The position numbers and the translations under genes were made by a program. The notes under the pieces were generated by a model that saw only the letters and a list, made by a program, of their open reading frames with translations, had not been told where the DNA came from and made no database searches. Shown piece after piece: positions 1 to 64,000 of a DNA stretch of 64,000 nt. Origin of the DNA: Candidatus Methanosuratincola sp. (GTDB lineage Archaea; Thermoproteota; Methanomethylicia; Methanomethylicales; Methanomethylicaceae); assembly GCA_037478935.1 (NCBI GenBank), contig JBBFLR010000004.1:1-64000 (forward strand), written 5' to 3'. Positions within the stretch are counted from its first letter, which is position 1; every line of letters begins with the position of its first letter.

Positions 1-1029
1 GGCGGGGAGATCGGGATCAAGAGCAAGCCCGTGAGAAGGGACTATGAGCTGAGGCTGCTCAGGCACCTGAAGGAGAGGCTGAGGGAGGTGCCATACTCCG
101 AAATCTGGAGGATTGCGGGGAGGATCTACCTCAAGACCGGTGAGCCTGTCCGCGCATCACGGCTGATCTCGAAGGTCTTTGGGGTCTCCTCGGTCTCACC
201 CGGGATTATGACAACCTCGGGGCTCGAGGAGATTGCCGAAGTCGCGGTCTCGATTGCCGGGAAATTCGTCCCGGGGACGTTCGCGGTAAGGTGCAGGCGG
301 GTCGGATCTCACTCCTATACGAGCCAGGAGGCCGCCGCCCGGGTCGGAGAGGCGATCCTCTCAGCGCGCCCAGACCTCCGGGTCGACCTCGGCTCTCCGG
401 AGAACGAGCTCTTCATAGAGATAAGGGATGACTCCGCGATACTCTACACAGAGGCGGTTAGGGGTCCGGACGGGTTCCCGCTCGGGACACAGGATCCTGT
501 TGTGGGAATCATAGACGGGGCATTCGAGTCAGCCGTAGCCTCCTGGTGCCTGATGAAGAGGGGATCCCCTGTTCTCGCAGCGGTCTTCGGACCGGACGGG
601 GCTGTGGGCGAGCAGACACGAGGGAACCTCGCGATCCTTTCCGAGTGGTCTGCCGGTGTGCAGCTCAGGGCGGTAGTATTCCCCTGCGAAGAAGCGCCAC
701 CCTTGCTGAAGCTCATGCTGGCATCCCGCTACTGCCGGAAGAAGGGCCTTGCTGCCGTCGCATCGGGGATGCCCGTTCCAAGACTGGATATCCTTTCAGA
801 ATTGCAGGGGAAGATCAAGGACTCCACCTTGCTGTTCCCGCTTATCGCCTTGGAAAGCAAAATCCTTGAAGACTGGGCTGGGCTGATGGGCATAGACCCC
901 GAGAGCGCAGCAAAGTACCCCAAAAAGCTCGACTTCGGCGATGAGCCTGAGCCATCCTATGTAGAAGAAATTCTGAAGAAGGCATACGAGGCTCCGGTCA
1001 GGGTAGACGGATCGATCTCGCCCCTCTGA
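1..1029 (+). CDS. ThiI-like tRNA thiolation protein with THUMP domain and degenerate PP-loop domain (5' end outside window)
   Basis: The reading frame is open from base 1 and already inside the ThiI N-terminal ferredoxin-like region (GEIGIKSKP), so the gene starts upstream. Counting from the GTG at 31, residues 1-145 match the N-terminal plus THUMP part of ThiI, the enzyme that makes 4-thiouridine in tRNA. Residues 148-330 follow the ThiI PP-loop ATPase layout (RGPDGFPLGTQDPVVGI, then MKRGSPVLAAVF), but the ATP-binding SGGxDS signature reads IDGAFES, so ATP pyrophosphatase activity is unlikely. An intact PP-loop protein is encoded convergently just downstream and overlaps the last 32 bases. 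I infer that this protein supplies tRNA binding and the other the catalysis. Family assignment is strong; the division of labour is inference. Confidence 0.8.
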   Translation, partial: GGEIGIKSKPVRRDYELRLLRHLKERLREVPYSEIWRIAGRIYLKTGEPVRASRLISKVFGVSSVSPGIMTTSGLEEIAEVAVSIAGKFVPGTFAVRCRRVGSHSYTSQEAAARVGEAILSARPDLRVDLGSPENELFIEIRDDSAILYTEAVRGPDGFPLGTQDPVVGIIDGAFESAVASWCLMKRGSPVLAAVFGPDGAVGEQTRGNLAILSEWSAGVQLRAVVFPCEEAPPLLKLMLASRYCRKKGLAAVASGMPVPRLDILSELQGKIKDSTLLFPLIALESKILEDWAGLMGIDPESAAKYPKKLDFGDEPEPSYVEEILKKAYEAPVRVDGSISPL

Positions 1030-1651
1030 TCCCGGAGTCCACCAGCTCGCCGATCGGAAGGAGCCCCTCCTCGCCTTCGATCTCTGACCTCCTGGCGAGG
1101 GTCCTTGCCTTGACCGCCGCTGCGGTGCACCCCTCGGACTTTTCCGCCGAGATCTCGTAGCTCCCGATCCTCTTGGCTACGGACTCCACCTCCGTCTTGT
1201 TGAACCCTAGTAGTGGCCTGACTATTGGGATCCCCACCGTCGAGGTGTTCAGGACCAGGTTGTGTATAGTCTGACTCGCCTGCTCCCCGACTATCTCCCC
1301 TGTCACTATAGCGCTGCATCCGCGGACCTTTGCGAGGGCCTCTGCCTTCCGGTACATTAGCCTCTTGCACAGGAGGCAGGACAGGTTCCTCCTGCACCTT
1401 TTCACTACGAGGTCGAGGTCTCTGCCGTGCGGCACGACGAACATCTCGCCCCGGACGCCCGTCACCTCCGATATGTGCCTTGCCAGCGCAGTCGCCTTCC
1501 CGAGCTCCCCCTCGCCAGAGAAGGGGCGGTTGTCGAAGTAGACGTATACCGGATCCCAGCCCTTCGCAACGCCCAGGTAGGCGGCTACCGGGGAATCAAT
1601 GCCGCCGGAGATGAGGTAGACCGCCTTCTCAGCCAAGCCCTTCCCTCCCAT
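998..1651 (-). CDS. Stand-alone ThiI-type PP-loop ATPase (tRNA sulfurtransferase catalytic domain)
   Basis: This 217-residue protein corresponds to the C-terminal adenylation domain of ThiI. Near the N-terminus it has the PP-loop SGGIDSPVAAY. Further on it has a CLLCKRLM segment and a TGEIVGEQASQT segment that match the ThiI active region (the bacterial form reads VTGEALGQVSSQT). It lacks a THUMP domain and a rhodanese domain. I chose the ATG at 1651 because it falls just before the first beta strand (AVYLISGG); an open frame continues upstream to 1720 without family similarity. It is convergent with, and overlaps, the THUMP protein whose PP-loop is degenerate. The expected role is activation of uridine 8 of tRNA by adenylation before sulfur transfer; the sulfur donor could be the cysteine desulfurase at 25.8 kb. 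Confidence 0.8.
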   Translation of the reverse strand: MGGKGLAEKAVYLISGGIDSPVAAYLGVAKGWDPVYVYFDNRPFSGEGELGKATALARHISEVTGVRGEMFVVPHGRDLDLVVKRCRRNLSCLLCKRLMYRKAEALAKVRGCSAIVTGEIVGEQASQTIHNLVLNTSTVGIPIVRPLLGFNKTEVESVAKRIGSYEISAEKSEGCTAAAVKARTLARRSEIEGEEGLLPIGELVDSGIRGARSIRLP

Positions 1652-1710
1652 CCGGAAGTTAAACGATCTCGAATATAAGCCTCCTCCCGTCAAATATATG
1701 CGAAAGAAAT

Positions 1711-2199
1711 ATGTGCGCACAGATATCCTGCCCTACCCCGTCCTTTTTTGAGGGCTTTAATAAAGTCAAATCGAACTACAGATCAATAATGGCGGCTGTC
1801 GACTACTCCTATGTCTCGGCGAAGGTCCTCGAGAGGGCCATACTGCTTTCAAAGGCTAACTGCGCGAAGCTGCACATAGTGCACGTCGTTAGGACAAAGC
1901 TCCCGCTCCAGTCGAGGCAGACCACCGCCATGGATCCCTCCTACAAGGAGGTCCTCCTGAAAGACGCCGCAACGCTCTTCGAAGTGGCAGGGAAGAAAGC
2001 CTCTGAGGCTGGAGTCGAATACTCTACCATGCGCCTTGAGGGCGATCCTGCCGAGGAGATACTGAGGTACGCAAACGAGAACGGCATCGAGCTGATCGTG
2101 GTAGGCAACAAGGAGAAGCCCTCCACGTACGCCCCGCTCGGAAGCGTCAGCAGCAAGGTGGCGACGGAGGCACGCTGCTCTGTTCTGATCGAGCGCTGA
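1711..2199 (+). CDS. Universal stress protein (UspA family)
   Basis: A single USP domain of about 145 residues. It begins with a YRSIMAAVDYS strand (family form: ILVAVDGS) and ends GSVSSKVATEARCSVLIER, the usual G-S/T-V-S nucleotide-binding tail. The GxxG before it reads GNKEK, so ATP binding may be weak. The start is uncertain. ATG 1711 gives an 18-residue extension before the first strand. ATG 1789 would cut the strand, yet a TATA-like TTTAATAAA at 1756-1764 sits at the right distance for a leaderless transcript starting there. The gene stands alone between the thiI pair and a cdvB paralogue. Such proteins bind nucleotides under stress; the specific role is unknown. Confidence 0.8.
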   Translation: MCAQISCPTPSFFEGFNKVKSNYRSIMAAVDYSYVSAKVLERAILLSKANCAKLHIVHVVRTKLPLQSRQTTAMDPSYKEVLLKDAATLFEVAGKKASEAGVEYSTMRLEGDPAEEILRYANENGIELIVVGNKEKPSTYAPLGSVSSKVATEARCSVLIER

Positions 2200-2260
2200 A
2201 GGTCGTTCGAAACTCTTTTTAACTACTTTTTTGCATGACTCGATCAGGTGTGATTATAAT

Positions 2261-2869
2261 ATGCCCGACTTTTCGAAGAACTGGGAGCGGCAAGAGAAGG
2301 CTCCTGTCCAGAGCGGCCCCCTGAAGCCCGCCATCGAGAATGCGATCAGACTCATCTCAGCTCAGACGCAGAGGCTGGATATCGCCAGCAATAAGCTGGT
2401 GGAGAAGGACCGCCAGATTTTCCAGAGGGTTGTAGACTCTTATGCCAAGCACGACAGATCGAGGGCACTGATGTACGCGAACGAGTTAGTCGAAGTGAGG
2501 AAGCTCGCGAAGCGCGTGACGCAGATAAAGCTCGCCCTCGAGACGATCTCGTTGAGGCTGACTACGGTCAAGGACTATGGCGACTTCGTTAACACGGTGA
2601 CCCCTGCAATATCGATAATAAAGGGAGTCCAGAGCAACGTCTTCCAGATAGTCCCGGAGGCGGAGAAGGGCTTCAGCTTCCTGAGCGAGTCGCTCGCTTC
2701 AATTGTGACAGAGGCTGGCGCTTCCTCGAACCTTAACGTCTCGTTCGAGGCCGCGAACGAAGACGCAAGCAGGATACTCTCCGAGGCCGCGACCGTTGCA
2801 GAGCAGAAAATAAAGGACAAGTTCCCAGACCTCCCTGCAGACGTGCCGAGGGAAGGAATCGAGATCTAG
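2261..2869 (+). CDS. ESCRT-III-like protein (CdvB paralogue, Snf7 core only)
   Basis: The 202-residue protein starts MPDFSKNWERQ and has the basic helical Snf7 core (GPLKPAIENAIRLISAQTQ, then long amphipathic helices), ending FPDLPADVPREGIEI. It is a close paralogue of the protein at 23295-23933, sharing NWER/RWER, GPLKP, the KHD region, YANEL, FEAANEDA/FESANEDA and KFPDLPA. It lacks the C-terminal winged helix of the CdvB at 22357-23184. ESCRT-III filaments in TACK archaea constrict the membrane at division or budding. This copy is about 18 kb from the cdvC locus and is therefore probably expressed separately. A TTG-initiated frame extends to 2231, but ATG 2261 fits the paralogue's N-terminus. 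Confidence 0.88.
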   Translation: MPDFSKNWERQEKAPVQSGPLKPAIENAIRLISAQTQRLDIASNKLVEKDRQIFQRVVDSYAKHDRSRALMYANELVEVRKLAKRVTQIKLALETISLRLTTVKDYGDFVNTVTPAISIIKGVQSNVFQIVPEAEKGFSFLSESLASIVTEAGASSNLNVSFEAANEDASRILSEAATVAEQKIKDKFPDLPADVPREGIEI

Positions 2870-2873
2870 AATA

Positions 2874-2896
2874 CAATTTTTTTAATTTTTTATTTA
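2874..2896 (+). terminator. T-rich archaeal terminator after cdvB paralogue
   Basis: Runs of T on the coding strand (seven or more, then six) begin a few bases after the stop codon at 2869, the usual archaeal intrinsic termination signal. It also marks the change to AT-rich sequence. Confidence 0.5.
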
Positions 2897-3138
2897 ATTA
2901 AGCTTTCTAACAACGAAAGTAAAAAGGATTAATCTCTGCTTTTTCTTAATCAGTGCCCCAAACTTATCCGAGCGTATTAGAAAGAGGCTTAAAAGACAGC
3001 TAAATGTGGTGATAATTTCACCGCCTCGAGACAATTGGTATATTATTATTTTAGATACCCGACTCCCCATCATATTTAATCAAGGGAAAAAGTGCATTGT
3101 CAGACTGTAAATTTTATATTTACTGCGCAATAGCTGAA

Positions 3139-3912
3139 CTAAGACTGTAAATTATCGATTGTTTGTTTTTCTGGTATTGGCATTTTTACAGGTAATATTA
3201 CTTCAATTTGGCTCATTGGCAAATAAAGAATCTCCTGTTTACTAATGATGCAGAGATGATCGGTATCCTTGGATTCAATAAATCCGACAATTTCTTTTCC
3301 TTTGATGGTAATTATTTTTACAAAGGGAATTCTGATTATGTGATGGATAATGCTTTGGCCAAGAGCTGCTGATAGTAACGACATTGCTATCGTGTAAATG
3401 ATTATAATCCATCCAAGAAAAGACATTGAAGGATCAGCCGCTAAAAAATACAACATTCCTATAGCCAAAGCAACCCATATGGAAGCGATACCTGCGCTCC
3501 GACGATAATCAGTAGTAAAGGAGGCAATTCCTCTCGTCCATTTCGTTTTATACTCAATATACTGTTCGTATGAGGTAACCCTTCCAAGTTGCCAAGCAGT
3601 CAAAAATTGTGGTATTGAAAATAGTGAATAAAAAAAGAGAACAACGAAAAAATCAAGCAATCCAGATACAAAGGGGATCAATATCATTGTGAAGGAAAAA
3701 ATATAGAAAGCCTGTTGTATAAACCCAATCACTCGACCTTTAGCGGCATCAGATGACAAAGAGCTTCTTCCAGGTAATGTAACAAGATATGTAATTGCTG
3801 CAAAATAGGCAAAAAGCAAGACGATGCATGTGGGAATACCAATAGAATTGATGATCAGTGATATTATCCCGCTAAAGGTATATGACTGAAATAGGATTTC
3901 GAAAAGCGCCAT
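3139..3912 (-). CDS. Polytopic membrane protein of unknown function (island gene)
   Basis: The 257-residue protein has about five or six hydrophobic segments (around residues 12-45, 62-100 and 140-185) and a soluble C-terminal part of roughly 60 residues (IKGKEIVGFIESKDTDHLCI) that may be a small beta domain on the cytoplasmic side. I do not recognise the family. The ATG at 3912 is preceded by GGGAATGGA, and a TATA-like CATATAAAAGG lies about 45 bases upstream. Codon use is AT-rich like the rest of the island and unlike the neighbouring housekeeping genes. Confidence 0.6.
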   Translation of the reverse strand: MALFEILFQSYTFSGIISLIINSIGIPTCIVLLFAYFAAITYLVTLPGRSSLSSDAAKGRVIGFIQQAFYIFSFTMILIPFVSGLLDFFVVLFFYSLFSIPQFLTAWQLGRVTSYEQYIEYKTKWTRGIASFTTDYRRSAGIASIWVALAIGMLYFLAADPSMSFLGWIIIIYTIAMSLLSAALGQSIIHHIIRIPFVKIITIKGKEIVGFIESKDTDHLCIISKQEILYLPMSQIEVILPVKMPIPEKQTIDNLQS

Positions 3913-4085
3913 TCCATTCCCTTTTTCAGTTATTGAACTTTTTTTATCAACAAAGTGCCTTTTATATGTGACGTTTCATAGTACTGGGTAAAATTTAATT
4001 TAAATTCAAAATAAACTAATAATTTTCTTATAAAATCAATTATTTATATAAAAAACAAAAAATAAGAGATATAAAAAACAATAAA

Positions 4086-4283
4086 TTAGTCATTAATTTT
4101 TATAACAGATGACTTCTTCCTTCCGGGTCTATGACGGTTTGCCCAATGATTCTTGTAGCTATTCTTATCATTTGATATGTCATGGCATTTAGGGCATTCA
4201 AGAAATCCTAAGGGGTTTAAAATAGGTTCAGGGACATCTTCATTAGAAGCTCTAAGAAACTTTTTATCAGTTTTGTTCCACAC
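4086..4283 (-). CDS. Small C2H2 zinc-finger protein
   Basis: The 65-residue protein carries one classical finger, C-P-K-C then twelve residues, H, four residues, H (CPKCHDISNDKNSYKNHW followed by ANRH), and a basic C-terminus (RPGRKKSSVIK). Single C2H2 fingers of this kind are frequent in archaeal plasmids and viruses, where they usually bind DNA. The upstream limit lies only 15 bases from the oppositely oriented integrase fragment. The target is unknown. Confidence 0.55.
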   Translation of the reverse strand: MWNKTDKKFLRASNEDVPEPILNPLGFLECPKCHDISNDKNSYKNHWANRHRPGRKKSSVIKIND

Positions 4284-4298
4284 AGGCTAATCAAATGT

Positions 4299-4526
4299 AT
4301 GAGCGATAATGAGCCTATCGAATGGAATGCAACCAAAAAGATGGTTTCTCGCAGGGTTGAACATCTGCGCTTTGCTGATATACGTGAATTTCGTGGTAGC
4401 TTCATGACTAAGTGGCTTAAAAAACCAGAAATTGACTTTCTTCATGGTAGATGTAGCACTAACGTATTTATGGTCAACTATTTCAATCCAGCATGGATAG
4501 CTGATTTAAAGGAGAGAACTTTTTAG
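4299..4526 (+). pseudogene. C-terminal fragment of an archaeal tyrosine recombinase (integrase)
   Basis: The frame encodes RRVEHLRFADIREF, MTKWLKKPEIDFLHGR and NYFNPAWIADLKERTF. I read this as the C-terminal half of the integrase catalytic domain, with HLR-like and HGR-like motifs and a probable nucleophilic tyrosine in NYFNP. The N-terminal domain and the first catalytic arginine region are absent. After the TAG at 4524 the same frame reads on as AIAAIEAKINSPD and stays open to TGA at about 4569, which suggests the stop itself may be a lesion. The assignment rests on motif recognition only. Confidence 0.5.
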
Positions 4527-4638
4527 GCTATTGCAGCAATAGAGGCGAAAATCAATTCCCCTGACTTGCGAAGAGGCTACCTCAGAGTTTTATCCTGAAG
4601 CTCTGTTTTCACGAAGAGTCTCTAAGGTGTACGAGTGA

Positions 4639-4761
4639 TTATTTTCCGCATTTTGGACAGTGGATCTGCCTTAGTCTGGACTGTGAATCCCAACCAGAAA
4701 CCACAGCTTTCTTGGGAAGAACGTACCCGCAATGGGAACAAACATAGAAATCTTTGGGCAT
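4639..4761 (-). CDS. Mini zinc-ribbon protein (40 residues)
   Basis: From ATG 4761 the frame gives MPKDFYVCSHCGYVLPKK, then about sixteen residues, then HCPKCGK before TAA at 4639. Two CxxC knuckles 24 residues apart form a zinc ribbon. It lies in the otherwise gene-free stretch between the integrase fragment and the Cas4-like gene. It could be a complete small DNA-binding protein or the tail of a decayed larger one, since the frame is also open for about 11 codons upstream of the ATG. Confidence 0.4.
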   Translation of the reverse strand: MPKDFYVCSHCGYVLPKKAVVSGWDSQSRLRQIHCPKCGK

Positions 4762-4864
4762 CCCATCTATTCTAATGCTTTCTTTATGTTATTCCTGTAA
4801 GCTTTTAGTCTAAAATTTCCGCATTTCCATGTTTCGGCTGGTCTGGGTTATCTTTTGTATGGCC

Positions 4865-5872
4865 CTAACAATCTTGTTTTTGTGGTGTTATTGGGCACTC
4901 TTTCCTGAACTCACAGAACTTACATTTCCATTCCTTCGGTGGTATAGGCTCTTCTCCACCCTTATCTGTCTTTTTGAAGCTTTTCAGAGTCTTTTCTGCA
5001 TTCTCCTTATCGACTTTTTTCTCCCAGGTTTTGGTCTCTCCTGTTCCTGTAATGTAGAATTGTACTCTTTTCATGTCCCTCCTGAAAAAATATCCGTAGA
5101 GATCTGCTTGTGTGAATGCTACAGGCTTAGCATAATATAACGAAAACTCACTTCTAGTTGTTTTAAACTCGTAAACAAAACTGTCTGTGATTCCGTCAGG
5201 CACTCCTACCACCACATAATCCCCCCACTCAAAATTCCATCTAATTGTTGGATACTTCTCAGACCTCTTGTCTTGAAGAATCTCCCCCCGGTATTTAGGA
5301 TACTCTTCAAGACTCACTATTTCTATCTCAGAAGCCTTCTCTCCTCCATAAAGTTTTAACATCTTAGTAATTTCTTCGGATTTAATATCATCAGATATCG
5401 CTATCTTTTTAACTTCTCGTAAATCGTCGCTTGAAAATGGGGATAATTCTAAATCACTGATTGCGAGAACCTTATCCCCATTTTCATCTTGGAATAAGAT
5501 TGAACTGATCGTTATATCGCTCTCTTCCTTTTCTCGTTTCCTTTGCTGAAGTAAGTTTTCTATATCCTCAAAATTAATACTGTCACCGACCCTCAAGAGT
5601 TTTTCATCCTCACTAGGTAATTCATCAATTAATCCAAGTTCGCTGGAATACAAAACTCTGTCCTGCAAATAACTAGCAAAAAAATCGGGTTCCATTTCCT
5701 TATTTTTAAAGAGCGACTTCATTGCACACCAGTAATAGTTTGCAGTATCTGCCATTCCTATGAAAACTAGTTCGTCTTTGTCCACACCTCTTCTTTCTTT
5801 CTCGAGGAGTAAGAGCTGCTTTAACTTTTGTTGATTACACAATAATGCATCAATTTCTAAATGAATATCCAT
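4865..5872 (-). CDS. Cas4/RecB-like PD-(D/E)XK nuclease with Fe-S cluster cysteines
   Basis: The 335-residue protein has the nuclease core VGVPDGITDSFVYEFKTTRS (D226, E235, K237 as likely metal ligands) and a downstream QADLYGY motif (Q255, Y259). Four cysteines are arranged as in Cas4/AddB/Dna2 4Fe-4S domains: C49 near the N-terminus and C317-x2-C320-x5-C326 at the C-terminus. It is longer than CRISPR Cas4 (about 180-200 residues) because of an acidic insert at roughly residues 85-200. GGGAGG precedes the ATG. No cas genes or repeats are nearby, so a role in element replication, recombination or anti-defence is more likely than spacer acquisition. Exact activity is not predictable. Confidence 0.7.
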   Translation of the reverse strand: MDIHLEIDALLCNQQKLKQLLLLEKERRGVDKDELVFIGMADTANYYWCAMKSLFKNKEMEPDFFASYLQDRVLYSSELGLIDELPSEDEKLLRVGDSINFEDIENLLQQRKREKEESDITISSILFQDENGDKVLAISDLELSPFSSDDLREVKKIAISDDIKSEEITKMLKLYGGEKASEIEIVSLEEYPKYRGEILQDKRSEKYPTIRWNFEWGDYVVVGVPDGITDSFVYEFKTTRSEFSLYYAKPVAFTQADLYGYFFRRDMKRVQFYITGTGETKTWEKKVDKENAEKTLKSFKKTDKGGEEPIPPKEWKCKFCEFRKECPITPQKQDC

Positions 5873-5909
5873 ACTTTTCCTCCCATTTATTATACTTCAT
5901 TTATTGTAC

Positions 5910-6346
5910 CTATTTAGCTTCCTTATAAAGGTGTAGAGTTTTTGAGGAGAAACTCCGCGAAAACCGAAACATTCTCCCAAGACGCCCTTGCTCTTTAGGC
6001 AGTTGAGCCATTACGCAAAGCTTCAGGCAAATCTGTGTCTTGCCCACGCCATACTCTCCTATCAACTCCGTCATAGCTTGCGTCTCTATTCCCCTGGCTA
6101 ATAGGGCATCTGGCTTCTGAGAGCCAGTGGAACAACGCAGCATACCCTTTCGTCTCCCACAGCTCCTTCGCCGTCGTCCAATAAGCCTGAACAAGCTTTC
6201 TGGCTTCAAGAATGATTTGAAGCGCCTTCTCAAAACCGATATCAGTTTTATCAGTTATCTCTGATAGGCGTCACAGCAAGAGCCTTAATAGTCGTAATTC
6301 CAACTTGACGAAACTTAGAGGCTGTGGCAGGACCAATTTCTGGAAC
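5910..6346 (-). pseudogene. Frame-broken RadA/RadA-like recombinase fragment
   Basis: Read on the minus strand, the helix-hairpin-helix part of RadA is visible at 6250-6346 (EVPEIGPATASKFRQVGITT, then IKALAVTPIRDN and stops). After a frame change follow FEKALQIILEARKLV and WTTAKELWETKGYAALFHW. After another frame change comes the ATPase core DALLARGIETQAMTEL with IGEYGVGKTQICLKLC (Walker A GEYGVGKT). Similarity ends near 5975. Pieces occur in the same order as in the intact radA at 12764-13720, but DNA identity is clearly low, so this is not a recent duplicate of that gene. It lacks the Walker B half. Confidence 0.7.
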
Positions 6347-6412
6347 CTCCTTCGACGAAATAGGCTCCCAATTCCGTTCACTTCCTCCCAATCAACAGAA
6401 AACCTTGATTAA

Positions 6413-6883
6413 TTACTTGATTGACACTATGGTGTGCTTTATCTGCTTGACGCCCTTGCCCTTCTCCAGGGCCTCGATGAGCCCCTTGACCCTCTCTATC
6501 CTGCCCCTGACCGCAATGATCTCGAGGCAGTTCCTGTCGTCGACGTGTATGTGGAGCACCGAGTTGATCGCGTCCCTGAACCCGTGCTGCAGGTCTGTGA
6601 GCTCGTCCTCCGCCAGCCTCACGCTGTGGTCGTAAACGACTACGACCGCCCCCGCGCACTCCCCCTCCGCCCTAGCCCAGTAGTGCTCGGAGAGGAAGAG
6701 GCGCATGGCCTGCTGTATCGCCTTGGACCTGTTCTGCCCGAGCCTCTCTACCACCCCGTCGAACTCCCTGACGAGCTCAGGCTCGACCGAGATGCTGAAC
6801 CTCTCGACTCCCTTCCTCCCCGCCTCTGGCTCTGGCTCTGACTCCGATTTCGATTTCGATTCCGCGTCAACTCCCTTCTCCAT
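6413..6883 (-). CDS. nikR: Nickel-responsive transcriptional regulator NikR
   Basis: The 156-residue protein has an N-terminal ribbon-helix-helix domain (RFSISVEPELVREFDGVVER, then RSKAIQQAMRLFL) and a C-terminal ACT-like domain. The nickel site is complete: H100, H111, H113 and C119, with the same spacing as H76/H87/H89/C95 of the E. coli protein. The first 23 residues form an acidic Ser/Lys/Glu/Pro-rich tail not typical of the family. The ATG at 6883 follows GGGGAGA. It is divergent from the homoaconitase operon across a 130-base gap with TATA-like elements for both directions. It presumably represses nickel uptake or nickel-enzyme genes elsewhere. Confidence 0.88.
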   Translation of the reverse strand: MEKGVDAESKSKSESEPEPEAGRKGVERFSISVEPELVREFDGVVERLGQNRSKAIQQAMRLFLSEHYWARAEGECAGAVVVVYDHSVRLAEDELTDLQHGFRDAINSVLHIHVDDRNCLEIIAVRGRIERVKGLIEALEKGKGVKQIKHTIVSIK

Positions 6884-7013
6884 CAGATTCTCCCCATCTT
6901 CGTTGCAGATCTCTCCTGTTAATTCAATTATAACACTTTCCCGGATCTGTCGCCAGGTCTGCGATAGGTTTAAAATCAAAGCGCCGTTAAATTGAGAGTC
7001 TGGTGTTCGATCA

Positions 7014-8261
7014 ATGGGAATGACGCTTGCAGAGAAGATCATCTCTAGGAAGATCGGGAGAGCCCCCACACCGGGGGAGATCGTGGTCCTCCCGATTGAC
7101 GCCGCGATGGCGCAGGACGGGACAGCCCCCCTCATGATAAAGAGCTTCGAGGGTATGGGCGCAAAGAAGGTATGGGACGGAAGCAAGGCCGTCTTCGTGA
7201 TAGACCACATCTCGCCGAGCTCCAACGAGGGGACGTCCGCGCTCCACAAGATGATGAGGGAATTCGCTAAGAAACACGGTGTTACCCTCTATGACGTCGG
7301 GGAGGGGATATGCCACCAGCTGCTCCCCGAGAAGGGGCACGTCTTCCCCGGCGGGATAGTCGTCGGTGCCGACTCGCACACGTGTACGCACGGCGCCTTC
7401 GCTGCCTTCTCCACCGGGATAGGTTCCACAGACATGGCCGCGGTCTTCGCCTCGGGCAAGCTCTGGTTCAAGGTCCCGGAGACGCTGAGGATAAACATCA
7501 CTGGGGGGATGCCAGGGAACGTCATGTCCAAGGACGCCATACTCCACGCGATCGGGGAGGTGGGTGCTGACGGCGCCACCTACATGTCGGTCGAGTTCAC
7601 TGGGGAAACAGTGCAGAGGATGTCCGTAGACAGCAGGATGGCGATGACGAACATGGCGGTCGAGATGGGCGGGAAGACAGGGCTGATCGCATCGGACGCG
7701 GTTACGAGGCAGTTCCTGGAGGGGAGGATCCAGGTCCCGTTCCTCGAGATCTCGGCCGACCCTGATGCGCACTACTCCGACACGCTCGAGGTGGAGGCAG
7801 CAAAGCTTGAGCCGATGCTCTCCTGCCCGCACCAGGTGGACAATGTCAGGGCGGTCTCCGAGCTTGAGGGCACCGAGGTGAACCAGGTCTTCATAGGCTC
7901 GTGCACCAACGGCAGGTATGAGGACCTCGAAGTTGCAGCCCGCGTCCTCAGGGGGAAGAGGGTGAAGGCGAGGACGATCGTGATGCCCGCCTCGCGCGAG
8001 ACCTTCCTGAGAGCGATCAGGAGCGGCATAATAGAGGAGCTCGTGAAGAGCGGGTGTGCGGTCGGCGTCCCTGGTTGCGGGCCCTGCGTAGGCGGTCACC
8101 ACGGCGTCCCGTCGCCGGGCGAAGTGGTCGTCTCAACGACAAATCGCAACTTCAAGGGGAGGATGGGCTGCAGTGACGCGAGCATCTACCTGTCATCGCC
8201 GCTCACGGCCGCGTATTGCGCGCTGAAGGGCAAGATCACTGTTCCGGAAGGAGTGTTGTGA
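7014..8261 (+). CDS. Homoaconitase / 3-isopropylmalate dehydratase-type large subunit (probable homoaconitase)
   Basis: The 415-residue aconitase-family large subunit has the cluster-ligand cysteines in GSCTNGR and GCGPCVGGH and the [20 protein letters not shown] substrate region. It is the first gene of a three-gene operon with its small subunit and a beta-decarboxylating dehydrogenase. A second such module for leucine lies at 13.8-16.6 kb, and lysW-lysX are also in the window. I therefore infer that this copy hydrates homoaconitate in the 2-aminoadipate route (LysT/AksD-like). A TATA-like GGTTTAAAATC at 6968-6978 lies upstream. Substrate cannot be proved from the large subunit alone. Confidence 0.85.
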
Positions 8262-8263
8262 AG

Positions 8264-8785
8264 ATGGAGACCATAAAGGGAAGGGTCTGGAAGTTCGGTG
8301 ACGATATCTCGACCGACCTCATAATCCCGGGAAAATACAAGTTCAAGACAATAGACCTGGACGAACTCTCAAAGCACGCAATGGAGGGCGCCGACCCGCA
8401 GTTTGCAGCGAAGGTCTCAAAGGGGGACATAATAGTCGCCGGAGAGAACTTCGGGTGCGGCTCGAGCAGGGAACAGGCGCCCCTCGTCCTTAAGCACGCG
8501 GGCGTCAGCGCCGTTGTCGCCAAGTCATTTGCGCGCATCTTCTACAGGAACTCTTTCAACGTTGGCCTTCCGCTGGTCGAGTGCCCGGAGCTTTATAGCG
8601 AGGTGGAGACGGGCGAGACGGTTGAGATAAACCTAGCCGAGGGTAAGGTATTGTCCCGAGGAAAAACCTTTTATTTCAAACCAATCCCCGGATTCCTGAT
8701 GACCATCCTTCAGGACGGAGGGCTGGTCGAACAGTACAAGAAGCGAGGAAGTTTCGTATGGGAAGAACCTACAAGATCTCAGTGA
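8264..8785 (+). CDS. Homoaconitase-type small subunit
   Basis: The 173-residue small (swivel) subunit has the conserved [13 protein letters not shown] loop, the [13 protein letters not shown] motif and a C-terminal substrate-binding region. In methanogen enzymes the loop following the conserved tyrosine separates homoaconitase (YLRT, basic) from isopropylmalate isomerase (hydrophobic). Here it reads YKFKT, with lysines, while the second copy at 14.8 kb reads YLVLT. That favours a longer dicarboxylate or tricarboxylate substrate here. ATG 8264 is 2 bases after the large-subunit stop; a GTG at 8258 is an alternative. It overlaps the next gene by 28 bases. Confidence 0.85.
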
Positions 8786-9765
8786 TCACGGGCGACGGTA
8801 TAGGGCCGGAGATTACGGAAGCAGCCATCTACGCGCTCAATTCGCTTGGGCTGAAATTCGAGTTCATAAAGGTGGCTGCAGGTTTAAACGCCTGGGAGAA
8901 GTATGGTAACCAGCTCCCAGAGGAGACTGTCGAAATAATCAAGGCGTCTGACGCCTGCCTCAAGGGTCCGACACAGACCCCGCCCGGACCGGGTTCTTTC
9001 AGGAGCGCCACGGTCACGCTCAGACAGATCCTCGACCTGTATGCGAACGTTCGCCCCTTCAGGAACCACCCGAACGTACCTTCGGTCCACAAGAATGTGG
9101 ATCTCATCATAGTGAGGGAGAACACCGAAGGCCTCTACTCGGGGATCGAATACCCGGTCGGGGACTCTGCGATCACGATAAGGAAAATAACTAGAAAAGG
9201 ATCCGAACGGATAGCCAGGTTCGCATTTGAGCTCGCGCGGAGGGAGAGGCGCAAGAGGGTGACCGCGGTCCACAAGGCTAACGTGCTTAAGGAAACCTGC
9301 GGCCTCTTCAGGTCGGTCTGCGCAGAAGTGGCAAAGGGTTATCCCGACATAGCATTCGACGAGATGCATGTGGACGCTGCTGCCATGCGCATCGCTATGC
9401 GCCCCCAGGACATAGACGTCATCGTTACCACGAACCTCTTCGGCGATGTCCTCTCTGACGAGGCCGCCGGTGTGGTCGGCGGTCTGGGGCTAGCACCGAG
9501 CGCCAACATCGGCGACCGGTATGCTTTCTTTGAGGCCATCCACGGCACTGCCCCCAAGCACGCTGGAAAATGGGACGCAAACCCCGCCGCATTAATGCTC
9601 TCCTCGTGCATGATGCTCAGATACCTCGGGGAAGTCGACGCCGGTAACCGCCTCGAGAAGGCTATCGACGCCGTAATCGAAGAGGGCAAGATGGTGACCA
9701 GGGACTTGGGCGGGACTGCAGGCACAATGGACTTTGCTAAGGCCGTCGCAGAGAAGCTTTCCTGA
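8758..9765 (+). CDS. Isocitrate/isopropylmalate dehydrogenase-family enzyme, probable homoisocitrate dehydrogenase
   Basis: The 335-residue NAD(P)-dependent beta-decarboxylating dehydrogenase has [10 protein letters not shown] at the N-terminus, [13 protein letters not shown] (substrate and cofactor loop), HKANVLK, DAAAMR and the [19 protein letters not shown] metal-binding aspartates, and [10 protein letters not shown] before the nucleotide site. GAGGAAG lies just before ATG 8758, inside the small-subunit gene, so translation is probably coupled. Operon partners suggest oxidation of homoisocitrate to 2-oxoadipate. The paralogue at 13785-14792 would be the leucine enzyme. The specificity assignment is inferred from context. 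Confidence 0.82.
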
Positions 9766-9920
9766 TCTAAGCCTTGCCTTGCCTTTCCTTTCCTTTTCTG
9801 GGCCTTCCCTGTTTTCGATATAGGTTGGATGCTGGCGCTGCCATTTTTCCAGTTCGGGATCCTTTCCTGGGTCGAAGGGTCGTTATGAAAAATTTTCGGA
9901 GATCTTATCCTCCTGCTTGC

Positions 9921-11360
9921 TCACTGATTTGCCTCGAGTTCTTGCGGGTAGGGGGCGTTCTCGCCCATTTTGTCCAGCTCGAAGGCTGTGTGTATCGCCT
10001 CGACTGCCCTGTTCAGGTCGATCTCCTGGATCACAAAAGATATGTTAAGCTCCGACGAGCCTTGGGAGATCATCAGTACATTGATCCCGGCGTTCGCTAC
10101 TGCGCTGAACAGCTTCGCCGCAACCCCTTTCGTCCCGCGCATACCCTCCCCGACAATTGCGACTATCGCAACATCGGGTATCGAGTGTATGTCCCTCACC
10201 AGGTCTCCGTTCCTGAACTCGATCTTCAGCGCTTTCAGCGCCTTCTCGAGCTCCTCGTTCTTGACAACCATCGAGATGTTCGCCTGGGAGGAGCTCTGGG
10301 ATATCATTGCGACATTTATTCCGTTCGACGAGAGTGTCGAGAAGACACGCGCCACCACGCTCGGTACCCCGATCATCCCGGCCCCTCCCGTGGTGATGAT
10401 GCTCATCTTCCTGATCGCGGTTATTGCCTTGACCGTGGGTTTCTGCACGCTCTTCTCCCTTATCAGTGTGCCTGGGTTTGAGGGGTTGTATGCGCTCCTT
10501 ATCCTGATCGGGATCAGCCTCTCCTGAACCGGGGTGACTGTCAGCGGATGCAGCACCTTAGCCCCGAAGTAAGCCATCTCCATCACCTCGAGGTAGGAGA
10601 GCACAGGGATGGTTTTAGCGGCCTTTATGATCTTCGGGTCTGCGGTCATTATCCCGTCGACATCCTTCCATATCCAGACCTCATCCACTTCCAGGGATGA
10701 GGCGAGGATCGTTGCTGTGTAATCCGATCCCCCCCTGCCCAGTGTGGTTACAACGCCGTTCTGATCTTGTCCTATGAATCCAGTCACCACGGGGACTACG
10801 CCCGCCTTAAGAATCGGCATGAGCCTGTCCTTCACCATTACCTCCGTTATGTTAAGGAGGGGCTTTGCATTGCCATAGTTGCTGTCGGTGATTATTCCCG
10901 CCTCGCCGCCTGTGAGGTCTATTGACTTTATGCCCAAGGAAACCAGCGCCCCCCTCATCAACGGAGCCGAGAGCCGCTCGCCGAAGGAGAGTAACAGGTC
11001 CTTGGACCTGGGAGTCAGCTCCCTGAGGAGGAAGACGCCCGTCAGGCACTGGTTCAGCGTCTCTACGAGTTTGCTCAACTTCTCCAAGGTTTCGTCAAGG
11101 GTAGGTCCTGTGCAAAGCTTCTTAGCAGTCTCTAGGTGCCTCTTCTTGAGCTGCGAGAGCATCTTGTGGACCTTCTCCATGTCCCCAAGCTTGGCGCTCT
11201 CCCCCATCTGTATCAGTTCGTCTGTAACCCCGCCCATGGCTGAAACTGTGACCACAACCTCGTCTTCCTTCCTTGCCCTCTCTGCCACGAGTGATGCGGA
11301 GTTGGCTATCTGTTCGGCATCCTCCATCAGCGCTCCGCCGAACTTCATTACTAGCCTCAT
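9921..11360 (-). CDS. Aspartate kinase
   Basis: The 479-residue protein opens with the kinase signature MKFGGALMEDAEQI and has GRGGSDYTATILA and the DEVWIWKDVDGIMTADP region of aspartokinases. Two ACT repeats follow at about residues 330-400 and 405-470 (INVAMISQSSSQANISMVV and INVLMISQGSSELNISFVI), so feedback inhibition by an aspartate-family amino acid is expected. It makes 4-phosphoaspartate for methionine, threonine and isoleucine. ATG 11360 is preceded by GGTGATC. The aspartate-semialdehyde dehydrogenase gene ends 21 bases upstream on the same strand, forming an asd-ask operon. The 155 bases downstream contain only a pyrimidine-rich tract between convergent genes. Confidence 0.93.
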   Translation of the reverse strand: MRLVMKFGGALMEDAEQIANSASLVAERARKEDEVVVTVSAMGGVTDELIQMGESAKLGDMEKVHKMLSQLKKRHLETAKKLCTGPTLDETLEKLSKLVETLNQCLTGVFLLRELTPRSKDLLLSFGERLSAPLMRGALVSLGIKSIDLTGGEAGIITDSNYGNAKPLLNITEVMVKDRLMPILKAGVVPVVTGFIGQDQNGVVTTLGRGGSDYTATILASSLEVDEVWIWKDVDGIMTADPKIIKAAKTIPVLSYLEVMEMAYFGAKVLHPLTVTPVQERLIPIRIRSAYNPSNPGTLIREKSVQKPTVKAITAIRKMSIITTGGAGMIGVPSVVARVFSTLSSNGINVAMISQSSSQANISMVVKNEELEKALKALKIEFRNGDLVRDIHSIPDVAIVAIVGEGMRGTKGVAAKLFSAVANAGINVLMISQGSSELNISFVIQEIDLNRAVEAIHTAFELDKMGENAPYPQELEANQ

Positions 11361-11381
11361 GCAGATCACCAGAATATTATA

Positions 11382-12455
11382 TCAGATGAACCCTTCTGCT
11401 TTTAGGCATTCCGCTATAAGGATGGCGTTTCCAGCCGCACCCCTGATCGTGTTGTGGCTCAGGAGCACATACTTGATCCCGTTGTCCAGGGCGGTCTCCT
11501 TGCGGACCCTCCCAACGACGGTGGCCATGCCCTTGGCGCGTTCGGGCGTCCCGGATAGCCTGTCGAGCCTCGGCTGCGGCCTGTCCGGCTCACTTCTCAC
11601 AATTATCGGGTGCTCGGGTGCGGAGGGCAGCCTCCTTCTCTGGGGTTCTGAGGTGAACTCTGCCATGCACTTCACGACATCGTCAGGCGACGCCGCGTCC
11701 TCAGTTTCGAGGAATACCGCCTCGGTGTGGCCGTCGAGGACACAGACCCTGTGGCAGCTCGCGCCGACCTTGATATTGGCGTTCTTGAAGGATCCGTCCC
11801 TGAAGCTACCCAAGATCTTCAGGAGCTCCGCTGCTACCTTTTCCTCCTCGTTCTTGATGTAAGGTATGATGTTGTCCAGTATGGCCATGGAGGGGACTCC
11901 GAAGAACCCTGCTCCTGAGAGCGCCTGCATTGTAGAGACCAGCACCCTCCTGATCCCGAACTCGGCTTGGATAGGTTTGAGTGAGATTGCCAGGCCGATA
12001 GTGGTACAGTTTGGCCCTGTCACAATGAACCCTTTCCGCTTCTTCCTTTGTTCTTCAATTGCGTCCAGGTGTTCGAAGTTCACTTCGGGTATCACAAGCG
12101 GAACATCTGGATCCATCCTGTGTGCGCTCGTGTCCGCAACGACAAAGAGTCCGGACTCAGCCATCTCCATCTCGGTCTTCCTTGCGACCTCTGAAGGAAG
12201 CGCCGAGAAGACGACCTCTGCTCCGGCCCCCTTTATCTCGGACGGGATCGCCTTGACGATCCTCATCTCTGCCATCCCCTCGGGGATTTCCTTGTCGAGC
12301 ACCCACTTTGCGCATTCACTGTACTTTTTTCCGGCAGAAGCATCCGAAGCAGAGAGCGCAACCACCTCGAACCACGGGTGGTCTCTTAGCATGTTCACAT
12401 ATCTCTGGCCGACTGATCCCGTCGAACCCAAAATACCAACTTTGATCTTGCCCAT
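11382..12455 (-). CDS. asd: Aspartate-semialdehyde dehydrogenase
   Basis: The 357-residue protein has the NADP-binding GILGSTGSVGQRY at its N-terminus, the catalytic cysteine in GPNCTTIGLAISLKP, and the C-terminal active-site region KVGASCHRVCVLDGH, which is the archaeal/fungal subfamily form. It reduces aspartyl phosphate to the semialdehyde and sits directly upstream of aspartate kinase, its pathway predecessor. ATG 12455 was chosen because it begins the dinucleotide fold; the frame extends 15 codons further upstream without support. It is divergent from radA over about 300 bases. Confidence 0.92.
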   Translation of the reverse strand: MGKIKVGILGSTGSVGQRYVNMLRDHPWFEVVALSASDASAGKKYSECAKWVLDKEIPEGMAEMRIVKAIPSEIKGAGAEVVFSALPSEVARKTEMEMAESGLFVVADTSAHRMDPDVPLVIPEVNFEHLDAIEEQRKKRKGFIVTGPNCTTIGLAISLKPIQAEFGIRRVLVSTMQALSGAGFFGVPSMAILDNIIPYIKNEEEKVAAELLKILGSFRDGSFKNANIKVGASCHRVCVLDGHTEAVFLETEDAASPDDVVKCMAEFTSEPQRRRLPSAPEHPIIVRSEPDRPQPRLDRLSGTPERAKGMATVVGRVRKETALDNGIKYVLLSHNTIRGAAGNAILIAECLKAEGFI

Positions 12456-12667
12456 TTCAGATACCCCAAAAGCGTTTTGCAGGCACCCCTTCGGGCTCAA
12501 CGCCTCCGCTCACGACCGGACAAAAAGTGTTTGGCAGGCGGTCACCATCCATTAATCCCTCAAGAGTGCTGTCGAATTAACCTATAATCCGACCGTTGCT
12601 GAATTTAAACTTTTTTGGATGCGAATACTTTCGCTATGCTGCCCCAAAGCTTTCTGTAAGCTCCAGC

Positions 12668-12705
12668 GGACTGATCCCGTTTTCTATCAACAATCGGATC
12701 AGTCC
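12668..12705. repeat. Perfect 10-bp inverted repeat upstream of radA
   Basis: The arms GGACTGATCC (12668-12677) and GGATCAGTCC (12696-12705) are exact reverse complements separated by 18 bases. The repeat ends about 12 bases before the radA TATA-like element. It could be a regulator binding site, or a stem-loop if transcribed from further upstream. It lies in the 308-base gap 12456-12763, where I see no gene. Confidence 0.6.
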
Positions 12706-12714
12706 AATGATTGA

Positions 12715-12756
12715 AAGGTTTAAATGCTCCGTTTCACGCCCCTCTTATAGGGGAAG
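12715..12756 (+). promoter_or_regulatory. radA core promoter and ribosome-binding site
   Basis: AGGTTTAAATG at 12716-12726 resembles an archaeal BRE/TATA element. A start of transcription about 25 bases later would leave a short leader containing GGGGAAG (12750-12756), seven bases before the TTG at 12764. Together they decide the radA start. Confidence 0.55.
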
Positions 12757-12763
12757 ATTACCT

Positions 12764-13720
12764 TTGTCAGTAAAGCATGAACTTGAGGATGTAGACGGTG
12801 TAGGGCCTGCGACCATAGAAAAGCTCAAGGCAGCGGGCATATCCACCGTGGAGGCTCTTGCGGTCGCGCCGACCCGGCTTCTCGTAGAGATTGCGGATCT
12901 CACCGAGGAGAAGGCATCGACCATAACTAGGAATGCGAGGGCCCTCCTGAACATACGCTTCACGACTGCCAAGGAGGTCCTTTCGAGGAGGGGGAATATC
13001 GGGTACCTCACTACGGGCTCAAGAGCGATCGACGCACTCCTTGGGCGTGGCTTGGAGACCCAGGCTATAACAGAGCTTATCGGTGAGTTCGGATCCGGAA
13101 AGACGCAGCTCTGCCACCAGCTCTGCGTTTCAGTCCAGCTGCCCCCGGATCGGGGAGGGCTAGATGGCAGGGCGCTCTTCATCGACACCGAAGGGACCTT
13201 CAGACCAGAAAGGGTTATGAGCATAGCTAAGGGGCTCGGCCTTGATCCCGATACCGTCCTCAACAACATAATATACGCTAGGGCCTACAACTCCGACCAC
13301 CAGATGCTCCTTGCAGACGAGGCAGTAACGATCGTTCCGGAGAACAACGTGCGCCTCTTGGTCGTCGACTCTGTGATCACACACTTCAGGTCCGAGTACC
13401 CTGGTAGGGAGTCGCTTGCCCCGCGGCAGCAGAAGCTTAACCGGCACATACACCAGCTGCTTAGGATGGCAGACATCCATAACATAGCGGTGGTTCTGAC
13501 AAACCAGATACAGTCCTCTCCGGACGTCTTCTTTGGGAATCCAAACAAGCCTGCGGGCGGTAACATCCTGGCCCACGGCTCGACTTACCGGATCTGGCTC
13601 CGGAAGTCAAAGGAGAACCGGAGGATTGCCAGGATAATCGACTCCCCGTTGCATCCTGAGAGCGAATGCGTCTTCGCAATAACCCAGAACGGCATAATTG
13701 ACATCGAGGAGAACAAGTGA
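12764..13720 (+). CDS. radA: DNA repair and recombination protein RadA
   Basis: With a TTG start the protein is 318 residues, the usual RadA length. It contains an N-terminal helix-hairpin-helix domain (LEDVDGVGPATIEKLKAAGI), the polymerisation-linker region (FTTAKEVLSRR), Walker A GEFGSGKTQ, the ALFIDTEGTFRPERV motif, Walker B LLVVDSVI and the L2 region with NQIQSSPDVFFG. It forms nucleoprotein filaments for homologous strand exchange. The longer open frame from 12596 encodes a non-conserved leader that overlaps the inverted repeat and promoter, so I rejected it. A decayed, more distant relative is in the island at 5.9-6.3 kb. Confidence 0.95.
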   Translation: MSVKHELEDVDGVGPATIEKLKAAGISTVEALAVAPTRLLVEIADLTEEKASTITRNARALLNIRFTTAKEVLSRRGNIGYLTTGSRAIDALLGRGLETQAITELIGEFGSGKTQLCHQLCVSVQLPPDRGGLDGRALFIDTEGTFRPERVMSIAKGLGLDPDTVLNNIIYARAYNSDHQMLLADEAVTIVPENNVRLLVVDSVITHFRSEYPGRESLAPRQQKLNRHIHQLLRMADIHNIAVVLTNQIQSSPDVFFGNPNKPAGGNILAHGSTYRIWLRKSKENRRIARIIDSPLHPESECVFAITQNGIIDIEENK

Positions 13721-13784
13721 TAGATAGGGAAGCAGGCTGCCGCTGATAAGTACACACGGAAACAAAAAATAAAATAAATTAAAA

Positions 13785-14792
13785 TCAGCGGCCGAGGATC
13801 TTCTTCGAGATCTCCTCGGCAACCTCTGTCGTTCCAGATCTGCCCCCGAGGTCTGGCGTGAGAACACGCCCCTCGGAGAGCACCTGCATCACAGCGTCCT
13901 CTATTTTCTTGGCAGCGGCCTCCTCCCCGAGCCATTCCAGCATCATCTTCGAGCACAGGATCATCGATATCGGGTTGGCTGTGTTCTTTCCTGCATGCTT
14001 GGGCGCAGATCCGTGGATCGGCTCAAAGAGTCCAAAGCTGTCACCGACGTTCGCGCCAGCTGCCATGCCGAGCCCCCCTCCTATCTGCGCCGCCTCGTCG
14101 GAGAGTATGTCCCCGAACATGTTCGTGATGCATATCACATCGAACTCATGGGGGCGCTTGATTAGGTGCATCGTTGCAGCATCTATGTAGAGCTCCTCGA
14201 ACGACACCTCGGGGTACTTGGAGGCGACCTCCCTGCAGGTGTCCCTGAAGAGGCCGTCCGTGACCCTGAGCACATTTGCCTTGTGGACGGCGGTGACCTT
14301 CCTCCTCCTCCGCATCGCGTACTTGAAGGCAGTTTCGGCTATCCTCTGACAGCCCTTCTTGGTTATCACGCGGAGCGCTACCGTGTCCTCGCCGACCCTG
14401 AACTCGTAGCCCTTGTACAGGTCCTCAGTGTTCTCCCTGACTACAAGGAGGTCGATATCCGGCCTAAGTGCCTGGACGCCCGGGTATGACTTTATCGGCC
14501 TCAGGTTTGCGTAAAGGTCGAAGAGTATCCTGAGCTTCACAATGACGTCTGCCGCGCTCTCCCCGACGGGGCCCTTGAGGCAGGCGTCCGAGGCCTTGAT
14601 GATCTCGATCGAATCATTCGGGAGGGCTTCACCGCGCCGCTTCAGGCACTCGTCACCCCCCTCAGCCTCTATGAACTCCATCTCAATGCCTGTGTTCTCC
14701 ATAACCGCCGAAAGAACCTTTAGCGTTGCGGCGGTCTGCTCTGGGCCGATCCCGTCGCCTGGCATGACCGCTATCTTGTATTTCTTTGTCAT
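13785..14792 (-). CDS. leuB: 3-isopropylmalate dehydrogenase (probable LeuB)
   Basis: The 335-residue beta-decarboxylating dehydrogenase has VMPGDGIGPEQT, VRENTEDLYKGYEF, HKANVLR, the NMFGDILSDEAAQIGGGLG metal site and HGSAPKHAGK. It is the last gene of a leuC-leuD-leuB operon and overlaps leuD by four bases (ATGA). Because the partner small subunit has the hydrophobic YLVL loop, I assign it to leucine synthesis: oxidation of 3-isopropylmalate to 2-oxoisocaproate. Exchange of roles with the paralogue at 8758 is possible. Confidence 0.85.
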   Translation of the reverse strand: MTKKYKIAVMPGDGIGPEQTAATLKVLSAVMENTGIEMEFIEAEGGDECLKRRGEALPNDSIEIIKASDACLKGPVGESAADVIVKLRILFDLYANLRPIKSYPGVQALRPDIDLLVVRENTEDLYKGYEFRVGEDTVALRVITKKGCQRIAETAFKYAMRRRRKVTAVHKANVLRVTDGLFRDTCREVASKYPEVSFEELYIDAATMHLIKRPHEFDVICITNMFGDILSDEAAQIGGGLGMAAGANVGDSFGLFEPIHGSAPKHAGKNTANPISMILCSKMMLEWLGEEAAAKKIEDAVMQVLSEGRVLTPDLGGRSGTTEVAEEISKKILGR

Positions 14793-15316
14793 TTTCTAAC
14801 CTCCTTGCTGAATCTCCTTTTGAGGTTCTGTAGCAAGCCCCCGTCTTTTAAGATTTCCAGGAGGAATTCTGGGTACTTGTCCACCACGACCCTGCTGCCG
14901 TCTTCCCTGCTGATCAACCCCTCCTCGAGGTCGATGCTCAGCATCTCGCCCTCCTTGATCACATCCCTCGCATCCTTTGAGATCACTGCTGGCAGGCCTA
15001 TGTTTATCGCGTTCCTGAAGAAGATCCTTGAAAAAGACTTCGCTACGACCGCGCCGACACCCGCGTACTTCAGTGCAAGTGGTGCATGCTCCCTGCTCGA
15101 CCCGCACCCGAAGTTCTTGCCTGCAACTATTATGTCCCCTCTGGAAATCTTCGCCGAAAAACCGCTTACAAGCCCCTCAAGCGCGTGTTTGGCGAGCTCG
15201 TCCGGGTCTGTGAGAACAAGGTACTTCCCGGGGAGGATCACGTCCGTGTCGATGTCGTCGCCGAAGAGCCACGCCCTCCCTCGGACTTTCATCATCCTGT
15301 TACTGCTGGCTGTCAC
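14789..15316 (-). CDS. leuD: 3-isopropylmalate dehydratase small subunit
   Basis: The small aconitase-type subunit has DDIDTDVILPGKYLVLTDP and [13 protein letters not shown]. The hydrophobic YLVL loop is the isopropylmalate-isomerase pattern. Start choice: GAGGTGA overlaps the end of leuC and is followed five bases later by GTG 15316, giving 175 residues. The conserved part starts at the MMKVRGRAW methionines (15295/15292), and GTG 15325 overlaps the leuC stop. It joins LeuC to interconvert 2- and 3-isopropylmalate. Confidence 0.85.
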   Translation of the reverse strand: MTASSNRMMKVRGRAWLFGDDIDTDVILPGKYLVLTDPDELAKHALEGLVSGFSAKISRGDIIVAGKNFGCGSSREHAPLALKYAGVGAVVAKSFSRIFFRNAINIGLPAVISKDARDVIKEGEMLSIDLEEGLISREDGSRVVVDKYPEFLLEILKDGGLLQNLKRRFSKEVRK

Positions 15317-15321
15317 TCTTT

Positions 15322-16572
15322 TCACCTCATGTACTTCCTTGGATCAGTAATCTTGCCCTCCACAGCAGTGGCTGCAGCCGTCTCTGGCGAGACGAGGTAC
15401 ACCTTCGAGCCAGTGCTGCCCATCCTGCCTATGAAGTTGCGGTTCGATGTGCTCACGCAGACCTCCCCATCTGCGAGAATCCCCATATGCCCTCCAAGGC
15501 AAGGACCGCAGTTGGGGTTGCACACCACGCCGCCCGCCTCTATGAAATCCCTGATGTAGCCCATCCTCTCCGCCTCAAGGTAAATTCTCTGAGAGGCCGG
15601 AATCACGATCAGCCTAGTGCTGGGCTTCACCTTCCTCCCCCTGATCACTGATGCCGCCGCCCCGAGGTCCTCGAGCCTCCCGTTCGTGCACGAGCCTATG
15701 AAGACCTGGTCTGCCTCCACCTCGCCAACCTCTGAGACCGGCTTGACGTTGTCCACCGAATGCGGCATTGCCACCTGGGGCTCAAGGGTGCTGAGATCCA
15801 GATCATAATGGGAGGCGTATTCCGCATCTGGGTCGCTCCTTAAGGGCGCTTCCCTTGTGCCCGTGTACTCCAGCGTCTTTTTGTCGGGGTTGACTATCCC
15901 CGTCTTGCCTCCCATCTCAATAGCCATGTTGCACATTGTGAGCCTGCTGTCTACGCTTAGCGATTCGACGCCGTCGCCTGCGAACTCGGCAGCGCAGTAG
16001 AGTGCCCCGTCTACCCCCATATCACCAATGATCTTCAGTATGACATCCTTTGCGGAGACGCCCTTGCTGAGCCTGTTCTTCAGCTCGAATTTTATTGTCT
16101 CCGGCACCCTGAACCACATCTCTCCGGTAAGTATGACGGACGCCATCTCAGTCGAACCGATCCCGGTCGCGAAGGCGCCGAGCGCACCCAGCGAGCACGT
16201 ATGAGAATCTGCCCCCACGACGAGCATCCCTGGTTTGACGTATGTCTCTGCGAGGATCTGGTGGCAGACGCCCTGCCTCCCGACCTCGTGGAAGTTCCTG
16301 AGCCCGTGCTTTCTGGCATAATGCCTGAGCTGTTTGTGCAGCTCGGCTGTGACCGTCGAGTTTGCGGGTACTTGGTGGTCGAGTATTATGACCACCTTCT
16401 CTGGGTCCCAGGGCTTGTCGTAGCCCACTTCTTTCATCACGTTGAGCGTCAGGGGACCCGTAAGGTCATGTATCATTGCGAGATCTATTTTGCCGACTAT
16501 GTACTCGCCCGCCTCGACTTTTTCCCTACCCGAGGCTTTGGCGAGGATCTTTTCGGAAATTGTCATCCCCAT
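15322..16572 (-). CDS. leuC: 3-isopropylmalate dehydratase large subunit
   Basis: The 416-residue aconitase-family protein has cluster cysteines in GSCTNGR and NCGPCLGGH, and GADSHTCSLGALGAFATGIG. GGAGG stands ten bases before ATG 16572; the frame is also open to an ATG at 16599, which has no better ribosome site. It is the first gene of the leucine operon. TATA-like sequences lie at about 16605-16640 on the minus strand. It differs clearly from the large subunit at 7.0 kb, so the two modules are old paralogues, not a recent duplication. Confidence 0.88.
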   Translation of the reverse strand: MGMTISEKILAKASGREKVEAGEYIVGKIDLAMIHDLTGPLTLNVMKEVGYDKPWDPEKVVIILDHQVPANSTVTAELHKQLRHYARKHGLRNFHEVGRQGVCHQILAETYVKPGMLVVGADSHTCSLGALGAFATGIGSTEMASVILTGEMWFRVPETIKFELKNRLSKGVSAKDVILKIIGDMGVDGALYCAAEFAGDGVESLSVDSRLTMCNMAIEMGGKTGIVNPDKKTLEYTGTREAPLRSDPDAEYASHYDLDLSTLEPQVAMPHSVDNVKPVSEVGEVEADQVFIGSCTNGRLEDLGAAASVIRGRKVKPSTRLIVIPASQRIYLEAERMGYIRDFIEAGGVVCNPNCGPCLGGHMGILADGEVCVSTSNRNFIGRMGSTGSKVYLVSPETAAATAVEGKITDPRKYMR

Positions 16573-16678
16573 TGTTGAGCCTCCGGACTTTCGGATCATA
16601 AGTCTTGGAGGTCTTAAAAGATTTCCGTATAAAATGTGGGTATAAAAAAGGTGTTTTTTGGGTAAATTTTTGATGGGT

Positions 16679-16891
16679 TCAGTGCTTCTTGAGGAAAGCC
16701 TTCCCGGACCTCAGTGCCTTGGCTCCGATGGCTAGGGTAACCAAAATGGGGTACGCCAGGAAGCAGCTGGCGCCCATTGGACACCCTGCGCACGCACCGC
16801 AACAAGGCATCGCAACTAAATAGGATGTGGGGATTGCGGATGCCGCTAGGACAAATGCCCAATAAGTCTTGGCTCTTTCAGCTATCCGCAA
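16679..16891 (-). CDS. Small cysteine-rich membrane protein
   Basis: The 70-residue protein is read from a TTG at 16891 with GGAGAAAGG directly before it, overlapping the end of the upstream NapH-like gene by 14 bases. It has two hydrophobic stretches, with the motif MPCCGACAGCPMGASCF between or within them: five cysteines in thirteen residues, suitable for a metal or Fe-S site at the membrane. I do not recognise the family. Tight coupling suggests it is part of the same electron-transfer unit. Confidence 0.5.
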   Translation of the reverse strand: MRIAERAKTYWAFVLAASAIPTSYLVAMPCCGACAGCPMGASCFLAYPILVTLAIGAKALRSGKAFLKKH

Positions 16892-17759
16892 CCTTTCTCC
16901 CCCTGACGAATTTGTACGCGCTGCAGGCATGCACGCATTCCTTGCAGTTCACGCAGAGCGTCCTCTCCACGGTGCGGTCCTCCTTTATTGCCCACATCGG
17001 GCAAAGATCCTGGCAGTTATTGCAGCCAGTGCACGTTCCTTTTTCATACTCTACCCTGTAGAAACCGAGCTTAGCACCGACTTTGTGGGCGATCCCTGAG
17101 AGAGCTCCGAGCGGGCAGAAGAAGAGGCACCACCCCCTTCCCCCTGACATGAATACTCCGCCTATCACCAGCCAGAAGACGAGCGATAAGATCGCACCCG
17201 ATTGCCAGTACTCGATGGCCGAGAATTCGCCGAAGAGCGCCGAGGCAAAGTTCTGTAGCACGGATGAGGCACAATACCTGCAGCAGATGCTTCCCAGCTG
17301 GTCAGACGCAAGCTTGTAACCGACTAACGCAGCGACTATGATGAACCCGACCAGGAATCCATACCTCATGCTCACCGTAAGCTTCGTATCCCTTATCCTG
17401 AGCCTAAACCTCTTTGGTATTGGCACCGCCCTGCTGATCGCCTCACTCACTGCCCCGACTGGGCACAGCCAGCCGCAGAAGGCTGCCCCTATGAATACTG
17501 AGGAGATTATGACCCCGAAGACAAAGGCAGCCATGAACCAAGAAGAGCCCAGTATTGAATAGAACCTGCCGCCGAAGATCCAGTCTATGGGCATCCTGAA
17601 GCAGACGCTGTGGAGCGTCGGCTCAGCAGTATTGCCCACTATTAGGTAAACCGCTCTGGTGAAAAGAGCAAAAGGCGCCACGAAAAGGAAGAGGCCTGCG
17701 ATGAATGACAGGTACCTCCAACGATTTCTGGTAATTGTCTCCCTAGCTTTCAATGACAA
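16878..17759 (-). CDS. NapH/CcoG-like polytopic membrane protein with two 4Fe-4S clusters
   Basis: The 293-residue protein has about four or five membrane helices, each of two short motifs CGWLCPVGA and CLFFCPLGA (the paired CxxxCP of NapH/NosR/CcoG proteins), and a C-terminal ferredoxin domain CTGCNNCQDLCP plus CVNCKECVHAC. Such proteins pass electrons between membrane quinols and soluble or external partners. It overlaps the secreted-protein gene upstream by ten bases and the small membrane gene downstream, giving a three-gene operon with a divergent PadR regulator. The physiological partner is unknown. Confidence 0.75.
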   Translation of the reverse strand: MSLKARETITRNRWRYLSFIAGLFLFVAPFALFTRAVYLIVGNTAEPTLHSVCFRMPIDWIFGGRFYSILGSSWFMAAFVFGVIISSVFIGAAFCGWLCPVGAVSEAISRAVPIPKRFRLRIRDTKLTVSMRYGFLVGFIIVAALVGYKLASDQLGSICCRYCASSVLQNFASALFGEFSAIEYWQSGAILSLVFWLVIGGVFMSGGRGWCLFFCPLGALSGIAHKVGAKLGFYRVEYEKGTCTGCNNCQDLCPMWAIKEDRTVERTLCVNCKECVHACSAYKFVRGRKVADS

Positions 17760-18343
17760 CTCCCTCCTGTTCCGCCGCTGGTGCTCGCGGCCCCGTTTAC
17801 GAACTTTATGGGTATGAATGTGAGCACCGTATTGGTATCGGCATCTATCACCTCGAGACCGCCGTCATAGATCACCGGTTCGTCCATGTAGTACTCTGGG
17901 ATGTGGAATATCCAGTCGATACCCAGGTTGGGGATCGATCCGCCCGGGCTCAGTGGCGTTTTGAACGTACGGGTTGCCTCGTCGTACTCAAAACCGCTGT
18001 TCACCTCCCAATCGACAGCGATGTCGGAAGGCATATTTGCCAAGTTCAGCTTGATCTTCACCGGTTTCTTGCCCAGGTTGTAGATCCAATGCGTCGAGAT
18101 CCCTTCGAGCTGGGGCTGCAGCAAGTTCTTAAGCACACCCCTCGACTGAAGGTCAATCACGATCGGCGACATTGAGATCGGCGGGCCCGCGCCCCTCAAG
18201 ACCATTGGAGAGGTAACGTTCCCTGCGGGCACTGCGACCCAGAAATGGACGAGCTCCGACTTTCCAAGCACTGCGCTGTATGCTCCGAGAGAGACCGTTA
18301 TAGCGACCAGAAAAACAAATCCAAACAGATATTTTGTCTTCAT
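17750..18343 (-). CDS. Exported, membrane-anchored protein with C-terminal Cys-His tail
   Basis: The 197-residue protein starts with a signal-anchor (residues 6-28: FGFVFLVAITVSLGAYSAVL) and has a beta-rich external domain (IKLNLANMPSDIAVDWEV, then PNLGIDWIFHIPEYYMD). It ends in a glycine/serine tail finishing GGSCH, where the Cys-His could bind metal or carry a thiol. I do not recognise the family. As first gene before the NapH-like electron carrier it may be the external partner of that protein. Confidence 0.55.
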   Translation of the reverse strand: MKTKYLFGFVFLVAITVSLGAYSAVLGKSELVHFWVAVPAGNVTSPMVLRGAGPPISMSPIVIDLQSRGVLKNLLQPQLEGISTHWIYNLGKKPVKIKLNLANMPSDIAVDWEVNSGFEYDEATRTFKTPLSPGGSIPNLGIDWIFHIPEYYMDEPVIYDGGLEVIDADTNTVLTFIPIKFVNGAASTSGGTGGSCH

Positions 18344-18450
18344 GGCGATAAATTAAAGTCTTGATTGTTTTTTAGCAGATCGGAATTGATCTCTGATGCC
18401 ATGAAATTCCCCGAAAAATGAGGAATCTAACCCCGAAGAACCATAAAACT

Positions 18451-18473
18451 CATATATCGAAATCAAATATATC
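18451..18473. promoter_or_regulatory. Candidate operator/TATA region for padR and the NapH operon
   Basis: CATATAT and ATATATC flank nine bases (CGAAATCAA), a near-symmetrical element 13 bases before the padR ATG and in the divergent intergenic gap. It overlaps the likely TATA box of padR, a usual place for autoregulation. It could also be merely an AT-rich promoter. Confidence 0.3.
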
Positions 18474-18485
18474 CTATCGAGGAAA

Positions 18486-19037
18486 ATGTTCGACGACCCT
18501 ATATCTAAAAGCCTCGAGTGGAGCAGGAAGGGGTACATGGGGATGGCGCTACTGCTGATGATAAACGAGAAGCCGCTGACTGGATACGAGATCATGCGCA
18601 CAATGTATGAGACCACGCAGGGATTCTGGAGACCGACCCCTGGAGGGGTCTATCCCGTCCTGAAGAAACTCGAGTCCGAGGGGCTGGTGCGCGGGGAGTG
18701 GCACGCCTACAAGGGCCGCAAACGGAAGATCTACACAATCACGGGCGAGGGCAGGAGGATCTTAGAGCATGTGCTGCTCAAGCAGAGCGAGATAGCGATG
18801 AGCATCAACAGGATATTTGAGAGCTTCTTGAAAGACATGTTCTCCTTCAACAATCCCCAGGTTGCCCCGCCTTGCCTATTCTCTGTCTTCATGTCTGATT
18901 CTGATGCCGTTGAGTCTGAAATCGAGGAACTCAGGGCAAAGAAGGAGACTCTCCTCCGGATGATTCAGGTCCTCCAGAAGTGCCTTGCTGAAATAGACGG
19001 CAGGATTGCAGAAGCGGAGCGGGAGGCTACCTTCTAG
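18486..19037 (+). CDS. PadR-family transcriptional regulator
   Basis: The 183-residue protein has the PadR winged helix (LLLMINEKPLTGYEIMRTM, then TPGGVYPVLKKLESEGLV and GRKRKIYTITGEGRRIL) and a C-terminal coiled-coil dimerisation segment at about residues 140-180 (EIEELRAKKETLLRMIQVLQ). It is divergent from the membrane Fe-S operon and most likely controls it and itself. Its 3' end overlaps the convergent lysX gene by 11 bases. Confidence 0.85.
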   Translation: MFDDPISKSLEWSRKGYMGMALLLMINEKPLTGYEIMRTMYETTQGFWRPTPGGVYPVLKKLESEGLVRGEWHAYKGRKRKIYTITGEGRRILEHVLLKQSEIAMSINRIFESFLKDMFSFNNPQVAPPCLFSVFMSDSDAVESEIEELRAKKETLLRMIQVLQKCLAEIDGRIAEAEREATF

Positions 19038-19890
19038 CCTTCTCCAGCGCGTAATCTATTATCATGCCTGGGATGTCTACTTCGGAGACGCTCATTGCAC
19101 CCTTGAACTCCACCGTTGAATTCACTTCGTGGATCACTATGCCTTCCTTCGTCTCCATTGCGTCTACCCCAAGGAGGCCAGTGCCAACGACCTCGGCTGC
19201 CTTTAGTATAAGCTCCCTTAGATCCTCGGTGAGATTGCAGACCTCCGCCTTCCCTCCCCTGGCGATGTTCGTCCTCCAGTCGTCCGGGGCACTGTACCTG
19301 TATATTGATGCAGCTATTTGATCCCCGACCACGACCGTCCTTATGTCCCTTGGGGGCCTCTCCACCATCTCTTGGATATAGTAGATCTGGTAGAGGGGGT
19401 TGCCCATCTCCTCCCTGTCCTCGAGGAGCGCCTGCGCAGTCTCCCGGTCCTTGAGCGGCGCGATAAGCCTCCCCCAGCTCCCGAAGACCGGCTTAATCAC
19501 AGCAGGATATCCCATCTCCTCCTCAAGCACTTTCATCGCCTCCTCCTTTGTGAAGGCGACAATTGTTTTTGGAGTCGGTATCCCTGCCTTTGCAAGCTTC
19601 ATGCTGCAGAGAAGCTTGTCTCCGCACAAAGCGGCGACGCTGAACGGGTTAATCACAGCCACTCCTTTGTTTTCGAGTATTGCGGTTAAGTAAAGGCCCC
19701 TGAAGTGACTCACGCACCTCTCGATCGCCACGTCCCCGAAAATTTCATCCTTGTTAAGATCTGTTATCTCCAAATGCAACTCTTTCGCGTCTATCGGTCT
19801 GAGTTCGACCCCCTTCTTCTGGGCTGCATTTATGATCTCTTTCTCTTCAACCCTTACCCTGTCATAAAGAAGAGAGAGGGTCTGTGCCAA
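19027..19890 (-). CDS. lysX: LysX-type LysW:2-aminoadipate (or glutamate) ligase
   Basis: The 287-residue ATP-grasp protein (GYPAVIKPVFGSWGRLI, DIRTVVVGDQIAA, GVDAMETKEGIVIHEVNSTVEFKG) matches LysX/ArgX, which join the amino group of 2-aminoadipate or glutamate to the C-terminal glutamate of LysW. It starts at TTG 19890, four bases after the lysW stop, with GGGGAG in the lysW tail as ribosome site. The VEFKG motif after EVN resembles the LysX form (TMEFKN in Thermus). The homoaconitase operon at 7 kb fits lysine synthesis; a dual lysine/arginine role is possible. Confidence 0.88.
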   Translation of the reverse strand: MAQTLSLLYDRVRVEEKEIINAAQKKGVELRPIDAKELHLEITDLNKDEIFGDVAIERCVSHFRGLYLTAILENKGVAVINPFSVAALCGDKLLCSMKLAKAGIPTPKTIVAFTKEEAMKVLEEEMGYPAVIKPVFGSWGRLIAPLKDRETAQALLEDREEMGNPLYQIYYIQEMVERPPRDIRTVVVGDQIAASIYRYSAPDDWRTNIARGGKAEVCNLTEDLRELILKAAEVVGTGLLGVDAMETKEGIVIHEVNSTVEFKGAMSVSEVDIPGMIIDYALEKARR

Positions 19891-19894
19891 AGCT

Positions 19895-20065
19895 CTACTC
19901 TCCCCAGTCTTCGCCCTCGGACTCTGCGACCTTCAGCTCGAAGTTGCCCTTCTTGTCCTTGGAGACCTCGAGCTCCGCTCCGCAGTCAGGGCAGCTTAGG
20001 ATCTCTCCCTCTATTACTTCCTTGGTCTCTATTTCGCCATCACACTCTGGACATTTGAATTTCAT
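19895..20065 (-). CDS. lysW: LysW amino-group carrier protein
   Basis: The 56-residue protein starts MKFKCPECDGEI, has a second knuckle CPDCGAELEV (a zinc ribbon), and ends with the diagnostic EDWGE, whose last glutamate receives the substrate. It carries and protects the amino group of 2-aminoadipate (or glutamate) through lysine (or arginine/ornithine) synthesis. GGGGGAT precedes the ATG, and TATA-like TTATTAATATAAA is about 35 bases upstream on the minus strand. The later enzymes (LysZ, LysY, LysJ, LysK) are not in the window. Confidence 0.95.
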   Translation of the reverse strand: MKFKCPECDGEIETKEVIEGEILSCPDCGAELEVSKDKKGNFELKVAESEGEDWGE

Positions 20066-20151
20066 TTTAATCCCCCGTAGTATCCGCCTAAAAGAATTTT
20101 ATATTAATAAACATTTCTATAAGGTATTTTTGATCGGTTATTGGGCATTGT

Positions 20152-21120
20152 TCAATATTCCACAGTTCGTTTTCTTTCATTTTTCTCGAGAATAGCGTTG
20201 AAATCCTCTAAAAACTCGAAAAACTTGTCCTCTGGCACCCTGGCGCCGGCGGCCATCGGGTGCCCGCCGCCGCTGCCGTTGTACTTTGGTGCGATCTCCT
20301 GGAGCATTTCATTAAGGTTTATCTGCTCGCTTGAAGAGCGTATGCTCATGTCGATCCTGCCCTTCCTCGTCTCCGCGCCTATCCCTACGGGTGTCTTGCC
20401 GTAAGCCTTGGCGTAGACAGCGCTCTTCCCCATCGACCACTTGAGGTCCAGGACGTATGCTACCCTCCCGACCACCTTTACCTCCTCCTTTATTCTCTTC
20501 CTCATCTCTTCCTCGGCAATCGCCTCGGCTATGGCCCTCTCCACGATCTCCTCATCTGAGCTGGGCGTCCTATTTGATGCTAAGAAGGTCACCATCTTCC
20601 TCTTCGTCTCGTAGTCCCTCCCCCCGGCGTCAATCGCCTGTATCAGCAGCCCGCTCTCGAGGTACATGCTCCTCTTCTCCCAGTCCTGCAGGAGGTGCCT
20701 TATCTCGTAAGTGTTGTCCATGTAGTCTCCTATGGCGCCGTATATTGCCACTCTGCTCATGTCCGCAGGGACAAGATCCCTGAACTCCAGGTAAGTCAGT
20801 TCGCTCGTGCAGCTTTTTGTTGAACTCACCATCTTTCCCGGGAAGCCCTCCTTACTGAACCCCCGCGGCAGAGGGTGGTGATCTATGTATATTATGTTGC
20901 CTCCTCCGGTGACTATCCTTTCGAGTTCTTGCCTCACCTCTTGGAGAAATGTGCTGGAGAGGGCTATGTCGCAGATGACCACGTTCCCCTCCACCTGTTT
21001 TAGGTCCTCGGCAAGTCCGGAGGGATGGGAGAAAAAGACCTTGCTCCCCTTGTGGGCAGCCAGTGCTATAGCCGCCGAGCATATCCCGTCGGTGTCCCCA
21101 TGTGCGACTATCCATTCCAT
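20152..21120 (-). CDS. DHH-family phosphoesterase (RecJ-like)
   Basis: The 322-residue protein has DHH domain motifs HGDTDG, CDIALS, YIDHHP and an aspartate in GAIGDYMD, plus a DHHA1 domain with GSGGGHPMAAGARV near the C-terminus. Archaeal relatives include the RecJ-like nuclease GAN and oligonucleotide/cyclic-dinucleotide phosphodiesterases. No membrane or PAS domains are present. It lies next to cdvC with 35 bases between, on the same strand, so it may be read with the cdv genes. The exact substrate cannot be told. Confidence 0.82.
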   Translation of the reverse strand: MEWIVAHGDTDGICSAAIALAAHKGSKVFFSHPSGLAEDLKQVEGNVVICDIALSSTFLQEVRQELERIVTGGGNIIYIDHHPLPRGFSKEGFPGKMVSSTKSCTSELTYLEFRDLVPADMSRVAIYGAIGDYMDNTYEIRHLLQDWEKRSMYLESGLLIQAIDAGGRDYETKRKMVTFLASNRTPSSDEEIVERAIAEAIAEEEMRKRIKEEVKVVGRVAYVLDLKWSMGKSAVYAKAYGKTPVGIGAETRKGRIDMSIRSSSEQINLNEMLQEIAPKYNGSGGGHPMAAGARVPEDKFFEFLEDFNAILEKNERKRTVEY

Positions 21121-21155
21121 AGTTCATATTAGGTTCTGTGAATAAAAAAGGGTTT

Positions 21156-22370
21156 TTAGCAGGCTCTGAAGTTCTCTTCCCACATCTCGTATGCCCTGAT
21201 CATTTCTTTGGTCACGCTCGGTTTGCGCCTTGCGAGCACTTCCTTAAAGTCCTCCATCCGTATCGGTCTAGGTTTGGATGCCTTGTCAAGCGCAAGTCCT
21301 GCCTCGAAAAGCTCGCTGACCACCTTCAGCTGTACCGCCTGTGCGATATCCCTTATGTCGCTGCCAGAGTAGCCCTCAGTCATCTTAGCCAGCTCCTCGA
21401 TACTCACGCCTTCCATGCCCAGGCTCTGAGTGTAGATCTGGAACATCCTCAGCCTAGCCTCGTAGTCGGGAACCGGGACGTAGATCCTCTTCTGGAATCT
21501 GCGTATAAACGCCCAGTCGAGCGCCCAGGGTTTGTTCGTGGCGCCTACCACGTAGAGGAGGCTGTTCTTGCCCTTGTCGATTATGCCGTCCATCTCCTTC
21601 AGGAACTGGTTCCTGACCCTGATCTCCCCTCCTACCTCGTTGGAGTGGACTCCCAAAAGCGAATCGATCTCGTCGATAAATATGATTACCGCCTCGTTGT
21701 TGGCAATTCTTTCCCTTGCCGATCTGAAGAGCTTGGCGACGTTCTTTTCAGCCTCGCCCAGCCACTTCGACATTATCGAGGCAGCGTCGACGGAGTAGAA
21801 TGCTGCATTTATCTCCGTAGCCACAGCCGCCGCGGTAAGGGTCTTGCCACAACCCGGAGGTCCGTAGAGTAGGATCCCTCTAGGCCAACCGAGTGGGAAG
21901 AGGTCTGATCTGAGTGAAGGGTAGACGATCGCCTCCTTGAGCGCCTTTTTGGTCGTCTCAAGGCCAGAGATGTCGTCCCACCTTACATTGGGCTTGTCTA
22001 CCACAAGGAGGTCTTCGTAGGAGCTCTTCTTCTGCTGCTGTTGCAGCTGCGGCTGCTGCTTGCCCTCCCCCTTCGGGGCAGACTCGCTCCGGTTGATCGG
22101 CTTGATTTCGAAGACTGCTGTCCCCTCCTCATCCGGGGCCTCTGCACAATGCCCCGTCTGCAGGACCTTTATCCTCTCCTGGTATGCCATTGCCCGGGTG
22201 ACATAGATCCTGTTGAGTTCGTAGTTCGGATAGAGGTTGACGATCTTCAAAAGCACATCAATTGCCTTCTGGTAGTAGGTGATCGCCATCCCCTTAGATC
22301 CTTGGTTGTCGAGCCTAATCGCTTCGCTCGCATACTTTATCGCTGCCGATTCTAGTTCATTGATCGCCAT
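21156..22370 (-). CDS. cdvC: CdvC (Vps4-like) AAA ATPase
   Basis: The 404-residue protein has an N-terminal MIT domain (residues 1-75, three helices: LESAAIKYASEAIRLDNQG and AITYYQKAIDVLLKIV) and a glutamine/lysine linker. The AAA module has Walker A GPPGCGKT, Walker B IIFIDEIDSL and a VGATNKPWALDWAFIRRF sensor region. It disassembles or remodels ESCRT-III filaments during cytokinesis. ATG 22370 was chosen; GTG 22373 and TTG 22379 are close alternatives. It overlaps the end of cdvB, consistent with translational coupling. Confidence 0.95.
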   Translation of the reverse strand: MAINELESAAIKYASEAIRLDNQGSKGMAITYYQKAIDVLLKIVNLYPNYELNRIYVTRAMAYQERIKVLQTGHCAEAPDEEGTAVFEIKPINRSESAPKGEGKQQPQLQQQQKKSSYEDLLVVDKPNVRWDDISGLETTKKALKEAIVYPSLRSDLFPLGWPRGILLYGPPGCGKTLTAAAVATEINAAFYSVDAASIMSKWLGEAEKNVAKLFRSARERIANNEAVIIFIDEIDSLLGVHSNEVGGEIRVRNQFLKEMDGIIDKGKNSLLYVVGATNKPWALDWAFIRRFQKRIYVPVPDYEARLRMFQIYTQSLGMEGVSIEELAKMTEGYSGSDIRDIAQAVQLKVVSELFEAGLALDKASKPRPIRMEDFKEVLARRKPSVTKEMIRAYEMWEENFRAC

Positions 22371-23184
22371 CACTTGCAATCGCCTCGCTTGCAGTCATAA
22401 TCCTTATCAAACCCTTCTTAGATAAGCTTTCTATAAGCCTGGTGACCTGTCTCTCATTCATGCCGAACTTCGAACTCAGCTCTCTAAAGTCCAATACGCC
22501 TTCATTTCTCTCCAAGTGTTCTAAGAGCGCCTCCTCCCCTTCGATTCTAGTGTCTACCTGTGGACGCGAAGTGTTTTTCTCCAGGAGCCCCGTTCCAATT
22601 GAGTTTATAGGTACTGCTGAGCCAATCTCCTTCGGGGGCTCTGGAAGTTGCTCAATAAGCCTTCCCCTGATGAACGCGGAAGCCTCATCGAGTATCTCTT
22701 CGTTTTCAATCGTATCTGAAATTGCGGCTACCTCTATTTCTGATAGCGGGATCCTCATCTCAGCCATGACTGAATTGAGAGAGTTCCCGATGTGCATCAG
22801 CTCTCCTGAGACCTCTGGTATGACCTCTGACAATTGGTCGGAGACCTGCCTGACCACTTCCAGGGTCGGCTCCAACTGTGCGAATGTCGAACCGACCTCC
22901 CTCAGAGTCTCCATCCTCAACATGAGCTGCTCTAGTAAAAGGATGCCGTTCGAGACCTTCTCCTGTACCTTCTTTATCTCAGCGATCTCATTCGCGTAGA
23001 TCTTGGCCCTCTCAGAGCTCTTCTTCTCGATTGCTGACGTGCAAAGCCTGAAGAGCTCCCTGCGTCTGGCTTTCAACTTGACATCAATTATCTCTAGCTT
23101 TCTTTTTTGCCTTCCTAGGTTAATTATCGCTTCACTCAGAGCGTCCTTTAGAGGTGGAGTCCGTCGAAAAAAGTTCTTCAGCAT
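22357..23184 (-). CDS. cdvB: CdvB, ESCRT-III protein with C-terminal winged helix
   Basis: The 275-residue protein has a Snf7 core (residues 10-185: LKDALSEAIINLGRQKRKLE, ANEIAEIKKVQEKVSNGILL), then a proline-bearing segment QLPEPPKEIG that is a candidate MIT-binding (MIM2) motif for CdvC. A winged-helix domain follows at about 222-270 (GVLDFRELSSKFGMNERQVT, LIESLSKKGLI), which in Sulfolobus CdvB contacts CdvA. GAGGTGGAG lies six bases before the ATG. No cdvA is visible here, so it must be elsewhere or replaced. Confidence 0.92.
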   Translation of the reverse strand: MLKNFFRRTPPLKDALSEAIINLGRQKRKLEIIDVKLKARRRELFRLCTSAIEKKSSERAKIYANEIAEIKKVQEKVSNGILLLEQLMLRMETLREVGSTFAQLEPTLEVVRQVSDQLSEVIPEVSGELMHIGNSLNSVMAEMRIPLSEIEVAAISDTIENEEILDEASAFIRGRLIEQLPEPPKEIGSAVPINSIGTGLLEKNTSRPQVDTRIEGEEALLEHLERNEGVLDFRELSSKFGMNERQVTRLIESLSKKGLIRIMTASEAIASDGDQ

Positions 23185-23294
23185 TTTTTACTCCACCTCT
23201 AAGGATCACTCATGGGATATGGGGTATTTCCGTCAGTTTGATACCTGACCTCATTTTCAAAAAAATGGGTATGAGGGTTGCCAAGTCCAACTCC

Positions 23295-23933
23295 TCAGAA
23301 CCCTGCTTTCTCTCCTGCTGCGATTCCTGCTGGGAGGTCTGGGAACTTCTCCTTGACCCTCTGCTCTGCAACAGCCGCTGCTTCTCCGAGTATCTTCTGG
23401 GCGTCCTCGTTGGCGCTCTCAAAGTTGAGGCTGAGCCCACTGCTCTGCCCTGCGTCCACGAGTATTCCGCTCAGGAGCGTGCTGATGTCGCCGAGCTCCC
23501 TCTCTGCCTCCGGCAGCAGAGTCGAGATGCCTGCCCTGACGTTCTTGATGACTCCCATTGCTGGAGCGAGAGTCACGACAATGTCTCCGAGCTCGGTCAC
23601 CGTGCTGAGGCGCATCACTATCTGCTCGAGCGCCATCCTGGCCTGCATCAGCATCTTGGACATCTTCCTTATCTCTGCGAGCTCATTAGCATAGATCTTG
23701 GCATGGTCGAGATCGTGTTTGGAGTAAGCGTCAACGACCTTGCTGAACATTATCCGGTCTCTTTCCTGGAATCTCTGGTTCGCTATGTCAAGCTTCTGCA
23801 TCTGTAGCTGTATGGATCTCACTGCTGCCTCGAGCCTCGGCTTCAATGGGCCTGGCGGTCTGACAGACTCCTTTACCCTGGAGCTGATGCCTGGGGTTTC
23901 CTTCCTCTCCCATCGGTTTGCGAAGTTGCTCAT
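23295..23933 (-). CDS. CdvB1-type ESCRT-III paralogue (Snf7 core only)
   Basis: The 212-residue Snf7-family protein (SNFANRWERKE, GPLKPRLEAAVRSIQLQMQ) is closely similar to the paralogue at 2261-2869 and ends FPDLPAGIAAGEKAGF. It has no winged helix. It is the first gene of the cdvB1-cdvB-cdvC cluster, with 110 bases before cdvB. In other TACK archaea the core-only paralogues act late in constriction while CdvB forms the first ring. The start ATG at 23933 faces the divergent TrmB-type regulator. Confidence 0.9.
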   Translation of the reverse strand: MSNFANRWERKETPGISSRVKESVRPPGPLKPRLEAAVRSIQLQMQKLDIANQRFQERDRIMFSKVVDAYSKHDLDHAKIYANELAEIRKMSKMLMQARMALEQIVMRLSTVTELGDIVVTLAPAMGVIKNVRAGISTLLPEAERELGDISTLLSGILVDAGQSSGLSLNFESANEDAQKILGEAAAVAEQRVKEKFPDLPAGIAAGEKAGF

Positions 23934-23937
23934 TTTC

Positions 23938-23987
23938 GGTCACCACTCTAGGGTTTGATACGAATATTTTATAAGACTCGTGTGACC
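23938..23987. promoter_or_regulatory. Divergent cdvB1/TrmB promoter region flanked by GGTCAC/GTGACC
   Basis: GGTCAC at 23938-23943 and its reverse complement GTGACC at 23982-23987 enclose a TATA-like TATTTTATAA (23965-23974) that could serve either direction. The symmetry makes it a candidate binding site of the divergently encoded TrmB-type protein. The arms are only six bases, so chance is not excluded. Confidence 0.3.
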
Positions 23988-24031
23988 AGAATATCTTGTA
24001 ACCGCAGTGTCTGTCCCTCCGGTGACAAAGT

Positions 24032-25372
24032 TTGGAGTTACAGGTCAAGCCGCTCGCCCAGTCCCTGACCAAGTTCGGTCTAACTGAGTACGAGTCGTTG
24101 GTCTACCTGACCCTTGTGAGGTACGGGCGGTCGACAATCAAAGACATAGCGGCTAAGAGCATGGTGCCCCGGACGAAGATATACCCTGTCCTCAAGAACC
24201 TCGAGAAGCGGCGGCTTGTGACCTTTGTCCCGGGTAAGATAATCACCGCAAAGGCCCTGCCCCCGGACAATTCGCTCCTCAGCCCGATAAAAAATCTTGA
24301 GCAGGACCTCAAGACAATGAAGAAGACTATCGCGGAACTCCGGAGGCTCCAAGACAGCGTGCTAGCCGCGGACCAGCTTGAGAAGAAAGAGTACTGGGTC
24401 ACCAGGAGCCAGGAAGAGGCAATTAAGAGGATTTATGAGATCGTCACCAACGCGTCCGAGGAGATAGTGCTCACTCTCAACCACGATGGGCTTGATGTCA
24501 TCTTTAGCCAATTCTTCGAAATACTCAACGATGCGACAAGGAACGACATCGAAGTGAAGATATTCGTCAACTCAGGAAAGCAGGACTGCGAGATCCTAAG
24601 GAGGTTCTCCGACTTCTTCAAGATCAAGTACGTGCCCTTCTCACCGAAAGTAAACTTGGTACTGGCGGACGGAAAAGACCTGCTCGTCTTCAAGAAGATA
24701 CTCCTGCTGGAAAACAAGGGTTCTACGCTCGTAGCCGAATACTACAGCGGAGGGAACATCTGCGACTATATCAAGGAATACATGAACGGGGTCGACTGGT
24801 CTGCCTCAAAGGATTTCCAGATAATCTATCCTGCAATTGAGAACGACTGGCTGAAGGAAGACCTGCTTTCCGGTCCCCAGTTCAACCAGGCCTCGCCTTA
24901 CTTCTACCTTTACCTTCTGGACGTGATGTCCACCAGGATAAACCAGAAACTCAATCCAACACTGGTAGAGATAGGCAGGAAGACAATTGAGGCGATGAAA
25001 AAGACATCTCTGCCGAGCTTCCTGCCGTCTCTTCACCAGTCGCTGAAGCTTCTCAGCTCGCTCGTACTCCTTTACGAGGGGGTAGAGTGGCGATTCACAT
25101 ACGACGAGCCACTCAACCTGATAACGTCAGAGGTAAGCGGCAACCTTTCGCCCGCCTTCAAGATTGCTGCCGATAGGGGGTTCCCCGTCCCTCCCATGAT
25201 CTGGGGTTTCATATTCTACGGTCTGCTGGACATATTCGGATTTGACTGTACAGTTATCGACTCCAGGTACAGCCCGGAGGATTTCTGGGCGATACAATAC
25301 CAGCTTTCCTCAAAGCCTTCCGAACGCTCGGCTGTAATTGATGATAAACAGCTGATTCAAAAGATAAATTAA
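24032..25372 (+). CDS. TrmB-family transcriptional regulator
   Basis: The 446-residue protein has an N-terminal TrmB winged helix ([40 protein letters not shown]), a coiled-coil linker near residues 85-115 ([20 protein letters not shown]) and a phospholipase-D-like TrmB effector domain at 125-260. A further C-terminal domain of about 160 residues is one I do not recognise. TTG 24032 follows GGTGA by eight bases. It is divergent from the cdv cluster, an unusual neighbour for a family best known for sugar genes. Confidence 0.8.
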
Positions 25373-25417
25373 ATTGAATGGTTTGATAAAAAGTGAGTTC
25401 TCGTTTTTAAGAACTTA

Positions 25418-25624
25418 TCACTCTTTTGTCGTGTAGGACCAAATCACAACGAGTATGACCGCGAATACCGCTCCGAAGAGCCCTGAAATGACCCACTCCG
25501 CCTGCAAGAGCATTGGCAGGACTTGGGCAAGCCAAGGCGATAAATTCTTGAGAAGGTAATACCCGGCCACACCGATGAAGTATCCTATCACAGCGATCGC
25601 CAAAAGCACTCCAGTTCTACCCAT
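25418..25624 (-). CDS. Small two-helix membrane protein
   Basis: The 68-residue protein has two hydrophobic helices (residues 5-25 and 43-62) separated by a short loop, and a KE-ending tail. It is convergent with the TrmB gene. Unknown function; length and hydrophobicity are the only evidence. Confidence 0.45.
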   Translation of the reverse strand: MGRTGVLLAIAVIGYFIGVAGYYLLKNLSPWLAQVLPMLLQAEWVISGLFGAVFAVILVVIWSYTTKE

Positions 25625-25804
25625 TCAATCTCCTCCACGTGAATCCATCTCTATAATGTTGGGATATAAGCGTTGCTAATCGAAAAATACCGAACTCTAT
25701 TATGGGCCTAAGATGGGGTTGGTTGGATCAGCTCCCAAGAACTTGTGCACAGCTTTTTATCTCATAAGCTAGATCATTCTATGTAGCCATTGGAGATTGC
25801 TGCC

Positions 25805-27022
25805 ATGTTGGACGTTGAAGCTGTCCGTAAGGACTTCCCTTTCATTAGGCCTGGTCGCGTGTACTTGGATTCGTCGTCCACAAGCCTGACCCCCGAGCCC
25901 GTCTTGGCTAAGATGCTTGAGTACTACCGGGATTACCGCGCCAATGTGGGGAGGGGAATTTATGTCGCGTCCAGGCGCGCGACAGACGAGTTCGAGGCTG
26001 CAAGAAAGAAGCTGGCCAGACTGATAAACGCCAGACCTGAAGAGATAATCTTCGTCAGAAATACTTCGGAGGCGATGAACCTAGTTGCATCAGGCTTGAG
26101 CCTGCGGACAGGCGACAAAGTCATAACGACTGTGCAGGAGCACCACTCCAACTACATAATCTGGTTGAGAGAAAAGAGACGGAAGCGGATCGATCTCAGG
26201 GTGGTCGGAGCAGACGCCTTTGGTGAATTGAAACTTTCCGAGCTCATAGGCGAGATCGCGTCAGGAGCTAAGCTTGTTTCAATGACGCACGTCTCGAACG
26301 TGCTCGGCGTGAAGAATCCTGTCGAGGAAGTGGCAAAAGCCTGCAGGGAGAATGGCGCACTCCTGCTCGTAGACGGTGCCCAATCCGTCCCACACATCCG
26401 CGTTGATGTTAAGCGGATTGGGTGCGACTTCCTTGCCTTTTCTGGACATAAGATGTGCGGGCCGACTGGTGCGGGAGCGCTTTACATCAGGGAGGATCTC
26501 CAAGGCGATCTCGAGCCGCTTTGCATAGGCGGGGGATCAATTGAAGATGTTGGGGTCGACTACTATGTTCTCAGGAGCCCGCCTCATAAGTTCGAGGCCG
26601 GGACGCCAGCGATAGCTGAGGCAATAGGCATGGGAGCGGCCGCAGAATACTTAATGGGGATAGGAATGGAAAACATTGAAAAACACGAGGCGGAACTGAC
26701 CAGGACAATGTTGGAGTACATGAAAGGGATCAGCAAGCTAAAAATCTACGGTTCTCCCGATGCGAATAGGCGGACCGGGATCATCTCCTTCAATGTGGAA
26801 GGGATGGATCCGCACGATGTGGCACTTGACCTAGACCGCGCCGCGGGGATCATGGTTCGCTCAGGGCACCACTGCGCTCTCCCGTTAATGAAGGAAGTGC
26901 TGAAGATCGAAAACGGTTCGGTCAGGGCGTCTGTGTATCTCTACAACACCAAGTGGGAGGTAAGGACATTCGCTGAAGCCCTCTCAAAGATCTGCGAATG
27001 CGGTGCCCGTGTTGTAGGATGA
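25805..27022 (+). CDS. Cysteine desulfurase (SufS/CsdA type)
   Basis: The 405-residue class V aminotransferase has TTVQEHHSNYIIW (PLP-stacking histidine), VDGAQSVPHIRVDV, the PLP lysine in SGHKMCGPTGAG and the catalytic cysteine in RSGHHCALPLM. It takes sulfur from cysteine for Fe-S clusters or tRNA thiolation. The SufS-type short loop around the cysteine suggests it works with an acceptor protein. ATG 25805 is preceded by GGAG; a TTG at 25790 is an alternative. It is monocistronic here. Confidence 0.9.
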   Translation: MLDVEAVRKDFPFIRPGRVYLDSSSTSLTPEPVLAKMLEYYRDYRANVGRGIYVASRRATDEFEAARKKLARLINARPEEIIFVRNTSEAMNLVASGLSLRTGDKVITTVQEHHSNYIIWLREKRRKRIDLRVVGADAFGELKLSELIGEIASGAKLVSMTHVSNVLGVKNPVEEVAKACRENGALLLVDGAQSVPHIRVDVKRIGCDFLAFSGHKMCGPTGAGALYIREDLQGDLEPLCIGGGSIEDVGVDYYVLRSPPHKFEAGTPAIAEAIGMGAAAEYLMGIGMENIEKHEAELTRTMLEYMKGISKLKIYGSPDANRRTGIISFNVEGMDPHDVALDLDRAAGIMVRSGHHCALPLMKEVLKIENGSVRASVYLYNTKWEVRTFAEALSKICECGARVVG

Positions 27023-27166
27023 GCTTTCCTCGCCTTTATAACTGGTCGAAAGTTTTTTGTTTTTTAGACCCCAGCGATCTTTTTGCACTGACCATAAGCC
27101 TTTTAAGCGAAAAATAATCCTCAAGTCATGAGGTCTTAAAAATGGGGGATTTAGTTTGCTAGGCAG

Positions 27167-27391
27167 TTGCCTTGCACAGTCGCCAAGGTGCTGGAAATTA
27201 TAGCCTCAGAAGGACCTGCAACCCAGAGCTACATCCGGAATAAAACCTCTATCCCTCCCCGGACAGTGAAATATGCAATAAAGTCCCTAAGGGAAAGCGG
27301 GATGATAAAGGAGATCCCGGATTGGAAGGACATGCGTAAGAAGATTTACGTAGTGTCGCGGGAACGGATCAACCCTAAGCAAAATCGTTAA
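27167..27391 (+). CDS. Small winged-helix DNA-binding protein
   Basis: The 74-residue protein is one MarR-like winged helix (AKVLEIIASEGPATQSYIRN, PPRTVKYAIKSLRESGMIKE, wing KDMRKKIYVV). TTG 27167 is the only start that keeps the first helix. It precedes the DUF362 ferredoxin gene by 49 bases on the same strand and might regulate it. The ligand is unknown. Confidence 0.65.
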   Translation: MPCTVAKVLEIIASEGPATQSYIRNKTSIPPRTVKYAIKSLRESGMIKEIPDWKDMRKKIYVVSRERINPKQNR

Positions 27392-27440
27392 ATCTTCATT
27401 TTTTCATTTCTCATCAACATCTGCCCCGGAGATCTTTGGC

Positions 27441-28532
27441 TTGAAGTACCGAGTTGCGGTTGTGGACTTCGCTGGAGATTATGACTCTGCAGTCAACAAA
27501 TTGCTCGCCTCGTTGGAATGGAAGCCAGAAGTAGGCTCAAGCTACTTGCTCAAGCCGAATATGCTCAACGCAAAGAGTGCGGAAGAAGGGGTGACGACCG
27601 ATCCGAAAATAGTTTCTGCAATGATAAGGGTGCTAAAAGGGAGGGGGTGCCGGGCATGCGTCGGGGACTCTCCAGGCAACGCTTACCCGGGAAAATCAAA
27701 AGCAGTCTTTGAGAGCACCGGCATGATGAAAGAAATCCTCGAGGCTGGAGGGGAGTTCCTTGACTTTGAGGGGCACCCCCCGGTGATTGAACAGATAGGC
27801 GGCGAGCTCGTTGCCTCAGTGCCGTTCTCAAAGCACATCCAGGAGCACAGGATCATAAACATCCCCAAGTTGAAGACTCACGTACAGACGGTGATGACCG
27901 GCGCTGTGAAGAACTTGTCCTTCGGCTGCATACAGGGCGCCAGCAAGTCAAAGCTGCATACATTGGGAAACACTTCGGAAAAAATGGCCAAGGTCATAAT
28001 CGACGTGTATTCACACATCCGCGAAAGGGTGGATCTCAACCTCATGGATGCAATAGTCTGTATGGATGGAAACGGGCCTTCCTTCGGAAGAGTGCGGCGT
28101 GCGTCAAAGATACTGGCGGGCAGGGATGCGCTGGCGCTTGATATGGTGTCATTTAGGATGGCAGGCATCGATCCGCTTTGCGTCCCCTACATCAGGGAGG
28201 GGGTGCGCCGCGGGATGGGCCCCTCAAGCGAAGACGAGATCGAGGTTATTGGAGGGCCCCTGCCCAACTATGAATTCAAGATCCCGTCAACAATCCTCAG
28301 GGACATCTCATTGAGGTTTGGTTCTGTGGTTAAGCGTTTTGTCCCAAGGATTTCCTTTGATGAAAGCCGTTGCGTAAAGTGCGGTGAGTGCGCGGGGATC
28401 TGCCCAGAAGGGGCTATCAGCATGGTCGGATACCCCGTAGTTGATGATTCGAAGTGCATAAGGTGCTATGCCTGCTATGAGGTCTGTGAATATAACGCAG
28501 TGAAAATAAAACAGAAGGCTTTGCCAATATAG
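27441..28532 (+). CDS. DUF362-family iron-sulfur protein
   Basis: The 363-residue protein has a DUF362 domain (residues 1-290: YLLKPNMLNAKSAEEGVTTD, ACVGDSPGNAYPGKS, INIPKLKTHVQTVMTGAVKN) followed by two 4Fe-4S motifs, CVKCGECAGICP and CIRCYACYEVCE. Family members are common in anaerobes, but their reaction is not established. It begins at a TTG. Its 3' end faces the nitrilase gene 34 bases away. An anaerobic redox function is the most that can be said. Confidence 0.8.
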   Translation: MKYRVAVVDFAGDYDSAVNKLLASLEWKPEVGSSYLLKPNMLNAKSAEEGVTTDPKIVSAMIRVLKGRGCRACVGDSPGNAYPGKSKAVFESTGMMKEILEAGGEFLDFEGHPPVIEQIGGELVASVPFSKHIQEHRIINIPKLKTHVQTVMTGAVKNLSFGCIQGASKSKLHTLGNTSEKMAKVIIDVYSHIRERVDLNLMDAIVCMDGNGPSFGRVRRASKILAGRDALALDMVSFRMAGIDPLCVPYIREGVRRGMGPSSEDEIEVIGGPLPNYEFKIPSTILRDISLRFGSVVKRFVPRISFDESRCVKCGECAGICPEGAISMVGYPVVDDSKCIRCYACYEVCEYNAVKIKQKALPI

Positions 28533-28566
28533 GGTCCAGCCGGGCCGAGTCACAAACCGTTTTCAA

Positions 28567-29670
28567 CTACCAGGCCATGTGCCGGCTCCTCGCCATATGA
28601 CCCGCTCTTTCATGGGTCGCCCCCGGCTTCCCCAGTCCCTTGGCATTTTTCTCTTCTCTTACATCGTTTTGCCTTACGGGATCTTCCCTGATCCACACAG
28701 GGCGGTTGGCCGACTTGTCCACTTCAAGCTTGAATATGTCGAACCTGTTGTAGTACCCGATGATGTCGTGAACCTGCTTGTGCTCGATGCTCTTTGAAAC
28801 GTCTATCTCTGCAATTATTATCCCTTCCTTCCCCACAAGTGGTTCGCAAAGGTACTCCCCTTGAGGGCCCAAGATCATGGATGCTGCCTTTGGCGTTCCC
28901 TCGAGAACCTTTTTGATCTCCTCCCTTCCCATTGAAATTTCTTCGATTGCGCTTTCATCCAGGGCACACGATACGACGATATTGAACACCTTTCCCTCGA
29001 AGGAGTGCGCCGCTGATCTGATCCTGATCGCCTCTGTGAGATCATAGTTATCTGAAGAACCCGGGCGCTTGAACGGGAAAGCAGGCGGATATGTTGCAAT
29101 ATGTATCTGCTCGCCCTGCGCGAGCATTGCATATCTTGCCAGCGGATTCGTGTTCTCTCCGCATATTAGCACCCCGACCCTGCCGACCTCAGTCCTGGCG
29201 GGCTCTAGACCTTGGGCATCACCATCGGCCCAAGTCAGCTTTTCGGCCCACGTGGGGACTAGCTTTCTCCTGTGGTTGATTAACCTCCCTTCCCTGTCAA
29301 AGAGCAGGTTGGAGTTCCACATCGTGCCCATGCTGTAGGCGGCCTTTTCGGTGACGCCTACGGAGAGGAATACCCTGTTCTCCTTGGCGATTCCGGCGAT
29401 CTTCTCAAATTGCGGGCTGGGTATCTCAAGCGCATTCTCGAATAGCCGCCTGAAAAAGATCTGCTGATCCATTGGGGGGTGCACCATGTTCCAAACTGGG
29501 AACGCGGGGACGAAGCTCTCTCCTAGAACAACAAGGTCAGCTCCCTTTCCTGCAGCCTCCGAGACTAGGCTTTCCATCTTCTCGATTGTAGAATCGCGGT
29601 TCAGAAAGATCGGCGCTGCCTGCACTCCTGCAGCGCAAAATTTCGGGTAAACATCTCCGACATGAACCAA
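28567..29670 (-). CDS. Nitrilase (carbon-nitrogen hydrolase family)
   Basis: The 367-residue protein has the catalytic triad of the family: E in LVVLGESFVPAFP, K in NHRRKLVPTWAEK and C in GVLICGENTNPLARYAM. The CGENTNP form is that of true aliphatic/aryl nitrilases and cyanide hydratases, which turn nitriles into acids and ammonia, not of amidases. A basic tail of about 35 residues follows the domain. It starts at TTG 29670 and lies 47 bases downstream of the oxidoreductase beta gene, so it may be in the same transcript. The natural nitrile is unknown. Confidence 0.82.
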   Translation of the reverse strand: MVHVGDVYPKFCAAGVQAAPIFLNRDSTIEKMESLVSEAAGKGADLVVLGESFVPAFPVWNMVHPPMDQQIFFRRLFENALEIPSPQFEKIAGIAKENRVFLSVGVTEKAAYSMGTMWNSNLLFDREGRLINHRRKLVPTWAEKLTWADGDAQGLEPARTEVGRVGVLICGENTNPLARYAMLAQGEQIHIATYPPAFPFKRPGSSDNYDLTEAIRIRSAAHSFEGKVFNIVVSCALDESAIEEISMGREEIKKVLEGTPKAASMILGPQGEYLCEPLVGKEGIIIAEIDVSKSIEHKQVHDIIGYYNRFDIFKLEVDKSANRPVWIREDPVRQNDVREEKNAKGLGKPGATHERAGHMARSRHMAW

Positions 29671-29717
29671 AAATTATCCCCATGATATCTAGTTGCCACT
29701 AAATAAAAATGGATTGG

Positions 29718-30623
29718 TTACTGGATGAAGAACCTCGGGAACGTCTTTTCCAGATCGATCGGCAGAGCTTTGCCCTCTACCTCCACTCGCTGGGCTGCAG
29801 GCGGTTCAGTTGAGTAATTCTTGTATATTGATGCAATCCTTTTTCCGAAGGTCTCTTTTCTCCTGTCGACAAGGATTGTGCCGAGCGCCTTCCTCTCACC
29901 AGACTCTAGGCCTATTATTCCTTGAGCCTTCTTCACCGCGTCTTCGTCGTCCTTCACAACAGGATCCCAGTCCTTGAGGCGGTAGGTGTTCTTTTCCACC
30001 CAATCCATTGTCACCAAGTTGTTCCAAGTCGGGCAGGGCTGGATAACCTCGAGTATCCCCGCGCCGCTGTGCGATATCCCCTGCTTCAGGCATGCCTTCA
30101 GGTGCTCGATGTCATATGCATAGCTCCTGGCCAAGAACGTGTATCCTGAAGCGATGCCTAGAAGGATCGGGTTAACTGCGCTGTTTATGTTGGGTAAAGC
30201 CAACGATTTCGTCTTTCTACCGAGCTGCAACGTCGGCGATGCCTGCCCCTTTGTGAGGCCGTAGACCCCGTTATTGTGTATCACCACAAGAATATCCGGG
30301 TTCCTCCTCCCCATCGCTATCAGATGCCCCATGCCTATGCCCAGCAGGTCGCCGTCTCCGCCGTGGACGATCACCTTAAGCTCTGGGTTCGAAGCCTTTA
30401 TGCCGGTTGCGAATGGTATCGCCCTCCCGTGGAGGGTGTGCACCCCGGGCACTTTGACAAAGTGAGGGATCTTCCCACTGCATCCTATCCCCGATACCAG
30501 GACGATCCTCTCTCTCATTATCCCCAGCTCAGAGAGCGCCCCCTTGAGGGCAGTAAATATGCCAAAGTTCCCGCACCCCGGGCACCAGTCTGGCCAGACT
30601 CCGCTGTTCCAGTCTGTCGACAT
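29718..30623 (-). CDS. 2-oxoacid:ferredoxin oxidoreductase beta subunit
   Basis: The 301-residue thiamine-diphosphate-binding subunit has PDWCPGCGNFGIFTALKGAL, SGIGCSGKIPHF and the GDGDLLGIGMGHL diphosphate/metal site. With the fused gamma-alpha subunit it converts 2-oxoacids and CoA to acyl-CoA, reducing ferredoxin. ATG 30623 lies five bases after the alpha stop. Only the Cys residues of the subunit itself are available for its Fe-S cluster; no separate ferredoxin-like delta subunit is encoded, as in Sulfolobus-type enzymes. Confidence 0.92.
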   Translation of the reverse strand: MSTDWNSGVWPDWCPGCGNFGIFTALKGALSELGIMRERIVLVSGIGCSGKIPHFVKVPGVHTLHGRAIPFATGIKASNPELKVIVHGGDGDLLGIGMGHLIAMGRRNPDILVVIHNNGVYGLTKGQASPTLQLGRKTKSLALPNINSAVNPILLGIASGYTFLARSYAYDIEHLKACLKQGISHSGAGILEVIQPCPTWNNLVTMDWVEKNTYRLKDWDPVVKDDEDAVKKAQGIIGLESGERKALGTILVDRRKETFGKRIASIYKNYSTEPPAAQRVEVEGKALPIDLEKTFPRFFIQ

Positions 30624-30628
30624 CTCTC

Positions 30629-32530
30629 TCACTCGCCTCCGGTTAGGACTACCCTCTCCTCGCCGCCTTTTATGCGCATGTAGGCATCGACAACCTCGTC
30701 CTGCGTTATCAGTCTGCCAGTGTATTTCAAAATCCTGCTCTTGATCCTGAAGCCCGTATTGCACCCAATGAGTTCTGCGAGCTGACCGACATAGTTGGCT
30801 TCAAGGCCTATCACATTATTCGCCTCCAAGATGAACTTTGAAATATAGTCAGCAGGGAAAGGTTCTACCATCCTTACTTGAAGGACTGCCACTCTGGACC
30901 CATGACTGCGCAACTCAGGGAGCGCATCTATGGCAGCGCCTGTGCTCACGCCCCAGGTGACCAGAAGGTCTTCGAAACCCTCATCGCCATACAGGACTGC
31001 CTTGTCTCCATCCGGAGCCTCCTTAAGGATCTTCTCCCTCTTAGCCATCCTCTTCTCGTACATCCTCCTTCTTGTATCCGGGTCTTCAGTGATGTGACCC
31101 CGCTCGTCGTGCTCGTCCCCTGTGTACCACATCAGCTCTTCGCCCAGGTATGCCCTTGGAGAGACAGGGTCGTCCCCAATCGCAAACCTCAGGTACTCGC
31201 CCGTCCCCTTCTCTACACGTTTTCCGCGTTCTACCGCCCCAAAGACCGGAGGATCAACAGTTGTCACGCAGTTGGCTATCCCCTTGTCAAGGAGGTGGAT
31301 TACCGGGACTTGGTACCTTTCCGCAAGGTTCATGCATTTCACGGCGTCATCCAGGGCCTCCTCGTGGCTGCCCGATGCAAGGACGATCCTTGAGAACTCG
31401 CCGTGTCCTGAATTGATTGTGAATAGGAGATCTGACTGGCTGTGCCTTGTCGGCAGGCCCGTCGAAGGCCCTCCCCTTTGGTAACATGTGACTACAACCG
31501 GTACCTCGTTCATTCCTGCCCATCCTATGCCTTCGGCCATCAATGAGAAGCCTGGCCCGCTTGTGCAGGTCGCCGACCTGACTCCGGTGAGCGCACCTCC
31601 TATTGCCATGCAGATCGCAGAGATCTCATCCTCTGCCTGTATGACGATGGGCGAACCTACTGCCCTGCCCTCTGAATCTAACAGCTTGGCGTGCTGCTCA
31701 ATGACAAAAGACTCGTCCGCGGCAGGAGTTATCGGATAGTATGTCTGCAGCCTGAGCCCCCCGATGAGCTTCCCTATCGCAACCGCATCGTTCCCTGCGA
31801 CTAGCATCCTCTTACCTCGAGGTGGCCTCTCTTGTCCTAGGATTTTAGTGCCCAGCTTCTTTGTACCCGAAAGCTCGTCGAAGCCGTCGCTTATCGCACC
31901 TGCCACCGCTCTGTTTAGCTCCCTGGCCTCGGCTTTTTCGATGAAGAGTGAATCTACGGCCTCGAGTATTTTTGTTAATGTCATCCCGGCAGCCCTCAGG
32001 AGCACGGTGGTCAAGGCGGTGTTCATTGCCCTCTCTATCGACGGGGAAGCCAGTTTAACCTTCTCCACTATGGTTTTGGAGAACGGGTACTGGAGGACAA
32101 CTTTACCGTTCCTCTGCAGCCATTCGTCAAGCTCCTTCACCGTAGCGCCGGCCCCATTTGCGTCCAATTCAGCCTTCAGCCGCTCAACCCTCTCCTTTTC
32201 CATTGGAGGCAGCTTTAAAAGCGATTTGTCAAGTAGAGCAGAGTCATGGATTAGCACGCCCCCTGGCTTCAAGTCTTTATAATGCGTAGCAATACTTTCG
32301 ACGTCAAGAGCCGCAACAAAATCCACCGGGTATTTTATGCTCCTGACCCGTTTGTCGGATGCCCGAATGTGCGAGTAGCTGTGCTTCCCCTTTATGTTCG
32401 AATGGTATTCCCTGTCGGCGAATACCTCGAGACCGTCCATTGCCAGTGCCCTCACTGCGAGCAAACCTGCGGTCTCGATCCCGCCTCCCTGCGGCCCTCC
32501 GATTATGAGATTCAGATCCATTTTAACCAT
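30629..32530 (-). CDS. 2-oxoacid:ferredoxin oxidoreductase, fused gamma-alpha subunit
   Basis: The 633-residue protein joins a gamma domain (residues 1-200: IIGGPQGGGIETAGLLAVRA) to an alpha domain (from about 235), with the diagnostic YYPITPAADE motif of the Sulfolobus-type two-subunit enzymes and TSGPGFSLMAEGIGWAGMNE. ATG 32530 overlaps the stop of the cysteine-rich gene by one base and is preceded by GGGGG. Substrate range in the family is broad (pyruvate, 2-oxoglutarate and others) and cannot be fixed here. Confidence 0.92.
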   Translation of the reverse strand: MVKMDLNLIIGGPQGGGIETAGLLAVRALAMDGLEVFADREYHSNIKGKHSYSHIRASDKRVRSIKYPVDFVAALDVESIATHYKDLKPGGVLIHDSALLDKSLLKLPPMEKERVERLKAELDANGAGATVKELDEWLQRNGKVVLQYPFSKTIVEKVKLASPSIERAMNTALTTVLLRAAGMTLTKILEAVDSLFIEKAEARELNRAVAGAISDGFDELSGTKKLGTKILGQERPPRGKRMLVAGNDAVAIGKLIGGLRLQTYYPITPAADESFVIEQHAKLLDSEGRAVGSPIVIQAEDEISAICMAIGGALTGVRSATCTSGPGFSLMAEGIGWAGMNEVPVVVTCYQRGGPSTGLPTRHSQSDLLFTINSGHGEFSRIVLASGSHEEALDDAVKCMNLAERYQVPVIHLLDKGIANCVTTVDPPVFGAVERGKRVEKGTGEYLRFAIGDDPVSPRAYLGEELMWYTGDEHDERGHITEDPDTRRRMYEKRMAKREKILKEAPDGDKAVLYGDEGFEDLLVTWGVSTGAAIDALPELRSHGSRVAVLQVRMVEPFPADYISKFILEANNVIGLEANYVGQLAELIGCNTGFRIKSRILKYTGRLITQDEVVDAYMRIKGGEERVVLTGGE

Positions 32531-32796
32531 CAGTCCCCCGTGCTGGTGTACTCATGCACGTCTGGATCGACCCTAGTCCTGCAGAAGAAATTATGTCCTT
32601 TGTGTAGGCCTCTCTCCGATGCATGGAAAGTTATCTTGCAGTCCCTGCACCAGCAGAATTCGTTTTCCTTTTTCGTTTCAAACATCTCACAGGCAGACTC
32701 GTCTTCTTTGTGTATCCCTGGTTTTTTCTCGCACTCGCCTAGATCGTCAAAGAAGTAATCCGGTCTCCACCATCTGCATCCTTTGCAGTTCCCCAT
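32530..32796 (-). CDS. Small cysteine-rich protein, first gene of oxidoreductase operon
   Basis: The 88-residue protein has CKGCRWW, GECEKKPG, ACEMF, CWCRDCKITFH and FFCRTR: nine cysteines plus histidines. It may bind Fe-S or zinc. The first half (CxxC-W, GxC, CxxF) recalls small high-potential-iron-type subunits of some enzymes, but I am not sure. Its stop overlaps the start of the gamma-alpha gene (TGATG), so it is probably an accessory protein or electron carrier for that enzyme. Confidence 0.6.
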   Translation of the reverse strand: MGNCKGCRWWRPDYFFDDLGECEKKPGIHKEDESACEMFETKKENEFCWCRDCKITFHASERGLHKGHNFFCRTRVDPDVHEYTSTGD

Positions 32797-32905
32797 AAAA
32801 CCACAAAGATAGATTCTTCATTTAAGGTTTTTAATGTTTCGAGCCCGATTTCTACAGAAAAACAAATGAAAAGGTTTAATTCACAAAAAAGAATCATTTC
32901 CGCGA

Positions 32906-33220
32906 GTGAACATCTTGAGAGAGACCAAAGACGGCGTAGTCTTGGATGTTCTTGTCAAACCGAATTCTAAGAGGGACTCGATCTCAGTTGAAGGGGATCT
33001 CGTGGTGATCGAAACGAGAGAGAAAGCAGAGCAAGGGCGAGCAAACATCTCTGCCTTGAAACAAATTTCAAAGGCGTTCGGAGTGAGTGCCACCTCAGCT
33101 ATCATCCTGAGGGGCAAATCTGATCGGAGCAAAACGGTTTTGATAAGGGGTGCCGGAAGGGATGATTTTGAAAAGTTCAAGGCAAAATTAGAGAAAAAGC
33201 TCCAAGATAACCTTAAATAG
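32906..33220 (+). CDS. DUF167 (YggU-like) protein
   Basis: The 104-residue protein has the family layout: DGVVLDVLVKPNSKRDSI, then RANISALKQISKAFGVSATS and LRGKSDRSKTVLIRG. Structures of the family show a small alpha/beta fold, but no function is established. GTG 32906 begins the domain. It lies 37 bases before the peptide-transporter operon on the same strand, without evident relation. Confidence 0.8.
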   Translation: MNILRETKDGVVLDVLVKPNSKRDSISVEGDLVVIETREKAEQGRANISALKQISKAFGVSATSAIILRGKSDRSKTVLIRGAGRDDFEKFKAKLEKKLQDNLK

Positions 33221-33257
33221 GAATAGAAATTATGATTCGTTGATTGGTATGGGTCTA

Positions 33258-34229
33258 ATGAAGTATCTCGTTAGGCGACTCATATACATGATACCGCTGA
33301 TACTCGGTATATCGATTGTTGTCTTCATGGTTATGTATGCCGCGGGTGACCCTATACAGATAGCGACTGCAGGGAACCCCAGCATCACAGAAGCCCAAAG
33401 GCAGTTCTTGAGGGAGTATTACGGGCTCACTGACCCAGTACCAGTCCAGTATCTGCGGTGGCTTGACCACTTCCTGCACTTCGACTTCGGGAAGTCTCTC
33501 TATGGCGGCAAGCCTGTGAACGAGATCATATCTATCTACTTCTGGGAGACGCTCAAGCTTCAGCTTGTCTCGATAATCTTGGCATTCGCAATATCGATCC
33601 CGATCGGAATCTACTCTGCGGTGAAGCAGAGGTCTTGGTTTGATTATCTCTTCTCAGGAATATCCATTGCAGGGGTTTCATTCCCGGTCTTCTTCTTGGG
33701 TATCATATTCATCCTCGTCTTCTCTTACCAGCTCGGATGGTTGCCCTCCGCAGGCGCGCACGGCGCACCGCAGCTCTGGCCTGTATTCGGGATTCAGCAT
33801 CCCTTGCTGGACGAGCTAGCCCATCTAGTAATGCCTGCCACTGTACTGACCCTCGCCGGTCTGGCCTATAACACGCGCCTTCTCAGGGCAGGGATGCTGG
33901 AAGTCCTGAGGCAGGACTATATAATGGCAGCAAGGGCTAGTGGCATACCCGAGAGGAGGATACTCTTCAAGTATGCCCTCAAGAATGCGATCATGCCGCT
34001 GATAACCTTGCTGGGAATGTCAATCGGTTTTGCAATAGCGGGTGCCCCTGCGACCGAAACCGTCTTTAGCTGGCCGGGGCTGGGTCGTGCCTACGTTACG
34101 GCAGCATCAAGGCTCGACTTTCCCCTGATCATGGGGATCACTATGATCATCACAATCATGATCCTCGTTGCGAACCTGATAACTGATATCTCGTATGCTG
34201 CGATTGATCCGAGGATATCGATAGATTAG
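33258..34229 (+). CDS. Oligopeptide-type ABC transporter permease (DppB/OppB)
   Basis: The 323-residue protein has MKYLVRRLIYMIPLILGISI as its first membrane helix, the large external loop (YYGLTDPVPVQYLRWLDHFL), and the EAA loop RASGIPERRILFKYALKNAI contacting the ATPases. Six membrane helices are expected. The frame is open further up (ATG 33249, TTG 33240); ATG 33258 matches the family N-terminus. It is the first gene of a B-C-D-F operon followed by the binding protein. Confidence 0.92.
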   Translation: MKYLVRRLIYMIPLILGISIVVFMVMYAAGDPIQIATAGNPSITEAQRQFLREYYGLTDPVPVQYLRWLDHFLHFDFGKSLYGGKPVNEIISIYFWETLKLQLVSIILAFAISIPIGIYSAVKQRSWFDYLFSGISIAGVSFPVFFLGIIFILVFSYQLGWLPSAGAHGAPQLWPVFGIQHPLLDELAHLVMPATVLTLAGLAYNTRLLRAGMLEVLRQDYIMAARASGIPERRILFKYALKNAIMPLITLLGMSIGFAIAGAPATETVFSWPGLGRAYVTAASRLDFPLIMGITMIITIMILVANLITDISYAAIDPRISID

Positions 34230-34239
34230 GTGAAGGATA

Positions 34240-35202
34240 ATGGTGCGTCTAGCTCTTAGGGATAGGGTAAACAGCGAAGCTCAGGAAAGGCGTTCGGCGA
34301 GCCAGTGGGCAGTTGCTTGGCGCAGGTTCAAGAAGCACAAGTCAGGTCTGTTTGGGCTTGGGATGATTGTAGCCCTCGTGCTGGTCGCAATATTTCACTC
34401 CTTCATAGCTCCCTATCCTGCGAGGCCTGACCCTGGCGCTTTCTCGCCTCTCTATGAAGGAGAGGCAGGGCAGCCCCCTTCATGGAAACATCCCTTCGGC
34501 ACTACTATAATGGGTACTGACGTGTTCAGCGAGCTCGTCCACGGGACAGTCTACACGTTGTACGTTGCAATAGGGACCACTCTGATAGCGATGCTCATCA
34601 CAGTGGTAGTGGGCATCTCATCCGGGTATTTGGGAAGGAAGGTCGATGATGTGCTTATGCGCATAACCGAGGTGTTCCTCGTCTTCCCGTCTCTACTGCT
34701 GATACTTGTATTTGCGAGGATCTACCAACTTGTAAACCCCGAGCCGTTCTGGAACGTTTTGGGGATATCCATACCGGTCAACCTGACTATGATCGTGATT
34801 ATTGTCGCCGTGTTCGCATGGGCAGGCAACGCGAGGGTCATTAGGGGTGAGGTGATGGCCCTCAAGGAAAAGGAGTTCATCCAAGCCGCTAAGAGCCTGG
34901 GCGCCGGCTCGAGATGGATAATGCTCAGGCACATATTCCCCAACATATTGCCACAGGTTATTGTTATCGCTACGCTGACGATGGCATCCGCGGTCCTGAT
35001 TGAGGCAGTGGTGTCCTTCCTGGGATTTGGAGATCCTAACACCATTACTTGGGGAAGGATGATGGAGGAGAGCTTCCAAGATATGAGCACAACTTGGTGG
35101 GCTGAAGTATTCCCAGGTCTTGCGGTCTTCTTCACGGTGCTCGCATTTAACCTTATGGGCGATGGCATATCTGATGCGTTGAACCCGAGGCTGAGGGAGT
35201 GA
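34240..35202 (+). CDS. Oligopeptide-type ABC transporter permease (DppC/OppC)
   Basis: The 320-residue protein has an N-terminal cytoplasmic tail, a first helix at about residues 36-56 and the HPFGTTIMGTDVFSELVHG periplasm-facing motif typical of DppC (GTDxxGRD type). The EAA loop is AAKSLGAGSRWIMLRHIFPN, and the C-terminus is LMGDGISDALNPRLRE. GGTGA precedes the ATG. It pairs with DppB to form the translocation pore. Confidence 0.93.
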   Translation: MVRLALRDRVNSEAQERRSASQWAVAWRRFKKHKSGLFGLGMIVALVLVAIFHSFIAPYPARPDPGAFSPLYEGEAGQPPSWKHPFGTTIMGTDVFSELVHGTVYTLYVAIGTTLIAMLITVVVGISSGYLGRKVDDVLMRITEVFLVFPSLLLILVFARIYQLVNPEPFWNVLGISIPVNLTMIVIIVAVFAWAGNARVIRGEVMALKEKEFIQAAKSLGAGSRWIMLRHIFPNILPQVIVIATLTMASAVLIEAVVSFLGFGDPNTITWGRMMEESFQDMSTTWWAEVFPGLAVFFTVLAFNLMGDGISDALNPRLRE

Positions 35203-35204
35203 CC

Positions 35205-36173
35205 ATGGATCTTTTGCAGGTAAACGACCTTAAGACATACTTCTTCACGGAGGCAGGAGTTGTAAAGGCAGTCGATGGCATCTCTTTCAACGTAGAGAAG
35301 GGGTGCACAGTTGGGCTTGTGGGCGAGAGCGGGAGTGGGAAGTCAGTGACTGCCCAGTCTGTACTGCGGATTGTCCCTAAGCCTGGAAAGATTATCGGCG
35401 GTAAGATATTCTTCAATGGGGAGGACATCCTTGCTAAGAAGGAGGAAGAGATGCGTTCATACCGCGGTAAAAAGATAAGCCTAATCTTCCAGGATCCTAC
35501 GAGCTCCCTGAATCCGGTGTTTACAATCGGTACTCAGTTGGTCGAAATAGTGAGGCAGCATAAGGAAGTCAGCAAAAGCGATGCTGCCGAGGAAGTGATC
35601 AAAGCGCTTAGGCTTGTCCGGCTCCCTGATCCTGAGGAGGCTTTGAGACGCTACCCCCACCAATTCAGCGGGGGGATGAAGCAGAGGATCTGCATTGCAA
35701 GGGCCCTCCTGCTCAACCCTGAACTGCTGTTTGCGGATGAGCCTACTACCAATCTCGATGTTACGATACAGGCGCAGATAATCAACCTGCTAATTGAACT
35801 CCAAAAGAACATTGGTCTCACTTTAGTAATGATAACCCACGACATGGGCATTGTCACACAGATGTGCAAGTGCGTCGTAGTCCTTTATGCAGGCAACGTA
35901 ATGGAGATCGGCAGCATAGAACAGATCTTCCAGATGCCGCACCCTTACACTGAAGCCCTGCTCAAGGCAGTGCCGAGGCTGGATCAGACGAGGAGGCTGA
36001 TTTCCATACCCGGAAACATACCGAACCTGATCAACCCCCCGTCCGGCTGCAGGTTCCATCCCCGCTGCCAGTACGCAACCGAGAAGTGCAAGGCGGAGGT
36101 TCCACAGCTTGTGGACGTCGGTGATGGTCACATGATTTCGTGCCATCGCTGGCGCGAACTTAATGGAGGCTAG
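35205..36173 (+). CDS. Oligopeptide-type ABC transporter ATP-binding protein (DppD)
   Basis: The 322-residue ABC ATPase has Walker A GESGSGKS, signature FSGGMKQRICIARALLL and Walker B LLFADEPTTNLDVTIQAQ. A C-terminal oligopeptide-transporter domain carries CRFHPRCQYATEKCK, whose cysteines hold an Fe-S cluster in some family members. ATG 35205 follows GGGAG by six bases. The last part of the gene contains a 70-base stretch identical to dppF. Confidence 0.93.
   Translation: MDLLQVNDLKTYFFTEAGVVKAVDGISFNVEKGCTVGLVGESGSGKSVTAQSVLRIVPKPGKIIGGKIFFNGEDILAKKEEEMRSYRGKKISLIFQDPTSSLNPVFTIGTQLVEIVRQHKEVSKSDAAEEVIKALRLVRLPDPEEALRRYPHQFSGGMKQRICIARALLLNPELLFADEPTTNLDVTIQAQIINLLIELQKNIGLTLVMITHDMGIVTQMCKCVVVLYAGNVMEIGSIEQIFQMPHPYTEALLKAVPRLDQTRRLISIPGNIPNLINPPSGCRFHPRCQYATEKCKAEVPQLVDVGDGHMISCHRWRELNGG
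36029..36098 (+). repeat. 70-bp tract identical to 37032-37101 (copy in dppD)
   Basis: From GATCAACCCC to GGCGGAG the two sites match at every base, including wobble positions, while the genes around them differ strongly. It encodes the Fe-S/oligopeptide domain segment INPPSGCRFHPRCQYATEK. Gene conversion between dppD and dppF is the simplest explanation. Confidence 0.85.
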
Positions 36174-36177
36174 GACA

Positions 36178-37170
36178 ATGGAGACGATTCTTGAAGTGAG
36201 AGATCTCGTGAAGTATTTCCCTGTGTACTCCCGCGGGATATTCATGAAGAAAGTGGTGGGTAACGTCCACGCAGTAGATCACATAAGCTTCGAAGTGCGC
36301 AAAGGTGAGACCGTGGGGCTGGTCGGAGAAAGCGGTTGCGGGAAGACGACCACTGGAAAGCTCATCCTGAATCTCGAAAAAGCCACCTCGGGCGAGGTCA
36401 AATTTGAGGGTATTGATGTACTGAAGGCATTTGAAAAGGGCAGCAATGAGGAAAAGTCTCGCCTTAGAAGATCGATGCAGATGGTATTCCAGAATCCCTA
36501 CGCTTCATTGGATCCCAGGATGACGATATACGACATTATCAGTGAGCCGTTCAAGATACACCGCCATATACCGAAAGAGGAATGGGAAAACAGGGTCTAC
36601 AAGCTGCTCTCTATGGTCGGTCTGGAGTCATACCATGCCGAAAGGTACCCCCACGAGTTCAGCGGAGGCCAGCGGCAGAGGATCTGCATTGCCAGGGCGA
36701 TCGCAGTCGAACCGAAGTTTATAGTGGCAGACGAACCCGTCTCGTCCTTGGATGTTTCGATAAGGGCGCAGATCCTGAACCTGATGATGGATCTGCAGAA
36801 AGACTTGGGGATATCATACCTCTACATATCCCATGACCTGAGCTCCGTGCGTCAGATATCTCACCGTGTAGTGGTCATGTACCTCGGCGAGATAGTTGAG
36901 TCTGCACCTGCGGAAAAGCTCTTCGAACACCCGTTGCACCCGTATACCCGCGCTCTGATCTCAGCCGTGCCTATACCTGACCCCGCCAGGAAAATGGACG
37001 TGATCCTCCTTCCGGGGGAGGTCCCCAGCCCGATCAACCCCCCGTCCGGCTGCAGGTTCCATCCCCGCTGCCAGTACGCAACCGAGAAGTGCAAGGCGGA
37101 GAAGCCTAAGCTCGAGGAAATCGACAAGGATCATTTCGTGGCTTGCCATTACGCATTTAACTTCATGTGA
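36178..37170 (+). CDS. Oligopeptide-type ABC transporter ATP-binding protein (DppF)
   Basis: The 330-residue ABC ATPase has Walker A GESGCGKT, signature FSGGQRQRICIARAIAV and Walker B FIVADEPVSSLDVSIRAQ, and ends in the same Cys-rich oligopeptide domain as DppD. GGAGG, lying inside the end of dppD, precedes ATG 36178 by eight bases; ATG 36163 is an upstream alternative. It forms the second half of the heterodimeric motor. Confidence 0.93.
   Translation: METILEVRDLVKYFPVYSRGIFMKKVVGNVHAVDHISFEVRKGETVGLVGESGCGKTTTGKLILNLEKATSGEVKFEGIDVLKAFEKGSNEEKSRLRRSMQMVFQNPYASLDPRMTIYDIISEPFKIHRHIPKEEWENRVYKLLSMVGLESYHAERYPHEFSGGQRQRICIARAIAVEPKFIVADEPVSSLDVSIRAQILNLMMDLQKDLGISYLYISHDLSSVRQISHRVVVMYLGEIVESAPAEKLFEHPLHPYTRALISAVPIPDPARKMDVILLPGEVPSPINPPSGCRFHPRCQYATEKCKAEKPKLEEIDKDHFVACHYAFNFM
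37032..37101 (+). repeat. 70-bp tract identical to 36029-36098 (copy in dppF)
   Basis: Second copy of the exact repeat shared with dppD, in the same relative place of the C-terminal domain. Immediately outside it the codons diverge (PNL versus PSP before, VPQ versus KPK after). Confidence 0.85.
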
Positions 37171-37237
37171 TCTTGATCGGAATGCCGTTTTTTGCTCTCT
37201 CTTAGTTTTACTGATTATTTTTACATAGTTTTATGGT

Positions 37238-37298
37238 AGTTTTTAAATAGGTTCTGCTTCTATAATTTATCAACTACACAAAGTGTGTAGATTGGTGA
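37238..37298 (+). promoter_or_regulatory. Promoter and palindromic leader element of the binding-protein gene
   Basis: TTTTTAAATAGG near 37238-37249 is a likely TATA box, giving the binding protein its own transcript besides the operon. Between it and the ATG lies a perfect palindrome CTACACA-AAG-TGTGTAG (37274-37290), placed where a repressor or an RNA hairpin could act. GGTGA at 37294-37298 is the ribosome site. Confidence 0.45.
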
Positions 37299-37305
37299 AA
37301 TTGAA

Positions 37306-39705
37306 ATGAAATACAAAATTTTTGCAGCTGCAATGCTATTTATATTGCTCGGTTCGATGCTAGCAGTCGCTCCAGTGCCAAAAGTGGAGGCCACGCCTGA
37401 CGGTATCTTCAAGATAACAATGGTGGCTCCAGGAAGCGCAAACCTGCTCAGGCGGCAATGGGGTCTCATCATAGCAAACTCGTTCAAGTCGGTCGGTATC
37501 GATGCCAGAGTTGTATTCTTGGGATGGGGTTCGGTATATGACAGGATCCTCACCCCTGACCCGTCAATGGTTGGCAAGACGTACGATGAAGGTGGCTTCG
37601 ACGCCCTCTTCATTGGCTGGACCCCTGGTTCTCCGGTCGCCCCGTTCGCAGGGTCGTTCCAGATCTACTACAGCGCGAACACACCTCCTAACTCCAACTA
37701 TTTCCTGTGGGATAACCCTGAGTCTGATGCCCTCATAGAGAAGTTCATGACTGAGGGCTATAATGAAGAGGGAATTGAGGCATTCAAGGACTGGCAGTAC
37801 GTCCAGTACATTGACGTCCCGGCGTCCCAGATATTCTTCTCCACTGCGATCTTCACCGCATCGAAAGACATTGACTTCAATGGGTATGAGTGGATATTCG
37901 ACAACCTCGGCCCTGTGCCGCAGTACCTGACCGGTCTTAACGAAGTCGTCCTCGCCACGACTGGTGAGCTGCTGGACATAAACCCGCCGCTCTCGAACTC
38001 TTGGTATGACACCGAGGTCTTCAATGCCATCTTCGACTCGCTCTTCACGCTGAGCTCCGACTATGAATACCTCCCTGGCATATGCACAGTGCTTGAGATC
38101 TCTGAGGACGGAAGCACCTTCACGTACCACCTCAGGGACGACGTCTACTTCCATGACGGGATCAAGATGACCGCCGACGACGTGGTCTTCTCCTTCCTGG
38201 CCTACCTGAACCCGCAGTCCGGCTCGCAGCAGTCCGGATATGAGGCAGGATACATCGGCGATGACATAACCTTCGTCTACGCTGACGGAACAACCTCGAG
38301 ACTGGTTCTTGACCTGAGCGGCGACGAGCCTGTCGCCTACTACCCAGCTCCGGCCAACGTGACCGGCACGAGGCCTGCCAGGATCGAGGCACTCGACGCG
38401 AACACGGTGCAAATTACAATAGCTGAGTTCGGCGGCCTCGGCAAGCCTGTTGCGACCTTCCACCCTGAGGGTGATGGAGTCGCGATCCTGCCGAAGCACG
38501 TGCTGGAAGCGGTACCGTTCGAGGACTGGAAGACCCATCCGTTCAACAGCGGTACTGGGACTTATGAGTCGAACGGCAAGACCTTTTCAGGACCGATCGG
38601 CACCGGCCCGTATGTGTTCAAGAGCTACGACCCTGTTTCAGCACTGGTGACCCTTGAGAAGAACGACAACTACTGGGACAAGGCAAGGCTCGAGTCGGAA
38701 GGATTCTTCACCGTCCAGAAGTTCTACGTAAGGTACATCGTCGAGAAAGACAGCGCGATAGCGGCCCTCAAGAACGGGCAGGTCCACATACTCGACCAGA
38801 ACTACCAGTTGGGCAACGACTACAAGGCAGGCAACTTAGACTTCGCGGCTAACTACGAGCTGAGGGGTTCCGGCATCCAGCAGCTCGGTTACAACATGAG
38901 GCACCCTGTCTTCGGCACTGGCGTCGACACCCCGCTCGGCAAGTCGAACCCTGCGAGGGCAGCCGAAGCTGCGAGGTACGTCCGCCAGGCGATGGACTAC
39001 CTGATACCGAGGCAACTGATCATCGACAACCTCTTGGGCGGATTCGGTGAGCCGGCCGCGGTGCACGTCAACCCCGTCAGCCCATACTACAACTCGAGCA
39101 TTGTTGCAAGAGAGTACAGCCCGGACAAAGCCAAGGAGCTCTTAGCCATGGCTGGGTACGAAGTCGGAGTGACCCCTTCAGGACCTACCGTGTTGTCGAG
39201 CTACCTCCTCGGGCAGCCGATCACATTTGAAGGTACATTCGACATCGATCCAGTGGTCGCTCTGGAGGAGGACGGAATCGTTGCGCTACTGCTAATGAGC
39301 ACCGACAATTCGACTTGGACACCAGTTGCACAGACCGTGGTTAACACAGGTGGATACTACAAGATGAGCTATACGCCGACTCAGACCGGCACCTATTACT
39401 TCAAGGTCCAGCTGACCGGAGTCGGAGCGAAGACCGCTGCTGCTTCAGCAGCATCAGGTCCGACCTACCCGTACGATAGTATTAGCAAAGTCATCGACCC
39501 GCAGACGACCCCGGCCAAGAGCGTAACGGTAATCTCTGTCGACAATGCGATCTCGTCCTACGTCAACCAGGTGAATACACTGAACACAAAGGTCAACGAT
39601 CTGACTGCGCAACTCGCGAATGCCACAAACATGGCATATGCGGGCATAGGACTCGCAATCATAGCATTGATAGTTGCAATCGCCCTCGGAATGAGGAAAA
39701 AATAA
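37306..39705 (+). CDS. Membrane-anchored peptide-binding protein (SBP family 5), apparently circularly permuted
   Basis: The 799-residue protein has a signal peptide (residues 1-29). Residues 34-198 look like the C-terminal end of a normal family-5 binding protein (ANSFKSVGIDARVVFLGWGS, FDALFIGWTPGSP, YSANTPPNSNYFLWDNPESD). Residues 213-618 look like the usual N-terminal and middle parts (TGELLDINPPLSNSWYDTEV, YTYHLRD-type TYHLRDDVYFHDGIKMTADD), and stop at the AKELLAMAGY helix where the missing end would begin. Then come a beta-sandwich-like domain (630-710), a short coiled coil (745-772) and a C-terminal membrane helix (776-795). It captures peptides or similar solutes for the adjacent DppBCDF. 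Confidence 0.85.
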   Translation: MKYKIFAAAMLFILLGSMLAVAPVPKVEATPDGIFKITMVAPGSANLLRRQWGLIIANSFKSVGIDARVVFLGWGSVYDRILTPDPSMVGKTYDEGGFDALFIGWTPGSPVAPFAGSFQIYYSANTPPNSNYFLWDNPESDALIEKFMTEGYNEEGIEAFKDWQYVQYIDVPASQIFFSTAIFTASKDIDFNGYEWIFDNLGPVPQYLTGLNEVVLATTGELLDINPPLSNSWYDTEVFNAIFDSLFTLSSDYEYLPGICTVLEISEDGSTFTYHLRDDVYFHDGIKMTADDVVFSFLAYLNPQSGSQQSGYEAGYIGDDITFVYADGTTSRLVLDLSGDEPVAYYPAPANVTGTRPARIEALDANTVQITIAEFGGLGKPVATFHPEGDGVAILPKHVLEAVPFEDWKTHPFNSGTGTYESNGKTFSGPIGTGPYVFKSYDPVSALVTLEKNDNYWDKARLESEGFFTVQKFYVRYIVEKDSAIAALKNGQVHILDQNYQLGNDYKAGNLDFAANYELRGSGIQQLGYNMRHPVFGTGVDTPLGKSNPARAAEAARYVRQAMDYLIPRQLIIDNLLGGFGEPAAVHVNPVSPYYNSSIVAREYSPDKAKELLAMAGYEVGVTPSGPTVLSSYLLGQPITFEGTFDIDPVVALEEDGIVALLLMSTDNSTWTPVAQTVVNTGGYYKMSYTPTQTGTYYFKVQLTGVGAKTAAASAASGPTYPYDSISKVIDPQTTPAKSVTVISVDNAISSYVNQVNTLNTKVNDLTAQLANATNMAYAGIGLAIIALIVAIALGMRKK

Positions 39706-39728
39706 ACCTCCTTTTTTTTATTTTTTTA
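39706..39728 (+). terminator. T-rich terminator after binding-protein gene
   Basis: Two T runs (eight and seven) follow the stop codon at 39705 within 25 bases. This is the end of the transporter operon. Confidence 0.55.
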
Positions 39729-39787
39729 AGCTTACTTAGTCTACAGGTTTTACAGACAACTAAATATTTTATAAAAGATGAATTTTA

Positions 39788-40126
39788 TTAAATCATAAAT
39801 AGAGTCAATACGAGGCTCTCTACAAATAGTATGATTCCAAGCACGACCATCCTGAGCCCCCTCTTTTCTGGCTTCTCTTTTGCCTCTTTCTTCTGTTCTT
39901 CTCCCTTATCCTCTCTCTTCAGCCTGAGTAGCGCAAACAGCTTGCCATAGGCCACGCTCGACACGAAAAACCCGAGGTAACCGCCAAAAATCAGAACAAT
40001 GCCGCTCAAAAGGAAAATCGTAAGGACGAATGTGTTGAAAAAGCCCCAGCCCAAAAAAGAACCAAGAACGGAAATCGCGATAGCAATGCCGTTAAGGATT
40101 ACGAAGTCCGCGACGAGGATCCTCAA
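39788..40126 (-). CDS. Small membrane protein, unknown function
   Basis: The 112-residue protein has two N-terminal membrane helices (about 5-25 and 30-60), a charged cytoplasmic loop rich in Lys/Glu (RLKREDKGEEQKKEAKEKPE) and a third helix at the C-terminus. No family recognised. It is divergent from the anchored protein at 40195. Confidence 0.55.
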   Translation of the reverse strand: MRILVADFVILNGIAIAISVLGSFLGWGFFNTFVLTIFLLSGIVLIFGGYLGFFVSSVAYGKLFALLRLKREDKGEEQKKEAKEKPEKRGLRMVVLGIILFVESLVLTLFMI

Positions 40127-40194
40127 ATTACAGACCTTCAGGAGAGCCTATATAACCCCGTTCCTAAATGTTTTTTCTGTGATTAGTGGTATCA

Positions 40195-41094
40195 ATGACC
40201 AAAGTGAAACCCAGACATAAAAAGAAGGATCAGTCCTCGAATAAGGCAAAGATAATCGGCATCCTCATAATTGCAGCCTTGGTTGTCTCCACGGTCGGCA
40301 TATTCCTAACTGGCGGGCCGAAGACGACCCCATTGCCCTCGCTCCAAAACTTCAAGGCACAGGCATGGATGGACCTCATACCCGCCGACGCCTTTGAGTT
40401 CAGGTTCTTGAACGTCACGAAGCTCTCAGCCTTTCCAGACCTTCTGTCTTCCACGGTACTTTCCATACCTGATCCCGCGATACAGGTCAACATCTCCGAG
40501 ATTACCTTTGGTATCGATCTCATTGTCTTTAACTACACGGGCGTTTCAATCCTCGGAATCAGGGAAGATGTTAGGGATCGGATCGCCGAGGCATTGCAGA
40601 GTAGCAACATCACACCGTCGTATGTGCGCGACGTTCCAGTCTACAGGATCCCTGCGAGCAACGGTTCGACTTTCCCTGATGCATGGTTGTGTATGTACAA
40701 CAACTCCTTGCTTTACAGCGAGGGGGACTCAGATGCATACTATGCAATAGTCTCGATCATCGAAACCAACCACGTTCTCTTTGATGACGACTCCTACAAG
40801 ACTGGGTATCTCCTCGCCACAGGAGGGGCTGATAGCTTTGTGGTATCGTATTACAAGGCTGACAGCAACCAGTTCGACATATCCTGGGTCATGAGTGCAG
40901 CGTTCGGCACAACCTCGATAGTGAAGCATGACGTCTTCTCCTTTCCTTCTAGGGAGTTGGCGGGCGCCCAGTATTCCTCGGTCGTCAAAAACGTTATAGG
41001 CAACGCCTCAACCGTTTACCTCTCTGGATCTTACATGCTTGCTGTGAATACATACCCCCTCACGGACATACGCCTCGTTCTGATGAGCCTCTGA
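40195..41094 (+). CDS. Exported membrane-anchored protein, unknown function
   Basis: The 299-residue protein has a lysine-rich N-terminus (KPRHKKKDQSSNKAK), one membrane helix (about 20-42) and a long external domain with several N-x-S/T sites. It resembles no family I know. CTATATAA at about 40147-40154 is a probable TATA box. ATG 40195 was taken over GTG 40186. Confidence 0.55.
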   Translation: MTKVKPRHKKKDQSSNKAKIIGILIIAALVVSTVGIFLTGGPKTTPLPSLQNFKAQAWMDLIPADAFEFRFLNVTKLSAFPDLLSSTVLSIPDPAIQVNISEITFGIDLIVFNYTGVSILGIREDVRDRIAEALQSSNITPSYVRDVPVYRIPASNGSTFPDAWLCMYNNSLLYSEGDSDAYYAIVSIIETNHVLFDDDSYKTGYLLATGGADSFVVSYYKADSNQFDISWVMSAAFGTTSIVKHDVFSFPSRELAGAQYSSVVKNVIGNASTVYLSGSYMLAVNTYPLTDIRLVLMSL

Positions 41095-41129
41095 CCTCAT
41101 TCTAGTTTTTATCTTCAACCCGGCAAAGA

Positions 41130-41149
41130 CCCCGTCCGTGAGGGCGGGG
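41130..41149. repeat. GC-rich hairpin CCCCGTCC-GTGA-GGGCGGGG
   Basis: An eight-base-pair stem (one G-T pair) with a GTGA loop, followed by CGGTTCACTAG, stands out in an AT-rich gap after the gene ending at 41094. The shape and flanks recall the terminal hairpins of IS200/IS605-type elements. It could also end transcription. Confidence 0.35.
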
Positions 41150-41207
41150 CGGTTCACTAGGAAAATTATGATAAAAGGATAAATACTTAGAACAATCCCT
41201 TCTGACC

Positions 41208-41612
41208 TTGGTGTTCGCTTTGAGAGACATGCCGCGGCTCGTCCTCCTCATGGTTGTCCTGCAGATCCCTCTAGTCGCCATTGACCTTATCTTGCCCTTC
41301 TTCTCGCCTTTCTTCGAGCAATTCGGGACCTTCGACTTCTTCGCAGCCTACATGTTTGCCTTATTCGACTTCATACTGATATGGGGGTTCAGGTCCGGTG
41401 CAAAGTGGGCCTGGCTCTTCGGTCTCCTCTTCAGCGGCCTCAATGTTGTCATGTATGTTTACATGTACATAGCTAACCCGGTTCTGCTGTACGTGATACC
41501 CCTCTTCCTAAGGGTCACTGTGATGTTCTGCCTCAGGAGCGAAAAGGTCCGAGATTACTTTGACATGACTGGAGAGGCGAGGAAAAAGACGACAAAGCCG
41601 CTCAAGAGATGA
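41208..41612 (+). CDS. Four-helix membrane protein, unknown function
   Basis: The 134-residue protein has four hydrophobic segments (about 10-30, 42-62, 65-85, 88-108) and a basic tail (GEARKKTTKPLKR). It starts at a TTG and overlaps the convergent gene by 11 bases. No family recognised. Confidence 0.55.
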   Translation: MVFALRDMPRLVLLMVVLQIPLVAIDLILPFFSPFFEQFGTFDFFAAYMFALFDFILIWGFRSGAKWAWLFGLLFSGLNVVMYVYMYIANPVLLYVIPLFLRVTVMFCLRSEKVRDYFDMTGEARKKTTKPLKR

Positions 41613-42285
41613 GCGGTATTATCTCACTCTTTATGTAGGAGAGGAACTCGGCGGCCTCAACTTCACTGAATGCGGTCACGACCCCGGTCCTGGTGACGCC
41701 TACCACTATGCCATACTTCCTCGACTTGAACACCATGTACCAGATCCCTCCCCTGGACGAGTAGTCTGAATACAGGATTGTGTTTGCAAGACCCGACCCG
41801 TAGAGTGAGAGCTTTTCGATGTTGGGTATATTCACCCCGTCGAAGAATATGATTTTCGTGTCCTCGGGGTTCTGCTCGTGGAACTTCTTCAGGGTCTCCG
41901 GCTGGATCCTGCTCTCCACTATGCCCCCGACCGAGATGAAGAGGATTTTGCTGAGGAGGTTGGCGATGTTGTTCGCAGCCCTCTTCTTCTCTAGCACGAT
42001 GAGGAAGATCCTCTCCCCGGACTTGAAGAATGTGAATGTGGACTCTGAAGTCTTGACCACTGCCTTCTCCCCGTCGCGGTGGTGCACCGTGAAGACATAG
42101 TCCTGGGACAGGACCCCTTCGATCGAGTCCTGCGACATAGTGAGCTTAATTATCTCTGTGATCAGCGGGATCCTCTCGCCGCCGTAGTCAAACTCCTGCT
42201 CGGTCCGGTAGCCCTTGAGCTTACCTGAGATCGTCCCGAGATCTGTTTCCTCCTTTACAATAAAGACCTTACCGGCCATGACCAT
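41602..42285 (-). CDS. Conserved-looking protein of unknown function, coupled to topoisomerase IB
   Basis: The soluble 227-residue protein has alternating beta strands in the N-terminal 100 residues (VFIVKEETDLGTISGKLKGY, DYVFTVHHRDGEKAVVKTSE) and a C-terminal alpha/beta part. No motif that I recognise. It starts six bases after the topoisomerase stop (ATG 42285; 42279 is also possible), so the two are almost surely co-transcribed. Confidence 0.55.
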   Translation of the reverse strand: MVMAGKVFIVKEETDLGTISGKLKGYRTEQEFDYGGERIPLITEIIKLTMSQDSIEGVLSQDYVFTVHHRDGEKAVVKTSESTFTFFKSGERIFLIVLEKKRAANNIANLLSKILFISVGGIVESRIQPETLKKFHEQNPEDTKIIFFDGVNIPNIEKLSLYGSGLANTILYSDYSSRGGIWYMVFKSRKYGIVVGVTRTGVVTAFSEVEAAEFLSYIKSEIIPLIS

Positions 42286-42291
42286 GTGCCA

Positions 42292-43836
42292 TCACTGTCC
42301 CCGTAATTCAGCCGCATTAATTTCCTTTTCTACCCAGGCAAACCTCCTCTGCAGGGACTTGGAGTAGTAGAGCTTCCAGTCAAAATCTATCCGCCGCCCC
42401 CAGTCGGCATAGACCCTGGGGTCGATGTAGTTCTTGAGGGAGGTGTTCAGGTTGTAGTCTTTGGTCGCCTTCATTGCCTTGATCCTGAGTTGGAGCTCCT
42501 TTATCTTTTCGGGCTTGGCGTTCTTCTCCTTCAGTGCCTTGAGCCGATCCTCCTTCTTCCTCAGGGACTCCTCCCAGGTCTTCGGCAGCTTTCTCTTGTG
42601 GTTGCAGACCTTTGCAGCCTCCAGGTTAGCCATCGTCGCGTGGTACTTCTTCACAAAGGCAGGGTCGTCCTTCTCAACATCAGCCTTCTCCAAATAGCCC
42701 TTAGTTGTGGTCGAAGCATGGTAGGTTCTGAAGACCTTGGCGGTGAGCCCGGGCATTATCTCAGCCAGGTACGCGTTCACCTTCTGCGATCTCACGCCGT
42801 TGAATACCGTCTCCTTGCCTTCTTCGATGAACTCCTTCAGGTTTTGGATGACGACTGCGGGGGGCTTGATCGTGCTGACCCACCGCACCGAGTCCTTGCC
42901 GAGGAAATCGAAAGTTACCTCGCCCTTCCCCTCGTCTATGCTTATGTGCTCGGGCCTGAGCGTCGTGGCCCCCACGGTGTCCGCCTCGTCCTCATCCTTC
43001 TCGTCCCCGACCCTCATCTTCAGCGCGTCGATCAGGTAGCAGACCGTCGCGACCTTCCTCTGCAGGGGATCCTGCGACTCTAGGCCCACCAGTATGTGGT
43101 CCCTTACCTCCCTGATTTTTCCCTCGAGCTCCCAGGCTTTATTGAACTTTTCAACATCCCTGACCTGCTTGATGTAAGCGGTGTCCGAGAGCCAGACGTA
43201 CTTCATCTTGTCCCTGAGCCTGTCCCTCCACCTTGCTATCCAGAGCGAGCCAGGATCGAAGATCACGCCGCCCCACCTTCCCCCGTCCGGTGGCTCTGGA
43301 ACAGGGGCATCAGGAGATAGATTCAGCGTGATGTCCTCTGACTTGACTCCTGGCTTCCATCGTCCGCGCATCGGGTGGTCCCCCCTGCCCATGAAGATGG
43401 AGGCGGGCTCTACCATGTAGTTGCTTATCTCCATCGGCATGCCGTTGACGTATGCGTAACCGTACTTCAGCCTGTTCTCCTCCCTTACCCTCTTCCGCTC
43501 GGCAGCCAGCGCCTTCCTCTCCTCCTTTGTCATCGCCTCCTTCTTCGCCTTCACTTCCTCGATCCATCTCGATATTTCAGAGAAATCAAAATCCTCTGGC
43601 TTCACCTTCCCCTTTATTCCCAGGGCCTCCCCGAAGTCGTGGAAGAAATTCCTGATAAATACCTTGTCTGTCGCATACTCCGTCCCAAGCTTCTTGACCC
43701 AGGCGACAGCCATCTCCTCCTGATCCCTGTTCAGCGTGATCTCCTGCCCCCTGAAGCGGATCCTGAAACCGACTGGCTTGTACGCTGGGATGAGCACACC
43801 ATTGTGGGCGAGCGTCTTAACCTCGAACTTCTCCAA
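42292..43836 (-). CDS. top1B: DNA topoisomerase IB (eukaryote-type)
   Basis: The 514-residue protein aligns in outline with the core, linker and C-terminal domains of eukaryotic topoisomerase I. Visible are the N-core GGRWGGVIFDPGSLWIARWR and catalytic Arg in ALKMRVG. It also has the Lys region FLGKDSVRW, Arg in KVFRTYHAST and His in KVCNHKR. A coiled-coil linker (about 405-450) precedes the nucleophile Y470 in NTSLKNYIDPR. It relaxes supercoils by a 3'-phosphotyrosine intermediate. Among archaea this enzyme is characteristic of Thaumarchaeota and relatives. The start is TTG 43836, and the N-terminus is short, lacking the eukaryotic tail. Confidence 0.95.
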   Translation of the reverse strand: MEKFEVKTLAHNGVLIPAYKPVGFRIRFRGQEITLNRDQEEMAVAWVKKLGTEYATDKVFIRNFFHDFGEALGIKGKVKPEDFDFSEISRWIEEVKAKKEAMTKEERKALAAERKRVREENRLKYGYAYVNGMPMEISNYMVEPASIFMGRGDHPMRGRWKPGVKSEDITLNLSPDAPVPEPPDGGRWGGVIFDPGSLWIARWRDRLRDKMKYVWLSDTAYIKQVRDVEKFNKAWELEGKIREVRDHILVGLESQDPLQRKVATVCYLIDALKMRVGDEKDEDEADTVGATTLRPEHISIDEGKGEVTFDFLGKDSVRWVSTIKPPAVVIQNLKEFIEEGKETVFNGVRSQKVNAYLAEIMPGLTAKVFRTYHASTTTKGYLEKADVEKDDPAFVKKYHATMANLEAAKVCNHKRKLPKTWEESLRKKEDRLKALKEKNAKPEKIKELQLRIKAMKATKDYNLNTSLKNYIDPRVYADWGRRIDFDWKLYYSKSLQRRFAWVEKEINAAELRGQ

Positions 43837-44048
43837 TGGTCATCGCCTGTGCTTTTAAATGATTATTGAAAATATTCATAAGCTTTTTTCTGGACACTAC
43901 GCATTTTTTATAAAAAAGGATTACGGCGCCAAACGAGTCCTGCCTCTCCAACGAAGTCAATATAAATGACTGCCTGTTATCGACTCTTGCAGGGACAGGA
44001 CAGGTTTATTAAAGATAAAAAGTAAGGGGAAGCCCTTCGGTGAACTCT

Positions 44049-45800
44049 ATGGCTAAGCTCACTCTGTCTGAGGTGATCCTCGAGAACTTCATGTCGTATG
44101 AGTACGCTAGGGTACAGCTTAACCGGGGGCTCAACCTCATATCCGGCCCTAATGGCGCTGGCAAGTCCTCGATCCTGCTCGCGATATCTGTGGCAACTGG
44201 TCAGAGCTATACCGAGCGGTCAAGGAAGCTCTCAGACCTGATTAGGCGGGGGAAGGAGACGGCACGGGTTACGCTCGTGCTCAACAACACCGCTGTGGAC
44301 GGGAAGCGCCCCGTGCCCCTCATCAACAGCGATCTGATCACCGTCTCCAGGTATCTCAAAAAGGATGGAACCTACTGGTTTGAGATAAACTCAAAAGAGG
44401 CCAGCAAGTTCGACGTGAACCGCCTCTTCAAGAGCGTCGGGATGAATCCCGACAACATGCTGATAATAATGCACCAGAACATGATAGAGGAGTTCGCGAT
44501 AACCTCGCCCGAAGAAAAGCTCAGGATGGTGGAAGAGGCTGTAGGCTTCCTTCAGTACAGGAATGCAATATTCGAGGCCGAGGAGAAGCTGAGCCGCATC
44601 CTTGGGGAGGAGGAGGCAACAACCCAGCTCCTGGGCAGCGCAGAGCAGACGCTGGCATACTGGAAGGATCTTAACGACCGTTACGAAGAGAAGAGGCGCC
44701 TGCTCGACAGGAAGTCCTACTTGGAGAGGGAGATGGTCTGGGCACAGGTCATAAAGGGCGAGAAAGCCGTAGCCTCGATCGAAGAGAGGATCCGCCTCAA
44801 GTCCGCGCAACTCGAGGACCTTAGGGAGGGGATGGCCCAGAAGAAGGCGGCTGCGGAGCAGCTATGGTCCGACTACCTGGCTGAAAAGGAGAGGCTGAGG
44901 GAACTTCTCGCCGGTTCCGGGCGGCTCCAAGAGAGGGGCCTTTCCGACGAACGGCTCGACTCGATAGTGAGATCTTACGTGGACGCCAGGGTCGAAGAGG
45001 CAGTCATGCGGTATCGGTCAAACGAGATAGAACAGGAGATCCGAGACCTGAAATCCGGTCTTGAAGAGGCGAAGAAATCGCTCGCAGAGGTCCAGCGCGA
45101 GATCAAAGACGCAGGAGAGCGCATCCAGACTGCTAGGGCGCTCCTGGAGATATCGGACGAGATAAGGTACGTCAATGCCCACCTTCTCTCGCTTGGCGAC
45201 GTTCCGGATGATGCCCCGTCGATGTATGAGGCATACAAGAAGACCTACCAGGAGTTGAAGCAGAAGGCGGCTGTAGTCGGAGAGAACAGGAAACACCTGA
45301 TCGAGGAGATAGGGGAGCGGAAGAGGATCTGGAGGGAAGTCCTCGAGAGGCTTGTCGCGGAGATAACCCCGATATACCGGACCGTCCTGAGCAGGGTGGG
45401 GGGGACGGGCGATATACGCCTCTCGAACATGGACGACCCAGAGAAGGCGGGGATCGAGGTGACTGTCGGTTTCAGAGGGGCCTCTCCGGTCCTGTTAGAC
45501 GCCTATGCGCAGAGCGGGGGCGAGCGTGCGGTAGCTACCATGGCCTTCCTTCTCGCGCTGCAGCACCAGCTCAAGTCCCCGGTGAGGGCGGTCGACGAGT
45601 TCGACGTGCACATGGATCCTTTCAACAGGGAAGCTATGATGCGGATGCTATTCTCGTTCATGAACGAGAACTCGGACGTCCAGTTCATAGTGATAACCCC
45701 GAGCCAGCTCAGCGCTGTGGGAGACTTTGCTAACATAATCTTTGTACAGAACGTCCATGGCAAGTCGGAGGTGGCAAGGGCTGCCGCAGCAAGGGCGTAG
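44049..45800 (+). CDS. Short SMC-like ATPase, Smc5/6-related
   Basis: The 583-residue protein has an N-terminal half-ATPase with Walker A SGPNGAGKSS (residues 32-41) and a Q-loop near HQNMIEEFA. A coiled coil runs in two arms (about 170-280 and 320-440), and the C-terminal half has signature QSGGERAVATM (from 488) and Walker B VRAVDEFDVHMDPFNRE (D516, E517). The DEFDV-MD-NRE wording is that of Smc6/Smc5, not canonical SMC or Rad50, and no CxxC zinc hook is present. It is half the length of an SMC. GGTGA lies five bases before ATG 44049. It overlaps the next gene by 44 bases. Confidence 0.85.
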   Translation: MAKLTLSEVILENFMSYEYARVQLNRGLNLISGPNGAGKSSILLAISVATGQSYTERSRKLSDLIRRGKETARVTLVLNNTAVDGKRPVPLINSDLITVSRYLKKDGTYWFEINSKEASKFDVNRLFKSVGMNPDNMLIIMHQNMIEEFAITSPEEKLRMVEEAVGFLQYRNAIFEAEEKLSRILGEEEATTQLLGSAEQTLAYWKDLNDRYEEKRRLLDRKSYLEREMVWAQVIKGEKAVASIEERIRLKSAQLEDLREGMAQKKAAAEQLWSDYLAEKERLRELLAGSGRLQERGLSDERLDSIVRSYVDARVEEAVMRYRSNEIEQEIRDLKSGLEEAKKSLAEVQREIKDAGERIQTARALLEISDEIRYVNAHLLSLGDVPDDAPSMYEAYKKTYQELKQKAAVVGENRKHLIEEIGERKRIWREVLERLVAEITPIYRTVLSRVGGTGDIRLSNMDDPEKAGIEVTVGFRGASPVLLDAYAQSGGERAVATMAFLLALQHQLKSPVRAVDEFDVHMDPFNREAMMRMLFSFMNENSDVQFIVITPSQLSAVGDFANIIFVQNVHGKSEVARAAAARA

Positions 45801-46590
45801 CGAGGAGTACTACGAGGAACTGGCAAGGATAATAAACCTCTGCCAGAGCATAAGCACAAAAAGCGACGACCCCTTCCTTGTGGACATACCCCAGAAGCTC
45901 ACAATTCTGAAGCGCCTCCTGCCTAAATGGAAGCTCATCGACGACCTGCTCATGGACGCAGAGGCGATAAAGGAGCTGTCTCTCATGGTGAAGCTCCAAA
46001 GCGACTGGGTGAAGCGTCGTGCCTCGGGGCTTTTCATCGATCCCTTCCTCGTTGAAGTGAAGATAAAACTCCTCAGCAAGGAGTCCTTGGCATATTCCGT
46101 CCTCTCTTCCTGGCACCCTCTGGTCGCTATGGATCAGCTCACCCCTGAGCGCCTCGAGGATGCATTGGATTACTGGAACTCGATCCTCCCGCTCTCACAG
46201 CGGGTCAAGGAGGGGCCCTCAGATCAGACCTCTTCGGACAGGACGGTTGACATAGCAGAGCTCGTGAAGCTGAGGTTCATCTCAGAGCGAACCTTCAACG
46301 AGGACGTTCGGCAGATGCGGTCAAGACTGATCGAATCTGCAAAGGACGGACCTGTTGACTACTGGAGGTTCGTCCTCGCCCCTTCATACGAGGAGACCGC
46401 GATGAATGCATATCGCCTTTCATTTCTGGTCTCGAAGGGCCTGGCCAACCTGATAATTAACCCCATCGAGGAGACCATCCTGGTCGAGCCTGCAGAGGGC
46501 GTGGAGAACAGGCGGGGAGGCCGTTCAGTGGTCATCAGCATAAGCTACGAAAAGTGGAGATCTATGATCAAGGAGGGTGATAGAAAATGA
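45757..46590 (+). CDS. Kleisin-like subunit of the SMC-like complex
   Basis: The 277-residue protein has a helical N-terminal half, an acidic/Ser linker near residues 150-165, and a C-terminal winged helix (about 200-255: SRLIESAKDGPVDYWRFVL, YEETAMNAYRLSFLVSKGLA, NLIINPIEETILVEP). That arrangement matches the ScpA/kleisin C-terminal domain that binds the SMC head. The start inside the SMC gene and the four-base overlap with the next gene mean the three are co-translated. The assignment is from fold pattern and position, not from a strong motif. Confidence 0.5.
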   Translation: MASRRWQGLPQQGRSEEYYEELARIINLCQSISTKSDDPFLVDIPQKLTILKRLLPKWKLIDDLLMDAEAIKELSLMVKLQSDWVKRRASGLFIDPFLVEVKIKLLSKESLAYSVLSSWHPLVAMDQLTPERLEDALDYWNSILPLSQRVKEGPSDQTSSDRTVDIAELVKLRFISERTFNEDVRQMRSRLIESAKDGPVDYWRFVLAPSYEETAMNAYRLSFLVSKGLANLIINPIEETILVEPAEGVENRRGGRSVVISISYEKWRSMIKEGDRK

Positions 46591-47177
46591 GCGAGGACGC
46601 ATCACTCGCAAAAAAGGTCAGGAAGGCAGCCCAGCTCATAATGTACCAGCACCACCGCCTTCCGGGCGTGAAGGGGTATGAACTAAGGAAGTACATCGGC
46701 AGGGACTTCATGAAGGTCGTCTCGCTGCTCCAGAGGAAGCTCGATGACCTTGGGCTTGAGGTGAAGACTGTGTATGCCGACGGACTGGAGCACCATAACC
46801 CGACCGAGGACGAGCTGGAGCAGGCGAGGTTCTATGTCATATCAAAAGCCCCTCTGCAGATGGGGGACGCATCGCTGTCGGGCTGGAGGATTGACACATT
46901 GGCTGTCTTCGCGGCCACCGTGGCATACCTGACCTCGAAGCAGGGCAGGGCGCCCAGGAGAGATGTGGAGGAGCTCCTCCAAGAGAAGTTCCCGGACTGG
47001 AAGATTGACCAGGATCTCAACCGGTTCATCAGGAGAGGTTACCTAGACGAGGACCAGAACGGCGTGCTGTTCATAGGGTGGAGGACGAGGGTCGAGATCG
47101 ACAGGAAGCGTCTCCTCGACATGATAGCGGGTTCTTCACCTGAAAAGGTGGATCTAGAAGCCGGACCCAAGTCCTAG
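46587..47177 (+). CDS. KITE-like tandem winged-helix protein (ScpB / Nse3-MAGE-like)
   Basis: The 196-residue protein shows two winged-helix-like parts. The first, at about 10-90, contains LRKYIGRDFMKVVSLLQRKL and ends in RFYVISKAPL. The second, at 105-175, contains IDTLAVFAATVAYLTSKQGR, DVEELL, a FIRRGYLDE segment and LFIGWRTRVEI. Order and wording resemble the MAGE/Nse3 domain (helix, VLV strand, 'EEEIWEFL', 'WGPRA') and bacterial ScpB. With the SMC and kleisin-like genes it completes a plausible SMC-kleisin-KITE set. Its end overlaps the convergent lhr gene. Confidence 0.5.
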   Translation: MSEDASLAKKVRKAAQLIMYQHHRLPGVKGYELRKYIGRDFMKVVSLLQRKLDDLGLEVKTVYADGLEHHNPTEDELEQARFYVISKAPLQMGDASLSGWRIDTLAVFAATVAYLTSKQGRAPRRDVEELLQEKFPDWKIDQDLNRFIRRGYLDEDQNGVLFIGWRTRVEIDRKRLLDMIAGSSPEKVDLEAGPKS

Positions 47178-50053
47178 GCTCCTGCGTCAAGTCTCCTGTG
47201 GCGGAACCTGCTCTTCAACGCGCTCTTCTCTTCCCTTATTATCATGTCTACGAGCGTATCGAGGTCCTTAATGCTGGAAGTCGCTATCGTGAACGCCACG
47301 GGCTTAGGGATGCCCTTCGAAGCTATAACCATCGCTGCCTGCAGCCCGTACCCTCCAACCAGCTCTCCAGTCTCAACCGCCTCTTTGAGCATGGGCTTAT
47401 GCCTCTCGGACACCTTTCCGAGCTCTGACCTCTCTGACGCCATCTGGGCCACTTCGTTGGTGTCCTCGTCGAGCAGCCCAATCTTGGCAGAACCGCACTC
47501 CGGGCACTTCAGCCCCCCGATGAACCTCTTTATCTTCACGTTCTCGACGAACCTGAAGCATTCGGTGCAGATTGCAACCCTCGCCTCATTCAGGAGCCTT
47601 GCCTTAGCCGACTCGATGAGTAGCCTCCTGAGCCTGTCTGCAGGCACCAGATCCGTCTTCCAGCTGAGCTCCCTTATGCCGACCCTTGAGATCGGAGACA
47701 GCGGCAACTCAGGATCCATCACTCTGACTTTGAACCTCCCTGACTTGATTCCGTCTACAACCGAGACGAGTCCTTCAAGATCCAAGTCCTTTGTGAACAC
47801 TTCGCTCATCGCCTCCTCGTAGACGATGCTCCCCTTCAGATTCTCCACTAGCTGAACCGACCCGACATCGCCTATCTCTGCCTCCTTGCTTATGACACCC
47901 ATCCTCTTGGCTACGTGGATTAGCCTCCTCCTAAAGAGCCCTGTCTTTTCGACAGCAACCTCGGCGACTCTCCGCACCTCGCTGGCTTCGAGCCCCCTAA
48001 GGATCTCTGCCACTAGCGCAGGACTTACATTCGCCTTAACGAAGACCCGGTAGGCATCCTGCGAGGTCCCCGCGCCCACGCCCGTCCTCTGAGTTATCAT
48101 ATACCCGAGTATCCTTGAGAGTGCCTTGTTTATCATAAGACCGAAAGCGCAACTGATTATGACATACCCCTCCCATCCTTCGACCGTCACCACATCGTCT
48201 GTCGGGATCTCCCACCTCCCCTCAGCCTGCTCCTTCAACTCTTGGAGGGCTCTGAAGAGCGTGTCCCTGGATATCGGGTAATCCTTAAGCAATTCATCGA
48301 TGACCGCGTCGTACCCTTTGCCCTGCCTCAGAGCGCTCGCTGCCCTCTTCCTTATTCTGCCGACCTCTTGGGCAACATCAAATGGTACTGGTATCTCGTC
48401 ACCGATCCAGTCGGGTATCGCGCCCGTCGGGTCATCCTCTGCCCTGACGTACACGGTGTTCTTGTACACCTGTACTATCTTCCAAGGGGATCCCCTTACT
48501 ATGAACTTGACACCCGGCTCACCATACTCCGCAACGAATGCTTCATCGAGCAGCCCTATAGCCTCGTCTGTCTTGTCATCAATTACAACGTAGTGCTTCT
48601 CCTCGGGAATCATTGAGAGGTTCTCGAAGTAATATTGATAGAGTGCCTCTGTGGGCCTCGACTTTATGAAGAGCCCCTCCTCTGGGAGGTAGAGTGCGAG
48701 TCTAGGCCTCCTGTTGCTCATATACTCGAGTACCCTTTCTAGCCTCTCCTCTCCCATATTTGAGAATGGGTAGGCCCTCCTCACAATCGAGAGCGCCTCG
48801 CCGACCCCCCTCCTGCCCTCGTCAAGTATAAGCCCCGCGGCTTGGTGGGTCAGCACATCATAGGGACTCTCGATGATCTTGACCTCCTCAAGCTCCTCGG
48901 CCAGCGCCTTCCTTACTATGACTGCGGACTCGAGCGCATCGTCCGAGTCCATAGTTACTATCACGCCCTTCGAGACGCCCCCCACCCAGTGCCCTGAACG
49001 GCCCACCCTCTGGAGCAACCTCGTCACCTGCCTGGGCGAGTTGTACTGTATTACCAGGTCGACATTCCCGATGTCGATCCCTAGCTCGAGCGAGGATGTG
49101 CAGACCACCCCTTTCAGCTCTCCCTTCTTCAGGCTCGACTCGACCTCAACCCTTGATGACTTTGCTAGGCTGCCGTGGTGAATGCTTATCGGTGCATTGA
49201 CATCCCATATCCTGAACCTGCTCGCCAAGATCTCTGCCTCTGATCTCGTGTTTGTGAAGATGAGCGTCGACCTGTTCTTCTCAATCAGCTCTTTCAGCCT
49301 CCTAAGCCTCGCTGCAACCTCCGGGAATGTGGCAAGCTTCTCTGCTAGCCCGTAGTCTTGGCTTTCCGCTTCAGGGAGAATAACATCGAGGGCAAGGTCC
49401 TTTGCGACCGAAACCTGGACGATCTCGCACTCTCTGCCTGACCCGACGAGGAACTTACCCACAAGCTCTGGCGATCCTATTGTCGCTGAGAGCCCGATCA
49501 CCTGGGGCTCGGCTGACGCGATCTCTCTGAGCCTCTCCAGCGCTACCGTCAGCTGGACTCCTCGCTTGTCATTTGCCAGCTCGTGGATCTCGTCGACTAT
49601 TACCCACCTCACCTTTGACAAATGCCTCTTCAGGTTCCTACCTGGGAGCATCGCTTGGAGCGTCTCGGGAGTGGTGATCATTATGTCCGGCGGGGCCAAT
49701 GTTTGTCGCCCCCTCTCCTTCGTTTCGGTATCGCCGTGCCTTACTGCAACCTTAAGGTCGAGCCTGCTGCACCACCAGTGGAGCCTGTCGAGCAGGTCCC
49801 TGTTAAGCGCTCTCAGGGGGGAGATGTAGAGGACCCTGATCCCGCCTGTGCCGCCCTCCCTAATTATGCGATCCAAGACGGGCAGGAACGCAGCCTCGGT
49901 CTTTCCAGTCCCGGTTGGGGCGATGATGAGCACATTCTTACCTTGCATTATGAGCGGGATCGCCCTTCTCTGCGGCTCCGTGAACCCTTTGAAGCCCTTC
50001 TCCAGGACTATCCTCTGGATAGGCTTTGAAAAGACCGAGAAAAGCTCATCCAT
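47174..50053 (-). CDS. Lhr-type superfamily 2 helicase
   Basis: The 959-residue protein has helicase motifs I APTGTGKTEA, Ia PLRALNRDLLDRL, II VDEIHELAND, III SATIGSPEL, IV LIFTNTRSEAE, V ELGIDIGNVDLVIQY and VI QRVGRSGHW. These are followed by the Lhr winged-helix and core regions and a four-cysteine zinc motif near residue 860 (CTECF and CPECG). Lhr-core enzymes are 3'-5' DNA/RNA helicases in repair or RNA metabolism. ATG 50053 was preferred; a TTG at 50074 is upstream. It converges with the SMC operon by a four-base overlap. Confidence 0.93.
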   Translation of the reverse strand: MDELFSVFSKPIQRIVLEKGFKGFTEPQRRAIPLIMQGKNVLIIAPTGTGKTEAAFLPVLDRIIREGGTGGIRVLYISPLRALNRDLLDRLHWWCSRLDLKVAVRHGDTETKERGRQTLAPPDIMITTPETLQAMLPGRNLKRHLSKVRWVIVDEIHELANDKRGVQLTVALERLREIASAEPQVIGLSATIGSPELVGKFLVGSGRECEIVQVSVAKDLALDVILPEAESQDYGLAEKLATFPEVAARLRRLKELIEKNRSTLIFTNTRSEAEILASRFRIWDVNAPISIHHGSLAKSSRVEVESSLKKGELKGVVCTSSLELGIDIGNVDLVIQYNSPRQVTRLLQRVGRSGHWVGGVSKGVIVTMDSDDALESAVIVRKALAEELEEVKIIESPYDVLTHQAAGLILDEGRRGVGEALSIVRRAYPFSNMGEERLERVLEYMSNRRPRLALYLPEEGLFIKSRPTEALYQYYFENLSMIPEEKHYVVIDDKTDEAIGLLDEAFVAEYGEPGVKFIVRGSPWKIVQVYKNTVYVRAEDDPTGAIPDWIGDEIPVPFDVAQEVGRIRKRAASALRQGKGYDAVIDELLKDYPISRDTLFRALQELKEQAEGRWEIPTDDVVTVEGWEGYVIISCAFGLMINKALSRILGYMITQRTGVGAGTSQDAYRVFVKANVSPALVAEILRGLEASEVRRVAEVAVEKTGLFRRRLIHVAKRMGVISKEAEIGDVGSVQLVENLKGSIVYEEAMSEVFTKDLDLEGLVSVVDGIKSGRFKVRVMDPELPLSPISRVGIRELSWKTDLVPADRLRRLLIESAKARLLNEARVAICTECFRFVENVKIKRFIGGLKCPECGSAKIGLLDEDTNEVAQMASERSELGKVSERHKPMLKEAVETGELVGGYGLQAAMVIASKGIPKPVAFTIATSSIKDLDTLVDMIIREEKSALKSRFRHRRLDAGA

Positions 50054-50150
50054 AGAGTTGACCCAAGCTTCCAATCCGTCCTTTCATATATAAAATTCCC
50101 CGGGCATCTGCGGGGCATGCTTATAATCCAAAAACGTCCTATCTTCAGGC

Positions 50151-50693
50151 ATGGTGCAGATAGGCGTTCTCACTACATACGATCCCGTGCCTCCTGAGGT
50201 GGAGGCCAAAGCGAGGGCGCTCGGCAGTGCCATAGCGAAGGGTGGCCACGTGCTCATCACAGGTGGGGATGGCGGGCTGATGAGGACAGTCTCTGAGGCA
50301 GCATTCAAGGAAGGGGGTACGACTGTAGGGATCATGGCGATAGAGATGGAGAAGATCGACGATGCACACCCCTGGCATAACCCCTTCAACAGCGTTGTGA
50401 TACGGTCTGGACAGTCCTTCACTTCGAGGAGCTCAATGGTGGTGAGGAGCAGCGATGCCCTGATCCTTTTAGCAGGAGGGGTCGGTTCCCTCACCGAAGT
50501 TGCAATGGCATACAACATGAAGAAGCCTATTGTGGTCCTTGTGGGTACAGGGATGATGGCGGACAGGCTCGGGGAGCTCTTCCCTGACGGGTTCCTTGAC
50601 CACCGGAGGATGGTGCGCCTGCACTTCGAGGTAGACCCCCAGGGCGCGGTCGATCTCGCAGCCGAGCTCGCGAGGCAGCGGGGGCTACGATAG
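50151..50693 (+). CDS. LOG-family-like (TIGR00725-type) nucleotide-binding protein
   Basis: The 180-residue Rossmann-like protein has HVLITGGDGGLMRTVSEAAF, SFTSRSSMVVRSSDALILL and AGGVGSLTEVAMAYNMKKP, the GG and GGxGTxxE motifs of the family once called lysine-decarboxylase-like. Some members are cytokinin-riboside phosphoribohydrolases. The archaeal role is unknown but probably handles nucleotide 5'-monophosphates. The gene is divergent from lhr. Confidence 0.8.
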   Translation: MVQIGVLTTYDPVPPEVEAKARALGSAIAKGGHVLITGGDGGLMRTVSEAAFKEGGTTVGIMAIEMEKIDDAHPWHNPFNSVVIRSGQSFTSRSSMVVRSSDALILLAGGVGSLTEVAMAYNMKKPIVVLVGTGMMADRLGELFPDGFLDHRRMVRLHFEVDPQGAVDLAAELARQRGLR

Positions 50694-50707
50694 GCCCCTC
50701 AAACGCC

Positions 50708-51619
50708 TTATTTTGTGAGGTAGTCGAAGGCAGCAAGCGCTGCGACTGCGCCCTGTCCTGCCGAGATTATTGCTTGGCCATAGGGGAGATCAGTCACCTC
50801 CCCAGCCGCAAATATGCCCTCACAGCTCGTCCGCTGAAGCCTGTCTACGATAATCTGACCGTGCTGGTTCGTCTGGACAAGCCCCTTCAAGTAGTCGATC
50901 TTTACTTCCCTCCCTATTTCAATGAAGACTTTATGGACAGGCACCTCGAAAAGTCGGTGATCCTCCAAACTCTCCAGCAGCACGCTCTCCACCCTGTCCT
51001 TTCCCCTGATCTCCCTTACCGAAGTGCCAGTCATTATTTCCACATTGCCATTCCTTTTTACCCTGTTAACCAAGAGACCGTCAGCCCTGAACTCTCCCCT
51101 TCGGTGTATCAGATAGACTTTGGTGGCATACCTCGCCAGGAGATCTGCGCTCTGGAAGGCTGCATTGCCCCCTCCCACCACTGCAACCGTCTTGTTCCTT
51201 GTAAGGGGGGCATCACAAGTCGCACAGACGTAAACCCCCTTCCCAAAGAATTCTTCCTCTCCAGGGACATTCAGTTTCCTGTGCGAGCTGCCGCCCGTGG
51301 CTATGATACACTTCCCCAAGAACTCACTCCCTTCCTCGCAGATGATCCTGAAGATCTTACCTTCCATCCTGACCTCTTTGACCGCATCCTCAAAGACCTC
51401 GACGCCAAGCTCATTCAGTTGCTGCTCGAAGTACTCTGCTAGCTTCATACCTGACTTTTCCACGAATCCCGGGTAATTTTCAATGTTGGTGGTTAGAAGG
51501 ACCTGTCCGCCGATATCCTTAGTGATCAGCAGTGTGCTGAGTAGCTTCCTCTTTGCATAAATGGCGGCGCTGACCCCCGCAGGTCCGCCGCCGATTATTA
51601 TGAGATCAAAATTCTCCAT
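50708..51619 (-). CDS. trxB: Thioredoxin reductase
   Basis: The 303-residue flavoprotein has FAD-binding IIGGGPAGVSAAIYA, the redox pair in VYVCATCDAP, the pyridine-nucleotide site VAVVGGGNAAFQSADLL and a C-terminal FAD motif GIFAAGEVTDLPYGQAI. The nucleotide motif GGGNAA followed by HRRGEFRA is compatible with NADPH. It reduces thioredoxin-like proteins; candidates are at 55.8, 56.0 and 60.2 kb. It is divergent from the Rieske protein gene. Confidence 0.92.
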   Translation of the reverse strand: MENFDLIIIGGGPAGVSAAIYAKRKLLSTLLITKDIGGQVLLTTNIENYPGFVEKSGMKLAEYFEQQLNELGVEVFEDAVKEVRMEGKIFRIICEEGSEFLGKCIIATGGSSHRKLNVPGEEEFFGKGVYVCATCDAPLTRNKTVAVVGGGNAAFQSADLLARYATKVYLIHRRGEFRADGLLVNRVKRNGNVEIMTGTSVREIRGKDRVESVLLESLEDHRLFEVPVHKVFIEIGREVKIDYLKGLVQTNQHGQIIVDRLQRTSCEGIFAAGEVTDLPYGQAIISAGQGAVAALAAFDYLTK

Positions 51620-51691
51620 TGCCGCCCCGCCTCAGTTTTATCAATACAGTTCAATTTATTAACATTCTCCACAGATTAAAATGTGATAGAT

Positions 51692-52024
51692 ATGCCGTTT
51701 TATAGAGTTGCAAGCCTTTCTGAGGTACCTGTAAACTCGATGAAAGCCTTCACCGTGTCCGCAAGGGAAATACTCGTGGCTAACTTGGACGGGAAACTCT
51801 ATGCAATGGACAACAGGTGTTCTCACAGGAAGGGAGATCTCTCGAAGGGAACCATCAGTGGCACCGTTGTGACCTGCCCTGTCCATGGGTCGAAATTCGA
51901 CCTGACGAGCGGCAAGTCCATTTCAGGTCCCAAATTTGGCCCCGTCAGACTGAAAACCTCTGATCTAAATTCCTACAAAGTGAAGGTCGATGGCGACTCC
52001 ATCAGTGTTGAGCTGCCCGATTGA
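51692..52024 (+). CDS. Rieske-type 2Fe-2S ferredoxin
   Basis: The 110-residue soluble protein has both Rieske boxes, CSHRKGDLSKG and CPVHGSKFDLTSG, and ends GDSISVELPD. No membrane anchor is seen, so it is a small electron carrier like those of oxygenases or nitrite reductases. Its stop overlaps a possible TTG of the next gene (TTGA), so the flavoprotein that follows is a likely electron donor or partner. ATG 51692 begins the fold; a GTG at 51683 is also open. Confidence 0.88.
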   Translation: MPFYRVASLSEVPVNSMKAFTVSAREILVANLDGKLYAMDNRCSHRKGDLSKGTISGTVVTCPVHGSKFDLTSGKSISGPKFGPVRLKTSDLNSYKVKVDGDSISVELPD

Positions 52025-52044
52025 TAGTCGGCAGGGCGACTGAT

Positions 52045-53433
52045 TTGAGACAATTTGACCTGATTGTGATAGGTAGTGGCTCTGGGCTGGACGTAGCTGT
52101 CGCAGCCGCCAACAGGGGCCTAAAGGTCGCGATAATAGAAAAGGGCCCCTTGGGCGGGACCTGCCTTAACCGCGGGTGCATACCGTCAAAGATGCTCATC
52201 CACAGCGCTGACGTCATGGAAACAATAAAGGGTGCCGAAAGATTCGGGATACATGTTAATGTGCACAGAGTCGACTTCCCGTCCATAATTGATCGGGTGA
52301 CTTCTGAAGTTGACTCTGAGTCGAAATCGATAGAGGATGCCCTGAAGAGCTCCGAAAATCCGCTTCTGATAAAGGGCCTAGGCAGGTTCAAGGGGCCAAA
52401 GCTCATCGAAGTGGGCGGGGAGGAGATCGCTGCCGAGAAGATACTCATAGCTGCGGGTAGCCGGCCCAAGATCCCTGAAATTTATGGTCTTCGGGAAGCG
52501 GGCTTCATCACAAGCGACGAAGCCTTACGGCTCAGGGAGCAGCCAAAGACCCTCACTATAATAGGCGGGGGATACATCGCTGCGGAACTGGCGCACTTCT
52601 TTGGCTCCCTCGGGACGGAGATTAACATAATCCACAGGAAGGAACTACTCCTCAACAACGAGGACGAAGAAGTAGCCCGTGCGTACACCGAGATAGCGTC
52701 AAGGAAGTATAATGTATTCACACAATCGGAGCCGATTCGGGTTAAACGGGAGGACGGTACATATGAAGTCACCGTTAATGATCTCAAGGCATCATCGATG
52801 GTGAGGATCCGGTCAGATCAGCTCCTCGTAGCTGCTGGGAGGGTACCAAACTCCGATCTCCTAGATCTCGACAAGACCGGAGTTCAGGTCGACCAAAAGG
52901 GGTACATAAAGGTGAATGAATATCTAGAGACAACCGCTCCAGGGATATTCGCACTCGGCGACATAATCGGCAAGTATCAGTTCAAGCACGCAGCAAACCT
53001 CGAGGCGGAGTACGCCCTTCAGAACATCCTCTCACCAGAAGAGAGAGCCCCTGTCGACTACACCGCAATGCCACATGCAATCTTTACATCGCCGCAGATA
53101 GCCTCTGTTGGGAGCACCGAGCAGGAGCTAAGATCAAGGGGGACTGAATACATCGTCGCCAAGTGGAGGTACATCGACTCTGGCATGGGTAAAGCCATCG
53201 AGGATCACCACGGTTTCGTGAAATTCCTGTACGGGAAGGAGAGCCTCAAGATCTTGGGCTGTCACATAATGGGCACCGACGCCGCAACCTTGATACATGA
53301 GGTCATAGTCGCGATGAAGGGCGGTCGGGGTGATGCGTTCAGCATAATAGACCCCGTCCACATACACCCGGCCCTTTCCGAGGTAGTGCAGAGGGCTGCC
53401 ATGAACTTCCACGTCCACAGCCATGGTGATTGA
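52045..53433 (+). CDS. FAD-dependent pyridine nucleotide-disulfide oxidoreductase (dihydrolipoamide dehydrogenase-like)
   Basis: The 462-residue flavoprotein has LIVIGSGSGLDVAVAAANRG, the redox disulfide in GGTCLNRGCIPSKML, NAD(P)-site IIGGGYIAAELAHFFGSLG, FALGDIIGKYQFKHAANLE and the C-terminal His-Pro dimer motif IHIHPALSEVVQ-like VHIHPALSEVV. This is a complete class I enzyme of the lipoamide/glutathione/mycothiol/mercuric reductase group; the substrate is not determined. The start is TTG 52045, with TTG 52021 (overlapping the Rieske stop) possible. No lipoamide complex genes are nearby. Confidence 0.85.
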   Translation: MRQFDLIVIGSGSGLDVAVAAANRGLKVAIIEKGPLGGTCLNRGCIPSKMLIHSADVMETIKGAERFGIHVNVHRVDFPSIIDRVTSEVDSESKSIEDALKSSENPLLIKGLGRFKGPKLIEVGGEEIAAEKILIAAGSRPKIPEIYGLREAGFITSDEALRLREQPKTLTIIGGGYIAAELAHFFGSLGTEINIIHRKELLLNNEDEEVARAYTEIASRKYNVFTQSEPIRVKREDGTYEVTVNDLKASSMVRIRSDQLLVAAGRVPNSDLLDLDKTGVQVDQKGYIKVNEYLETTAPGIFALGDIIGKYQFKHAANLEAEYALQNILSPEERAPVDYTAMPHAIFTSPQIASVGSTEQELRSRGTEYIVAKWRYIDSGMGKAIEDHHGFVKFLYGKESLKILGCHIMGTDAATLIHEVIVAMKGGRGDAFSIIDPVHIHPALSEVVQRAAMNFHVHSHGD

Positions 53434-53438
53434 TCCGG

Positions 53439-54185
53439 TCACGTCATCTTCCTGAAGGCATAGGTCCCAACCGCCACGAGAACCACAACGTATGCTGCGG
53501 CAACCCCGAGATCAAGAACCATGGGGAAACCGCTTTTTCCGAGCAAAGCCCCCCTCATCCCGTCGACTATGTATGTGAGAGGGTTGGCATACGTTATCCA
53601 GCTGAGCCAGTTTGGCAGGTTGTCTATCGGGTAAAGCGCCCCGCTGAGGAAAAAGAGCGGTAGGATCACGAATGACTGGACCAGCCCAAACCCCTCAAAG
53701 CTGGTCATTTGAGACCCGATCGCAAGTCCGAGGCTTGTTGTGCCCATCGCCAGTAGCAGCACGAAGAGGATTACCGCTCCCAATGAATAAGCAGTGTAGT
53801 TTATTCCAAACAGGGGCCCGAAGAGGATGATTATCCCGCTCTGTATTAAGCCGTCAGTGCAGCCTCCTAGCATCTTTCCCACAAATATCGAAGTCCTGCT
53901 TAGGGGTGAGACGAGGACCTCCTTGAAGAAGTCAATTTTCTTGTCCCAGACGACATAGAGTCCAAAGAAAATTGTCGTGAAGAGGACTACCAACATCAGA
54001 ACCCCCGGGAATATGAACGCTTGGTATCCCACCTCTCCTATGGATATAGATGCTCCAAGACCTCCTCCGAAGGCTACCAGCCAGATCAGCGGGTTTACGG
54101 TAGAGGAGACAAGGCGCGACTTCTCCCTAAGGAAAACCTTGACCTCCCGGTACCACAGTGCGTAGATCCCCCATAGTGTGCTCAT
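53439..54185 (-). CDS. ABC-2 type transporter permease
   Basis: The 248-residue membrane protein has six hydrophobic helices in the ABC-2 pattern (KSRLVSSTVNPLIWLVAFGG, FIFPGVLMLVVLFTTIFFGL and ALYPIDNLPNWLSWITYANP before the last helix). It belongs to the DrrB/NodJ export group. ATG 54185 overlaps the ATPase stop by four bases. The likely role is export of a lipid, drug or polysaccharide. Confidence 0.88.
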   Translation of the reverse strand: MSTLWGIYALWYREVKVFLREKSRLVSSTVNPLIWLVAFGGGLGASISIGEVGYQAFIFPGVLMLVVLFTTIFFGLYVVWDKKIDFFKEVLVSPLSRTSIFVGKMLGGCTDGLIQSGIIILFGPLFGINYTAYSLGAVILFVLLLAMGTTSLGLAIGSQMTSFEGFGLVQSFVILPLFFLSGALYPIDNLPNWLSWITYANPLTYIVDGMRGALLGKSGFPMVLDLGVAAAYVVVLVAVGTYAFRKMT

Positions 54186-55138
54186 GTCGAACCAGCCCTC
54201 GCGTATACCTCTGCCCACTCCTCTGCGGATTCTTCCCTTATCTCCTTCCCGGTTATCTGCAGGAATACGTCGTTCAGAGTAGGTTCCCTGAGCTCTACGA
54301 ACGAGACATCGCCAAGGTTGCATAGGATCTCTTGGATATGGGCGCCAGCCTCGCTCAGGATTATCGTCACAGTCCCGTCCTTCACCTCTGCCTTCGTCAC
54401 ATACGGTAGGTCCTTTATGCCTCCCAGATTCGGTCTCTCGACCTTTGCCCTTATCATGCTCTTTCCTACCTTCATCTTTAGCATCGATGGCGAATCAAGG
54501 GCCTTGATCTCCCCGTGGTCTATTATCGCCACACGGTCGCAGAGAGAGTCGGCTTCCTCCATGTAGTGAGTTGTGATTATTATCGTCACACCGTGTTCTT
54601 TGGAGAGGCTATTTATGTAGTTCCAGATGTGCTGCCTCGTTTGCGGATCCAGGCCGAGAGTCGGCTCGTCTAAGAAGAGGATCTTGGGCCTGTGGAGCAG
54701 CCCCCTTGCTAGCTCGAGCCTCCTTCTCATTCCGCCTGAGTATGTCTTGACCAGATCGTTCCCCCTGTCAGTGAGGTCGACAAGTTCCAGGGCTTCTTCT
54801 ATCCTTTTCTTCCTTTCTTCCTTGGGCACCCCGTACATCAGGGCGTGGAGATAAAGGTTCTCCCTACCTGTCAGGATCTCGTCCGAGCTAGGCGTCTGGA
54901 AGACCATGCCTATCGAAGCCCGTACCTTTCCAGGCTCTTTCCTTATGTCGTACCCATTGACCTTTGCGGTCCCTTCCGTCGGCGGAAGCAGGGTAGCGAG
55001 CATCGATAGCAATGTGGTCTTACCTGCCCCGTTCGGACCGAGGAGCCCGAAGATCTCGCCTTCCTCAATCGATAGATCCACTTGGTTCACAGCGGTGATG
55101 TTCTTATACCTCTTAGTTATCCCAAACGTCTGGATCAT
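54182..55138 (-). CDS. ABC-2 type transporter ATP-binding protein
   Basis: The 318-residue ATPase of the DrrA/CcmA class has Walker A GPNGAGKT, signature YSGGMRRRLELARGLLH, Walker B ILFLDEPTLGLDPQTRQ and switch ITTHYMEEADSLCDR. The C-terminal accessory domain (about 235-310) is typical. ATG 55138 begins the family sequence; 63 codons of open frame upstream have no similarity. It is divergent from the ArsR gene. Confidence 0.92.
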   Translation of the reverse strand: MIQTFGITKRYKNITAVNQVDLSIEEGEIFGLLGPNGAGKTTLLSMLATLLPPTEGTAKVNGYDIRKEPGKVRASIGMVFQTPSSDEILTGRENLYLHALMYGVPKEERKKRIEEALELVDLTDRGNDLVKTYSGGMRRRLELARGLLHRPKILFLDEPTLGLDPQTRQHIWNYINSLSKEHGVTIIITTHYMEEADSLCDRVAIIDHGEIKALDSPSMLKMKVGKSMIRAKVERPNLGGIKDLPYVTKAEVKDGTVTIILSEAGAHIQEILCNLGDVSFVELREPTLNDVFLQITGKEIREESAEEWAEVYARAGST

Positions 55139-55294
55139 CAAAATCAATCCCTGTCCTATCCCACCCGTTAAAGCGGGGCCTCCTCTCTTTAACCTCTTCG
55201 GATGTAAACTCAGACCGCATGCAAATGGTCTGCCGCATTTCTTTATTATGCATGAGGGCTTGTCAGCCCACCGCCTCCACAGCAAATTAATATT

Positions 55295-55318
55295 CAAATT
55301 TGTAGATATGTTTATATC
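55295..55318 (+). promoter_or_regulatory. arsR promoter with CAAATTTG palindrome
   Basis: A TATA-like TTTATATC at 55311-55318 lies 24 bases before the arsR ATG, so the transcript is probably leaderless. The eight-base palindrome CAAATTTG (55295-55302) just upstream fits the position of an ArsR autoregulatory site. Confidence 0.4.
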
Positions 55319-55341
55319 CTTTGTCAAAATGAAGTGTTATC

Positions 55342-55680
55342 ATGGAATCTCCTTATGATCGTATTTACGAGTTGAGGACAAACGTCCTCAAAGCACTATG
55401 CGATCCTGTGAGACTTAAGATAGTCTATGCACTCAAAGATGGGGAGCGCTGCGTGTGCGAACTGATCCCCTTGTTGAGAAGATCCCAGTCTACCATCTCC
55501 AAGGACTTGGATATGCTCTACAGAACGGGCATATTGGGCAGGCGTACTGAGGGAAAGAAGACCATATACTGGGTGACCGGCGAAGGGGTCTTCAAGATAC
55601 TCGAAGAGGTCGACAGAATTGCCATAAGATCGATCTCTGACCTCGCAAAAACTTATTCGCAGCCCGAAAAAACCTCTTGA
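55342..55680 (+). CDS. ArsR/SmtB-family metal- or thiol-responsive regulator
   Basis: The 112-residue winged helix has DPVRLKIVYALKDGERCVCE, SQSTISKDLDMLYRTGILG and wing RRTEGKKTIYWV. The CVC before EL matches the arsenite/metal site (ELCVCDL) of ArsR proteins, so it likely senses As(III), Sb(III) or a similar thiophile. It heads a cluster with two thioredoxin-fold proteins, which it probably controls. Confidence 0.88.
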   Translation: MESPYDRIYELRTNVLKALCDPVRLKIVYALKDGERCVCELIPLLRRSQSTISKDLDMLYRTGILGRRTEGKKTIYWVTGEGVFKILEEVDRIAIRSISDLAKTYSQPEKTS

Positions 55681-55753
55681 TACCGTGCCCAGCGCTATTA
55701 TAAGAAAGTTATATATTTACCAATTTGAAAAACTGAATATGAGGTTATCGGGA

Positions 55754-56011
55754 ATGGTCAAAGTGGAGTTTTTCACAGCAGAGCCTCCCTGTGCAGGCTG
55801 CGTTGAGCTGCTCAGACTTGCAGACGAGCTCGCCGAGAAGTACGGAGACCGGGTCGAGGTCATCAAGCATGTGGGGCCGTGCAAGGAATTTGATATATAC
55901 GGGCTGACCGTCGTCCCTGCTGTGGTATTTGAAGGGGGGCGCATAGTACTTATGGGCGTATGCCCTGATATGGAAACACTGATTGCCTCGCTGAAAGAGA
56001 TGGGGGTGTAG
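55754..56011 (+). CDS. Small thioredoxin-fold protein with CAGC motif
   Basis: The 85-residue protein has MVKVEFFTAEPPCAGCVELL with an active-site-like CxxC, a further cysteine in GPCKEFD, cis-proline VVPAVVF and VCPDMETL. It resembles redox-active disulfide (thioredoxin-like) proteins of methanogens. ATG 55754 fits the fold; the open frame extends to 55685. It is two bases before the next, related gene. Confidence 0.75.
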   Translation: MVKVEFFTAEPPCAGCVELLRLADELAEKYGDRVEVIKHVGPCKEFDIYGLTVVPAVVFEGGRIVLMGVCPDMETLIASLKEMGV

Positions 56012-56013
56012 CG

Positions 56014-56274
56014 ATGGCGCTCAAGATCGAGGTTTTTGTATCCCAGCCGCCCTGCTCGGGGGGAAGGCTACTGCTCAAGCTTATCGAAGAGATAAAACAG
56101 GAGTACGGCGACAAGATAGAAGTCGAGATCCAAAAAGGATTAACCGAGAAAGCCAAGGAGTATGGTCTTAAAGTAAGCCCTGCCATTGTGATAGACAGGG
56201 ACATCCGGATAATAGGCGTCTGCCCGACAAAGAACACTCTGAAGAATGCGATCAGGGAGGCAGGGGTACTGTAG
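56014..56274 (+). CDS. Small thioredoxin-fold protein with CSGG motif
   Basis: The 86-residue protein is a paralogue of its upstream neighbour (KIEVFVSQPPCSGGRLLLKL, VSPAIVIDRDIRIIGVCP), but its active site reads CSGG, with only the first cysteine kept. It may therefore bind a metalloid or a mixed disulfide instead of cycling a disulfide, or work as partner of the CAGC protein. It is co-transcribed with it and with arsR. Confidence 0.72.
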   Translation: MALKIEVFVSQPPCSGGRLLLKLIEEIKQEYGDKIEVEIQKGLTEKAKEYGLKVSPAIVIDRDIRIIGVCPTKNTLKNAIREAGVL

Positions 56275-56391
56275 CCGTCTCCCACCCGTTTTTTACACAT
56301 CATACATTCTTATTTGTTCAAGTTGGGCCAGGCGGAGGCTCACTTTTTTAAACCCCCTGATCATATCCCTTTACAAGTCTGGGTGTCTCGA

Positions 56392-57654
56392 ATGAGTTCA
56401 TCAGAGATCTTCAAGCGAGCATCAGAGAGCCGGCTTCTCAAGGATCCCTATGTGGAAAAAGTGTGGAGGCTCATTGGCGATACAGGTCTTTTCAAAAAGT
56501 CGCCCGACTTCTTGGAGTCATTGAGGAGGGATCTGTTGAGGGAGTCCCTTGACTTTTTCAAGAGGCACAGCGGTTACTACTCGCAGCTCTTTGAGAGGCT
56601 GGACATCGACCCTAAGAGCGCAGATTTTCCGGATCTGGCAAAGCTTGCGATCCCCTCTGATATGCTTAGGGGTGATGGCCAAAAGCAGTTTCTCATAGAT
56701 GATGTCGAGCAGGGCGGGGAGTTCTTCACCTCAAGTGGCACGACTGGGAAGGAACCCGTCAAAATCTACCGCAGCCCGCTCGACCTTGCGATAATGATCA
56801 AGGCAAATACATACCTCTTCGAGCACGTTTATGGCGGCAAACTCGAGGAGGGGAAGGGAATCGCCCTCTTTTTGGCTGCCCCCGAGCTGAGGCACAAGCT
56901 GAGCTTCGTCGCATTCGTTCAACTGACTTTGGAATACAAGGACATTGAGCTTCTTTACGGCATGGACATGGTCCAGGGGGAGACGTCCGGAACGCAGTGG
57001 CAGAAGCTTGTGCCAAACAGGGAGCGTATTTTGAAATTCATGAAGAGCAAGGCCGAACCCAAACTCCTATTCACTGCCCCGGCAGGGATCTATCTCCTCT
57101 CCCAAAATTTTGAGAAGATGAACATCCTCAAGCGAATCGTTTACAAGCTCGTGACTGGTACCCCACCAATCGAACTCGGTAGGGGCGGCGTAATCGTCAC
57201 CGGGGGAGGCTCAAAGGGCTACACACTGCCGCCTTACGACGATATCGTGTCTCTTTCAAGGAAATACTTCTTGGCAAAGGACTCCTCGGGGCAGGAGATC
57301 CCCACGCCTTTTATGGACGTCTTGGGGATGACCGAAACTCTCACGGCGCTAATTGACCGCCACGGATCCCTGAACAAGATACCGCACCCCCTTTCGCAGG
57401 TGTTCCTCTTGGATCCCAGGACCTACGGCGTGATTGAGGAGGATGGCAAAGAGGGGATACTCGGGATATTCAACCCATTCGTCACTTCCTGGCTGGAGAC
57501 GTTCTACCCTGGTGATCTGATGTCCTCGATGCCTTCCACGAGCTACTATGGAAGGGAGTTCAAGTATATACGCCGCTTCACAGTCGAGGAGGGCTGGGAT
57601 CTCCAGCGAGCTTGCGGCGGCACCATGGAAGAGATGATGACGAGAAAGGGATAG
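56392..57654 (+). CDS. LuxE-like acyl-protein synthetase
   Basis: The 420-residue adenylating enzyme has the LuxE core FFTSSGTTGKEPVKIYRSPL (phosphate-binding loop) and VIVTGGGSKG. Other LuxE landmarks are DVLGMTETLTALI and NPFVTSWLETFYPGDLM. LuxE activates a carboxylic acid as acyl-AMP and hands it to LuxC. A TATA-like TTTTTTAAA lies near 56345, and ATG 56392 begins the family sequence, though a TTG frame is open from 56314. It is followed 10 bases later by luxC-like and then by an SDR gene. The acid activated in an archaeon, which lacks ordinary fatty acid lipids, is unclear. Confidence 0.82.
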   Translation: MSSSEIFKRASESRLLKDPYVEKVWRLIGDTGLFKKSPDFLESLRRDLLRESLDFFKRHSGYYSQLFERLDIDPKSADFPDLAKLAIPSDMLRGDGQKQFLIDDVEQGGEFFTSSGTTGKEPVKIYRSPLDLAIMIKANTYLFEHVYGGKLEEGKGIALFLAAPELRHKLSFVAFVQLTLEYKDIELLYGMDMVQGETSGTQWQKLVPNRERILKFMKSKAEPKLLFTAPAGIYLLSQNFEKMNILKRIVYKLVTGTPPIELGRGGVIVTGGGSKGYTLPPYDDIVSLSRKYFLAKDSSGQEIPTPFMDVLGMTETLTALIDRHGSLNKIPHPLSQVFLLDPRTYGVIEEDGKEGILGIFNPFVTSWLETFYPGDLMSSMPSTSYYGREFKYIRRFTVEEGWDLQRACGGTMEEMMTRKG

Positions 57655-57664
57655 TTGATAAGCT

Positions 57665-59107
57665 ATGGCCTTAACCCCGTTGGTCAAGCGGGCTTATGCA
57701 TCCACAGAGAAGAAGGCAGGTAGCCAAACAGTCGTAGAGATCACAGAGGATGGCCTCTCAGAACTTTTATCGAGGGCAAGGGGGGTGCAGAACGGCCTCT
57801 GCTCGATCCCCGTGGAGGAACGGCTGATCGTGATCGAGAAGATAGGGCAGGCTTGGGAGGAGAAGCGGCGAAAAGGAGAGCTCGAAAGCCTGAAGCACGA
57901 GCTGTCCGCCTCGACAGGGTATAGCCCTCAAACGATAGACTTGGAGCTGTCCCTCGTGCCCTCTGCCCTTAATTCACTCAGCATAAAGAGGAACCTGGTG
58001 GCATCATTCCCTTTTGAAATCTCATGTCTTGAGAGGTTTACCGAAGTCGGCAAAGATGAGTACTGCTGGTACAGGCCACGCGGGCCGGTCTTTATCATAA
58101 GCTCTGGCAACTCCCTTATACCGCCGCTCATACCGACGACAATATCGCTCGCCACTGGGAACATGACGCTGCTCAGGCCGTCCTTGGCCAACTTCTTCGG
58201 AGTGAAAGCGGTTTATTCGCTGCTCGAAGACATCAGCGGGGACGTTGCTGAACTGATGAGGGAGGCACTCGCGATAAGCTACTTCTCCCACGACAGCCCA
58301 TCGCTTGATTATCTGCTCACCAAGTCGAAAGTAGGCGTCATTAACTTCTGGGGAGGGGAACCAGCCAGGACGGAGATCAGCAGGCGGGTCTCTTCAAACC
58401 CCAATCATCCAGATCTCATAATAAACGGGCCCCTTACGGGATACGCGATTGTGGATGCCTCAAGCGCCACCGAATCCGCAGCACTCGCGCTGGCTAGGAA
58501 TATACTTCTTTTCGATCAACAGTTGTGCAGCTCGCCCACTGAAGGGGCATTCATAGGGGATTGGGAGGATGCTGTCGAATTCGTCACCATGGTAGGCAAA
58601 AAACTTGACGATTTGACCGAGACGTTGCCCCCCAAGGTTACTGAATCCCGCGCATACGTCATCGAGGGTATACGCCGGTCTCTCCAGTTCAAGGGTTCTA
58701 TGGTATTCAAGTCAGGGTCTTCACCCAATTGGACTATAGCGCTGTCCAAGTCAAGGAGCGTCTTGGACGATGCGCTGCAGGCATTCCCGGAGTTTGGTTT
58801 GCACACCCGCCGCAGGTTCATGGAGATCATAGTTCTCGAGAAATACGAAGACGCCTTGAGGATGATAGAGGAGCTGCCAAAGAGGAAGTCCTTCCGAGGA
58901 ATCGATGGCGTGCAATCAGTCGGCCTCAGCGTATCGGACGATTCAAGGGAACGCCTCTGTGCGGGCTTGGCGGAGCGGGGGATCTTCAGGATACTGCCCC
59001 TCGAGGACATGTATATGCGCAGCGCCCTCGAGCCCTACGACGGAATGAACTTGGCACAAGCGTTCACCTATGCCGTTTACAGGCGTGATAAGCCACTGGA
59101 AGCATAG
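57665..59107 (+). CDS. LuxC-like acyl-CoA/acyl-protein reductase
   Basis: The 480-residue aldehyde-dehydrogenase-fold protein has PRGPVFIISSGNSLIPPLIP (cofactor region), RPSLANFFGVKAVYSL, INFWGGEPA and catalytic cysteine C288 in LLFDQQLCSSPTEGAFIG. LuxC reduces an acyl group, received from LuxE, to the aldehyde with NADPH. No luciferase genes (luxAB) are present, so light emission is not implied. Co-transcription with LuxE and an SDR suggests carboxylate to aldehyde and then a further step. Confidence 0.85.
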   Translation: MALTPLVKRAYASTEKKAGSQTVVEITEDGLSELLSRARGVQNGLCSIPVEERLIVIEKIGQAWEEKRRKGELESLKHELSASTGYSPQTIDLELSLVPSALNSLSIKRNLVASFPFEISCLERFTEVGKDEYCWYRPRGPVFIISSGNSLIPPLIPTTISLATGNMTLLRPSLANFFGVKAVYSLLEDISGDVAELMREALAISYFSHDSPSLDYLLTKSKVGVINFWGGEPARTEISRRVSSNPNHPDLIINGPLTGYAIVDASSATESAALALARNILLFDQQLCSSPTEGAFIGDWEDAVEFVTMVGKKLDDLTETLPPKVTESRAYVIEGIRRSLQFKGSMVFKSGSSPNWTIALSKSRSVLDDALQAFPEFGLHTRRRFMEIIVLEKYEDALRMIEELPKRKSFRGIDGVQSVGLSVSDDSRERLCAGLAERGIFRILPLEDMYMRSALEPYDGMNLAQAFTYAVYRRDKPLEA

Positions 59108-59122
59108 CGTAGGTGTTCACAA

Positions 59123-60124
59123 TTGAAGGTCGCTGTGACTGGGGCCTCGGGATTCTTGGGCGGACACCTCTCCGAGGCCCTCGCGGAAAGTGGATATGAG
59201 GTTGTCGCGCTGGTAAGGCGAAGCAGCGACCTCTCCGTACTCTCCCCTTTGGGCGTTGAGCTCCGCTACATTGACTTGGCTACAGGCGAGGGCCTATCAG
59301 AGTCCTTGAGGGGTGCGGACGTGGTCGTGCACCTCGCGGCCTACTACACTTTTCACGGCAAGTGGCCCCTCTACAAGAAGATCAACGTCGACGGAACAAA
59401 GGCAATGGTGGAGGCCGCCGTTCGCAACAAGATCCGGCATTTCTTGTACTGCAGCACTACTGAAGTAATCGGGCCAGTCCGCAACCCTCCTGCAGACGAG
59501 CTTTCGCCCCCAAACCCCCAGTACGAGTACGGGAAATCCAAGCTTATGGCAGAGGGGATCGTGCGGGATTACTGCGGGGGTAGGGACGGGGTTGACTTTA
59601 CGATCCTGCGGCCGTCCGGGATCTACGGACCGAGAAACTTGGACGACGTTTCATACTGGACAATAACCTCATTCGCAAAGAAATCGCTTCCCACCCGATT
59701 CATCGTCGGGAGCGGGAAGAACCTCATCCAGTTCGTCCATGTGAAAGATGTCGTCCAGGGTTTCCTTCTGGCCATCGCGAAACCGGACGTCTCATCGGGC
59801 GAGACTTACATAATTAGCGACGAGCGCGCCTACACCTATGAAGAGGTCTACTCGATCCTCTCCGAGCTGTGCAACCGGGAGCCGCCTAAACTCCACCTGC
59901 CAAAGTCGATCTCCGCAGCATTGGTACTTCCCGTAGAGGCATTTAATAGGATCACTGGGAGGGAGAGCTTCCTCTACCATTTATCCACGATCCAGTCGGT
60001 GACCCAGGACAGATCCTACAGCATAGAAAAGGCGAAGTCAGAGCTCGGCTACCGACCAAAACACGATTTAAGGTCGGGCTTGCGGGAAACAGTCGACTGG
60101 TATGCAAAAAACGGATACATCTAG
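59123..60124 (+). CDS. NAD(P)-dependent extended SDR (epimerase / 3-beta-hydroxysteroid-dehydrogenase-like)
   Basis: The 333-residue protein has the Rossmann motif VTGASGFLGGHLSEAL and the active-site YEYGKSKLMAE (YxxxK). Downstream are LRPSGIYGPRN and FVHVKDVVQGFLLA. It resembles sterol/ketoacid reductases and sugar epimerases of the extended SDR group. Position 15 bases after luxC and on the same strand suggests it reduces or modifies the product of the LuxE-LuxC pair. TTG 59123 is the start. Confidence 0.82.
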   Translation: MKVAVTGASGFLGGHLSEALAESGYEVVALVRRSSDLSVLSPLGVELRYIDLATGEGLSESLRGADVVVHLAAYYTFHGKWPLYKKINVDGTKAMVEAAVRNKIRHFLYCSTTEVIGPVRNPPADELSPPNPQYEYGKSKLMAEGIVRDYCGGRDGVDFTILRPSGIYGPRNLDDVSYWTITSFAKKSLPTRFIVGSGKNLIQFVHVKDVVQGFLLAIAKPDVSSGETYIISDERAYTYEEVYSILSELCNREPPKLHLPKSISAALVLPVEAFNRITGRESFLYHLSTIQSVTQDRSYSIEKAKSELGYRPKHDLRSGLRETVDWYAKNGYI

Positions 60125-60196
60125 GCGCAAGGTCTAAAAAATCCGTTAGAAAACTGTTATATCCTCTCTCAGGCATTGTTTCTACGAGTGATCTTA

Positions 60197-60481
60197 ATGA
60201 AAATAGTGAAGGTCTCTGGCAAGGATAAGCGGCACAAGGTCTTTGTCTATGCGTTGAGCACTTGTGCCTGGTGCAAGAAGACGAAAAAGTTCTTGGAAGA
60301 CCATGGGATCGAGTTTGAATACGTGGATGTTGACTTGTGTTCGAAAGAGGACATAGCGGCAATCAGATCGGAGCTTGAGAAGCGGGGTGCGCCAATGAGC
60401 TTCCCGCTCATAATAATCGATGACAATATACAGATACTCGGGTTCAAGGAGGACGAACTGAAGGGGGCCCTCGGGGTTTGA
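60197..60481 (+). CDS. Glutaredoxin-like protein
   Basis: The 94-residue thioredoxin-fold protein has VFVYALSTCAWCKKTKKFLE (CxxC active site), cis-proline in MSFPLIIIDD and GFKEDELKGAL. ATG 60197 begins the fold. It overlaps the FTR-type gene by four bases (TTGA), so the reductase next door is its likely electron source. Confidence 0.88.
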   Translation: MKIVKVSGKDKRHKVFVYALSTCAWCKKTKKFLEDHGIEFEYVDVDLCSKEDIAAIRSELEKRGAPMSFPLIIIDDNIQILGFKEDELKGALGV

Positions 60482-61065
60482 CGACCATAGATGAAGCTAG
60501 GAGAAGGGCTGAAAGCGATGCCAAGTCCAGGGGGTACTTTCTAAACCCTGACGATTCTTTCCTCGGCGACCTTCTCGCGGGTCTAGTCGAAAACGAACGC
60601 AGGTACGGATACCCTTCCTGCCCGTGCAGGATCGCCACAGGGAAGTTCGAGCTCGATCGAGACATAATTTGCCCCTGCGACTACAGGGATCCCGACGTTG
60701 AGGAGTACGGGGCCTGCTACTGTGCGCTATACGTGAGGAGAGATGTTTTTGAGGGGAAAACCCCATTGAACCCAGTCCCGGAGCGCCGACCAGAAAAAAA
60801 ACAGGCTGCCGCAGTCTCCTATGCCGCTGGCGTTCAAACAGAGGTTACCGGAAAACCTGAAAAGGATACTGATCTTAAGAAAGAGGAGCCCGAAGAGGGA
60901 TCTGGGAACGAAAATGAAATGGGAGGTATTGCGCCGAAAATGAAGCTCTGGTACTGCAAGCAGTGCGGATATGTCGCCTTCAGGGATGAGCCGCCGTACG
61001 TTTGCCCGATCTGCAAGGCAAAGAAAGAGATGTTTGCTGAAGTAAGGCTCGGACTGGTCGGATGA
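60478..61065 (+). CDS. Ferredoxin-thioredoxin reductase catalytic subunit fused to rubredoxin-like domain
   Basis: The 195-residue protein has, at residues 1-95, the FTR-beta domain with its cysteine set CPCR, CPCDYRDPDVEEYG and CYCALYV that hold a 4Fe-4S cluster beside an active disulfide. A charged linker (about 100-150) follows, then a C-terminal rubredoxin/rubrerythrin-type iron site YCKQCGYV and VCPICK. It would pass electrons from ferredoxin, perhaps through rubredoxin iron, to the adjacent glutaredoxin. The fusion and gene pair point to anaerobic thiol reduction. Confidence 0.88.
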   Translation: MTTIDEARRRAESDAKSRGYFLNPDDSFLGDLLAGLVENERRYGYPSCPCRIATGKFELDRDIICPCDYRDPDVEEYGACYCALYVRRDVFEGKTPLNPVPERRPEKKQAAAVSYAAGVQTEVTGKPEKDTDLKKEEPEEGSGNENEMGGIAPKMKLWYCKQCGYVAFRDEPPYVCPICKAKKEMFAEVRLGLVG

Positions 61066-61069
61066 GCGA

Positions 61070-61222
61070 TCAGCTCCGCCTCACTTCGATCTCTATTTTC
61101 TTCCAACCCTCGTCGATCCCCCTGAGTGACATGACCGCACCAGAGACCGTTCCTGCAAGGATCTTAGATACGAACTCATTAAGGGGTATCTCCACGCCGT
61201 CCACGCGCACGGTAGTTTCCAT
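61070..61222 (-). CDS. Short conserved-looking archaeal protein (50 residues)
   Basis: From ATG 61222 the frame gives METTVRVDGVEIPLNEFVSK, a central ILAGTVSGAVMSLRGID and IEIEVRRS before TGA. The amphipathic pattern (strand, helix, strand) looks like a real small protein, and the wording recalls short unannotated archaeal proteins, but I cannot name a family. It is convergent with the FTR gene, five bases apart. Confidence 0.5.
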   Translation of the reverse strand: METTVRVDGVEIPLNEFVSKILAGTVSGAVMSLRGIDEGWKKIEIEVRRS

Positions 61223-61355
61223 CAGTCTCCCTTCCTCCCTCCCTCCCTCATTCTATTATCTATTTGCTGCGAATAAAAAGATGTTAGTCTTTGGGCGCAA
61301 GCCGCATCCGTACCTTGCTATGGCATTTGGTTCTCCATCTGTGGGATTCGCACGA

Positions 61356-62123
61356 TCATTTCGTCTCTGGTGCTGGGCACAGTGGCCTTTTTTCTGGATA
61401 AGCCTCCATGAAGATCCTCTTGCTCCTCGAATCTGAGATGGGCTTGCTCATCTTAGTGAGTACCTCAACAGTCCTCTCCAGCAGGCTCCCTGGAATCCCG
61501 ACGAGTATCTCACCCGGATCCATATCCGTGGCAGAGCGCGAACCGTAACAGCCCAAGCCAATCTGGATCTCGTTCTTCAGGTAAGTCGAAACCGCGATCC
61601 CTGAACAGACGCAAGCCTCTGTCTGAAGATCTATCTTCAGGTGATGCCCCTCGGGGTATGTCCAAGTCTGGCAAAGCCACATCGCCTGCTCCGGGCTGAC
61701 CCGCAGTATTACGACGTCTGGATCCATGAGCCCGAGTTCCAATGGGGCCACGAGGACATGGGCAATCGAGCCGGGCATCATCTTGGTGTTGGCACTGAGG
61801 CACCTGACTGCCGCCTCGGGCTTCTCAAATAGTCCGAGAGCATGGTGTACATTCCCCTTGAATACGTTCTCCTTGACAGGTGCCCCAAAAGATCCCGGCC
61901 CCGGTCCGCAAGCCATCTCAGTAGGCTGGATTGCGAGCGCCTTGCCCCACGTCGCCTCCATTACTGCCTGGCAGAACCTCATCCTCCTCTGCGGCACCTT
62001 AAAATTCTGGGGTACGCTCTCGCCAGGTCTCAGGAATTTTACCGCAATAGGCTTTTTCTGAATTCCAAGTGTCTCCATTAGTTTCCTTGAGATCTCATTC
62101 TCATCCAAAAAGCTCACCGACAC
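61356..62123 (-). CDS. DUF169-family protein
   Basis: The 255-residue protein has the DUF169 wording: IQKKPIAVKFLRPGESVPQN, RMRFCQAVMEATWGKALAIQ, ACGPGPGSFG, TEACVCSGIAVSTY and IGLGCYGSRSATDM. Several conserved cysteines could bind a cluster or metal. The family is frequent in anaerobic archaea and bacteria, but its function is unknown. It starts at GTG 62123. Confidence 0.82.
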   Translation of the reverse strand: MSVSFLDENEISRKLMETLGIQKKPIAVKFLRPGESVPQNFKVPQRRMRFCQAVMEATWGKALAIQPTEMACGPGPGSFGAPVKENVFKGNVHHALGLFEKPEAAVRCLSANTKMMPGSIAHVLVAPLELGLMDPDVVILRVSPEQAMWLCQTWTYPEGHHLKIDLQTEACVCSGIAVSTYLKNEIQIGLGCYGSRSATDMDPGEILVGIPGSLLERTVEVLTKMSKPISDSRSKRIFMEAYPEKRPLCPAPETK

Positions 62124-62244
62124 ACTTCCATGTTTTTAAAAAATAAGCCTTTTCAGTCTGCTGTTGAGTGCGTTAGCTGCAACCTGCGTTTTTTTGCGTC
62201 GAAGCTGAACTTTGGAAGGGAAGCATCGGCTGGAGACAAGACAA

Positions 62245-63339
62245 CTAAAGGTAGCCTGAAAGCGTTTTCTGCCCCTTCCCCCTCCGCGTGAAATCAGATA
62301 TGTGGATCCCTATCCTCCTGAGCCTCTTGTCGGTGCTCTGGATGAACTTTTTGAAAAGCTCGGAGCCCTCCCTCTTGAGGATGCCCAAGTCATCCGTTGG
62401 CGCTGGCAGACTCTTCGCCCTGGTCTTGATGCCTAGTTCATCGGTGATTGCAATTATCCCTATAGTCCTGAAGAGAACGCCTTCTCCAACCGCCCTTTTA
62501 TGGATCTCTTCGCAGATCTCCTCAACCTTGGACAATATCGTAGCCAGATCCCTTGTGTCTTCCTTCAGGGTGATTATCCTGCTCATGGACCCTGCATCTG
62601 CCCTGCCTTGGACGGGATCTTCGTCCTTCCCCATTGCGGCTACGATGAGGCGTGACCCTAGGCTCTCCCCAAACTCGTCGACAAGCCTTACCGGGTCGAA
62701 GCGAGCGAGGTCTCCAATGGTCTTGATTCCCATTGCTTCGAGGCGTTCAGCGGTCTTTTTTCCGACCCCGGGGATCTTATCGACAGGCAGGGGCGAGATA
62801 AACGATTCCACGCCTTCCGGTCTGACCACCAGCAGGCCGTCTGGCTTTGCGGCATCAGAAGCCATCTTTGCCACGATCTTGTTCGGTCCCACCCCCACTG
62901 TAAGTTTGAGCCCTTCCTCCTGCATCACCCTCTTCTTCAGTTCCTTCGCTAGCTCCTCGGCTTCGTCAAAGTCCTCCACCCTGTTGCTGATGTCGAGGTA
63001 TGCCTCATCCAAACCGACCTGCTCAAGCTGGTCTGAATACTGCTTCAGGATCCTCATGACCCGTCCAGAGACTTCCTTGTAGTAGGCAAAGTCCACCGGC
63101 AGGAAGACTGCATCAGCCCCGGAAAGCCTCCTTTTTGCCAATGCGATCGGCATGCCTGATCGTACGCCATATCTCCTGGCCTCGTAGTTTGCAGTCGCTA
63201 CCACACCGCTCTCCTCGGTCCTCCCTGAGTATACGCATACGACAACAGGCTTTCCCCTCAGCGAGGGCTTCCTGAGCTCTTCCGCCTGGCTATAGAAGTA
63301 ATCCAGGTCCGCCAGAAGTATCACTCGCCCGTCGCTCAA
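62245..63339 (-). CDS. dinB: DNA polymerase IV (DinB/Dpo4-type Y-family polymerase)
   Basis: The 364-residue protein has palm motifs LLADLDYFYSQAEELRKPSL and the catalytic VGLDEAYLDIS, then VGVGPNKIVAKMASDAAKPD, a helix-hairpin-helix thumb (DKIPGVGKKTAERLEAMGI) and a little-finger domain. The C-terminus GQKTLSGYL fits a PCNA-interacting (PIP) box. It performs translesion synthesis. TTG 63339 follows GGAGGG. Confidence 0.95.
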   Translation of the reverse strand: MSDGRVILLADLDYFYSQAEELRKPSLRGKPVVVCVYSGRTEESGVVATANYEARRYGVRSGMPIALAKRRLSGADAVFLPVDFAYYKEVSGRVMRILKQYSDQLEQVGLDEAYLDISNRVEDFDEAEELAKELKKRVMQEEGLKLTVGVGPNKIVAKMASDAAKPDGLLVVRPEGVESFISPLPVDKIPGVGKKTAERLEAMGIKTIGDLARFDPVRLVDEFGESLGSRLIVAAMGKDEDPVQGRADAGSMSRIITLKEDTRDLATILSKVEEICEEIHKRAVGEGVLFRTIGIIAITDELGIKTRAKSLPAPTDDLGILKREGSELFKKFIQSTDKRLRRIGIHISDFTRRGKGQKTLSGYL

Positions 63340-63420
63340 GTTCCCTCCTCCGGAATTCAGTCGGGACTTAAACGCGCCCGAAAAGCCTCCTTGCAGTTCG
63401 GACGCTCCAGCGCAATCATT

Positions 63421-63840
63421 TTAGGCTATGTAGCTAGGGCTCTTCCCTTTGGTCGCTTCCTGTTGCTGTATAGTCGGGAGTGGTATGGGGGGCGGTATGT
63501 TGAGGGATCGGGCAAGGAATATCCCTTCGATAAAGGATATGTTCGAGATGGACTGGAGCACGATAGGCGGCAGTAGCTTCCTCTCCTCAAAGTTCTTCTT
63601 TATCTCTTCGAGCTCTTTCTCATTCCCGGAAACCCTGGCCACGCCCTTAAGGATGAGGTTAGCCACCGCTGGGTTGTAATTCACTGCAAATACGAAACTA
63701 ACCTCGAGCAAACCCCGTGATTGCGTCATCTTTGTAATGCTAATGTTCGTCGTGACCTGCAAATTGGATATTCCCCCTTCTAGATCCATCAGCCTCTCAC
63801 CGGAGATTTGGCTGAGGCTCACATTTACGATGTTGACCAT
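63421..63840 (-). CDS. Conserved-looking archaeal protein with Pro-rich tail, unknown function
   Basis: The 139-residue protein has long beta strands (VTTNISITKMTQSRGLLEVS, FVFAVNYNPAVANLILKGVA), a charged helix (GNEKELEEIKKNFEERKLL) and a NIPPPIPLPTIQQQ tail. The fold order (antiparallel sheet, helix, flexible proline tail) is reminiscent of SecB-like chaperones, but that is only a guess. It lies 81 bases upstream of dinB on the same strand. Confidence 0.6.
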   Translation of the reverse strand: MVNIVNVSLSQISGERLMDLEGGISNLQVTTNISITKMTQSRGLLEVSFVFAVNYNPAVANLILKGVARVSGNEKELEEIKKNFEERKLLPPIVLQSISNISFIEGIFLARSLNIPPPIPLPTIQQQEATKGKSPSYIA

Positions 63841-64000
63841 GCTGGATGAACACCAACTATACCGTAAGGACAGTTGCTATTTAACTCTTGTATGTAGGCG
63901 CCCCGTTCATTTTTCCTCTTGAGTGGGTCGTCTTGAAGCGTGGGCTTTAGATTCATAAAACGGGATTTTTGAGACCCTGCACATTTTAAATTCTCCCTTC

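Follow-up and report, generated by a model that had tools for sequence, protein, structure and literature searches.

Smc5/6 handles chromosomes and repairs DNA, and apart from the archaeal relatives considered below it is known from eukaryotes. Of the three SMC complexes there it is the one least well understood and, to our knowledge, the only one with KITE partners. An archaeal SMC ATPase that groups with Smc5 and Smc6 was named 'SMC5/6-related' by Yoshinaga and Inagaki in 2021, as cited in PMC9389158; as cited there, the 2021 work deals with the ATPase, with no mention found of a kleisin or KITE partner, and a 2023 review restates the archaeal ATPase and describes partner origins as little known beyond Nse1 and Nse3 being KITEs. 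Archaeal Smc–ScpA complexes have been argued to be KITE-less (PMC7055376), Thermoprotei have been reported without any smc, scpA or scpB, and the branching of Smc5/6 before cohesin and condensin is stated as an open question (PMC5228436). Here we describe a three-gene archaeal operon that is likely to encode a single-copy SMC–kleisin–KITE complex belonging to the Smc5/6 branch. Whereas the ATPase type has had its name since 2021, we found no description of its kleisin and KITE partners in the open-access literature (preprints and most subscription papers lie outside this scope).

The operon lies in a window of 64,000 nucleotides, the whole stretch of DNA analysed, from a Candidatus Methanosuratincola genome (1.52 Mb, 37 contigs, 96.5% completeness). 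Its three overlapping genes, read as open reading frames on the + strand at 44049–47177, encode an SMC-type ATPase of the Smc5/6 clade with short arms (44049–45800, 583 amino acids; assigned by Pfam, profile and head tree), an Nse4-like kleisin (45757–46590, 277 amino acids; Pfam Nse4_C and PDB profile) and a KITE subunit with tandem winged helices (46587–47177, 196 amino acids; AlphaFold model and Foldseek). The SMC and kleisin genes overlap by about 44 nt and the kleisin and KITE genes by 4 nt, in keeping with an earlier note on this DNA that had taken the three as one unit. The kleisin frame can also be opened at a TTG at 45742 (45742–46590, 282 amino acids), and the ATG at 45757 is the more likely start, as homologues begin there in the alignment. 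Rfam and tRNA scans of the whole window gave no match. On a second contig (L105, labelled Candidatus Methanomethylicales), copies of the SMC and of the topoisomerase IB encoded beside it are 89% and 91% identical, respectively.

The ATPase matches Pfam SMC_N (5.9e-33), and the Walker A, SGGERAV signature and Walker B motifs that had been picked out from its letters are all present (GPNGAGKSS, QSGGERAV and DEFDVHMDPFNRE). A profile of 20 diverse relatives had Smc5 (9e-70) and Smc6 (1.1e-66) as its best PDB matches, with canonical archaeal Smc at 8.6e-53 and Smc2 at 9.9e-45. The SMC_hinge domain is absent from 20 of 20 relatives, the likely arms of the operon protein, as judged from its letters without a coiled-coil program, run for about 120 residues on either side of the tip, and the 583 residues include no cysteine, so the protein has no zinc hook. 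A hingeless SMC of this kind would reveal which parts of the SMC machine are dispensable. Similar length (approximately 590 amino acids) and archaeal spread might place it among the archaea-specific SMC-related proteins (ASRP: coalescin, Sph), a membership that we regard as extremely unlikely: the ASRP model NF045487 gives 54.8 bits, far under its cut-off of 300, and where, according to PMC9389158, most ASRPs have a zinc hook and their genes have no consistent neighbours, the operon SMC lacks the hook and has two such neighbours. No second SMC-family protein was found by SMC_N in the source genome at its 96.5% completeness; the other matches examined there were, by eye, ABC transporters, ABCE1-like and Rad50-like proteins and one unassigned P-loop ATPase.

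For phylogenetic analysis the head domains were joined into an alignment of 351 columns and 38 rows, with two rows for each eukaryotic SMC, taken from PDB alignments, and none for Smc1, Smc4 or ASRP; a human SMC2 head served as a search query only. This sampling and the long branches of Smc5 and Smc6 limit the tree. The Thermoproteota operon SMCs form one clade with Smc5 and Smc6 (support 100/98), outside which fall bacterial SMC, archaeal SMC, Smc2, Smc3 and SbcC-type outgroups. The heads thus belong with Smc5 and Smc6 by sequence phylogeny, as the earlier note had suspected from their wording, and did not group with Rad50/SbcC, the SbcC rows lying outside all SMCs. We conclude that the operon SMC is very probably of the same ATPase family as the one named in 2021. 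Uniting all eukaryotic SMCs of the tree in one clade was rejected (p = 0.00016), and the tree resolves only weakly in which order the Asgard, Thermoproteota and eukaryotic groups branch (AU p ~0.025 for two alternatives).

The same tree bears on whether the operon could be a shrunken and diverged canonical archaeal Smc–ScpAB that resembles Smc5/6 through convergence or long-branch attraction. Canonical Smc–ScpAB, as found in bacteria and other archaea, is built from subunits of the same three kinds, by the same logic of an SMC homodimer with kleisin and KITE, and the Smc5 and Smc6 branches are indeed long in the head tree. Yet the grouping survives the removal of Smc6 (95/88) or of Smc5 (98/97), and a tree in which the operon SMCs are made to join canonical archaeal SMC is worse by 116 log-likelihood units and is rejected (AU p = 4e-21). 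The operon heads thus sit in another clade, on an SMC that is half as long as the canonical one and hingeless, and the operon kleisin is not ScpA by profile: none of 25 kleisin relatives matches that family. Two Bathyarchaeal genomes moreover hold, besides the operon, a canonical SMC with an adjoining kleisin and a ScpB-like gene (recognized as ScpB by eye). A shrunken Smc–ScpAB is therefore strongly disfavoured and in our estimate improbable.

The second gene encodes an Nse4-like kleisin. Pfam Nse4_C matches its residues 204–278 (32.8 bits, 8.6e-8; cut-off 26) and 14 of 25 diverse relatives, with no match in 14 control genomes, and a profile of 15 relatives, compared with the PDB, found EID3 and Nse4 alone (E = 2.9e-5 to 0.0098). 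The protein comprises an N-terminal helical domain and a C-terminal winged helix, the latter having been foreseen as kleisin-type in the earlier note, whose proposed Foldseek comparison of the second and third proteins placed Nse4 and KITE chains, respectively, on top. Support from fold is weak for the kleisin, as its structure model is poor (mean pLDDT 65) and the best matches, Nse4 in Smc5/6 cryo-EM structures, have low TM-scores; the fourth match is the C-terminal winged helix of ScpA (target TM 0.78), which supports the winged helix and not the subtype.

For the third gene the balance of evidence is reversed. Sequence searches offer little, with no usefully significant Pfam match for the protein itself and nothing found in the PDB by sequence, such that a fold search was needed; among 25 relatives the two commonest Pfam families are MAGE (5 relatives, best E 0.0003) and SMC_Nse1 (3 relatives, best E 0.0016), both weak. 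Its AlphaFold model predicts the expected tandem winged helices (mean pLDDT 82), and the first eight Foldseek matches are chains of KITE-containing complexes (MAGE-G1/NSE1, Nse1–Nse3–Nse4, JetABC and ScpAB). The protein might instead be an unrelated tandem winged-helix regulator, its gene and its neighbours being merely co-inherited and forming no complex, as the silence of its own sequence and the moderate TM-scores (~0.4–0.55) would allow. We consider this very unlikely: of the 350,542 chains compared, those that match best are almost without exception KITEs of SMC complexes, JetB, MukE and ScpB included; MAGE and SMC_Nse1 are the very families most matched by its relatives; and a KITE gene accompanies the kleisin gene at 51 of 51 loci. 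As modelled, then, the third gene encodes one KITE with an Nse1/Nse3-like fold, the MAGE/ScpB-like character noted earlier being upheld by fold; its profile finds one place only in the source genome.

The gene order is itself conserved. Given a KITE gene at every one of the 51 kleisin loci and an SMC gene at 49 of the 54 loci examined, the association of the three is not due to chance; in divergent families kleisin and KITE occur together at 20 of 20 loci, joined by the SMC at 17. At three loci (L078, L084 and L096) kleisin and KITE are present and the SMC is absent from the stretch taken. Downstream lies a convergent Lhr-type superfamily-2 helicase (47174–50074, − strand; Pfam DEAD, DEAD_assoc and WH_Lhr), which adjoins the operon at 28 of 54 loci. 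Upstream, and divergent from it, are a eukaryotic-type topoisomerase IB (42292–43836, − strand; Pfam Topoisom_I 5.6e-68) and an uncharacterized 227-residue protein (41602–42285, − strand; no Pfam match), found beside the operon at 9 and 21 of 54 loci. We propose no subunit role for any of them, and their nature hints at DNA repair or topology; a repair role would fit homology and neighbours alike.

The conserved unit also allows the operon to be compared with SMC-based defence systems of the Wadjet or Lamassu kind, which would direct it against plasmids or phages instead of the chromosome. MukBEF and Wadjet (JetABC) share the SMC–kleisin–KITE make-up, the predicted operon KITE fold matches JetB and MukE, and PADLOC models such as mad3 and LmuB match the operon SMC through its ATPase domain. 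The kleisin and KITE, however, match no PADLOC model, and the conserved neighbourhood contains neither JetD nor another nuclease gene. Unlike patchy defence genes, the operon is near-universal in the source genome's family, and no SMC-family protein besides its own was found in that genome. A defence function consequently appears to us a slim prospect.

Of 398 Thermoproteota genomes, 159 have a match to the kleisin profile (79 of 163 genera), among them nearly every genome of the source genome's family, where ScpA had no match among the genomes listed, the source genome included. ScpA matches 71 of the 398 genomes; 43 hold both ScpA and the kleisin and 116 the kleisin alone, the last count being an upper bound because archaeal ScpA proteins score weakly against the Pfam model. 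The idea that ScpA and the Nse4-like kleisin are mutually exclusive was rejected, as their co-occurrence in these 43 genomes is above chance. In a second phylum, whose identity as Hadesarchaea rests on one contig label, the kleisin occurs in 22 of 28 genomes, mostly as strong matches. Named loci with the operon include those of Bathyarchaeota, Thermofilales, Methanomethylicota, Calditenuaceae and Methanodesulfokora, and the Thermofilales-labelled loci contrast with the reported absence of SMC from Thermoprotei. This wide spread makes chance, contamination or an artefact of a single genome unlikely. Pairwise distances of SMC, kleisin and KITE correlate (r = 0.67–0.80), a relationship to which shared genome ancestry also contributes.

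How far the operon resembles the eukaryotic complex can be stated feature by feature. Alike are the heads, which form one clade, the Nse4-type winged helix of the kleisin, the Nse1/Nse3-like KITE fold as modelled, and the use of KITEs in place of HEAT-repeat partners. The eukaryotic core differs in having two SMCs and two KITEs, whereas the archaeal operon has one of each, its SMC hingeless and short-armed; no Nse5 or Nse6 was seen, and Pfam detected no RING (Nse1) or SP-RING (Nse2) part in the three operon proteins. The earlier note had spoken of a 'complete' Smc5/6 counterpart, which stands for the three types of subunit and falls short for the second SMC, the second KITE, the hinge and the ligase part. 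The operon is homologous to the Smc5/6 core, yet because these four tested features are missing we do not file it as a Smc5/6 complex; it is best read as an archaeal Smc5/6-related complex. As such it would fill a gap left by the claim of KITE-less archaeal SMC complexes (PMC7055376).

By analogy with established SMC-complex mechanics, the product probably works as a homodimer that clamps DNA or drives loops. Two copies of the SMC would pair, with the kleisin bridging their heads: its N-terminal helical domain would sit on one neck, while the opposite cap would take its C-terminal winged helix. On the middle of the kleisin, a KITE homodimer would help to hold DNA. ATP-driven head engagement could then clamp a DNA segment, leading to entrapment or loop extrusion. 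In genomes where this is the sole SMC complex it might serve chromosome organization as well as repair, and where ScpA is also present the operon complex would probably be the specialized one.

From such a single-copy complex the eukaryotic core could have arisen by duplication, of the SMC into Smc5 and Smc6 and of the KITE into Nse1 and Nse3. We find the case evenly poised that the ancestor before these duplications survives in the operon, with a homodimeric hingeless SMC, a single kleisin of Nse4 type and a KITE homodimer. If that were true, the Smc5/6 branch would have split from cohesin and condensin already within the archaea, with KITEs retained, and the Smc5/Smc6 and Nse1/Nse3 duplications would fall close to the time when eukaryotes arose. 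With an archaeal relative that has each of the three core subunit types in single copy, the branching question becomes testable by phylogeny and by biochemistry on a far simpler complex.

In the Asgard phylum, related forms of the kleisin and operon that are more distant occur in 4 of the 196 genomes searched, and the Thermoproteota SMC profile gave nothing closer among the 196 at E <= 1e-45. We tried the Asgard operon as the nearest relative of eukaryotic Smc5/6 and rejected it, as the tree places it outside (93/88). A single-sequence search with its SMC ranks canonical archaeal SMC first, and in view of both results we do not claim it as closest to Smc5/6. Three Asgard loci (L137 in genome G446, L138 in G438 and L139 in G465) have an operon of AAA ATPase, SMC with hinge (831 amino acids at L137), kleisin and KITE. 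Adjoining this Asgard operon are a RING-like protein (Pfam zf-RING-like, E = 0.0013, under the cut-off), an E2/RWD-plus-RING protein and, in two genomes, an E1 of the ThiF family; the one long contig adds an E2 and a JAB protease nearby. If an SMC complex were linked here to a ubiquitin-like system, the parallel would be with the ligase subunits of Smc5/6. In Lokiarchaeota CR_4 (L115:3968–8604), a 1,145-residue SMC is followed by genes for 220 and 196 amino acids that look kleisin-like and KITE-like by eye only, profiles having given no match. A further Asgard locus (L140, G503) encodes a 1,057-residue SMC in which an SSGQK signature replaces SGGE, together with a 313-residue kleisin-like protein that does match the profile and a 176-residue protein of KITE-like size.
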